Positions 1 through 34,173 of a stretch of 34,173 nucleotides of DNA are shown here, in pieces (within the stretch, counting starts at the first letter, position 1; every line of letters starts with the position of its first letter). Position numbers and translations under genes: made by a program. The stretch comes from Oscillospiraceae bacterium (GTDB taxonomy: Bacteria > Bacillota > Clostridia > Oscillospirales > Acutalibacteraceae), in contig SVPH01000028.1 in NCBI GenBank assembly GCA_015065965.1, positions 1-34,173 on the forward strand, in the 5' to 3' direction. The notes under the pieces were generated by a model. That model had not been told where the DNA came from. It did no database searches and saw only the letters and a list, made by a program, of their open reading frames with translations.

Positions 1-414
1 CGAATAGAGATGATACATCGGACCGAGCAAAAGCGTTACACCATAGCTTTCATCGGGAAATTCGAACAAATTTGTTGCATTACCTTGTCTGATGCTGACT
101 TTTTCGTTTGGCTGAGTTTTGGATTTAAAAATCTCGATGTTATGCTCAATGAGTTCAACGGCATCAACTTCGAAGCCCTTTTGAGCAAAGTAATGCGAAT
201 ATCTGCCGGTACCGGCACCGATTTCTATAATCTTCATACCGTCTTTCAGATATTTCTCAATATACTTTGTGGTTGTAAGGAATTCAATTCTGCCGTGCTT
301 TGATAAAAGGCGGGAATCTTCATCAATACGGTTATAGAAATCTACAAGATGATCACCTGTTTTTACAGGTTGCTTTTTGAAAAGTTTCTTTTTGATTAAA
401 TCAAATAATTTCAT
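1..414 (-). CDS. Class I SAM-dependent methyltransferase (C-terminus off the window)
   Basis: The first 138 codons are present and the rest lies beyond the left edge. The ATG at 414 follows a strong SD (AAAGGAG, about 421-427). The N-terminus is basic (MKLFDLIKKKLFKK). At about residues 62-77 the Rossmann motif I reads IIEIGAGTGRYSHYFA, followed by an acidic residue at the end of beta-2 (VDAVEL) and LLLGPMYHLYS in the motif IV region. This makes it a SAM-binding class I methyltransferase; the substrate cannot be read from the sequence. The LLLGPMYHL stretch is typical of small Firmicutes methyltransferases of unknown target (recollection, not searched). It is transcribed from a promoter at 634-662 through a leader ORF and an intrinsic terminator, which suggests conditional expression of the kind known for antibiotic-resistance methyltransferases. 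Family is confident, role is not. Confidence 0.85.
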   Translation of the reverse strand, partial: MKLFDLIKKKLFKKQPVKTGDHLVDFYNRIDEDSRLLSKHGRIEFLTTTKYIEKYLKDGMKIIEIGAGTGRYSHYFAQKGFEVDAVELIEHNIEIFKSKTQPNEKVSIRQGNATNLFEFPDESYGVTLLLGPMYHLYS

Positions 415-440
415 AACAATTCTCCTTTGAATAAAAAATA

Positions 441-474
441 AACGGTGTAAGCATCTGCAGCTGCTTACACCGTT
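441..474 (-). terminator. Intrinsic terminator (attenuator) upstream of the methyltransferase
   Basis: On the minus strand a perfect 13-bp stem (AACGGTGTAAGCA / TGCTTACACCGTT) with an 8-nt loop is followed directly by a T-rich run (TATTTTTTATT, about 430-440). It lies after the leader ORF stop and ends only a few bases before the methyltransferase SD, so it would block most transcription of that gene. Its 5' arm (457-471) can instead pair with 522-534 inside the leader ORF. Confidence 0.85.
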
Positions 475-496
475 ATAATCATATGGAAATATAAGG

Positions 497-607
497 TTAT
501 CTATCCCAAAATGAATATAGAGGTATAAGCCTGCCAGATGACTGATAATCATGCTGTGCAAGCCAATTCATATCCATATCAAGTTTTCTGAAAAGATATG
601 TGTTCAT
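497..607 (-). CDS. 36-residue leader peptide of the methyltransferase
   Basis: ATG at 607, TAA at 497-499, SD GAGG at 615-618 with 7-nt spacing. The peptide begins MNTYLFRKLDMDMNWLAQH and ends SGRLIPLYSFWDR. It has no membrane segment and resembles no enzyme I know. It sits between a consensus promoter and an intrinsic terminator, directly ahead of the methyltransferase. Codons 25-29 (G-R-L-I-P) contain the arm that can pair with the 5' side of the terminator, and the leader SD region (613-618) can pair with part of the same arm (520-525). The layout is that of a ribosome-controlled attenuator, so the ORF's main role is probably regulatory (inference). It could also be a functional small protein. 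The ORF is too short for usual gene callers. Confidence 0.7.
   Translation of the reverse strand: MNTYLFRKLDMDMNWLAQHDYQSSGRLIPLYSFWDR
522..534 (-). promoter_or_regulatory. Antiterminator arm within the leader ORF
   Basis: The minus-strand segment GCAGGCTTATACC can pair with GGTGTAAGC-AG-CTGC (457-471), the 5' arm and loop of the terminator. This gives 13 pairs with one G-U and a 2-nt bulge. Formation of this helix would prevent the terminator. The segment's 3' flank (520-525) can alternatively pair over 6 bp with the leader SD region (613-618). Confidence 0.6.
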
Positions 608-633
608 GAATTTACCTCGTTTGGTTTTTTGTC

Positions 634-662
634 ACTATAACACCACGAAGGAAATTTGTCAA
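634..662 (-). promoter_or_regulatory. Promoter of the leader peptide/methyltransferase unit
   Basis: Minus strand: TTGACA (657-662), 17-nt spacer, TATAGT (634-639). One mismatch from the sigma-A consensus. The expected start lies near 627, about 20 nt before the leader ATG, so the leader mRNA starts with the SD that can take part in the attenuator pairings. Confidence 0.8.
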
Positions 663-858
663 GGGTTATTTTTGAATTTCTAAATCTTTATTTTTTAACC
701 TAAAGTTCGACAAAATATGCGTTTTTGCAAAAAATCGATACATTTTTGCATATCAGATTGCTTGGTCATGATATTTTATTAGAATTGATAATATATAGAT
801 GTTTATAATAAACTATTTAACAAATTACTGTTTTATAAGAATATGAGAGGTGTATAAT
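663..858. other. AT-rich gap upstream of the reverse transcriptase
   Basis: No ORF of note. An inverted repeat at 715-753 has outer arms ATATGC / GCATAT and inner arms TGCAAAAA (726-733) / TTTTTGCA (743-750). A divergent plus-strand promoter is possible with TTGTCA (656-661) overlapping the minus-strand -35, but its -10 is weak. The gap is large enough for a short structured RNA, which some defence RTs need; nothing in the sequence proves one. Confidence 0.35.
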
Positions 859-2169
859 ATGGAGTTTAATGAACAATGTTTAGAGGAAAATGCTTTGATA
901 CTTCTGAAAGGGCTTTGGTATTCTGAATTACCGCCAATTATCGATTTCAATAACCTTTCTAACTGCATATTAAATGCACTTGAGGATATTCAAAACAAAA
1001 AAACAGAATGCTATAGTTTCGATGAGAATACATTTGTAACTGATTTCAAAAAGGTTTCCTCTCCACCATATATTAGAAAGCCTGGGGTAGAAGGGATAAC
1101 ATATTATGATTTTAAAAATAATAGTAGCCTTAGAGAAATGCAAATACCAAACTTAAAACACTATCTTGCTTTTATATATAACACTCTGCATATGTATGAT
1201 GATATTTTTCAAGAATTATATATGAATGACTCGAATAGGAATATTGTTATAGCTTCTAACTCATATCTTATGTTTGAAAAAACATTTGAGATAAGAACGG
1301 AGTATGATGATGAAACGTATGAAATTGAAGCTGGTATTTTTGCTGAAAAGAACAACAAAATAACCGGTTCTGCAATGCTTAACAGAAACAGAAAATTATA
1401 TTACAACAAACAAGACTCATATCTTTTTAAAATGAAAATAGATTTAGAATCATTTTTTCCCAATTTATATACACATTATTTTCATAGAATTTTTAATATG
1501 GAGCCATTTACAAGCTTACATTTTCCTGAAAAGTATTTTGAGTTTTTAGATTTATTTCATCAAAGAATTAACGATAATCAAACAAAAGGTATTCCGGCAG
1601 GTGTTTTTTCTTCTCATGTTGCAGCAGAACTCTGTATGCTGTGTGTTGATTATCAGATAAATGATCTTATTAAAGATAAAAATATTTCCTATGTTAGATA
1701 TGTCGATGATTTTACGTTTTTTTCCAATTCTCAAGAGTTATTGTTAGATTTGAAAATTCAAATCCAACAAATCTTAAATAAATTTCGTCTTAGGATAAAC
1801 GGGAATAAAACAGAAATTGTTCCTTGTGTATTTGATTATCCCGCTGTTGACACAGAAGAATTGAAAATGTTTTTTTCATGGTTAATTAAGCCTGAAAAAA
1901 GTCTATTTACTGATTCAAATTTAGCGCAATTAAAGAAACACATTGCCAATCTTTTAAATAGGAATAACAATTCACAAATAAAAACGATTCTAACTTGGTT
2001 TGCCAACAAAATCAACAAGAATCAAGTGGAATTTATTTCTTCAGAACGCGATTGCTTTATGTATATGATACAACTATCTCAAACAAACACAATACTTGCA
2101 AGTAAAGCCTATAGTGTAATTAATGCTATAATAAGCAAATCAGATATGAGGCATGGTGTTATAAAATAA
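859..2169 (+). CDS. Solitary reverse transcriptase, probable defence (Abi/UG-type) RT
   Basis: The 436-residue protein carries RT palm motifs in order: motif A MKIDLESFFPN (about residue 195, first catalytic Asp), motif B GIPAGVFSSHVAAEL (about 248), motif C RYVDDF (about 284, catalytic Asp pair), and motif D-like LRINGNKTEI (about 317). Motif B lacks the QGxxxSPxLxN form of group II intron, retron and DGR enzymes, and there is no maturase, endonuclease or integrase domain. GIPxG..SS..AAE fits the Abi/unknown-group RTs linked to phage defence (established family pattern, judged by eye). The roughly 110 residues after motif D are helical and end at KSDMRHGVIK, shorter than the HEAT-like tails of AbiA/AbiK. 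The ATG at 859 has SD GAGAGG (845-850). The gene is AT-rich, stands alone, and converges with the next gene at a 4-nt gap. The subclass is uncertain. Confidence 0.82.
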   Translation: MEFNEQCLEENALILLKGLWYSELPPIIDFNNLSNCILNALEDIQNKKTECYSFDENTFVTDFKKVSSPPYIRKPGVEGITYYDFKNNSSLREMQIPNLKHYLAFIYNTLHMYDDIFQELYMNDSNRNIVIASNSYLMFEKTFEIRTEYDDETYEIEAGIFAEKNNKITGSAMLNRNRKLYYNKQDSYLFKMKIDLESFFPNLYTHYFHRIFNMEPFTSLHFPEKYFEFLDLFHQRINDNQTKGIPAGVFSSHVAAELCMLCVDYQINDLIKDKNISYVRYVDDFTFFSNSQELLLDLKIQIQQILNKFRLRINGNKTEIVPCVFDYPAVDTEELKMFFSWLIKPEKSLFTDSNLAQLKKHIANLLNRNNNSQIKTILTWFANKINKNQVEFISSERDCFMYMIQLSQTNTILASKAYSVINAIISKSDMRHGVIK

Positions 2170-2173
2170 ACCT

Positions 2174-2452
2174 TCAACCTTTTAAACTTTCATTAAATGT
2201 ATCGTATATAAATTTAGCACCGAGTCTGAAACCTGATATAAAACTGTCAGAATTGCTTAAACTTAAAAACTTATTGTATGTATTTACATAATCAAGGAAC
2301 AACTCTTTATTTTCATTGGTAAGTTTTGCGGTGAGTTGTTCTTCCTTTTCGGTAAGTGCATTCAATTTCTTGCTTAACTTACTGGACAGTTCGGAATTCA
2401 ATTCCTGCGGTTCAATGTTGCCATAATATAATTCTTCAATGATATTTGACAT
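2174..2452 (-). CDS. Small DUF6809-like protein
   Basis: 92 residues, starting MSNIIEELYYGNIEPQE, with a charged, coiled-coil-like middle (LNALTEKEEQLTAKL) and a C-terminal half ending in FISGFRLGAKFIYDTF. The IxExLYYGNIxPxE opening and the FxxGFRLGA ending match my recollection of the DUF6809 family, small Firmicutes proteins of unknown function. The start at 2452 is chosen because GGAGG (2461-2465) sits 8 nt upstream; an in-frame ATG at 2467 overlaps that SD. It converges on the RT gene with only 4 bp between the stop codons and no terminator between them, so readthrough from either side would be antisense. Confidence 0.65.
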   Translation of the reverse strand: MSNIIEELYYGNIEPQELNSELSSKLSKKLNALTEKEEQLTAKLTNENKELFLDYVNTYNKFLSLSNSDSFISGFRLGAKFIYDTFNESLKG

Positions 2453-2685
2453 TATGTATTCCTCCATATATGAGGAAATATATTAGAGTACGAAAGATAG
2501 AATATGTATTACCGGAGAACAACTTGTGTTATGAACATCCGTACCAAAAATGCAAGCCATCCGTCAGGGTGGCTTGTGTTTTTTCTTTTTCAGTGCAGTT
2601 CGACCAAACCTGTGCCGCAGTTCAGGTTAAAGTCCTGTTATCCGCACAAAAGCAGAAGCCCCGACAAAAGTCGAGACTTTTTGTA
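2453..2685. other. Intergenic scar with an orphan plus-strand terminator
   Basis: No convincing gene. It holds a plus-strand intrinsic terminator (2553-2590) that belongs to no adjacent plus-strand gene except the RT, 380 nt upstream. A palindrome around 2666-2682 (AAAAGTC-GA-GACTTTT) lies just after the LRR gene stop and may help end its minus-strand transcript. The segment 2550-2680 is visibly less AT-rich than its neighbours. It could be the edge of an inserted accessory piece, but no repeats or integrase prove that. Confidence 0.4.
2553..2590 (+). terminator. Plus-strand intrinsic terminator
   Basis: Stem CAAGCCATCC (2553-2562) / GGGTGGCTTG (2567-2576), 10 bp with one G-U and a 4-nt loop, followed by a T-rich run (TGTTTTTTCTTTTT). 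It could end a plus-strand transcript from the RT gene that crosses the small minus-strand gene. Confidence 0.7.
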
Positions 2686-4467
2686 TTATGAGAAATGAAT
2701 TTTTGTTTTATCTATATACTTTCTTTCATATTCACTCTCAAAAAGTTTGTTCCATTGTTTTTCCGTTCCGTCATAATAAATATCGTATGTTGTCTGTGTT
2801 ATATAATCCTCACTGTATTCATTTTTATACCCGTAAAAATTACAAATCCCTACTATTTCAACATTTTTGCCAACATATACTTTTTTAAGATATTTTGAAT
2901 TCTCTATTGCACTCGGTCTGATTTCTTTTACACTTTCGGGTATACGGTAAATCGTACCTTCGGCATTAACGGGATATATACACAACTCAGTTTTGTCCTT
3001 GTTATATAAAATACCGTTTTCACTTGTGAAAAACTTGTTTTCAGGGTCAACATTCACCGCTTTAAGGGCGTTATTGCTTATTGCGCAATTATCTATATAC
3101 GAAACGCCTTTGCCGATGTTAACCGTTTCAAGGCGAGAACACCCCGTCATCGCTTCAGAACCAAGATACGCTACGCTATCAGGAATATCAATATACTTTA
3201 TACCCGAATATTTGAATGCGCCGCCGTCAAGTTTTGTAAGCGTATTTGGCAAAACAACTGTTTCTATATTGTCATTACCGTAAAGCATAATAAAGTCTAT
3301 AACGGTTATTCCTTTACCTACAGTAAGTTTAGTTAATCCGTTGCAATATCTGAAAGCGCCCGGATGTATATAAGTAACGCTGTCAGGAACGGTATATTCC
3401 TTTTGAGTTTTGCCATAGGGATATTGAATAAGACTTGTCATGTCTTTGCTGAAGAGCACGCCGTCAACACTTGTAAAATATTTGTTATCCTTGCTTACAT
3501 CAATGCTTTTCAGTTGGCTGCAAGGCATTCCATCTGTTTCAAAATAAAACGGAGAACCGCTTATATCCTCAACTCCGCTGCCAATATAAATTCTTTCAAG
3601 AGATGAGCAGTTTACAAAATTCTGCTCTCCTATAATTTTCACACTGTCGGGAATGGTAATTGACTTAACATTATCACACATTGAAAAAGCATATGCTTCA
3701 ATTTTGTGAGTGCCATCTTTTACAACAATATTCTCTGCCTTTGTATCACAATCGACTTTAACAAGACGATCATCTGCATAAAACACACCATCTTTCCAAT
3801 TTTGGGGATTGGTATATACAGATGATTCTTCAAACGTTGTTATTGAAATACTTTCAATACTTTCGGGAATAGTTACAGTTTTCAGATTTTCACTTCCATC
3901 AAAAGCATTGCCGCGGATACGCAGCACGCCTTCCGGTATCTCGTAAATTTCAATCGGACTTCCTTTGGGATAACGGATAATTTCTGTTTTGTCCTGATTG
4001 AACAAAACTCCGTATTCATCAGAAGAATACTTTGGGTTGTTTCCTGCAACAATAAATTTTTCTGCATATTCAGTTTTGGGTATAACACCTATATAACTTG
4101 CAGGTATATGAAAAGATTTGATTTTGTTAAAAATCCAAAAGGTATGTTCTTCTGCACCGGTTATTCCTTCTTCAAATCGAATGTTTTCTGCAATTCCTGC
4201 CCAGTAAGACTCTTCTTTTTCGACAACGCCGTCAGAATTTGTGATTTTTCCTGTTCCGAAATAACAGAAAGTAGAAGTCGATGCATCATATTTCCATTTC
4301 ACGGTATCATTACATGTTCCGCTCGTTTTATAAGTTTCTTCTGTATCAAGAACTTCTGTTGTTGTGCCGGTCAAATCACCTTTAGAATAAGAGCATGATG
4401 ATAAAGCAGTAACCGAAAACAGGCAAATACACACAAACAAAAATACATTTAATACTTTTTTCACCAT
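2686..4467 (-). CDS. BspA-type leucine-rich-repeat surface lipoprotein
   Basis: 593 residues. The N-terminus MVKKVLNVFLFVCICLFSV is a lipoprotein signal ending in a lipobox (TALSSC), so the protein should be anchored outside the membrane. The mature part is built of LRR_5 repeats with the TIPxSVxxIgxxAFxxCxxL pattern (for example SITIPDSVKIIGEQNF). They are interrupted by BspA-style inserts of the form NKYFTSVDGVLFSKDMTSLIQYP, seen at least three times, and close with IYYDGTEKQWNKL. BspA-like proteins serve in adhesion or surface recognition in gut and oral bacteria (family knowledge); the ligand here is unknown. The ATG at 4467 has SD AAGGAG; the GTG at 4473 overlaps that SD. It has its own consensus promoter and is divergent from the GH16 gene. 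Confidence 0.88.
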   Translation of the reverse strand: MVKKVLNVFLFVCICLFSVTALSSCSYSKGDLTGTTTEVLDTEETYKTSGTCNDTVKWKYDASTSTFCYFGTGKITNSDGVVEKEESYWAGIAENIRFEEGITGAEEHTFWIFNKIKSFHIPASYIGVIPKTEYAEKFIVAGNNPKYSSDEYGVLFNQDKTEIIRYPKGSPIEIYEIPEGVLRIRGNAFDGSENLKTVTIPESIESISITTFEESSVYTNPQNWKDGVFYADDRLVKVDCDTKAENIVVKDGTHKIEAYAFSMCDNVKSITIPDSVKIIGEQNFVNCSSLERIYIGSGVEDISGSPFYFETDGMPCSQLKSIDVSKDNKYFTSVDGVLFSKDMTSLIQYPYGKTQKEYTVPDSVTYIHPGAFRYCNGLTKLTVGKGITVIDFIMLYGNDNIETVVLPNTLTKLDGGAFKYSGIKYIDIPDSVAYLGSEAMTGCSRLETVNIGKGVSYIDNCAISNNALKAVNVDPENKFFTSENGILYNKDKTELCIYPVNAEGTIYRIPESVKEIRPSAIENSKYLKKVYVGKNVEIVGICNFYGYKNEYSEDYITQTTYDIYYDGTEKQWNKLFESEYERKYIDKTKIHFS

Positions 4468-4493
4468 TATCACTCCTTTACAAATCTAATTAT

Positions 4494-4522
4494 ATTATAT
4501 TTGTAAAATTCTTTTATGTCAA
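4494..4522 (-). promoter_or_regulatory. Promoter of the LRR lipoprotein gene
   Basis: Minus strand: TTGACA (4517-4522), 17 nt, TATAAT (4494-4499), a perfect consensus. Just upstream (about 4534-4549) lies a small inverted repeat, GTAACTTTGTGTTAC, which could bind a regulator. Confidence 0.8.
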
Positions 4523-4612
4523 TTTACAACCTTGTAACTTTGTGTTACTGTTTTGTAATATAATCAAAAAACATTGCCGTGAATACAGGCGCATAATACC
4601 GATATAAAAATA

Positions 4613-4641
4613 TTGACTTTATTTAATTTCATTGTTAGAAT
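4613..4641 (+). promoter_or_regulatory. Promoter of the GH16 gene
   Basis: TTGACT (4613-4618), 17 nt, TAGAAT (4636-4641), with TG one base upstream of the -10 (extended -10). The same TGTTAGAAT element precedes the GH-A glycosidase gene at 17199. Confidence 0.7.
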
Positions 4642-4683
4642 TTAATTGCTATCAAATCAACAAATAAATATTGAGGTGTTTTT

Positions 4684-5601
4684 ATGTTTGAAACATTTTT
4701 AACGGAAGTTTTGAAACTTGCTCCAAGGCAGATGTGGGGCGTTGAACAGCAACTGTACTATCTTACCGAAATATTCACATCGTTTTCTCCTAAAAAGATT
4801 ATCGCATCACTTCTTGCAATAATTGAACTTTTCGGTCTTACTCTTTTTGATTTGCCCACCACACCTAGGGGCGAAGCACTTGACCTTAACGGTTACAGCC
4901 TTGTTTTTGAAGATGAATTTAACGGTACTCAACTCAACACCGATGCTTGGGAATACAGAGGCAGCGGCCCGCGCAGAGGCGGTTTCAATGCCGAAAGCCA
5001 AGTAAGATTAGAAAACGGTAATATGATTCTCAGCGGCGAATACCTGACCGACGGTGAATACGGCGAGGGATGGTACACAGGCATGGTTAAACTTAAAGAG
5101 CGTTACTGCAAAGGATATTTTGAAATTCGCTGTATTGTAAATTCAGGTGAAGGATTCTGGTCAGCATTCTGGCTTCAGGCTGATTCTCCGTATAATGCAG
5201 CGGTTTCAAAAGGCGGAATCGGCGGTGCGGAAATTGATATTTTCGAGTCAATGAGTTGGGAAAACAAAATCGGTAAAGATTCCGTTGTTCAAACTGTTCA
5301 CTGTGCAGGCGTTGACGGCATACAGGAAGGATTCCAATCAGAAAGGCTCGGTGCTTTCTACGGTGACAACATATATGAAGAATACAACACTTACGGGCTT
5401 GAATGGACTGATGATGAATATATTTTCTATGTAAACGGTGTTGAAACACGACGCACTTCCTTTGGCAACGGTGTTTCGGAAGTTTTGGAAGATGTTATTG
5501 TATCGTTAGAAATACCTGATGAAGACAAACTCTCTCAAATAGACAAAGATTCATACAAAACAGAGTATATCATTGACTATGTAAGAATTTATCAGAAATA
5601 A
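4684..5601 (+). CDS. Glycoside hydrolase family 16 (beta-glucanase-like)
   Basis: 305 residues. The GH16 signature GAEIDIFES supplies Glu183 (nucleophile), Asp185 and Glu188 (acid/base) in the canonical ExDxxE arrangement. It is preceded by the family features LVFEDEFNGTQLN (about 73-85) and GYFEIRC..EGFWSAFWL (about 144-164). It ends in YIIDYVRIYQ, the usual last beta-strand. GH16 enzymes cut beta-1,3/1,4-glucans, laminarin, agar or carrageenan; substrate cannot be assigned. There is no classical signal peptide at the extreme N-terminus. Instead about 60 extra residues contain a hydrophobic segment (IIASLLAIIELFGLTLF, about 39-55) that may act as an internal signal anchor. SD GAGGTG precedes the ATG. 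Single gene with its own promoter and terminator. Confidence 0.9.
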   Translation: MFETFLTEVLKLAPRQMWGVEQQLYYLTEIFTSFSPKKIIASLLAIIELFGLTLFDLPTTPRGEALDLNGYSLVFEDEFNGTQLNTDAWEYRGSGPRRGGFNAESQVRLENGNMILSGEYLTDGEYGEGWYTGMVKLKERYCKGYFEIRCIVNSGEGFWSAFWLQADSPYNAAVSKGGIGGAEIDIFESMSWENKIGKDSVVQTVHCAGVDGIQEGFQSERLGAFYGDNIYEEYNTYGLEWTDDEYIFYVNGVETRRTSFGNGVSEVLEDVIVSLEIPDEDKLSQIDKDSYKTEYIIDYVRIYQK

Positions 5602-5617
5602 ACAAAAAGCATAACTG

Positions 5618-5656
5618 CGGCTTGCAGAGGTAAAAATCTCTGTAAGCCGTTTTTTA
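5618..5656 (+). terminator. Terminator of the GH16 gene
   Basis: Stem CGGCTTGCAGAG (5618-5629) / CTCTGTAAGCCG (5638-5649), 12 bp with one G-U, followed by TTTTTTATT. Confidence 0.85.
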
Positions 5657-5792
5657 TTGACTCGCCTAAATCATACAAAATTAATTTGTTTGTTGTTTTT
5701 GTCCGTTTTTTACTCTTGAACAAAAAGTTCACAAAATATTAACAAATTAAAATTCACGTTTTCAACTTCTCATTTGTATCCTTAATGGGTAG

Positions 5793-5829
5793 TTTTACGA
5801 AGAGAAAACCTTATACACTGCCCGTAAAA
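5793..5829. repeat. Inverted repeat in the leader of the first ECF sigma gene
   Basis: TTTTACG (5793-5799) and CGTAAAA (5823-5829) form 7-bp arms 23 nt apart, within the 60 nt before the sigma factor SD. They could be an operator or an RNA hairpin. No sigma-A promoter is clear in this gap, so the operon may be read from an ECF-type promoter. Confidence 0.35.
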
Positions 5830-5861
5830 TCACAATGTAATCAAGGAGGTATTTAAAAGTT

Positions 5862-6353
5862 TTGCAGAGAAACCAAAACAAATCCGATGCGGAAATTATA
5901 GAACTTGTCGAAAAATATACCTCCTTAATTTTCAGAGTTTCTTACTGTATTCTCGGCAACCGCGACGATGCAGAAGATGCGGTTCAGGAAACATTTCTAA
6001 AATACCTGACAAAATCTCCTGAATTTGAAAGTGAGGAACACCGAAAAGCCTGGCTGATTAAAGTTGCGGCCAATATCAGCAAAAACATGATGATGTTCCG
6101 CATAAGAAGAGACACCCTTAATATTGATGATGTAAAAAATATAGGCATCCGTGAAAATGATTTTGAAACATTTGAACTTATTATGAGTTTGCCCGTCAAA
6201 CATAAAATCGTTTTAACATTGTATTATATTGAGGGTTATAAATGCAAAGAGATCGCCGATATAATCGGCATAAGCGAAGAAGCCGTAAGAAAACGCCTTC
6301 AAAAAGGCAGAGAACTTTTGAAAAAATCATTGGAATCGGAGGAGTTACCGTGA
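5862..6353 (+). CDS. ECF-type RNA polymerase sigma factor
   Basis: 163 residues. Region 2 (about 18-50) contains IFRVSYCILGNRDDAEDAVQ, the conserved DAEDAVQETF core-binding and -10-recognition helix. Region 4 (about 110-155) contains IVLTLYYIEGYKCKEIADI with the helix-turn-helix continuing ISEEAVRKRLQKGRELLK. There are no regions 1 or 3, typical of ECF factors. The start appears to be TTG at 5862, 12 nt after a perfect AAGGAGG (5843-5849); no ATG or GTG is available in frame nearby. It heads a tight four-gene unit, and its TGA overlaps the next start codon (GTGA). Control is presumably by the following small membrane protein, with acyl-lipid enzymes as likely targets (inference). Confidence 0.88.
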   Translation: MQRNQNKSDAEIIELVEKYTSLIFRVSYCILGNRDDAEDAVQETFLKYLTKSPEFESEEHRKAWLIKVAANISKNMMMFRIRRDTLNIDDVKNIGIRENDFETFELIMSLPVKHKIVLTLYYIEGYKCKEIADIIGISEEAVRKRLQKGRELLKKSLESEELP

Positions 6354-6568
6354 TTGATTATGAGATAAAAGAATATGTGAGATTAATCGGTTCAATCTCA
6401 CTTCCGAAATCGGACAGAATCCGTATAGCGGAACAGTTAATCAAAGACAGAATGATAAAAAAAGAAATACCTAAAAAATATTTTGCAGCCGCATCCGTAG
6501 CAGTTGTTTTAACTGTAGGAGCAGTAATGGCTGTCAGAGGTATGAAACAAGATATAGGTATATTGTGA
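6350..6568 (+). CDS. Short anti-sigma-like single-pass membrane protein
   Basis: 72 residues, starting at GTG 6350, which overlaps the sigma stop codon; SD GGAGGAG (6338-6344) lies inside the sigma gene, indicating translational coupling. About 45 cytoplasmic, charged residues (IDYEIKEYVRLIGSISLPKS...) are followed by one transmembrane helix (YFAAASVAVVLTVGAVMAV) and a tail of about 10 residues. Position and topology fit an anti-sigma factor, but there is no zinc-binding HxxxCxxC and almost no extracytoplasmic sensor. It is either a minimal anti-sigma factor or one that has lost its outer domain. No family recognised. Confidence 0.65.
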   Translation: MIDYEIKEYVRLIGSISLPKSDRIRIAEQLIKDRMIKKEIPKKYFAAASVAVVLTVGAVMAVRGMKQDIGIL

Positions 6569-6576
6569 GGTAAAAA

Positions 6577-8292
6577 ATGAGTAAAGTATCAGCAAATCCT
6601 TTTTTCAAATTTGAGAATCCCAATTCAGCGCTCGGTTTTGATGTTCCCGATACTTCAATGTTCGGCATGCTCAAAATCTCCGCTGAAAATCAACCCAATG
6701 AATCCGCATATGAGTATTTCGGTAACGAGTGCTCATATAAGAATTTAGTTGAAAAAATCGAAAAAATATCAGGTGCATACCATGCATCAGGCGTTCGCAA
6801 AGGTGATATTGTTACGATTATTATGCCTAACACCCCCGAAGCAGTTATCAGCATTTATGCTCTCAACAGAATCGGTGCTGTTGCAAATATTCTTCATCCC
6901 CTTTCTGCGCAGGAAGAAATAAAGAACCATATAAACAGGGTTAAAAGTAAAATTCTTCTTTGTGTTGATATCTGCAGTGAAAAGATTGCAAACATTATTG
7001 ACGAAACGCCTTTGAAGCAAGTTATCGTTGCTTCCGCAGGCAACTCAATGCCTGCCGTAATGAAAACGCTTTATGCTCTTAAATGTATAAAGAATTATAA
7101 ATATGACAAGTCTGATAAAAGATATATATCGTGGGATGAATTCTCAAAAAAATCAAAAGATGTTGCAGAATACTATCCCAATGGCGATGCTAACAACGAA
7201 GTTGCCGTTATTCTTCACAGCGGCGGAACAACCGGAACCCCAAAGGATATCATGCTCTCAAACCGTAATTTCAACGCTTTTGGAATTCAGGCTGTGTTAA
7301 CCTTAAGAGATGTAAGGGCCGGCGATAAAATTCTTGCTATCCTGCCGATTTTCCATGGCTTTGGTCTTGGCGTTTGCGTGCATGTTTCATTCTGCTTCGG
7401 CGCATGTTCTGTATTGATTCCTCAGTTTAATGCAAAAAAATTTGCAAACACTCTTAAAAAGTATAAACCCACAATGATTTTCGGTGTTCCCACCCTTTAC
7501 GATGCATTGCTTAAAGCAAAAGGAACAGATAAAATTGATTTTTCTTTCCTTAAATATGCTGTCAGCGGCGGAGATACACTCCCCGAAAAACTTGAAAAAA
7601 GCGTTAACGAGTTCTTGGCTGCGCATAATTCGAGTATTAAAATCTGCGAAGGCTACGGCATGACCGAAGGACTTGCTGCGCTCAGCCTTTCCGTTGGTGA
7701 TAATTATAAATCAAGAACAATCGGTAAGCCTCTTATCGGAACTGAAATGTGCATTGTTGAACCCGGTACAACCAACATTCTTCCTGCGGGTGAAGATGGT
7801 GAACTCTGCGTAAGCGGCCCCACAGTTATGATAGGCTACAGAAACAACCCCGAAGAAACAGAAAACACCCTTCGCATTCATGCTGACGGAAAAACCTGGC
7901 TTCATACAGGTGACATGGCATCTATTGACAGTGACGGATTTGTTCATTACAAACTCAGAATAAAGAGAATGATGATAACCTCAGGTTTCAACGTTTATCC
8001 TACCCAGATAGAAAGCGTTATTGAAGAGTTGGATTTCGTTGAAAAATGCGTTGTTGTTGCCGTGCCTCATCAGTACAAAAAAGAGGTTGCAAAAGCATAT
8101 ATCGTTCTTAAAAACGGAACGGAAAAGAGTGAGAAAACCCAAAACGAAATCCGTGAATACTGCAAAAAGAAACTCATGCATTACAGTGTTCCTTATAAAT
8201 ACGAATTTGTTGACCTTCTCCCCAAAACAGCCTATAACAAAATCGACTTTATGAAACTGCAAAAAGAAAGTGCAAGGGAGGCTGTTTGCTGA
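6577..8292 (+). CDS. Acyl-CoA/acyl-ACP synthetase (AMP-forming ligase)
   Basis: 571 residues, class I adenylate-forming family. Motifs: P-loop ILHSGGTTGTPK (about 211-222), GYGMTEG (about 359-365, A5), LHTGDM (about 446-451, A7), KRMMITSGFNVYPTQIE (about 462-478, A8 hinge) and TAYNKIDFMKL with the C-terminal catalytic Lys (about 553). It activates a carboxylic acid, most likely a fatty acid, to acyl-AMP and then a thioester. The chain and acceptor (CoA or ACP) cannot be read. It follows the anti-sigma-like gene by 8 nt with SD GAGG and overlaps the next gene by one base (TGATG). With the adjacent PlsC-type acyltransferase it recalls the two halves of the fused Aas enzyme (acyl-ACP synthetase plus 2-acylglycerophospholipid acyltransferase). 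Confidence 0.88.
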   Translation: MSKVSANPFFKFENPNSALGFDVPDTSMFGMLKISAENQPNESAYEYFGNECSYKNLVEKIEKISGAYHASGVRKGDIVTIIMPNTPEAVISIYALNRIGAVANILHPLSAQEEIKNHINRVKSKILLCVDICSEKIANIIDETPLKQVIVASAGNSMPAVMKTLYALKCIKNYKYDKSDKRYISWDEFSKKSKDVAEYYPNGDANNEVAVILHSGGTTGTPKDIMLSNRNFNAFGIQAVLTLRDVRAGDKILAILPIFHGFGLGVCVHVSFCFGACSVLIPQFNAKKFANTLKKYKPTMIFGVPTLYDALLKAKGTDKIDFSFLKYAVSGGDTLPEKLEKSVNEFLAAHNSSIKICEGYGMTEGLAALSLSVGDNYKSRTIGKPLIGTEMCIVEPGTTNILPAGEDGELCVSGPTVMIGYRNNPEETENTLRIHADGKTWLHTGDMASIDSDGFVHYKLRIKRMMITSGFNVYPTQIESVIEELDFVEKCVVVAVPHQYKKEVAKAYIVLKNGTEKSEKTQNEIREYCKKKLMHYSVPYKYEFVDLLPKTAYNKIDFMKLQKESAREAVC

Positions 8293-8942
8293 TGGCTAAG
8301 AAGCCGAGAACCTGGGGATACAGATTACTTGCTCCCGTTCTTTTATTGATATTCCGTCTTTATTACAGCCCCAAAGTGTTCGGAAAAGGCAATATCCCCT
8401 CAAAAGGCGCAGTTGTAGTCTGCAGCAACCATAAACATGTGCTTGACCAGTGCCTTGCCGCACTTGCAACACACCGACCCATAAACTACATGGCAAAATC
8501 AGAATATTTCAAAGAGTCATTTGCGTGGTTTTTCAAACTTACAGGCTGCATATGCGTTAACCGAAACGGGCACGATGAAGACGCAAAAGCATCTGCCAAT
8601 GCCGTGCTTTCAAGCGGCGGTGCACTGGGCATTTTCCCCGAAGGAACAAGGAATAAAACCGATAATCTGATTGGTGAATTCAAATACGGAGCAGCATCAC
8701 TTGCCTGCAAAAACGAAGCAATGATGGTTCCGGTAGCAGTTACGGGAGAATACAAATTCAGAAGCAAAACACTTTGCTCAAGAATAGGAAAACCTTTTTC
8801 AACAAAAGGATTAACTGTAGAAGAAGCAAACGATCGCCTCCATACAGAAATCATAAAACTGATAAACGAGAACCTTGCCGAAGGCTTCGGTACACCCGAA
8901 GAATTTGAAAGAGCAAGCCGTTACAGTAAAATAACCGGATGA
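8292..8942 (+). CDS. plsC: PlsC-type 1-acylglycerol-phosphate acyltransferase
   Basis: 216 residues. The LPLAT signature is complete: block I SNHKHVLDQ (HxxxxD, about 45-53), block II near GCICVNRNG (about 85-93), block III FPEGTRNK (about 115-122) and block IV VPVAVTG (about 142-148). The N-terminus has a hydrophobic stretch (LLAPVLLLIFRLYY) for membrane association. It transfers an acyl group to lysophosphatidate or another lysophospholipid at the inner membrane face. The start at ATG 8292 overlaps the synthetase stop by one base, with SD AGGGAGG upstream. It is the last gene of the ECF-led unit. It could be the housekeeping PlsC or a dedicated acyltransferase for the neighbouring synthetase; the fixed linkage favours the latter (inference). 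Confidence 0.85.
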   Translation: MAKKPRTWGYRLLAPVLLLIFRLYYSPKVFGKGNIPSKGAVVVCSNHKHVLDQCLAALATHRPINYMAKSEYFKESFAWFFKLTGCICVNRNGHDEDAKASANAVLSSGGALGIFPEGTRNKTDNLIGEFKYGAASLACKNEAMMVPVAVTGEYKFRSKTLCSRIGKPFSTKGLTVEEANDRLHTEIIKLINENLAEGFGTPEEFERASRYSKITG

Positions 8943-8947
8943 CAAAA

Positions 8948-8985
8948 CAAGGGTTTGAAGTGTAGTTCTTCAAGCCCTTGTTTTT
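8948..8985 (+). terminator. Terminator of the ECF/lipid operon
   Basis: Stem CAAGGGTTTGAAG (8948-8960) / CTTCAAGCCCTTG (8968-8980), 13 bp with one G-U, then TTTTT. Confidence 0.88.
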
Positions 8986-8998
8986 GATATAAAAATCG

Positions 8999-9027
8999 TT
9001 GATTTTCGTAAAAATTACTGTTATTAT
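8999..9027 (+). promoter_or_regulatory. Promoter of the GH99-like gene
   Basis: TTGATT (8999-9004), 17 nt, TATTAT (9022-9027), with TG one base upstream of the -10. It shares the TGTTA element with the two other glycosidase promoters in the window. Confidence 0.6.
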
Positions 9028-9074
9028 CTAAATGAAACTCTGCAAAACTGTATCGAAAACCGAGGAGAAATGAT

Positions 9075-11054
9075 ATGAAAATCAAAAAAACATTAATTTC
9101 TGTTCTTTGTATGGCATTAATTTTCAGTTTGTCTGCCGCTGCCGTAACAGAAACAAACAGCGTTCAAAACGATATTAACCCTTCAACATGGGCGGCAGTT
9201 GACGGACTTGGGCGCACTCTTTCTTCAAACAATGAAGTCGGAGATAAAAAACAGAATAAATATGTTGCGATGTTTTACTGGACATGGCACTACCCTTGGA
9301 TAAATGACCATGAGCCTATCACCACCGGCAGCGTTCTTGATAAATTCCCCGAAGCGGTAAATGACTGGGACCATCCCGCATGGGGCGGAACATATGACGG
9401 CAGACCGTATTTTTGGGATGAACCTCTTTACGGTTTTTACACAAACACGGACGAATACATTCTTCGCAAACACGCAGAACTCCTTGCCGATGCAGATATA
9501 GATGCTGTATTTTTTGACACAACAAACGGTACTCAGGTTTTCACCGAAGGATACGAAGCCCTACTAAAAGTATGGAGTAAAGCAAAGGCGGAAGGCGTTG
9601 ATGTGCCTCACATATCATTTATCCTTAACTTCGGCGGTTCGGAAGAAACTCGCACTCAACTTTACGATATTTACGATAACCTCTACAGCAAAGGCAGATA
9701 CAGCGATCTTTGGTTCATGTGGGACGGAAAACCCATGCTTATGGCAGATGTTGGTGCGCTTAACCTTTCGGTTGAAAAAGACAAAGACATTTTCCGTTTC
9801 TTTACTTTCAGAGATAATGAATCAACCTATTTTGCATCTGACACCGCGTATTATGAAGACACCTGGGGATGGTGTTCAGATTACAAACAAACCAAGTTCG
9901 GCAAAAGGCTGTTTGGCGGAGTTGAAGAAATGTGCGTATCTGTTGCTCAGAACGCAAACGAAGACGGACTTATCGCAATGAACAGCCCTGCCGGAACAGT
10001 TCAGGGCAGAAGTTTCACCGAAGGCGATTTCTCTTACAGTTACACCTACGCAGGCGAAGAAATTGTTGTTGATAAAAGCATTGAAAACTCCTTGCTTTAC
10101 GGTCTTAACTTCCAACAGCAATGGGATTACGCAATTTCTCAGGACCCGGAAATAATATTTGTAACAGGTTTTAACGAGTGGATAGCAGGAAGATGGGAAA
10201 ACTGGGCAGGAACCGAAAATGCATTCCCTGACCAATACAATCCCGAATACAGCCGAGATATAGAACCCTCTTCGGGAATACTCAAAGACCACTATTACTA
10301 CCAACTTGTTGAAAATGTACGCCGTTTTAAAGGCGCTTCTCCCCTGCCAAAAACCGATGCAGAAAAAAGCATTGATATAAACGGCCCTGTTTCTCAATGG
10401 GATTCCGTTCTGCCCGAATACAACCATTACCGAGGCGGTGAAAACCGCAACAGTGCAGGTTGGAAAGGATATTACTATACTAACAACACTCTGCGCAACG
10501 ATATCATTCAGTCAAAAATTGCATATGACAGCGAAAACATTTATTTCTTTGTTAAAACCGCTGACAACCTTACCGCCTCAACCGATACCGACTGGATGCG
10601 TCTGCTTATTGATACCGACCCCAGCGGTATTTCGGCAAACTGGGAAGGTTTTGAATTTCTGATTAACAGAGAGTCCCCTCAAGGCAGCAAAGCAACACTT
10701 GAAAAATCATTGGGCGGCGTTGTTTTTGAGGAGGTTTGCAAGGTTGACTATACTGTAATCGGCAACGTTTTGCAGATTTCCGTGCCCAGAAATGCACTTG
10801 GGTTGACAGAGAAAGATGTAAAATTCAACTTCAAGTGGTCGGATAATCTGCTCGGCAGTGATGCAACCGCATTTTATGTCAACGGTGATGCCGCCCCCGG
10901 CGGACGATTTGCTTTTGTGTTTGACAGCACTGCAACAGGTGAATCCGAAGCAGAAGACAGCAATGACATTTTTGATCTTATAAAAACTATTACTCAAAAA
11001 CTTGAAACGGTTTATGCTGATTTAAGAAAACTTTATAACAATCTTTTCGGATAA
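9075..11054 (+). CDS. Secreted GH99-like hydrolase with a C-terminal CBM9-like domain
   Basis: 659 residues. Sec signal peptide MKIKKTLISVLCMALIFSLS with likely cleavage near AAA-V. The N-terminal domain (about 60-420) is a GH99/WbsX-like TIM barrel: it opens VAMFYWTWHYPW (about 64-75), continues with DIDAVFFDTTNG and the DLWFMWDGKPML strand, and has FNEWIAGRW (about 366-374), whose Glu368 occupies the usual catalytic position. Residues about 430-630 look like a CBM9/DOMON beta-sandwich (IAYDSENIYFFVKTADN, then MRLLIDTDPSG and GGRFAFVFD). The acidic C-terminus ends in an amphipathic helix. GH99-like enzymes attack alpha-mannans or related glycans, but no precise substrate can be named. SD GAGGAG precedes ATG 9075. 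Single-gene unit. Confidence 0.75.
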   Translation: MKIKKTLISVLCMALIFSLSAAAVTETNSVQNDINPSTWAAVDGLGRTLSSNNEVGDKKQNKYVAMFYWTWHYPWINDHEPITTGSVLDKFPEAVNDWDHPAWGGTYDGRPYFWDEPLYGFYTNTDEYILRKHAELLADADIDAVFFDTTNGTQVFTEGYEALLKVWSKAKAEGVDVPHISFILNFGGSEETRTQLYDIYDNLYSKGRYSDLWFMWDGKPMLMADVGALNLSVEKDKDIFRFFTFRDNESTYFASDTAYYEDTWGWCSDYKQTKFGKRLFGGVEEMCVSVAQNANEDGLIAMNSPAGTVQGRSFTEGDFSYSYTYAGEEIVVDKSIENSLLYGLNFQQQWDYAISQDPEIIFVTGFNEWIAGRWENWAGTENAFPDQYNPEYSRDIEPSSGILKDHYYYQLVENVRRFKGASPLPKTDAEKSIDINGPVSQWDSVLPEYNHYRGGENRNSAGWKGYYYTNNTLRNDIIQSKIAYDSENIYFFVKTADNLTASTDTDWMRLLIDTDPSGISANWEGFEFLINRESPQGSKATLEKSLGGVVFEEVCKVDYTVIGNVLQISVPRNALGLTEKDVKFNFKWSDNLLGSDATAFYVNGDAAPGGRFAFVFDSTATGESEAEDSNDIFDLIKTITQKLETVYADLRKLYNNLFG

Positions 11055-11057
11055 TAT

Positions 11058-11091
11058 AAAAGCGAAGCCATATACAAAGGCTTCGCTTTTT
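11058..11091. terminator. Bidirectional terminator
   Basis: Stem AAAAGCGAAGCC / GGCTTCGCTTTT around a 9-nt loop (11070-11078), with A-rich and T-rich flanks. It can end both the GH99-like transcript and the convergent DUF4037 transcript. Confidence 0.85.
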
Positions 11092-11092
11092 G

Positions 11093-12034
11093 TTATACCG
11101 CATATAAAATGTTAAGATTGCGTATTTCGGAATTTTTTATTTTATCATTAACAGAATATGCATGTCGTTCGAGTTCTTTGCATTCTGACCGTGTTATGTT
11201 TTGGCTGAAAAGTTCTCTGATAACTGCCGCTGCAATATTCTCTGTTATCCTCTGTTTTTCAATTGCCTCACTTTCAGTGTTTCCGCTTGAAATCAAATAC
11301 TCCAAATCGTTATGCAAATCAGAAAGCACAGATAAATCTTTGAGTGCACGGAATGCCCATTTATAATAAGGAATATATTTTTTGTTCAAAAGAAAAACAG
11401 ACCTTAAAGCAGCGTTTACGAATTCACATACAGCCAACTGAGCGCCTGCAGTTTCTCCCCTTTTGATGCAGCGGCTGTAATTATACTGACCCGCCTGAGC
11501 CATAATCAAAAGGTTGCCTGCCAACTTTTTGAGCCTTATATCCTCGGGCATATACGATAGTTTTTCTCTGATTTGGGTCATTCGTCCTAAATTGTCACAA
11601 AATATTTTTCCGTTCGTTGCTTCAAGTAAAAACTGTTCGGAAATGTAAAACCATGCATTCAAGGGAATATCACCGTTTTTGCTGCCTGTTTTCGCTTCAA
11701 AAAAATCGCTCATTCTTATTACTCCGTGACGGTTGCCGCCAACGGGATTTATTTTGCTTCTTTGGTACCCCATAAATTCCTTTGGAAGTTTTGAATATGC
11801 TCGTTCAAGCAAAAATTCCGTCCTTGAGTCCACCAAATCCTCGTCAGGCAAAAAGATGCAGAATCCCGGCTCAAAATCATGGTCTGTTGATATCTCATCA
11901 TCATAACCGAAGCATTCTGAACCGCTTCCGACAAGACCTATCGCAAGATATTGTTCGAAATCAGCAAAATTTTCGCGAATCATATCCGCTCCGTGTTCGT
12001 AATAATATTTTTCAGACAGTTCAAGACCCTTCAT
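11093..12034 (-). CDS. DUF4037-type nucleotidyltransferase-fold protein
   Basis: 313 residues starting MKGLELSEKYYYEHGADMI. The segment GLVGSGSECFGYDDEISTDHDFEPG (about 32-56, split here as GLVGSGSECF and DEISTDHDFE) has the GS...DxD arrangement of polymerase-beta-type nucleotidyltransferases. The rest, with NAWFYISEQFLLEATNGKIF and a helical C-terminal half, matches what I recall of DUF4037 proteins. The substrate is unknown. ATG 12034 is chosen over 12055 because AAGGAG (12040-12045) lies just upstream of it and inside the longer version. The gene overlaps the end of the TPR gene by 14 nt, so the two are translated together. Confidence 0.75.
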   Translation of the reverse strand: MKGLELSEKYYYEHGADMIRENFADFEQYLAIGLVGSGSECFGYDDEISTDHDFEPGFCIFLPDEDLVDSRTEFLLERAYSKLPKEFMGYQRSKINPVGGNRHGVIRMSDFFEAKTGSKNGDIPLNAWFYISEQFLLEATNGKIFCDNLGRMTQIREKLSYMPEDIRLKKLAGNLLIMAQAGQYNYSRCIKRGETAGAQLAVCEFVNAALRSVFLLNKKYIPYYKWAFRALKDLSVLSDLHNDLEYLISSGNTESEAIEKQRITENIAAAVIRELFSQNITRSECKELERHAYSVNDKIKNSEIRNLNILYAV

Positions 12035-12776
12035 AAATTCTCCTTGCTCTTTCATTTAACTCTTTTTCATAAACAAAATAGCCGAAATAGCCAAAAACCG
12101 AGGCACATTTATCGCATACAAAAGCATAATATCCGTCTTTATTTTGGTGATTATCCAAAATAAAAATCGCCTTTTTCAAAAAGTCATTCACTGTTTTTTC
12201 ACTCTCTACTGCGCCTAATTCGCTCTCTTTAGCGCTTGCGATATTGAGATATGTTATGGCGACCTCAAGTTCTCCGTTTTCCGCTTCACTCATAACCGAA
12301 ATTGCTTTATCATACAAAACATATGCCTCATCAAACCTTTTCAGGTCAACCAAAGCAAGAGCCATATTGTTATAAAGACCGCCGAATCTTTTGTCTGTCG
12401 GCACAAGTTCCTTTTTGTAAATTGCCAAAGTTTTTTCAAACAGAGGCAAAGATTTTTCTGACATAGCAAATGCTTTATACACCGTAGCACAGTTGAGATA
12501 AGTTGTGCCTGCACCTATATTGTTTTCTATGCCCATTTCAGCAACAAGTTCGAGTGATGAAGAAACGGCATTGAGCGCATCATCTTTTCTCGATAACTTA
12601 CGGTAAAGACCCATAAGTTCATTCTTTATAAGCAGCATAGATTTTTTATCGTCAACGCTTTTGGATTCGGAATACCAATATAAAAGATGTTTTTCGGCTG
12701 AAACATAGTCGTTTTTGCCGAGAAATTCATCCAGTTTATTCAATATTCTGTCTGTTGAAATATATCCGTTGGGCAT
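12021..12776 (-). CDS. Tetratricopeptide-repeat protein paired with DUF4037
   Basis: 251 residues, all helical, with TPR-like units such as YLNCATVYKAFAMSEKSLPL (about 98-117) and LYNNMALALVDLKRFDEAYV (about 138-157) followed by YDKAISV. There is no signal peptide, so it is cytoplasmic. The N-terminus reads DRILNKLDEFLGKNDYVSAE. It is a likely protein-interaction partner of the DUF4037 protein, given the overlapping genes. I recall such TPR/DUF4037 pairs in other Clostridia, but the function is unknown. Start ATG 12776 with SD GGGAGG; promoter at 12820-12848. Confidence 0.75.
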   Translation of the reverse strand: MPNGYISTDRILNKLDEFLGKNDYVSAEKHLLYWYSESKSVDDKKSMLLIKNELMGLYRKLSRKDDALNAVSSSLELVAEMGIENNIGAGTTYLNCATVYKAFAMSEKSLPLFEKTLAIYKKELVPTDKRFGGLYNNMALALVDLKRFDEAYVLYDKAISVMSEAENGELEVAITYLNIASAKESELGAVESEKTVNDFLKKAIFILDNHQNKDGYYAFVCDKCASVFGYFGYFVYEKELNERARRIYEGS

Positions 12777-12819
12777 AATACGCCTCCCTGATTGTTATGC
12801 GTTTCTTTGTGTTTTAATT

Positions 12820-12848
12820 ATTGTATCAAAAAAACATATAAAATTCAA
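12820..12848 (-). promoter_or_regulatory. Promoter of the TPR/DUF4037 pair
   Basis: Minus strand: TTGAAT (12843-12848), 17 nt, TACAAT (12820-12825). Confidence 0.65.
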
Positions 12849-12911
12849 TCAAATTCAGCGATTAAAAACTCGGTATTGTTGCAAAACGGTCAGTAATATG
12901 ATATATTTCAT

Positions 12912-13083
12912 ATGGAACAGAATAAACTTCAGGATATGACTTTATGGAAAAAAGTTTTTTAATCATATCATTCACGGCGGCGACTACAACCCCGATCAGT
13001 GGATAAAAACCCCCGAAATCTGGGACGAAGACATGTGCCTAATGAAACTTGCACATGTTAACAGCGCAACAATAAACATCGCC
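12912..13083 (+). pseudogene. Remnant of a GH42 beta-galactosidase N-terminus
   Basis: The reading frame from about 12961 encodes NHIIHGGDYNPDQWIKTPEI followed by WDEDMCLMKLAHVNSATI. This is the unmistakable start of GH42-type beta-galactosidases (HGGDYNPDQW ... DxxLMKxAxVN). The natural ATG (12912; MEQNKLQDMTLWKKVF) is in another frame. Removing one T from the run at 12955-12960 joins the two (WKKVFNHIIHGG). After residue 56 or so homology stops, where the family continues with GxFxWA, and a promoter for the next gene begins. So the gene is frameshifted and has lost more than 90% of its length. A possible relic promoter, TTGCAA-17-TATATT, lies at 12879-12907. It fills most of the 380-nt gap between the TPR and CapA genes. 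Confidence 0.8.
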
Positions 13084-13113
13084 TTGAATTTACAGTGCAA
13101 TATATTGTATAAT
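13084..13113 (+). promoter_or_regulatory. Promoter of the CapA-family gene
   Basis: TTGAAT (13084-13089), 18 nt, TATAAT (13108-13113). It abuts the end of the GH42 remnant. Confidence 0.65.
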
Positions 13114-13155
13114 AGTCTATAATAACAATCCATTCTGTTTTGAAAGGGAATATGT

Positions 13156-14319
13156 ATGAAAGATAAAACTTCGCTTGTATTTACGGGCGATATCGGTTTT
13201 GACAGATATATGTACGGTCAGTGGGATGATGATGAACTTCTCTCAAAAGATGTTCTTGATTTTCTTCACAGCGCCGACCATGTAATAACAAATGTTGAGG
13301 GACCTATAGCCGAAGTTCCTCAGAACACAACTCAAAGCGGCGTTCAGCAGTTGCTGCACACAATGGACCCTGCCGCAACAAAAGTGCTGAGAAATATGCA
13401 TGCAGACATATGGAACATATGTAATAACCATATTATGGATGCAGGCGAATTCGGCATAGAAAGTACGCTTAAAGAAGCAGAAAAAAACGGCGCTAAAACT
13501 ATAGGCGCAGGCATGAACATCAAGCAGGCAATGCAGCCTGTTATACTTGACGAAGCCGGCGGAATAGGCATGTTCGGCGTAGGCTATCAGCGTGCATGCA
13601 GAAAAGCCGATGAAAATAAAGCAGGCTGCTACAGTTGGAGCGATCTTGACGCAATCCAAAATACAATTGATTCAATCAAAAAAACTTGCCGCTGGTGCAT
13701 TGTCGTTGCGCATGCCGGCGAAGAATTCACTCCGCTGCCCTCGCCTTATACAAGAGAGCGTTATCACAAATACCTTGAAATGGGCGCAGATATAGTAGTT
13801 GCGCATCATCCGCATGTTCCGATGAACTATGAAACGGTTGGCGACAAAATTATTTTCTATTCGCTCGGTAATTTTATTTTTGACACCGATTATCAAAGAT
13901 CGCAGTATAATACAGACATCGGTCTGCTTGTAAAAATAAAATTTACGGAAACAGAATTTTCATGGGAACCGATGGGATTGAAAATTCTCAGAGGACCCGA
14001 ACACGTTGTCAAGGGAGATTTGCCGAGAATTTTTGTCGATGTGCAGGAGGAAGAATATAGTCTTCTTGCTCCCTTATCCGCAAAAATGCTGATTGCCGCC
14101 ACAAAGCGCCAGATGACATATCTTAATCCGCAACGATTCAAAGATGCAACTGAAGAAGAATGGGCGGAACACTTTGCCGAACCATTGAGAACCGGGCGTG
14201 TGCCCGGCGAAACGCTGGATTTTTTTATCATCTGCCCTCTTGCTGAAAAAGAAAAAGAAAAGGCATGGGAACGCAGTAAACTTGAGGATGTAAAAAAATA
14301 TATATTAGAGCAAATGTAA
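13156..14319 (+). CDS. CapA/PgsA-family metallophosphoesterase-like protein
   Basis: 387 residues. The N-terminal FTGDIGFDRY (about 9-18) carries the first metal-site Asp. NVEGPI (about 46-51), NNHIMDAGEFGI (about 89-100), VVAHAGEE (about 182-189) and IVVAHHPHVPMNYE (about 213-226) followed by YSLGNFIFD (about 234-242) are the ordered CapA motifs. The family belongs to the calcineurin-like phosphoesterase fold and is named for poly-gamma-glutamate capsule synthesis, though many members are of unknown role. No signal peptide or transmembrane segment is seen at the N-terminus, unlike membrane-bound CapA. No capB/capC genes are nearby, so capsule synthesis is not supported here. Single gene with its own promoter and terminator. 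Confidence 0.82.
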   Translation: MKDKTSLVFTGDIGFDRYMYGQWDDDELLSKDVLDFLHSADHVITNVEGPIAEVPQNTTQSGVQQLLHTMDPAATKVLRNMHADIWNICNNHIMDAGEFGIESTLKEAEKNGAKTIGAGMNIKQAMQPVILDEAGGIGMFGVGYQRACRKADENKAGCYSWSDLDAIQNTIDSIKKTCRWCIVVAHAGEEFTPLPSPYTRERYHKYLEMGADIVVAHHPHVPMNYETVGDKIIFYSLGNFIFDTDYQRSQYNTDIGLLVKIKFTETEFSWEPMGLKILRGPEHVVKGDLPRIFVDVQEEEYSLLAPLSAKMLIAATKRQMTYLNPQRFKDATEEEWAEHFAEPLRTGRVPGETLDFFIICPLAEKEKEKAWERSKLEDVKKYILEQM

Positions 14320-14323
14320 AAAA

Positions 14324-14363
14324 CGGACACAACTCACAAAAACAGAGTTGTGTCCGCTTTTTT
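14324..14363. terminator. Bidirectional terminator
   Basis: Perfect 12-bp stem CGGACACAACTC (14324-14335) / GAGTTGTGTCCG (14345-14356) with A-rich left and T-rich right flanks. It serves the CapA gene (+) and the convergent ribokinase operon (-). Confidence 0.88.
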
Positions 14364-14364
14364 A

Positions 14365-15273
14365 TTATATTTTGGAGATATCTTCAACCGTCGGCATTGA
14401 TGCCTGTGCACCCATTCGGCTGACTGATATACTGCCCGCTTTGTTTCCCATATCGCATGCTGCATAAATATCTCCGCTGTGAAAATACTCCAAAGCCATT
14501 GCAGCCGTAAAACAGTCACCTGCCGCAGTTGTATCAACAACTTTGCTTTTGTATGCAGGCATCAACCGCAAACATTCACCGTCCCACACTGAGCATCCCC
14601 TTGAGCCGAGTTTAAGCACAACATACTTTGCCTTGCTTCTCTCCATAAGAATCTTTGAGGCTTCGAGAACAGATTCTTCATCTTTCGGGAAAACACCTGT
14701 CAACATTTCGGTTTCGCTTTCATTCGGTGATATAATCGTAACACCTTGTATTTTTTCGAGTTCAAAAGGTTTGGCAGGTCCGCAATCCACAACGGTAATA
14801 ATATTCTGCTCAATTGCTCTGTTGACACATTCGGTTACAACCTCTTCGCTGATTTCAAACTGAACAAGCAGAAGGTCTATATCATCCGTAATGTGTTCTG
14901 CGGCAGATGCAGCATCTATTTCAGCATTTGCACCTTCATAAACAATAATGCGGTTATTTCCCTCGCCGTCGAGTATAATGGCGGCAAGACCTGTCTGACT
15001 GCCCGATGTAGATACACCTGACACGTCAACATTGTTATTTTTCAGATTTTCCAGCAGTTTCTGACCGTTGGCATCATCGGCAACTTTTCCGATAAGTTTT
15101 GTAGCCGCGCCTAAACGCGATAATCCTATCGCCTGATTTGCTCCCTTTCCGCCATTTGAATATCCGTAATCCGTTCCGAGAAGATTCTCGCCTGCCTGCG
15201 GAATTTTATCTGCTCTGAGAATTAAATCCATATTAATACTGCCTACGACCGCAGCACGAATATTGCTATACAT
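14365..15273 (-). CDS. rbsK: Ribokinase (PfkB family)
   Basis: 302 residues. PfkB signature 1, YSNGGKGANQAIGLSRLG (about 38-55), has the ribokinase-type GGKGANQA sugar-binding loop. Signature 2, VVDTTAAGDCFTAAMA (about 243-258), contains the anion hole and catalytic Asp of DTxAAGD. The N-terminal VVGSINMDL is also ribokinase-like. It phosphorylates ribose (or a related pentose or hexose) at the 5/6 position using ATP. It lies 14 nt after a ribulose-phosphate-3-epimerase-like gene, and the pair probably forms one catabolic unit. No ribose ABC transporter is adjacent, so the true sugar may differ from ribose. The SD before ATG 15273 is modest (GGGGG). Confidence 0.88.
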   Translation of the reverse strand: MYSNIRAAVVGSINMDLILRADKIPQAGENLLGTDYGYSNGGKGANQAIGLSRLGAATKLIGKVADDANGQKLLENLKNNNVDVSGVSTSGSQTGLAAIILDGEGNNRIIVYEGANAEIDAASAAEHITDDIDLLLVQFEISEEVVTECVNRAIEQNIITVVDCGPAKPFELEKIQGVTIISPNESETEMLTGVFPKDEESVLEASKILMERSKAKYVVLKLGSRGCSVWDGECLRLMPAYKSKVVDTTAAGDCFTAAMALEYFHSGDIYAACDMGNKAGSISVSRMGAQASMPTVEDISKI

Positions 15274-15287
15274 ACTTATCCCCCAAA

Positions 15288-15950
15288 TTACAGAACTTCT
15301 CTGAACTCGGTTGCCGCCTGCTTTAGTGTTTTACCTTTAAGGAACAGACTGCTTGTTCCGAGCACAAATATTTCAGCACCGCAACGGCTGAGTTTTGCAC
15401 CGTTTTCAACGCTTATATTTCCGTCAACTTCAATTGGAATATGTGAACATCCGCATTCATCAAGAAACTTTCTGGCATCAGAGACTTTTCTCTCTGCTCC
15501 CGCAAAGATTTTCTGACCTGCAAAACCGGGGCTTACAGTCATTACCAGTGCCATATCAATATAATCCGTCAGATATTTCATGCTTTCAACTGGTGTTTGA
15601 GGATTGATTGCCATACCTGTTTTGCAGCCTTTTTCCCGTATTTGAGAAAGAGTACGCTGTATATGAACCTCCGATTCGCAGTGAACACAAAGATAATCGT
15701 TTTTATCAAGATTCATTCTGTCAATAAATCTCGACGGTTCATTAACCATCATGTGAACATCCAAAGAAATATCCGTTATTGACTTTATTGAATTAACCAA
15801 ATCAAACCCCAAAGTTATATTGGGCACAAAACATCCGTCCATTATATCAATATGCAAATAGTCTATACCAGCATTTTTCAGTTCGTTAACCGATTTTTCA
15901 AGATTCATCAAATCCGCACACATAAGGGATGCCGATAAAAGTTTGCTCAT
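15288..15950 (-). CDS. Ribulose-phosphate 3-epimerase family (Rpe or allulose-6-P epimerase)
   Basis: 220 residues, (beta/alpha)8 barrel. Motifs: SASLMCADLMNLE (about 6-18), YLHIDIMDGCFVPNITLG (about 31-48), LDVHMMV (about 63-69), VMTVSPGFAGQ (about 136-146) and IEVDGNIS (about 172-179). These supply the paired His/Asp metal and catalytic residues (HID, DVH, EVDG). Housekeeping Rpe usually reads SxLSADF; here it is SASLMCADL, a small deviation that fits the allulose/allose-6-phosphate branch or a secondary Rpe. It is first in an operon with ribokinase behind a strong promoter. The product would feed a keto-sugar phosphate into the pentose-phosphate pathway or glycolysis. Exact substrate uncertain, so no symbol is given. 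Confidence 0.82.
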   Translation of the reverse strand: MSKLLSASLMCADLMNLEKSVNELKNAGIDYLHIDIMDGCFVPNITLGFDLVNSIKSITDISLDVHMMVNEPSRFIDRMNLDKNDYLCVHCESEVHIQRTLSQIREKGCKTGMAINPQTPVESMKYLTDYIDMALVMTVSPGFAGQKIFAGAERKVSDARKFLDECGCSHIPIEVDGNISVENGAKLSRCGAEIFVLGTSSLFLKGKTLKQAATEFREVL

Positions 15951-15978
15951 TTTATATCAATCCTTTCCGATTGTCTTA

Positions 15979-16007
15979 ATTGTAATTGGTTTTCACTGAC
16001 TTGTCAA
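15979..16007 (-). promoter_or_regulatory. Promoter of the epimerase-ribokinase operon
   Basis: Minus strand: TTGACA (16002-16007), 17 nt, TACAAT (15979-15984). Confidence 0.75.
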
Positions 16008-16097
16008 TCAACAAAAATCATATTGAATTACATCTGCTCGTTTGATATAATAAAATTCAAGAAATTATAAATATTTCACGGCTGATTGGAGAAATCA

Positions 16098-17078
16098 ATG
16101 AAAATCGGAAACTTTGAAATAAACGGTTACGCGGCTCTTGCACCGATGGCAGGCGTTGCAGACAGAGCCTGCAGGGAACTCTGCATCGAATTCGGAGCAG
16201 CATATGTTGTGACCGAAATGGTTAGTTCAAAAGGACTGACCATGCATGACAGAAAATCTGACACCCTTATGATGCTCGGTGAAACCGAAAAGCCTGCGGC
16301 TGTGCAGATTTTCGGAAATGACCCTGCAACAATGGCAGAAGCGGCAAAAAAAGCAGCAGCAACAGGATGCCAAGCGGTTGATATCAACATGGGCTGCCCT
16401 GCCCCTAAAATTGCGGGTAACGGCGGCGGAAGCGCACTGATGAAAGATCCTGACCTTGCTGCAAGAATAACAGAAGCATGCGCAAAAGCAATTGATTTGC
16501 CGGTTACGGTTAAAATCCGCGCAGGATGGGATGAAGCAAACCTCAATGCCGTTCATATGGCAAAACTTCAGGAAACCGCAGGCGCAGCGGCAATAACCGT
16601 TCACGGCAGAACAAGAAAACAGATGTATGCTCCGCCCGTTGACCTCGATATAATCAAGCAGGTTAAACAAGCGGTTTCAGTTCCTGTTATCGGCAACGGT
16701 GATATAGTTGACCCGATTTCTGCCGAGAATATGTATAAAACAACAGGATGCGATTTTATAATGATCGGCAGAGGAGCGCTCGGCGCGCCGTGGCTTTTCA
16801 ACCGGATAAACGAATATTTCAAAAACGGAATCATATTGCCTGAACCGCCTATTGAAGAACGCATGGAAACAATGATTCGCCATATTGCAAAACTCTGCGA
16901 ATACAAAGGCGATTATATCGGCATGAGAGAGGCTCGCAAACATTCCGGCTGGTACATAAAAGGCGTAAGAGGTGCGGCCGCATTAAGACAGGAAATAGGT
17001 GCGTTGGAAACGATGGATCAACTCCGCGCAGTTGCAGAAAAGGTAATTGAATCAGCAAATTCTTCTGTTACTCTTTAA
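16098..17078 (+). CDS. dusB: tRNA-dihydrouridine synthase B
   Basis: 326 residues. FMN-dependent TIM-barrel enzyme that reduces uridine to dihydrouridine in tRNA. It shows the Dus signatures APMAGVADRACREL (about 15-28), VDINMGCPAPKIAGNGGGS (about 95-113, with the catalytic Cys), VKIRAGWD (about 140-147), ITVHGRTRKQMY (about 164-175) and VIGNGDIVDP (about 198-207). The C-terminal helical tRNA-binding domain is present (REARKHSGWYIKGVRGAA). ATG 16098 is chosen because GGAG (16088-16091) lies 6 nt upstream; the TTG at 16086 overlaps it. Divergent from the epimerase-ribokinase operon; monocistronic. Confidence 0.92.
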   Translation: MKIGNFEINGYAALAPMAGVADRACRELCIEFGAAYVVTEMVSSKGLTMHDRKSDTLMMLGETEKPAAVQIFGNDPATMAEAAKKAAATGCQAVDINMGCPAPKIAGNGGGSALMKDPDLAARITEACAKAIDLPVTVKIRAGWDEANLNAVHMAKLQETAGAAAITVHGRTRKQMYAPPVDLDIIKQVKQAVSVPVIGNGDIVDPISAENMYKTTGCDFIMIGRGALGAPWLFNRINEYFKNGIILPEPPIEERMETMIRHIAKLCEYKGDYIGMREARKHSGWYIKGVRGAAALRQEIGALETMDQLRAVAEKVIESANSSVTL

Positions 17079-17127
17079 CAAAAAACATAGTGCTTTGTTG
17101 TATAAAACGACAAAAATAATATCACAT

Positions 17128-17176
17128 TTCAAAATCAATTGAAAACGCAGATTTGCTGTGTTAGAATTTTAACAAA
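17128..17176 (+). promoter_or_regulatory. Promoter of the GH-A glycosidase gene
   Basis: TTGAAA, 17 nt, TAGAAT, with TG one base upstream of the -10, lying at about 17139-17168. The -10 context TGTTAGAATTT is identical to that of the GH16 gene at 4633-4643. Confidence 0.65.
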
Positions 17177-17198
17177 TCAATAAAAGGAGAAAATATTT

Positions 17199-18431
17199 AT
17201 GGCTGTATTAATGCGAATTATCGGTTTTATTCTCGCCCTCATCACTCCCCTTGCATCAATGATCGTCTGGGATCCCACAGCATATTTTGACAAGGAAATT
17301 CCTGCCGCAGAAGAAAAAATCGGCGGATTTATGAAAGGCGTTTGTCATCTTGATCCTGATTACACGCTTATTAAAGACGGAAATATTGAATGGTTCCGCG
17401 ACGATATCCCATTCCCTTACGATGCAGACGGAAACCTTTCCAAAAGTTATGTTAATTGGAAAAAAGAGGCTTCCGAATATGTTAAAAACGGAATTAAGAT
17501 TTTTGGTATAACCCCTTACCCCGATGATTACATAGAATACGGTCTTGACCCAAGAAAACCCGAAAGCAAAAAAGGCATTCAGGATATTGCAAGGTTTTAT
17601 GTTGAAGACCTTAAGGGAATTGTCGGCGCATTTCAGGTAACAAACGAAATGGGCATTGACCGTTTCACTCTTCCTCTTACTCTTGACGAAGCCGCAGATT
17701 TTATAGGAATGCAACTTGAAGCAATGTACCCCGTAAGAGGCAATGTTATCATCGGCTATAACCTTGGCGGACTTTCCATTCTTCAACTTCCGTTCAAAAT
17801 GGCAGAATACCATCAATATTGCGATTATGTCGGTCTTGATATGTATCTCGGATGTTTTGAAAGTGTTCTTAAAAACGCAGATCAATATATTACCATTCTT
17901 AATTTTGTAAGAAAAATTACCGGCAAGCCTGTTATTATGTGTGAATTCGGCTATATCGGTTACGGTGAACCCAAAACAGAAGAAGAAAAAACCGCTATTC
18001 TTCAGAGTTACGGCTACAACAGCGAAGAAGAAGCAAGAGCAGATATTGATAATTTCATCAATCGACTTCCCGAAAGCATGAAGGAAGAAATTATTGAAGA
18101 TTACAGCGACAGAACACCCGAAGAGCGCGCAGATCTCATTTTTAACGGCGAATATTCAAACCACCTTTACTGTGAACTTGCAGAAGGTGTTGGTCTTTAT
18201 AAGTATGCGCACACACCTGAAGGTCAGGCAGAGTTCTTTGAATATGTTATTCCAAAAGTTCGCGAACTTGACTATGTAATCGGCATGTGTGTTTACTGCT
18301 GGTCAGACAGCGACAGTTGTTATGTCTGCGGTCAGGCTGACTGCCCTGTTGAAACAGGTTGGGGACTTGTTGACGGTCAGGGTAAACCCAAGCCCTCATA
18401 CTACGCTGTTAAAGACGCTTTTGCTGAATAA
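17199..18431 (+). CDS. Unassigned GH-A clan TIM-barrel glycosidase, membrane anchored or secreted
   Basis: 410 residues. An N-terminal hydrophobic segment (MRIIGFILALITPLASMIVW) acts as signal or anchor. Two retaining-glycosidase strands can be read: FQVTNEMG (Glu150, after Asn, at the end of beta-4; acid/base) and PVIMCEFGY (Glu249, end of beta-7; nucleophile). Their spacing and the NE pair place it in clan GH-A near families such as GH5, GH113 or GH39, but no family is certain. Between the nucleophile strand and the C-terminus is an insertion (about 258-330) rich in Glu and Asp. The end holds a cysteine-rich stretch (MCVYCWSDSDSCYVCGQADC) with five Cys before ETGWGLVD, which could bind metal or form disulfides. 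SD AAGGAG. Single gene with its own promoter and terminator. Confidence 0.7.
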   Translation: MAVLMRIIGFILALITPLASMIVWDPTAYFDKEIPAAEEKIGGFMKGVCHLDPDYTLIKDGNIEWFRDDIPFPYDADGNLSKSYVNWKKEASEYVKNGIKIFGITPYPDDYIEYGLDPRKPESKKGIQDIARFYVEDLKGIVGAFQVTNEMGIDRFTLPLTLDEAADFIGMQLEAMYPVRGNVIIGYNLGGLSILQLPFKMAEYHQYCDYVGLDMYLGCFESVLKNADQYITILNFVRKITGKPVIMCEFGYIGYGEPKTEEEKTAILQSYGYNSEEEARADIDNFINRLPESMKEEIIEDYSDRTPEERADLIFNGEYSNHLYCELAEGVGLYKYAHTPEGQAEFFEYVIPKVRELDYVIGMCVYCWSDSDSCYVCGQADCPVETGWGLVDGQGKPKPSYYAVKDAFAE

Positions 18432-18443
18432 TTGCAACTTTTT

Positions 18444-18475
18444 TGCCCTCCTTAAAGCAGGAGGGCATTTTCATT
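18444..18475 (+). terminator. Terminator of the GH-A gene
   Basis: Stem TGCCCTCC (18444-18451) / GGAGGGCA (18460-18467) followed by TTTTCATTTTTATTTT. Confidence 0.85.
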
Positions 18476-18481
18476 TTTATT

Positions 18482-18510
18482 TTGACAATATCAATAACCT
18501 ATGATAAAAT
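18482..18510 (+). promoter_or_regulatory. Promoter of nadE
   Basis: TTGACA (18482-18487), 17 nt, TAAAAT (18505-18510). Confidence 0.75.
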
Positions 18511-18543
18511 GCAGATAATAACATATAAAAGAAGGTTTTATGT

Positions 18544-20487
18544 ATGTTTAACTATTTCAGAATTGCATGCGCCGTTCCTGATGTTGAAGTTGCAGACGTG
18601 GATTTCAACATTGCCCAGACGGTAAAATATATTCAGAAGGCAAACGATGAAAATGTTGATTTGCTTGTTTTTCCCGAACTCGGAGTAACGGGCTATACCT
18701 GTGCTGACCTGTTTTTTCAGCAGACCCTGCTTAATGCCTCAAACAGCGGCATTAAGGATTTGTTAAAAGAAACAGAAACATGCAGTCCCGTTGTTGCCGT
18801 TGGTGCACCCGTTATGATTGACGGCAGCCTTTATAACTGTGCTGTTATAATTTCCAAAGGAAAAATTATTGGAATCGTTCCAAAAACATTTATACCGAAC
18901 CACGGAGAATTCACTGAAAAAAGATGGTTTTTATCTGCTGCAGACCTTAATAAATCTACCGTAAAATCAAAAATCTTCGGTATTGAAGACGAATATGATA
19001 TTCCTGCAGGTGCTCTTGTTTTTGATGCAAACGGAGTTAAAATCGGGTTTGAGGTTTGCGAAGATTTATGGGCACCGCTTCCGCCGAGCACCGCTCTTTG
19101 CCTTGCAGGTGCAGAAGTAATAGCAAACCTTGCTGCAAGCAACGAAACAATCGGCAAAAGAGATTTCCGCCGCAATCTTGTTAATCATCAGGCATCAAGC
19201 AGCATATGTGCATATGCATTTTGCTCTGCAGGCTGCCTTGAATCTACATCGGAACTCGTTTTTTCAGGTCACAGTCTTATAAGTGAGAACGGCATAATTG
19301 CTACTGAACAAGAGAATAAAATCACATCCGATTACATGATAATCAGCGATATTGATATTGAAAAAATCCGTCATGACAGAGCCCATAAAAGTTCTTTTGC
19401 CGATTGCAGAGCATTCTGCGGCACAGACGGAATTATCACCGTTGAGGTTGATACAAGAGTTTCCGAATCAAACGGTGAATATGTCAAATTGAGCAAACTT
19501 CCCTTTATCCCTTCAACCGAAAAAGAAAGAGTTGAAAGATGCCTTTGCGTTTTTGAAATGCAGGTTGCAGGCTTGAAAAAGCGTCTGCTTAAAACAGGAT
19601 GCAAGCCGGTTATCGGCATATCAGGCGGACTTGACTCAACGCTTGCTCTGCTTGTAAGCGTTCAGGCCATTAAAGAAATCGGCAAACCGCTGAGCGATGT
19701 TATCGGCATAACAATGCCATGCTTCGGCACAACGGACAGAACTTATAACAACGCTCTGAACCTTATGAAATCACTTGGCATAACAAGCCTTGAAATAAGC
19801 ATAAAAGATGCATGTACACAGCACTTTAAGGATATCGGTCAGAGTGCAGACAATTATGATCTCACATATGAAAATGCACAGGCAAGGGAAAGAACTCAGG
19901 TGCTCATGGACTATGCAGGCAGGGTTAACGGTCTTGTTATCGGCACTGGCGATTTAAGCGAACTTGCTCTCGGTTGGTGCACATACAACGGCGATCATAT
20001 GAGCATGTACGGTGTCAACTCAAGCATACCAAAAACGCTGATAAGATGGATAATTGACAGCCTTATCAAAAACGGTATTTTTGCTGAAAGTGCAGAATAT
20101 CTCACCGACATTGTCAACACACCCATAAGCCCCGAACTCTTGCCGCCTGATGCAAAAGGTGAAATTGCTCAGCAGACGGAAAGCATAGTCGGTCCTTATG
20201 CATTGCATGATTTCTTCCTTTATAACATTCTTCGTTACGGATTTGAACCTGATAAAATCTTTGCCCTTGCGAAAAAAGCATTTGCAGATGACTTTGACGG
20301 CGAAACCATAATGAAATGGCTCAGAACTTTCTACCGCCGTTTCTTTACACAACAGTTTAAGCGCAGTTGCATGCCTGACGGCATAAAAATCGGTTCGGTA
20401 GGTCTTTCCCCTAAAGGCGACTGGAAAATGCCGAGCGATGCAAGTGCCGCAATGTGGCTCAAAAAACTTGATGAAATTGAATTATAA
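18544..20487 (+). CDS. nadE: Glutamine-dependent NAD+ synthetase
   Basis: 647 residues, the long two-domain form. The N-terminal nitrilase-fold glutaminase has the full triad: Glu45 (FPELGVTGY), Lys114 (PKTFIPNHGEF) and Cys172 (FEVCEDLWAP). The C-terminal synthetase has the ATP-pyrophosphatase loop SGGLDSTLAL (360-369), MPCFGTTDRTYNNA (about 391-404) and GTGDLSELALGW (about 463-474). It amidates nicotinic acid adenine dinucleotide to NAD+ using glutamine-derived ammonia channelled between the domains, in the cytoplasm. ATG 18544 follows SD AGAAGG. Monocistronic, between a consensus promoter and a strong terminator. Confidence 0.95.
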   Translation: MFNYFRIACAVPDVEVADVDFNIAQTVKYIQKANDENVDLLVFPELGVTGYTCADLFFQQTLLNASNSGIKDLLKETETCSPVVAVGAPVMIDGSLYNCAVIISKGKIIGIVPKTFIPNHGEFTEKRWFLSAADLNKSTVKSKIFGIEDEYDIPAGALVFDANGVKIGFEVCEDLWAPLPPSTALCLAGAEVIANLAASNETIGKRDFRRNLVNHQASSSICAYAFCSAGCLESTSELVFSGHSLISENGIIATEQENKITSDYMIISDIDIEKIRHDRAHKSSFADCRAFCGTDGIITVEVDTRVSESNGEYVKLSKLPFIPSTEKERVERCLCVFEMQVAGLKKRLLKTGCKPVIGISGGLDSTLALLVSVQAIKEIGKPLSDVIGITMPCFGTTDRTYNNALNLMKSLGITSLEISIKDACTQHFKDIGQSADNYDLTYENAQARERTQVLMDYAGRVNGLVIGTGDLSELALGWCTYNGDHMSMYGVNSSIPKTLIRWIIDSLIKNGIFAESAEYLTDIVNTPISPELLPPDAKGEIAQQTESIVGPYALHDFFLYNILRYGFEPDKIFALAKKAFADDFDGETIMKWLRTFYRRFFTQQFKRSCMPDGIKIGSVGLSPKGDWKMPSDASAAMWLKKLDEIEL

Positions 20488-20494
20488 AAATTGC

Positions 20495-20522
20495 GGGCGT
20501 ACTTTTTGTACGCCCTTTTTTC
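20495..20522 (+). terminator. Terminator of nadE
   Basis: Perfect 8-bp stem GGGCGTAC (20495-20502) / GTACGCCC (20508-20515), 5-nt loop, then TTTTTT. Confidence 0.9.
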
Positions 20523-20592
20523 AAAAATATGTGAGTGTTTTTGGCATTTTGTGCGAATAATTAGTGAAAGTGTTAACACGGAGGTGTTCGGA

Positions 20593-21138
20593 ATGGATAA
20601 CGGTGAAAGTACGTACCGCCGTTTCCTTGACGGAGACAAAAATGCATTCGGGGAAATACTCGATATGTACAGTGAAAATTTAATATTCTTTATTAACCGC
20701 TATGTCGGCAATGTTTCAATAGCGCAGGAACTTTCAGAGGATGTTTTTGTGGAACTTCTTATTCATAAAAGAAGATACAATTTTAAAACGTCTTTAAAGA
20801 CCTATATCTTCACTATAGGCAGAAACAAAGCAGTCGGTTATCTTCGCCGCTGTGCAAAGCACCCTGAATGCACCTATGAATATATAGAAAATGAAAGCGA
20901 CCGCCGTAATCTTGAAGATGAGTTTATAAAAAGGGAGCGCGAGCGTGAACTTCACCGCGCCATAAACACCCTGAACGAAGATTACAAAACGGTTTTGCAT
21001 CTTATCTATTTTGAAGATATGAGTTATGAGCAAGCCGCCAAAGTTATGAAGAAAAACAAAAAACAGATTGAAAACCTTGTATACAGGGCAAGGCAAGCCC
21101 TCAAAAAAGAACTCGAAAAGGAGGCAATGCTTCCATGA
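20593..21138 (+). CDS. ECF-type sigma factor heading the serpin operon
   Basis: 181 residues. Region 2 spans about 10-75: FFINRYVGNVSIAQELSEDV is the DAEDL-type core-binding segment, here with ELSEDVF, and TYIFTIGRNKAVGYLRR is the -10-recognition helix. Region 4 (about 125-175) reads LNEDYKTVLHLIYFEDMSYE, then a helix-turn-helix QAAKVMKKNKKQIENLVYRARQALKKE. The ATG at 20593 has SD GGAGGTG (20580-20586); the open frame reaches back into the nadE terminator but that part is not coding. Its last codons overlap the next gene (ATGA). No sigma-A promoter is evident in the 70 nt upstream, so autoregulation from an ECF promoter is likely (inference). Just before the SD is a GTGTTAACAC palindrome. Confidence 0.88.
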   Translation: MDNGESTYRRFLDGDKNAFGEILDMYSENLIFFINRYVGNVSIAQELSEDVFVELLIHKRRYNFKTSLKTYIFTIGRNKAVGYLRRCAKHPECTYEYIENESDRRNLEDEFIKRERERELHRAINTLNEDYKTVLHLIYFEDMSYEQAAKVMKKNKKQIENLVYRARQALKKELEKEAMLP

Positions 21139-21926
21139 AAAACAGAGAAGAATATCTGGCAAGCATATATACCAAAAGAGACATTATTATAACAAAACGC
21201 AAAAAGAAAAAACAAATAGCGGTTTCTGCCTTGTGCATTGTTTTATGCTTGTGTGCATCGGCATTTGCAGTACCAAAAATAATTAACAAAGCACCCGATA
21301 CGCAGTCAACCTCATCAACCACCGCTGCATTAACAGAAATTGCTGAAGAAAACGCTTTGGCAGAGGAACCCGTTCACAATTCAGCAATCACCGAAGCCGC
21401 AAATTCCGCAAACAAACCCCATGCATACTTTGAAGACGGGGAAACAGAAATAATTGAGCGTCTGACCAACACCGAAATCTATAGAGAAACCGCAGAAACT
21501 GCACTTGAAGAAACTTATATCAGCAACATCAAAATTTTCGATTCGAACAGCACACAATTCGGATATATCGATTCAATCGATGCAACACACAACTGCGAAG
21601 AAGGCGAAGTTTCAGCAACAAAAAAATCTTCTGTAGGCTTATACAAAACCGATGAGATTGTTGAAGCCGCCCGCAAAAATCTTACAGAGAGTGAGCAGAA
21701 ATCTCTCGGTAACGCAGAACCAAATGTAACCGTATCACGCAAATCAAGCGGAGAAGAAAGTTACTCAATCATGTTCTCTTCAGAAGAAACAACAGTTATA
21801 ATTACCCTCAATGCAGAAAATCTTGAACTGATTGATAAAAAGATTCTTGCCAACAAAACCGAAAGCATTTCAGGAGCAAGGCCACCCATGACTACAGCCA
21901 AACCTGCATATAACCCTAACGAATAA
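21135..21926 (+). CDS. Putative membrane-anchored anti-sigma factor
   Basis: 263 residues. A short, strongly basic cytoplasmic segment (MKNREEYLASIYTKRDIIIT, then KRKKKKQ) is followed by one transmembrane helix (IAVSALCIVLCLCASAFAV, about 29-47). A roughly 215-residue extracytoplasmic part starts with a Thr/Ser/Ala-rich linker and then has alternating strands and helices (for example DEIVEAARKNLTESEQKSL and SYSIMFSSEETTVIITLNAE). Position directly after an ECF sigma gene with a 4-nt overlap, plus this topology, argues for an anti-sigma factor. The outer part resembles no domain I can name. The proline-rich C-terminus (GARPPMTTAKPAYNPNE) may be disordered. The alternative is a membrane sensor regulated by, rather than regulating, the sigma factor. 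Confidence 0.6.
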   Translation: MKNREEYLASIYTKRDIIITKRKKKKQIAVSALCIVLCLCASAFAVPKIINKAPDTQSTSSTTAALTEIAEENALAEEPVHNSAITEAANSANKPHAYFEDGETEIIERLTNTEIYRETAETALEETYISNIKIFDSNSTQFGYIDSIDATHNCEEGEVSATKKSSVGLYKTDEIVEAARKNLTESEQKSLGNAEPNVTVSRKSSGEESYSIMFSSEETTVIITLNAENLELIDKKILANKTESISGARPPMTTAKPAYNPNE

Positions 21927-21943
21927 AAACAGGGGGAATAAAA

Positions 21944-23293
21944 ATGAAAAAAGCAGTTGCTTTTTTGCTGATATTTGCATTTATTTTCAGCCTCGCCGCC
22001 TGTGTTAAAGGCGATAACGCAACAGAAACAACAGAATCCTCCGCATCAACAACCGATATTGAAACAAGAATCACAGAAAATCAGACAAATGAACTTGTTT
22101 CGGATTCCGTTTCAGATTTGAGTGCAGTATTTGAAACAGAAAACTCTTTCCTTTCTCCAACACCGAGTGTTATAACATCCGCAACCGCAGATTTCGGATT
22201 CAGAGCCTTTAAACAGGCTGTAAATCGGCAGAAAAACGCACTCATCTCCCCTGTTTCTCTTCTTACTGCACTTGCAATGACAGCAAACGGTGCTGACGGC
22301 AAAACTCTTGAAGAGATGGAAAAGGTAATCGGCATAAAAATCGAAACATTCAACAAAAACTATTCCTCAAACATCTCAGACAGCAACGGTGTAAAATTTG
22401 CAAATTCCATGTGGATGAAAAACGACAAGAAGAATCTTGTTGTAAAAGATACCTTTGTTGACTGCGTAACAAACCGTTACGGTGCCGAAGTATTCGGCAA
22501 AAAATTTGACAATTCAACTCTTGATGAAATCAACGCCTGGGTGAGCAAAAACACAGACGGTCAAATAAATAATATGCTCAGTGAAATCCCGGTTAATGCT
22601 GTTATTTATCTTATCAACACAGTTCTTTTTGATGCTGATTGGGAAACACCCTACACTGCCGATAAGGTAATCGAAAACCAAACTTTTACAGCCGAAAACG
22701 GCATAACTCAATCTGTTACAATGCTTAAATCAACCGAAAGCAGTTGCAATTTCTTTGAGTTAGGCAAAACAAAGGGAATTGTAAAGCACTACACGAACGG
22801 CTATTCTTTCGCCGCCATGCTGCCCGATTCAGGTGTGAGCATTCCTCAGGCGCTTGACTCTTTCACGGCGTTGCAGTTCATTAAAACCGTAACTCCTATG
22901 AGAATCAGCCCTACCTGCGCAACAGGGCTTTATCCCGTATATGTTTCGCTGCCGAAATTTGAATTCAAGTGTAAATTTGCTTTTTCCGATGCTCTCTCAA
23001 AGATGGGAATGCCGACTGCGTTTTCCTCAAAAGATGCAGACTTTTCTAACATGGGAACAGCCTACGGAGAAAACATATTTATCGGAGAATTATATCACAA
23101 CACTTGCATTAGTCTTACGGAAAACGGCACAAAAGCAGGCGCGGCATCATCCGCTGAAATGCTCGCAAAAAGTGCAAAACCTTATATGTCTGAAACTCTT
23201 GAATTCAACAGACCGTTTATTTATGTTATCTACAAAACAGAAACCGGCATGCCTCTGTTTATCGGAACGGTCAGGGATTTCAGCGTACAGTAA
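21944..23293 (+). CDS. Serpin-family protease inhibitor, lipoprotein
   Basis: 449 residues. Lipoprotein signal MKKAVAFLLIFAFIFSLAAC (lipobox LAAC, Cys20), then a roughly 55-residue Thr/Ser/Glu linker, then a full serpin fold: NALISPVSLLTALAMTANGADGKTLEEM (about 98-125, helices B-D, shown here from NALISPVSLL), FANSMWM, YLINTVLFDADW and PKFEFKCKF (strands), and the C-terminal FNRPFIYVIY....PLFIGTVRDF signature. The hinge ENGTKAGAASSAE is intact (small residues at P12-P9), so it should be inhibitory. Counting from Gly395 as P15, the scissile bond falls at Lys409-Ser410, predicting trypsin-like targets. The loop after P1' is about four residues longer than in alpha-1-antitrypsin. It should be tethered outside the cell. 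Gut clostridial serpins are known to inhibit host or microbial serine proteases (family knowledge). Confidence 0.92.
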   Translation: MKKAVAFLLIFAFIFSLAACVKGDNATETTESSASTTDIETRITENQTNELVSDSVSDLSAVFETENSFLSPTPSVITSATADFGFRAFKQAVNRQKNALISPVSLLTALAMTANGADGKTLEEMEKVIGIKIETFNKNYSSNISDSNGVKFANSMWMKNDKKNLVVKDTFVDCVTNRYGAEVFGKKFDNSTLDEINAWVSKNTDGQINNMLSEIPVNAVIYLINTVLFDADWETPYTADKVIENQTFTAENGITQSVTMLKSTESSCNFFELGKTKGIVKHYTNGYSFAAMLPDSGVSIPQALDSFTALQFIKTVTPMRISPTCATGLYPVYVSLPKFEFKCKFAFSDALSKMGMPTAFSSKDADFSNMGTAYGENIFIGELYHNTCISLTENGTKAGAASSAEMLAKSAKPYMSETLEFNRPFIYVIYKTETGMPLFIGTVRDFSVQ

Positions 23294-23308
23294 AGGAGGC
23301 ATATTAAC

Positions 23309-24307
23309 ATGAAAAAAGCAGTTATATTTTTGCTGATATTAACAGTAACATTCAGTTTTATCTCCTGTACGGATGGCGGAGATAATTTTGCTGAAGATGT
23401 TACCGAAAAGATAGCAGAAACGCTCTCAAAAACCGTATCCCACACCGACGAAACCTTTGCTCAACCATCGGTTACGGTTCAACTGCTTGGAGAAAACAAA
23501 AACTTTTTCAACACCCTTAACGGCGAAGCCGCAGCAACCGTTGCAAGTATTATCGAAAAAGATAATTGGATAACCTCAGAGGCAACGCCCGATTGTCTTA
23601 CCGAATATATAATCACCGTAAACGGCAACGAATACATGTATTCCTCACACTGCGGTTCGGTTATTAAGTCAAGCACTCAATGGAAAACTTTAACGGATGA
23701 AGAATCAGCCGCTATGGGCAGATATGTTCATCTGTACGGTTCGGAAGATGACTCGTTCCATTCAGGTCTGCAGCCGAAAGAAGATGAAACCTGCATACGC
23801 CAACTCCCCGGTCATATTTGTGACCCGTATCTTTTCTCGACAAACGAAAAAGGTGTTGAACTTTTTGTCAAAGCAAGCACCAACCCCGTTAAAAAGGGAG
23901 AAAATTTTGTGCTGACTGCAACGGCAACAAACCGAACAGGCAAAACTATTTATATTCATCTGCCTACGGGCACCGAAAATTCTCATGAAGAAATTGATGT
24001 TGTTATTAAAGATGAAAACAACCGCCGTTTTGTAGACCTTGATACGCAGGGCAGAGCATTTACCTGTGATACTAAAATGATAACTCTTGAAAACGGCGAA
24101 AGCATAGTTCAGGTTATGAATATGGCACCGGGGTACCTGATTGACGGCAGCATGTACCCTCTCGGTGAACCGATTACATATTTTGATGCAGGCACATACT
24201 ATGGTGAAGCGGTTTTTAACTGGCATTATGTAAAATATGATGTCAAAACGGGGGAAATCGACGAGATGCAAACCGCAAAACTTGATTTTTCAATAATAGT
24301 TGAATAA
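23309..24307 (+). CDS. Lipoprotein with a possible BsuPI-like (protease inhibitor) C-terminal domain
   Basis: 332 residues. Lipoprotein signal MKKAVIFLLILTVTFSFISC (lipobox FISC, Cys20) nearly copies that of the serpin upstream. The middle (about 55-170) is unrecognised, with VTVQLLGENKNFFNTLNGEA and EYIITVNGNEYMYSS. From about 188 it is beta-rich: VELFVKASTNPVKKGENFVL, TNRTGKTIYIHLPTGTE, and then a strand pair ending FDAGTYYGEAVFNW. This N-x-T-x-x-x-I/hydrophobic pattern followed by a closing G-x-Y strand resembles the BsuPI inhibitor/Ig-like fold (tentative). It is the last gene of the ECF/anti-sigma/serpin operon, 15 nt after the serpin, with SD AAGGAGG. It is plausibly a second inhibitor or a surface sensor; function unproven. 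Confidence 0.55.
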   Translation: MKKAVIFLLILTVTFSFISCTDGGDNFAEDVTEKIAETLSKTVSHTDETFAQPSVTVQLLGENKNFFNTLNGEAAATVASIIEKDNWITSEATPDCLTEYIITVNGNEYMYSSHCGSVIKSSTQWKTLTDEESAAMGRYVHLYGSEDDSFHSGLQPKEDETCIRQLPGHICDPYLFSTNEKGVELFVKASTNPVKKGENFVLTATATNRTGKTIYIHLPTGTENSHEEIDVVIKDENNRRFVDLDTQGRAFTCDTKMITLENGESIVQVMNMAPGYLIDGSMYPLGEPITYFDAGTYYGEAVFNWHYVKYDVKTGEIDEMQTAKLDFSIIVE

Positions 24308-24312
24308 ACAAC

Positions 24313-24352
24313 TAACGGGTCAATGCAAAAAGCATTGACCCGTTAACTTTAT
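24313..24352. terminator. Bidirectional terminator of the serpin operon and metK operon
   Basis: Perfect 14-bp stem TAACGGGTCAATGC (24313-24326) / GCATTGACCCGTTA (24332-24345) with a 5-nt A loop and a T-rich 3' flank. It lies between convergent genes. Confidence 0.85.
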
Positions 24353-25290
24353 TTATCGTATTTGTGGTTTTTAATAACATCTTTAGCAATGTATATCGGT
24401 CTGTTTTTTGTTTGAATATAAGTTCGCGCAATATACTCGCCGATGATGCCTATACAGCAAAGTTGAATGCCGCCAAGCAGAAGAATGAGCGTAACAATAG
24501 TTGCATATCCTGCAACATCAATTCCGAAAACAAGTTTCTGAACAAGAACCACCAAAAGGTAAATTATTGAAAGAAGCGAAGTTATAAGACCAATAACCGT
24601 TGCTATCCTCAGCGGTGCGGTTGTAAATGCAAAAATACCTTCCATTGCGTATTTGAAGAGTTTCCAAAATGACCATTTTGATGTGCCTGTTGCTCTCTCT
24701 TCAACTTCATAGGGAATGAATTTGGTGTTGAATCCTACCCACGAGAAAAGTCCTTTTGAAAAGCGGAAATATTCATCCATTCTCAGAACTGCCTCTACCA
24801 TCGGGCGGCGGAAGGTTCTGAAATCGCTTGCACCCTGAATGAATTCGGTATCCGAAAACTTGTTTATAAGTTTATAGAAACCGTTTTTAAAGAAAGTGAG
24901 CACCTTGCCCTCTTTTCTTTCATCCTGATATGCGGCAATGCAGTCATACTCAGGCTCTGAGTCAAGCATTTTAACCATATCAAGTGCAATTGACGGTCTT
25001 TGCTGCAAATCAGCATCTATAACCGTAACATAGTCGCCTTCGGACTCTCGAAGCCCTGCATACATTGCGGATTCCTTGCCGAAATTCCTTGAAAAATTCA
25101 CTATCTTAACGGGCAAATCACCGCCGCAAAGTTTCTGCAACTCTTTAAAAGTTCCGTCATGGCTTCCGTCATTTACAAAAACCAGTTCATATTCAAAATC
25201 AACGCTTGCAAAATCTTTTTTTACCGCTTCATAGAAAAGCGAAACATTCTTTTCCTCATTATAGCAAGGGATAACGAGCGAGAGTTTCAT
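24349..25290 (-). CDS. GT2 polyisoprenyl-phosphate glycosyltransferase (DPM1/GtrB-like)
   Basis: 313 residues. The GT-A domain begins LSLVIPCYNEEKNV (about 3-16) and has VFVNDGSHDGT (about 38-48), NFSRNFGKESAMYAG (about 66-80), VIDADLQQRP (about 89-98, the DAD metal site) and a C-terminal ERATGTSKWSFWKLF (about 202-216). Two transmembrane helices follow (ATVIGLITSLLSIIYLLVVL and VTLILLLGGIQLCCIGIIGE). This is the GtrB/YkcC-like architecture that transfers a sugar from a nucleotide to a polyprenyl phosphate at the inner face of the membrane. The sugar is unknown. It starts 20 nt after metK with SD AAGGAAG and no terminator between them, so it should also be controlled by the SAM riboswitch. 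Confidence 0.88.
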   Translation of the reverse strand: MKLSLVIPCYNEEKNVSLFYEAVKKDFASVDFEYELVFVNDGSHDGTFKELQKLCGGDLPVKIVNFSRNFGKESAMYAGLRESEGDYVTVIDADLQQRPSIALDMVKMLDSEPEYDCIAAYQDERKEGKVLTFFKNGFYKLINKFSDTEFIQGASDFRTFRRPMVEAVLRMDEYFRFSKGLFSWVGFNTKFIPYEVEERATGTSKWSFWKLFKYAMEGIFAFTTAPLRIATVIGLITSLLSIIYLLVVLVQKLVFGIDVAGYATIVTLILLLGGIQLCCIGIIGEYIARTYIQTKNRPIYIAKDVIKNHKYDK

Positions 25291-25310
25291 AAGAGTTCTT
25301 CCTTTAAAAT

Positions 25311-26456
25311 TTAGATTTTTGCCGCTTTTTTGATATCCTCAACTCTGTCTGTTTTCTCCCAGGGAAGGTCAATATCCGTTCTGCCGATATGACCGAGAGC
25401 CGCAACCTGTCTGTAGATAGGTCTTCTCAGGTCAAGAGTCTTGATAATTCCGGCAGGGCTGAGATCAAACAGTTCATTAACAATTGCAGAAATTTCAGCA
25501 TCGGCGATCTTGCCTGTGCCGAAAGTATCAACAAAAACAGAAACGGGCTGCTCAACGCCGATTGCATACGCAAGTTCAACTTCACACTTCTTTGCAAGTC
25601 CTGTAGCAACAATATTTTTTGCAACATAACGGGCTGCATATGCTGCCGAACGGTCAACCTTTGTGGGGTCTTTGCCGCTGAAAGCGCCGCCGCCGTGGCG
25701 TGCATATCCGCCGTATGTATCAACAATAATCTTTCTGCCTGTAAGACCGCTGTCACCCTGAGGACCGCCTGTTACAAATCTGCCTGTGGGATTAATATGG
25801 TAAACGGTATTTTCATCAAGCATATCAGCAGGAAGTGTTGCTTTGATAACCTTTTCTATTATGTCTGCTCTTATCTGCTCAAGGCTGACTTCGGGAGCAT
25901 GCTGCGATGAAATAACAACTGTGTCAATTCTGACGGGGTTGTTGTTTTCATCATACTCAACGGTAACCTGACTTTTTCCGTCGGGGCGGAGATAGCCGAG
26001 AGTTCCGTCTTTGCGTACTTCTGTAAGTTTTGCGCAGAGTTTATGTGCAAGTGAAATGGGAAGCGGCATAAGTTCGGGAGTTTCGTCACATGCAAAGCCA
26101 AACATCATACCTTGGTCACCTGCGCCGAGTCTGTCAACACCCATTGCGATATCGCCGGACTGCTTATCAAGAGCGGTCATAACAGCACATGTGTTGCAGT
26201 CAAAACCGTATTCTGCATTATTATAACCGATATCGTTAACAACATCCCTTACGATTTTGGGAATGTCAATATCTGCGGTTGTTGTAATTTCACCCATAAC
26301 AAGAACCATGCCTGTTGTGCAGCAGGTTTCACAGGCAACTCTGCCCATGGGGTCTTTCGCCATAATCGCATCAAGCACTGCATCCGAAATCTGATCGCAA
26401 ATTTTATCGGGATGACCGCCTGTTACGGATTCCGATGTAAATAAATAGTTTGCCAT
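25311..26456 (-). CDS. metK: S-adenosylmethionine synthetase
   Basis: 381 residues. Makes SAM from methionine and ATP. Signatures: [20 protein letters not shown] (about 6-25, with the catalytic His and Mg-binding Asp), the hexapeptide GAGDQG (about 110-115) and [17 protein letters not shown] (about 254-270, phosphate loop). The start MANYLF at 26456 has SD AGAGGT 8 nt upstream; the longer frame to 26486 would add ten atypical residues. Length is normal for the family. Its leader holds a SAM-I riboswitch and a terminator, giving feedback control by its own product. A glycosyltransferase gene follows in the same transcript. Confidence 0.96.
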
Positions 26457-26495
26457 TTTAAATACCTCTTTTTCTTTTCTTATCAACCATGTCCC

Positions 26496-26633
26496 AAAAA
26501 AACATCCGCCTAAGTGTCTTAGGCGGACTAAAACACCTTATTTTCCGGCTTTTCGCCGCAGGATTTAGCACCTTGCATAACACAGGTTGCCGGGCTTCAA
26601 AGGGCCTGTCCCTCAGCCGCTCTTAATAAGGAC
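26496..26633 (-). promoter_or_regulatory. SAM-I (S-box) riboswitch with intrinsic terminator
   Basis: On the minus strand the conserved core reads CTTATTAAGAGCGGCTGAGG, then GGACAGGCCC, TTTGAAGCCCGGCAACC, and AAGGTGCTAAATCCTGC: the classic S-box P1-P4 elements in order. It is followed by a terminator, TCCGCCTAAG (26518-26527 on the minus-strand reading) / CTTAGGCGGA (26505-26514), and seven U residues (26496-26502). High SAM stabilises the aptamer and favours termination ahead of metK. Confidence 0.95.
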
Positions 26634-26651
26634 ATATTCTATTGACACTTA

Positions 26652-26680
26652 ATTATATAATACATAATCATGTTTGTCAA
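26652..26680 (-). promoter_or_regulatory. Promoter of the riboswitch-metK transcript
   Basis: Minus strand: TTGACA (26675-26680), 17 nt, TATAAT (26652-26657), a perfect sigma-A consensus, about 15 nt upstream of the aptamer. Confidence 0.85.
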
Positions 26681-26695
26681 TACATTATTCGACAA

Positions 26696-27340
26696 TCAAA
26701 TGCAGCCAAATATTTCTTCAGGGCTGTCAATTACAACATCCGCACCGTTTTCTTCAAGCACCACTCTGCTGCGAAAGCCCCATGTTACTCCTATGCAAGG
26801 AATACCTGCGTTTTTCGCCGTCTGACAATCCACTTCTGAATCGCCTGCATAAACGGCTTTTTCTTTTGAAACTCCAAGTTTTTCGAGTGCAAAAACAACT
26901 CCGTCGGGCTGCGGCTTCTGCGCAACACCGTCAACCTGACCGACGGTTGCATCAACAAGACCGTCAAAGAAAAATTTTGTAATATCTGCCGCCGCTTCCT
27001 GCATTTTATTGGTTACAACAGCAATTTTTATTCCTTTTCTCTTAAGTGCCGAAAGCATGTCAATTATACCGTCATACGGTTTTGTTTCAACGCATGAATG
27101 TTCCTTGTAATATTCTTTAAAAGAATTCAGGCACTCTTCCGAAACATCGTCAGATGTACCCTCCGGCACACTCAGATAAATAAGTCTGCGTACACCGTTA
27201 CCGACAAAAGACCTGACTTCATCAACACTTCTTTCAGGAAAACCAAACGCCCTCATAGCATGGTTTACAGCGTTTTTTAAATCAACGAGGGTATCCGTTA
27301 ATGTTCCGTCAAGATCAAAAACTATCGCTTCATATTTCAT
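26696..27340 (-). CDS. HAD-superfamily phosphatase, Gph-like
   Basis: 214 residues. HAD motif I is IVFDLDGTLTDT (about 6-17, nucleophile Asp9 and Asp11), motif II is IAVVTNK (about 102-108), motif III Lys lies near QKPQPDG (about 139-145) and motif IV is VYAGDSEVDCQTAKNAG (about 159-175). The cap between motifs I and II is helical (NAVNHAMRAFGFPERSVDEV), typical of phosphoglycolate phosphatase and PpaX-type enzymes. The substrate may be phosphoglycolate, pyrophosphate or another small phosphate. The ATG at 27340 has SD GAGGT. The dnaJ terminator ends only about 12 nt before the start, so expression probably depends on readthrough or an unseen promoter. Confidence 0.85.
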   Translation of the reverse strand: MKYEAIVFDLDGTLTDTLVDLKNAVNHAMRAFGFPERSVDEVRSFVGNGVRRLIYLSVPEGTSDDVSEECLNSFKEYYKEHSCVETKPYDGIIDMLSALKRKGIKIAVVTNKMQEAAADITKFFFDGLVDATVGQVDGVAQKPQPDGVVFALEKLGVSKEKAVYAGDSEVDCQTAKNAGIPCIGVTWGFRSRVVLEENGADVVIDSPEEIFGCI

Positions 27341-27351
27341 GGTTATACCTC

Positions 27352-27383
27352 AAAAACGCCATGTCCGACGACACGGCGTTTTA
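27352..27383 (-). terminator. Terminator of the heat-shock operon
   Basis: Minus strand: stem AAAACGCCGTGT / ACATGGCGTTTT (one G-U) with loop CGTCGG and a U-tract (TTTTT). It lies directly between dnaJ and the HAD phosphatase gene and would reduce expression of the latter. Confidence 0.85.
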
Positions 27384-27385
27384 GT

Positions 27386-28540
27386 TTATTTCTTGTTCTT
27401 GAATTTATCAAAGAATCCTTCCTTGCCGCTGCCGACAGGTGCTCCTCTTTTTATACCCATTTCTTTTTCAAGTTCAACAAGCAATTCTTTCTGCCTTTGG
27501 GTAAGATTCTTGGGCACATCAACAATGATTCGCACAAGTTGGTCTCCTCTGCCTCTGCCGTTAAGAATTTGAATACCTTTACCTTTAAGGCTGAAAACGG
27601 TTTCGGACTGTGTACCTGCAGGCAAATCAAACTTAACATCGCCGTCAAGCGTTGGGATTCTCAGGTTATCGCCAAGTGCAGCCTGAGTGAAACTTACGCG
27701 CTGTTCAAGCCATACATTATATCCGTCACGCTCAAAATATGCGTGAGGTCTGACAAAAACAGCAACCTTGAGGTCACCCTGAGGTCCGCCATTAATACCC
27801 GAATTGCCTGCGCCGCTGATATTAAACACCTGTCTGTCATCAATACCTGCGGGTATGTTGATATCAACAGAAACCTTTTTATTGACTCTGCCGTTACCGC
27901 GACAATTCTGGCAAGGACTTTCAACAACTTTTCCTTTTCCCTGACACTTAGGGCAGGATTTCTGGCTTGAAATAACGCCAAAAGGAGTTCTCTGCTGAAC
28001 ATTCACGTAGCCTCTGCCCTGACAGTCCGGACATGTTTTGGGAGATGTACCTGCTTTTGCGCCCGAGCCGTGGCAATCAGGACAAGTTTCAACGCGGTTA
28101 ATATCAACCGTTCTTTTACAGCCCTTTGCTGCATCTTCAAACGAAATTGTAACTCTTGTCTGAACAGTTTCTCCTCGCTGAGGAGCATTGGGATTAGCCT
28201 GCCTGCCGCCGCCGAATCCTCCGCCGAAGAACGAACCGAATATATCGCCGAGATCGCCGAAATCAAAGCCGCCTGCACCGTATGCTCCACCGCCGCCTGC
28301 GCCGTAATTGGGGTCAACGCCGGCATGGCCGAACTGGTCATAGCGTGCTTTCTTCTGACTGTCAGAGAGCACTTCATACGCCTCATTGGCTTCTTTGAAC
28401 TTAGCCTCGGCTTCAGCATCACCCGGATTCAAGTCCGGATGATACTGCTTTGCTTTTTTTCTGTATGCTTTTTTTATTTCGTCATCGCTTGCGCCTTTTG
28501 AAACGCCGAGGACTTCATAATAATCTCTTTTATCTGCCAA
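27386..28540 (-). CDS. dnaJ: Chaperone DnaJ (Hsp40)
   Basis: 384 residues. J domain [20 protein letters not shown] with KQYHPDLN (HPD about 33-35) for stimulating DnaK ATPase. Gly/Phe-rich linker (about 75-115: [20 protein letters not shown] and FFGGGFGGG). Four zinc-finger repeats, [24 protein letters not shown] and CQNCRGNG (about 150-210). C-terminal substrate-binding domains then follow. Co-chaperone of DnaK in the cytoplasm. The start codon is TTG at 28540 (TTG GCA GAT AAA), with SD AAGGAG (28550-28555) 9 nt upstream; no ATG is available. It is the last gene of the hrcA-grpE-dnaK-dnaJ operon and is followed by its terminator. Confidence 0.95.
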
Positions 28541-28568
28541 GGGGATATACTCCTTTTAGAACGGAAGA

Positions 28569-30392
28569 TTACTGATTGTTATCATCAACATCCGTGTAAT
28601 TTGCTTCGGTGTAACCTTCACCGCTGTCTGCAGCACCCTGCTGTGCCTGTGCAGCCTCTGCCGCTGCCTTATAAAGTTTCTCAGAAACTTCATGGAACTT
28701 TGCTGTAAGTTCATCCTGACGGCTCTTGATAAGATTGATATCCTCGCCCTTGAGTGCTTCCTTAAGAGCATCAATCTTTTCGTTTACGCCTGCCTTTTCT
28801 TCATCGCTGAACTTATCGCCGTTTTCATTCATAAGTTTTTCGCACTGATAAACCATCTGATCGGCAGCGTTACGGGTGTCAACATTTTCACGGCGTTCCT
28901 TATCTTCCTGAGCAAATTTCTCAGCATCTGCAACAGCCTTTTCAATATCTTCCTTGGACATGTTTGTTGAAGATGTGATATTGATTGACTGCTCTTTCTG
29001 AGTACCGAGGTCTTTTGCTGAAACGTGAACAATACCGTTTGCATCTATATCAAATGTAACTTCAATCTGAGGAATACCTCTGGGTGCGGGCATAATGCCG
29101 TCAAGGTGGAACACACCGAGAGTTTTGTTATCCCTTGCAAATTCTCTTTCACCCTGAAGAACATGAACTTCAACTGAAGGCTGATTATCCGCTGCAGTTG
29201 AGAAGATCTGGCTCTTCTTTACGGGGATAGTTGTGTTTCTGTCAATAATCTTTGTGCTGATACCGCCCATTGTTTCAATGCCGAGTGAAAGGGGTGTAAC
29301 ATCAAGGAGAAGAAGACCCTTAACTTCACCGCCGAGAACACCTGCCTGAAGTGCAGCACCGATTGCAACGCATTCATCGGGATTGATACCCTTGAAGGGT
29401 TCTGTGCCCATAAATGCCTTAACTGCTTCCTGAACGGCAGGAATTCTTGATGAACCGCCTACCATGAGAACCTTGTCAATTTCAGATGTTTTAAGACCCG
29501 AATCATTCATAGCCTGACGAACAGGACCCATTGTTGCATCAACAAGGTCTGCTGTGAGTTCGTTGAACTTTGCTCTTGTAAGAGTCATTTCAAGATGCTT
29601 GGGGCCTGTTGCATCAGCAGTGATGAAGGGAAGGCTGATGTTCGAAGTTGTAACGCCTGAAAGTTCAATCTTTGCCTTTTCTGCTGCTTCCTTAAGGCGC
29701 TGCATAGCCATTTTGTCGCCTCTGAGGTCAATGCCCTGCTCAGCCTTGAAGCCGTCTGCAAGCCAATTGATAACTCTCTGGTCAAAATCGTCACCGCCGA
29801 GACGGTTGTTACCTGCTGTTGCAAGAACTTCCTGAACACCGTCACCCATTTCGATAATTGAAACGTCGAATGTGCCGCCGCCAAGGTCATAAACCATAAC
29901 CTTCTGGTCTGTTTCCTTATCAATACCGTATGCAAGAGCAGCCGCTGTAGGCTCGTTGATAATTCTCTTTACTTCAAGACCTGCAATTTTACCTGCATCC
30001 TTTGTTGCCTGTCTCTGAGCATCGGTGAAGTATGCAGGAACAGTGATAACTGCTTCAGTTACCTTATCGCCGAGATATGCTTCAGCATCTGTCTTAAGTT
30101 TCTGAAGAATCATTGCTGAAATTTCCTGAGGTGTGTACTTCTTATCGTCAACAGCAACTTTGTAGTCTGAGCCCATCTGTCTTTTGATTGAAGCAATTGT
30201 TCTGTCGGGGTTTGTGATTGCCTGTCTTTTAGCAACCTGACCAACCATTCTTTCACCTGTTTTGCCGAAAGCAACAACAGAGGGAGTTGTTCTTGCGCCT
30301 TCTGCGTTTGCAATAACTACAGGCTCGCCGCCTTCAATAACTGCGACGCATGAGTTTGTTGTACCTAAGTCAATACCTATTACCTTTGCCAT
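28569..30392 (-). CDS. dnaK: Molecular chaperone DnaK (Hsp70)
   Basis: 607 residues. Nucleotide-binding domain: [16 protein letters not shown] (about 4-19, phosphate 1), [13 protein letters not shown] (about 166-178, phosphate 2) and [13 protein letters not shown] (about 306-318, adenosine). The interdomain linker [15 protein letters not shown] leads into the substrate-binding domain, then the helical lid. It has the shorter Firmicutes-type form without the extra E. coli loop. The tail is acidic ([14 protein letters not shown]). The start MAKVIGIDL at 30392 has a strong SD (AGGAGGAA). Refolds proteins with DnaJ and GrpE. Lies 34 nt after grpE. Confidence 0.97.
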
Positions 30393-30426
30393 AATAAATT
30401 TCCTCCTATAATAAAACAATAATTAT

Positions 30427-30939
30427 TTATGAATTTGCAACCTGAACGACTGCTTCTCTGATTACTCTGTCGCCAAGTTTATAGCCTTTTGAGAAAACGG
30501 ATGCGATTTCATTCTCACCGAGTTCCGCATCTTCAACGGTCATAACTGCGTTGTGGATATTAGGGTCAAAGGCATCGCCTCTTTCACCGTAACTTTCAAC
30601 GCCGAGTTTTTTGAGAATTTCTCCAAACTGATTAAAAATAAGGTCAATGCCTTTTTTGTAATCCTCAAAATTGCCGTCTTTATTGTTTGCTGCTCTGTCA
30701 AAGTTATCCAGAACGGGAAGCAGTTCTTTTATAACTTCCGCTTGTGAAGATGAATAGATATCCTGCTTCTCTTTCTGAGAACGCTTGCGGAAATTATCAT
30801 ACTCTGCACAAAGCCTTAAAAACTGCTCATTTTTTTCATCAAGTGCTTTCTGAAGTTTTTCCTCCGCAGTTTCGGTTACTTCCTCTGCGGTTTCATTAAC
30901 CTCTTCGGCCTTTTCGGGCTTGTTCTTTTCTTTTTTCAT
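30427..30939 (-). CDS. grpE: Nucleotide exchange factor GrpE
   Basis: 170 residues. N-terminal acidic, disordered and coiled-coil region (KAEEVNETAEEVTETAEEKL), then the long helix ending RLCAEYDNFRKRSQKEK. The conserved C-terminal beta-wing includes DPNIHNAVMTVED and FSKGYKLGDRVIREAVVQVA. It releases ADP from DnaK. It lies 13 nt after hrcA and upstream of dnaK in the class I heat-shock operon. Confidence 0.95.
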   Translation of the reverse strand: MKKEKNKPEKAEEVNETAEEVTETAEEKLQKALDEKNEQFLRLCAEYDNFRKRSQKEKQDIYSSSQAEVIKELLPVLDNFDRAANNKDGNFEDYKKGIDLIFNQFGEILKKLGVESYGERGDAFDPNIHNAVMTVEDAELGENEIASVFSKGYKLGDRVIREAVVQVANS

Positions 30940-30952
30940 GCCTTAGTCCTTT

Positions 30953-31975
30953 CTATTCCTCAATGGCTTGCGTTATGAGTTTGCCAACAAGATTCGTAAG
31001 ATATTTTACGCTGGGAATTATATTTTCATAATCCATTCTGGTCGGGCCGATGATTCCGATTGTTCCCGAATCACTGCCTCCGACGGAATATTTTGCCACG
31101 ATTACGCTTGAGTTTTCAAGTTGACGGTAAATATTTTCCTTGCCTATTTTGACATTCAGAGGCTCGGTTATGCCGCCCATAACATTTGAGAGAGGTTCTC
31201 TCTTGTTAAGGAACTCCAACAATTCGAGTGCATCTCGACCGTAACTTGAGAAAAGATTTGAACTGCCGCCAACCATTATTCTTGAGGTCGAAGTGCTCTT
31301 TGCAAGTTCGCATACAGCAGCCATAAGCGGAAGCATTGCAAACACATCTCCGTCAACTGATGCTGCTACCGTCTGCATTGAAACAACGCTGATTTCCGAT
31401 GCGGGTTTACCGATTATGCAGGACTGAACGATGTTATAAAACTGTTCGCAAATTCTTGCAGTAAGTTCACAGTCAAGCCTGCAGAGCCTGCTTTTGAGAA
31501 TTCCGTTTGAGGTAAGCAAAACAAGCATTGCAGAATGCGTACCTACCGGCACAAGTTCAATTCTGCGAATCAGCATTGCTTCGCCGCCGGGGGCTGTTGA
31601 AACGCAGGCACACTTGGTTAAATCCGCAAGCACTTCGCCTGCCTGTGCAATCAGCCTTTCAGGATCACCCACTGCCGATGAAATTCCCGCTTCTATCATC
31701 CTGCGGTTGAGTTCATCAATCTCTCTGGACTTCATGAGGTTATCAACATAGTATCTGTAACCTTTTTGCGAAGGCACTCTGCCAGCCGAGGTGTGAGGCT
31801 GTTCAAGATATCCCATGGCAGCAAGGTCGCTCATCTCGTTGCGCACGGTTGCGGAGGAAACCGACATACCCGTTAAAGCAAGCAGTTCCTTTGAACCGAT
31901 TGGCTCACCTGTTTTGATATACTGCTCAACCACCGCTGCCAATATCTGCTTTTTTCTTTCGCTGAGTTCTGACAC
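30953..31975 (-). CDS. hrcA: Heat-inducible transcription repressor HrcA
   Basis: 340 residues from GTG 31975 (VSELSERKKQILAAVVEQYI). N-terminal winged helix with YIKTGEPIGSKELLALTGMS and VSSATVRNEMSDLAAMGYLE (about 45-64), the conserved SxxTVRNEM recognition segment, followed by QPHTSAGRVPSQKGYRYYVD (about 65-84), diagnostic of HrcA. The C-terminus ends IIGPTRMDYENIIPSVKYL. It represses its own operon by binding CIRCE, which lies 32 nt upstream of the start. GTG 31975 is preferred to GTG 31984 because the SD (AGAAGG, 31984-31989) overlaps the latter. Confidence 0.95.
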   Translation of the reverse strand: MSELSERKKQILAAVVEQYIKTGEPIGSKELLALTGMSVSSATVRNEMSDLAAMGYLEQPHTSAGRVPSQKGYRYYVDNLMKSREIDELNRRMIEAGISSAVGDPERLIAQAGEVLADLTKCACVSTAPGGEAMLIRRIELVPVGTHSAMLVLLTSNGILKSRLCRLDCELTARICEQFYNIVQSCIIGKPASEISVVSMQTVAASVDGDVFAMLPLMAAVCELAKSTSTSRIMVGGSSNLFSSYGRDALELLEFLNKREPLSNVMGGITEPLNVKIGKENIYRQLENSSVIVAKYSVGGSDSGTIGIIGPTRMDYENIIPSVKYLTNLVGKLITQAIEE

Positions 31976-31995
31976 TTGCCTCACCTTCTTTCACC

Positions 31996-32033
31996 GAGTG
32001 CTAAAATTAGCACTCGAACTTTCAGAGTGCTAA
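31996..32033. promoter_or_regulatory. CIRCE operator with an extra third half-site
   Basis: A perfect CIRCE, TTAGCACTC (32007-32015), 9 nt, GAGTGCTAA (32025-32033), is the HrcA operator. Immediately beside it is a third exact half-site, GAGTGCTAA (31996-32004), 2 nt from the first. This forms an extra 20-bp palindrome with it. The operator sits at the transcription start and in the 5' leader of hrcA. Confidence 0.93.
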
Positions 32034-32044
32034 CCACTGCTAAT

Positions 32045-32073
32045 AATATACCCCAGTAATTTCAATTTGTCAA
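32045..32073 (-). promoter_or_regulatory. Promoter of the hrcA-grpE-dnaK-dnaJ operon
   Basis: Minus strand: TTGACA (32068-32073), 17 nt, TATATT (32045-32050). CIRCE starts 11 nt downstream of the -10, so bound HrcA would cover the start site. Confidence 0.82.
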
Positions 32074-32126
32074 TAATTCAATTGTAAACACTTTGTTAAA
32101 TTGTATGAATTTTCCTTAAACAAACA

Positions 32127-32160
32127 AAAAGACGGCTTGTGACATCACAAACCGTCTTTA
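32127..32160 (-). terminator. Terminator of alr
   Basis: Minus strand: stem GACGGTTTGTGA / TCACAAGCCGTC (12 bp, one G-U) with a 2-nt loop, followed by TTTTTG. Flanking A and T runs would let it work in both directions. Confidence 0.82.
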
Positions 32161-32171
32161 TTTAATGACCA

Positions 32172-33326
32172 TTATACTATCTCGCCGTTTTCATAATACA
32201 TACGAACTACTCTCGGCATAAAAGTACAAATTATTTCATAGTTAAAACTGCCGCACATTTCACCGAGTTGCTCTGCGGTTATTGTTTCGCTGCCGTTTTC
32301 ACCCATGATGACAACATAATCACCGACATTAACGCCATCTATATCCGTAATATCAACCATAATCTGGTCCATGCAGACCCTGCCGATTACGGGAGCCTTT
32401 TTTCCGCGGATAAGAACATAACCTTTATTTGAAAACGCCCTGCTGAATCCGTCGGCATAACCGATACATACCGTTGCAATTTTTCTCTTCTCGCTCGTTA
32501 CATAGGTATGACCGTAACCGATACCGACACCTGCCTCTACATCTTTTATATGGATTATATGGCTTATAACCTCCATTGCCGGTTTAAGCGCAACTCTTTC
32601 CTCCATAACTTCATCGGAAGGATATAGCCCATAAAGAGAAATTCCGATTCTTACCATATTATAATGGCTGTCGAAATCAATCGTTGCCGCACTGTTGCAG
32701 CAATGCTTGAGCGGAATATCAACACCCTTGGATTCAAGCAGCCTGATAAAAGTATCAAAACGCTCTTTTTGTGTCAAAGCGGAAGTTTTGTCTTTGCTGT
32801 CTGCACATGCAAAATGTGTGAATATACCCTCAACCTCAATATTGGGTAAGCAGGAAATTTTTTCTATTATATCTGCACTTTCCGGACTGTCCACAAAACC
32901 GACACGGTTCATTCCTGTATCAACAGCAATATGAACAACGCACTTTTTGCCGAGTTTCACTGCAACCGCAGACAGTCTTGAAGCATCTTCAAGGCTGTAT
33001 ATTGTTGGGATAAGATTATTGTTTATAAGGATTTCATACTGATATAAACTTGTATAAGACAAAATGAGAACCGGATTTTCAATGCCATTTTCGCGCAGTT
33101 CAAGCGCTTCTTCTATATCCGCAACGGCAAAATAATCCGCTTTGCTCTCCAATGTTTTTGCAACCCTCACCGCACCGTGACCGTAAGCATCGGCTTTCAT
33201 CACCGCCATAACCTTGGTCTCAGGTGTAACAAGACTTTTGAGTGCATCAAAATTTTCCTTAATTGCAGTTAAATCAATGCAGGCAAAACTCCTGTGATAT
33301 TCAAATGAATTGTGCATTTTTTTCAT
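32172..33326 (-). CDS. alr: Alanine racemase
   Basis: 384 residues. PLP-dependent fold-III enzyme that interconverts L- and D-alanine for peptidoglycan. The PLP lysine lies in VMAVMKADAYGHGAVRV (about 40-56). Further family features: FTHFACADS (about 165-173), VRIGISLYGLYPS (about 223-235), IGYADGFSRAFSNKG (about 285-299, with the second catalytic Tyr) and VCMDQIMVDITD (about 314-325). The start ATG 33326 has SD AGGTGA; the ATG three codons later lacks one. Monocistronic, with a structured leader of about 100 nt and its own promoter. Confidence 0.95.
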   Translation of the reverse strand: MKKMHNSFEYHRSFACIDLTAIKENFDALKSLVTPETKVMAVMKADAYGHGAVRVAKTLESKADYFAVADIEEALELRENGIENPVLILSYTSLYQYEILINNNLIPTIYSLEDASRLSAVAVKLGKKCVVHIAVDTGMNRVGFVDSPESADIIEKISCLPNIEVEGIFTHFACADSKDKTSALTQKERFDTFIRLLESKGVDIPLKHCCNSAATIDFDSHYNMVRIGISLYGLYPSDEVMEERVALKPAMEVISHIIHIKDVEAGVGIGYGHTYVTSEKRKIATVCIGYADGFSRAFSNKGYVLIRGKKAPVIGRVCMDQIMVDITDIDGVNVGDYVVIMGENGSETITAEQLGEMCGSFNYEIICTFMPRVVRMYYENGEIV

Positions 33327-33428
33327 AGAAAGTCACCTGTTGTATTTTTTATTACAAAAAACGGCTTATTATCCTTGGTCCAAAATAACAAGGCACCAAA
33401 ACCCTGTGTTTCAGCGCCTTTTAACACA
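33327..33428 (-). other. Structured 5' leader of alr
   Basis: On the minus strand AAGGCGC and GTGCCTT can pair (7 bp, one G-U) around a segment that itself allows AAAC/GTTT pairing. Downstream, CCTTG and CAAGG (around 33382-33405) allow a second, mutually exclusive hairpin, since it uses the 3' arm of the first. This is not a riboswitch class I recognise. Confidence 0.35.
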
Positions 33429-33433
33429 TATAA

Positions 33434-33462
33434 AGTATAAATCACTTCTGCCGTTTTGTCAA
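33434..33462 (-). promoter_or_regulatory. Promoter of alr
   Basis: Minus strand: TTGACA (33457-33462), 17 nt, TATACT (33434-33439). Confidence 0.75.
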
Positions 33463-33495
33463 CCGCTCTTTGATAAAAGAGAAAAAACTTAATAC

Positions 33496-33524
33496 TTGAC
33501 CTTGTACCGATATTTTGCTATATT
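33496..33524 (+). promoter_or_regulatory. Promoter of the GPH transporter gene
   Basis: TTGACC (33496-33501), 17 nt, TATATT (33519-33524). Divergent from the alr promoter, about 35 nt away. Confidence 0.7.
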
Positions 33525-33557
33525 ATATATATTAAAAATATATGAGGAGGATAACCT

Positions 33558-34173
33558 TTGGGATTCGGAAATAAAGTAAAAGATATCATCGGCATCGAAG
33601 GCAATACCTGGGAATATCTCAGACCGATTATCGGCTACAATGTTGCAAACATAACCATTGGCGGCGTTACAAACCCTCTGAGCAAATATCATCAGCAGTT
33701 TCTCAACTATGTTGAAGGGCTGGACACCCGTATGACGGGCAGAATCAGCGCCATAGCAGGCGTTTTTGATGCAATAACCGACCTTGCAATGGGATTCATC
33801 ACAGACAGAACAAAATCACGTCTGGGCAGACACCGTGTATGGATTATTGCCGCTCTGCCTGTTTTGCTTATCGGCTATTTCATGAAATGGTACTCCTTCG
33901 GTATTTCGGGTACAGGTAACGAAAATGCGCTTTTCTTCTATTACCTGATGGCTTCTTTTGTTTACAGCACCGGCTACACTATGATGAACATACCCCATGC
34001 TGCTATGCTGCCAACAATTGCTCCGAGATATTTTGAAAGAACTCAGTACAAAATTGTTGAATATATTTTCAATATGTTCGGAATGTTCCCGTCGTTTATA
34101 TTTATGAGCATTGTTCTCGGCGGTACAAACCTTGATAACCCTTCAGCAGCAGACAGAGGCAAATATCTGCTTT
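33558..34173 (+). CDS. GPH-family MFS sugar:cation symporter (C-terminus off the window)
   Basis: At least 205 residues; the frame is open to the right edge. The start is TTG 33558 with a perfect GAGGAGG (33544-33550) 7 nt upstream, giving MGFGNKVKDIIGIEGNTWEY. The diagnostic glycoside-pentoside-hexuronide motif is seen as AIAGVFDAITDLAMGFITDR followed by TKSRLGRHRVWI (about 75-105), the loop 2-3 signature of the family. Further hydrophobic helices follow (IIAALPVLLIGYFMKW; FFYYLMASFVYSTGYTMMNI with the conserved IPHAAMLPTI). It imports a glycoside, pentoside or hexuronide with Na+ or H+. The substrate is not readable. It may serve the glycosidases of the window or an operon continuing beyond the edge (inference). 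Confidence 0.88.
   Translation, partial: MGFGNKVKDIIGIEGNTWEYLRPIIGYNVANITIGGVTNPLSKYHQQFLNYVEGLDTRMTGRISAIAGVFDAITDLAMGFITDRTKSRLGRHRVWIIAALPVLLIGYFMKWYSFGISGTGNENALFFYYLMASFVYSTGYTMMNIPHAAMLPTIAPRYFERTQYKIVEYIFNMFGMFPSFIFMSIVLGGTNLDNPSAADRGKYLL

What the first reader, a model, noticed from the sequence alone, without database searches (positions are those of the whole stretch)
430..662. Leader-peptide attenuator controlling a methyltransferase
Read directly on the minus strand: consensus promoter, SD, 36-codon ORF, 13-bp terminator with U-tract, then the methyltransferase SD and ATG. Three mutually exclusive pairings exist. Leader SD region 613-618 pairs with 520-525 (6 bp). The 522-534 arm pairs with terminator 5' side 457-471 (13 bp, one G-U, 2-nt bulge). 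The terminator pairs with itself at 441-474. A ribosome stalled early in the leader would free the 522-534 arm and allow readthrough; an untranslated leader would favour termination. This is the logic of ribosome-mediated attenuation seen for Erm and ABC-F resistance genes, here on a methyltransferase of unknown target. It may be an inducible, ribosome-sensing resistance or modification gene.
Basis: partly seen in the sequence, partly recalled or inferred. Interest (0 to 1): 0.75.

Follow-up and report, generated by a model that had tools for sequence, protein, structure and literature searches.

The report
Ribosome-sensing switch before detoxification-type genes
A short coding leader that can fold in three competing ways appears to let gut bacteria turn on small-molecule-modifying enzymes when their ribosomes falter, and related leaders stand in front of several different such enzymes in related bacteria.

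Summary
Promoter, leader SD, 36-codon ORF, terminator and methyltransferase start lie where stated, and all three pairings exist. The cassette recurs in 16 further contigs. Diverged relatives occur across the order: over 20 leader clusters both alternative pairings are stronger native than swapped (0 of 5000 permutations each; control pair 3097 of 5000), and one position changes together in all three strands. A second, smaller set did not discriminate. No Rfam match. A model of the element matches 39 of 295 order genomes at E <= 0.01. In 55 leader loci read, the first gene is a methyltransferase, GNAT, P-loop kinase, phosphorylase-like enzyme or MccF-like S66 peptidase. Best reading: ribosome-dependent transcription attenuation of inducible detoxification-type operons; trigger and substrates unknown. 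Kinship with Erm or ABC-F is not supported, though one diverged homologue passes Pfam's rRNA dimethylase cut-off. The most novel open reading is immunity to peptide-nucleotide (microcin C-like) or related translation inhibitors.

The parts
657..662 (-). -35 hexamer TTGACA
634..639 (-). -10 hexamer TATAGT, 17-nt spacing, TG before it
613..618 (-). strand 1: leader SD region GAGGTA, pairs with 520-525
   Evidence: GAGGT invariant in 17 of 17 clade sequences; helix 97.1% paired
497..607 (-). 36-codon leader ORF
   Evidence: an ORF of 35-38 codons in the 16 related contigs, frame shifted near its end in L053
558..564 (-). second competitor segment (GGCUUGC, codons 15-17), pairs with 528-534
   Evidence: 7 pairs that never vary in 17 sequences
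520..540 (-). strand 2: antiterminator strand, inside the last third of the ORF
457..471 (-). strand 3: terminator 5' side, alternatively pairs with strand 2
441..474 (-). intrinsic terminator hairpin, 13 bp
431..440 (-). U-rich tail of the terminator
421..426 (-). methyltransferase SD AGGAGA
   Evidence: read
1..414 (-). class I SAM-dependent methyltransferase, first 138 codons, cut by the contig end
   Evidence: complete homologues of 275-281 aa

Best explanation
The element belongs to a homologous family of ribosome-dependent transcription attenuators in this order of gut Clostridia. The leader has its own promoter. Strand 2, in the last third of the leader ORF, can pair with the leader's own SD/start region (strand 1; in the window also with codons 15-17) or with the 5' side of the terminator (strand 3). 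When ribosomes run freely through the leader they cover strand 2 while strand 3 is made, the terminator forms and the operon is off. When a ribosome stalls or lags upstream of about codon 22, strand 1 is held open and strand 2 stays free, so strand 2 captures strand 3 and RNA polymerase reads through. The output is an operon of small-molecule-modifying enzymes (here the methyltransferase; in relatives also GNATs, phosphodiesterase, kinase, phosphorylase-like enzymes, peptidases), probably inducible detoxification of translation-inhibiting compounds. Shown from sequence: the parts, the competing pairings, their compensatory changes, recurrence and gene content. Inferred: homology of all leaders, ribosome dependence, direction of the switch, detoxification. 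Unknown: trigger and substrates.
For: Anatomy and folds. Recurrence: 16 of 38 genome contigs pattern loci carry a short leader ORF directly before this methyltransferase; the other 22 do not. Clade terminator 100% paired, 2 pairs changed on both sides. Across the order 61 of 295 genomes hold a homologous methyltransferase; 21 of 76 homologues scanned have short ORF plus terminator upstream (one, L085, dropped later), 14 of the 21 with an antiterminator helix at p <= 0.05 of 200 shuffles. Swap test, 20 clusters: SD x strand 2 native -18.20 vs swapped -14.95; strand 2 x terminator -17.23 vs -14.32; 0 of 5000 each; control -7.25 vs -7.38, 3097 of 5000. Alignment A4: antiterminator 93.8% and terminator 97.3% paired, covariation score above all 500 shuffles for both; columns 11/96/119 read GCG 12, ATA 7, GTA 1. 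Leader third codon positions vary at 8 of 36 sites against 158 of 278 in the methyltransferase of the same six genomes, so constraint is on RNA; L053 keeps the arms although its frame is shifted. Ribosome-position model. Gene content.
Against: No expression data. Within the close clade the 1:2 and 2:3 helices show no covariation beyond shuffles. In A4 the number of antiterminator pairs changed on both sides is not above shuffles (3 vs 2.7; 374 of 500). A second swap test on 11 clusters found by the RNA model gave 98 and 80 of 5000, but its control gave 110 of 5000, so it does not discriminate. At equilibrium nearly all of 19 leaders stay terminated at any ribosome position; the window and L053 flip, L077 partly, so the switch would have to be kinetic. 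In the pre-terminator model a ribosome at codons 1-5 raises the antiterminator by more than 0.2 in only 9 of 25 leaders, the untranslated state is intermediate (mean 0.53), and a ribosome at codons 22-35 lowers but does not everywhere abolish it (window 0.0-0.6). No single peptide motif is conserved. The scan found no leader for 55 of 76 homologues, although it misses leaders before an upstream gene or fused domain.
Confidence: 0.8

Rival explanations
1. Amino-acid (tryptophan) attenuation: the ribosome stalls at a single Trp codon when charged tRNA-Trp is short, through starvation or a TrpRS inhibitor.
For: 18 of 20 first-set clusters hold a Trp in codons 11-30 against 0.307 expected in shuffled leaders; in 13 of these 18 it lies 4-5 codons before the GCUU of the antiterminator strand, near the last permissive stall position of the model.
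Against: Trp is in only 4 of 13 leaders of the second, RNA-model set (5 of 15 with L232 and L233) and absent in L160, L064 and L129. The UGG is often paired in a local hairpin, so RNA may explain it. One codon is few for this kind, and no biosynthesis gene is seen behind the leaders.
Confidence: 0.12
2. A ligand- or protein-binding attenuator in which the short ORF is incidental.
For: Strong RNA folding and RNA-level constraint.
Against: Strand 1 is the SD/start region of the ORF. A leader ORF was found in 15 of 20 places fetched with the RNA model, which does not require one; in the first set the ORF was part of the selection. No Rfam aptamer matches.
Confidence: 0.08
3. Erm/ABC-F-like: the methyltransferase modifies the ribosome and the leader senses the same drug.
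For: Same logic as yxjB, which encodes a 23S rRNA methyltransferase (PMC6851288, abstract and section 11 read). The diverged homologue L055 passes the Pfam RrnaAD cut-off (32.1 bits, cut-off 24), which is why I set this slightly above a bare guess.
Against: L041 and the window protein list no RrnaAD match; Erm models score far below cut-off; nearest solved structures are small-molecule or unassigned methyltransferases; partners are small-molecule or nucleotide enzymes.
Confidence: 0.12
4. Plain terminator of an upstream transcript with fortuitous complementarity.
For: Terminator hairpins are common.
Against: Own promoter-like site, leader ORF, compensatory changes in both alternative pairings.
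Confidence: 0.02

Closest known systems
B. subtilis vmlR leader (PMC9226507; passages read)
   Same: uORF, anti-antiterminator, antiterminator, terminator; antibiotic-stalled ribosome blocks the anti-antiterminator
   Different: three-codon uORF before an ABC-F gene; here about 36 codons with the antiterminator strand inside the ORF, and different genes
B. subtilis yxjB / RlmA-II leader (PMC6851288; abstract and section 11 read)
   Same: leader peptide, terminator and methyltransferase
   Different: stall at an RYR motif at the peptide's end and a 23S rRNA methyltransferase; no such shared motif seen here and the target is unknown
Listeria rli80-hflXr (PMC6310831; passages read)
   Same: anti-antiterminator, antiterminator, terminator with a small ORF
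   Different: 14-aa peptide with RLR and a ribosome-splitting factor homologue
Microcin C immunity enzymes MccE2, MccF, MccG (PMC9239234; passages read)
   Same: GNAT, S66 and S51 enzyme classes occur among the genes behind these leaders
   Different: microcin-type biosynthesis genes were not looked for; substrates unknown; S66 and S51 were each seen in one operon only

Membership tests
Ribosome-mediated transcription attenuator (vmlR/hflXr kind) | intrinsic terminator before the gene and an alternative antiterminator | tested here: met
   predicted and covarying:
Ribosome-mediated transcription attenuator (vmlR/hflXr kind) | anti-antiterminator that a ribosome on a leader ORF would open | tested here: met
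   structure and compensatory changes only; second set not decisive
Ribosome-mediated transcription attenuator (vmlR/hflXr kind) | readthrough rises when ribosomes stall in the leader | not testable with these tools
   models only:
Erm-type leader and rRNA methyltransferase | Erm homology of the methyltransferase | tested here: not met
   Searches (window 26.9 bits; L041 not listed, L055 29.8), cut-off 212; but L055 passes Pfam RrnaAD
Amino-acid biosynthesis attenuator (trp/his kind) | run of regulatory codons and a biosynthetic operon | tested here: not met
Known riboswitch, T-box or other Rfam cis-element | match at the curated score | tested here: not met
   window; 16 related loci
Microcin C-type immunity operon | MccF (S66), MccE-like GNAT or MccG (S51) enzymes | tested here: inconclusive
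   one S66 operon (L219), one S51 operon (L222), several GNATs; MccE only the sixth match, 5.6e-7
Microcin C-type immunity operon | protection against a peptide-nucleotide compound | not testable with these tools
   needs an assay

The most novel reading that the evidence does not exclude
One attenuator family acts as a shared ribosome-distress sensor for a pool of exchangeable detoxification genes in gut Clostridia. The pool (MccF-like S66 peptidase, S51 peptidase, GNATs, nucleotide pyrophosphatase-type phosphodiesterase, nucleosidase/phosphorylase-like enzymes, kinases, methyltransferases) together acts on peptide-nucleotide or nucleoside inhibitors of translation, with leaders tuned (for example by the Trp codon) to different inhibitors.
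Probability: 0.25. Interest if true: 0.88.

Novelty: new variant of a known kind. Interest (0 to 1): 0.72.

Why it matters
It defines a cis-regulatory RNA family that can serve as a marker: the gene behind it becomes a candidate for inducible protection against a compound that slows ribosomes. That gives a way to find uncharacterised resistance-type enzymes in gut bacteria without knowing the compound, and it makes the trigger directly testable with a reporter.

Tried and rejected
Rfam: no family at gathering score for the leader or for 16 related loci (the hits in 45 are tRNAs and an SRP RNA); weak hits are far below cut-off. Plasmids by DNA: none. Phages by protein: one unannotated record at 48%. 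Plasmids by protein: 34 records, best 51.5% in a Subdoligranulum record, the others under 40% and, where annotated, mostly called class I SAM-dependent methyltransferase. Class-wide DNA scan for the commonest antiterminator sequence: 2 of 391 genomes, one a leader already held and one (L167) inside a gene; 4 viral-contig hits, of which one was looked at and seemed unrelated and three were not read. Equilibrium scan of ribosome positions: uninformative for most leaders, replaced by the pre-terminator scan. Universal Trp codon: suggested by the first set, contradicted by the second. Mobility: upstream flanks match in 9 of 120 pairs and downstream stretches in 71 of 78, which fits a cassette at several sites, but no transposase or ends were sought. 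Rows dropped: L085 (61-codon ORF, terminator 89 bases from the gene); L232 and L233, where my scan found no terminator, before the second swap test; L220 holds no downstream gene; L235, L236 and L238 (E 4.6e-4 to 2.5e-3) have no leader ORF and no such gene close on the same strand; L237 (E 1.6e-3) has no ORF found but a phosphorylase-like gene 265 bases on; none of these five is in the 55. L230 is in the 55 although no leader ORF was found, and in L231 the first gene lies about 525 bases on. Note entry 3 says 22 leaders; the output gives 21.

Full report
OBSERVATION. The leader folds far better than shuffles (-62.7 kcal/mol, z -7.25). The terminator is 13 bp (-20.8 kcal/mol for 478-437). The stretch 540-437 on its own prefers the antiterminator (-32.5 kcal/mol). 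The window begins at the end of contig C27 of a 2.33 Mb, 86% complete genome in 56 contigs, so the methyltransferase is cut after 138 codons.

THE SAME CASSETTE ELSEWHERE. Of 45 genomes of the genus, 11 hold a methyltransferase match at E <= 1e-15. Five (the window and four at 90-91%) have the leader, promoter and terminator; the six at 49-55% have none in about 400 bases upstream. A pattern for the C-terminal leader codons hits 8 of 398 family genomes and 38 stretches of genome contigs. Sixteen of the 38 have a short leader ORF directly before the same methyltransferase, in records titled as Clostridia or Oscillospiraceae MAGs, several naming sheep, goat or deer gut; the other 22 show no such arrangement. 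In the alignment of 17 leaders the terminator is fully paired, with two pairs changed on both sides. One of these pairs lies in the bulge of the antiterminator; the other is a position where the antiterminator tolerates G-C or G-U. The other two structures give no covariation signal beyond shuffles inside this clade. In six genomes, leader codon positions 1/2/3 vary at 11, 5 and 8 of 36 sites, against 48, 23 and 158 of 278 in the methyltransferase. The leader is therefore constrained more as RNA than as peptide. L053 has a shifted frame in the last third of the ORF while the arms are kept.

DIVERGED RELATIVES. Homologous methyltransferases occur in 61 of 295 genomes of the order. Seventy-six homologues were scanned (70 of the 73 places listed there, plus six genus paralogues). 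Twenty-one have a terminator and a short ORF upstream (one later dropped); 14 of the 21 have an antiterminator helix and 11 an SD-to-strand-2 helix at p <= 0.05. Over 20 clusters (less than 80% alike in the ORF's 3' part) native pairs beat swapped pairs for SD x strand 2 and for strand 2 x terminator (0 of 5000 each) but not for the control pair (3097 of 5000). In alignment A4 (20 leaders) the shared strand, the antiterminator strand and the terminator 3' side change together at one position (GCG 12, ATA 7, GTA 1), and both helices exceed all 500 shuffles in covariation score and cells paired; the count of pairs changed on both sides does not stand out (antiterminator 374 of 500, terminator 59 of 500). 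The sequences are related, so these counts are not strict probabilities. A second set of 11 clusters found by the RNA model pointed the same way (98 and 80 of 5000), but so did its control (110 of 5000), so it adds nothing decisive. On a tree of 90 methyltransferases the leader label needs 9 changes against about 28 for shuffled labels; some rows labelled leaderless were later found to have a leader before a fused GNAT domain.

MECHANISM. With the transcript cut at the terminator loop and a ribosome footprint blocked, the antiterminator averages 0.53 without ribosome, 0.72 for P-site codons 1-5, 0.62 for 6-14, 0.68 for 15-20 and 0.21 for the last eight codons over 25 leaders; in most it begins to fall at about codon 22, but not everywhere to zero, and a few (L083, L091, L129, L161, L162) do not follow the pattern cleanly. 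Free translation across strand 2 would thus favour termination and a stall upstream antitermination. In full-length equilibrium folds of 19 leaders nearly all are terminated at any ribosome position; the window flips to the antiterminator for P-site codons 13-18. What stalls the ribosome is unknown. A Trp codon is frequent in the first set (18 of 20 clusters) but not in the second (4 of 13).

WHAT IT CONTROLS. The RNA model matches 39 of 295 order genomes at E <= 0.01; the weakest of these matches include chance and antisense-palindrome hits. I fetched 20 of the places not yet held and counted 15. Over 55 leader loci in all, first genes are: methyltransferase A 38, methyltransferase B 5, GNATs 5, phosphorylase-like 3, P-loop kinase 2, S66 peptidase 1, methyltransferase C 1. 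Forty of the 55 were found through the methyltransferase or through leader patterns and are biased towards it; the 15 found by the RNA model are free of that bias and also each begin with such an enzyme. The classes were set with representatives from these loci, 'first gene' follows a fixed distance rule, and no background rate was measured. Pfam support: PF01663 phosphodiesterase and GNAT, PNP_UDP_1, 2H phosphoesterase and tandem GNAT, S66, S51, GNAT-methyltransferase fusion and uridine-kinase-like. The P-loop kinase has only a weak AAA_18 match, below cut-off. The S66 protein is closest in the PDB to a peptidase S66 and an MccF-like protein (4e-96) and matches MccF (about 5e-40). S66 MccF, S51 MccG and GNAT MccE2 inactivate microcin C-type compounds (PMC9239234, passages read). 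This suggests, but does not show, defence against nucleotide-like translation inhibitors. The methyltransferase itself also matches the PADLOC model mad2 over part of its length (58.1 bits), which may reflect only the shared methyltransferase domain.

KNOWN OR NEW. The logic is that of vmlR, yxjB and hflXr. No Rfam family matches. Ten paper searches, one of them for leader peptide letters, showed no title or abstract start describing this leader; several listings were capped (for example 20 of 481), and the library lacks most subscription papers. I recall, but could not read, a 2022 paper on orthosomycin sensing by a regulatory ORF before a resistance gene (seen only as a reference; not held); whether it concerns related leaders is open.

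Noticed in passing
window 868-2166 (+): Reverse transcriptase closest to the PADLOC class RT_UG31 (8.8e-81), a candidate anti-phage RT, beside the attenuator.
   Followed up: no
window 26535-26632 (-): SAM riboswitch RF00162, 83.1 bits.
   Followed up: no
L053:6423-6707: Natural leader with a shifted frame in its last third but conserved arms: the peptide end is dispensable or this copy is decaying.
   Followed up: partly
L055:2693-3785: Leader nearly identical to L051/L027 joined to a methyltransferase only 45% identical to L041, so leader and gene may be exchanged; this homologue also passes the Pfam RrnaAD cut-off.
   Followed up: partly
L232, L233 (and, not read, RNA-model matches in G448:C31, G553:C168, G616:C54): Leader before GNAT-methyltransferase fusions (L233 is 457 aa) that the methyltransferase-start scan had scored as leaderless.
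   Followed up: partly
L041:1536-2369: The methyltransferase matches PADLOC mad2 (58.1 bits, profile 249-400 of 492), probably through the common methyltransferase domain.
   Followed up: no
L041:5596-7266: Long coiled protein with a zinc-ribbon-like start downstream of the operon; label from reading the letters and recall, not searched.
   Followed up: no
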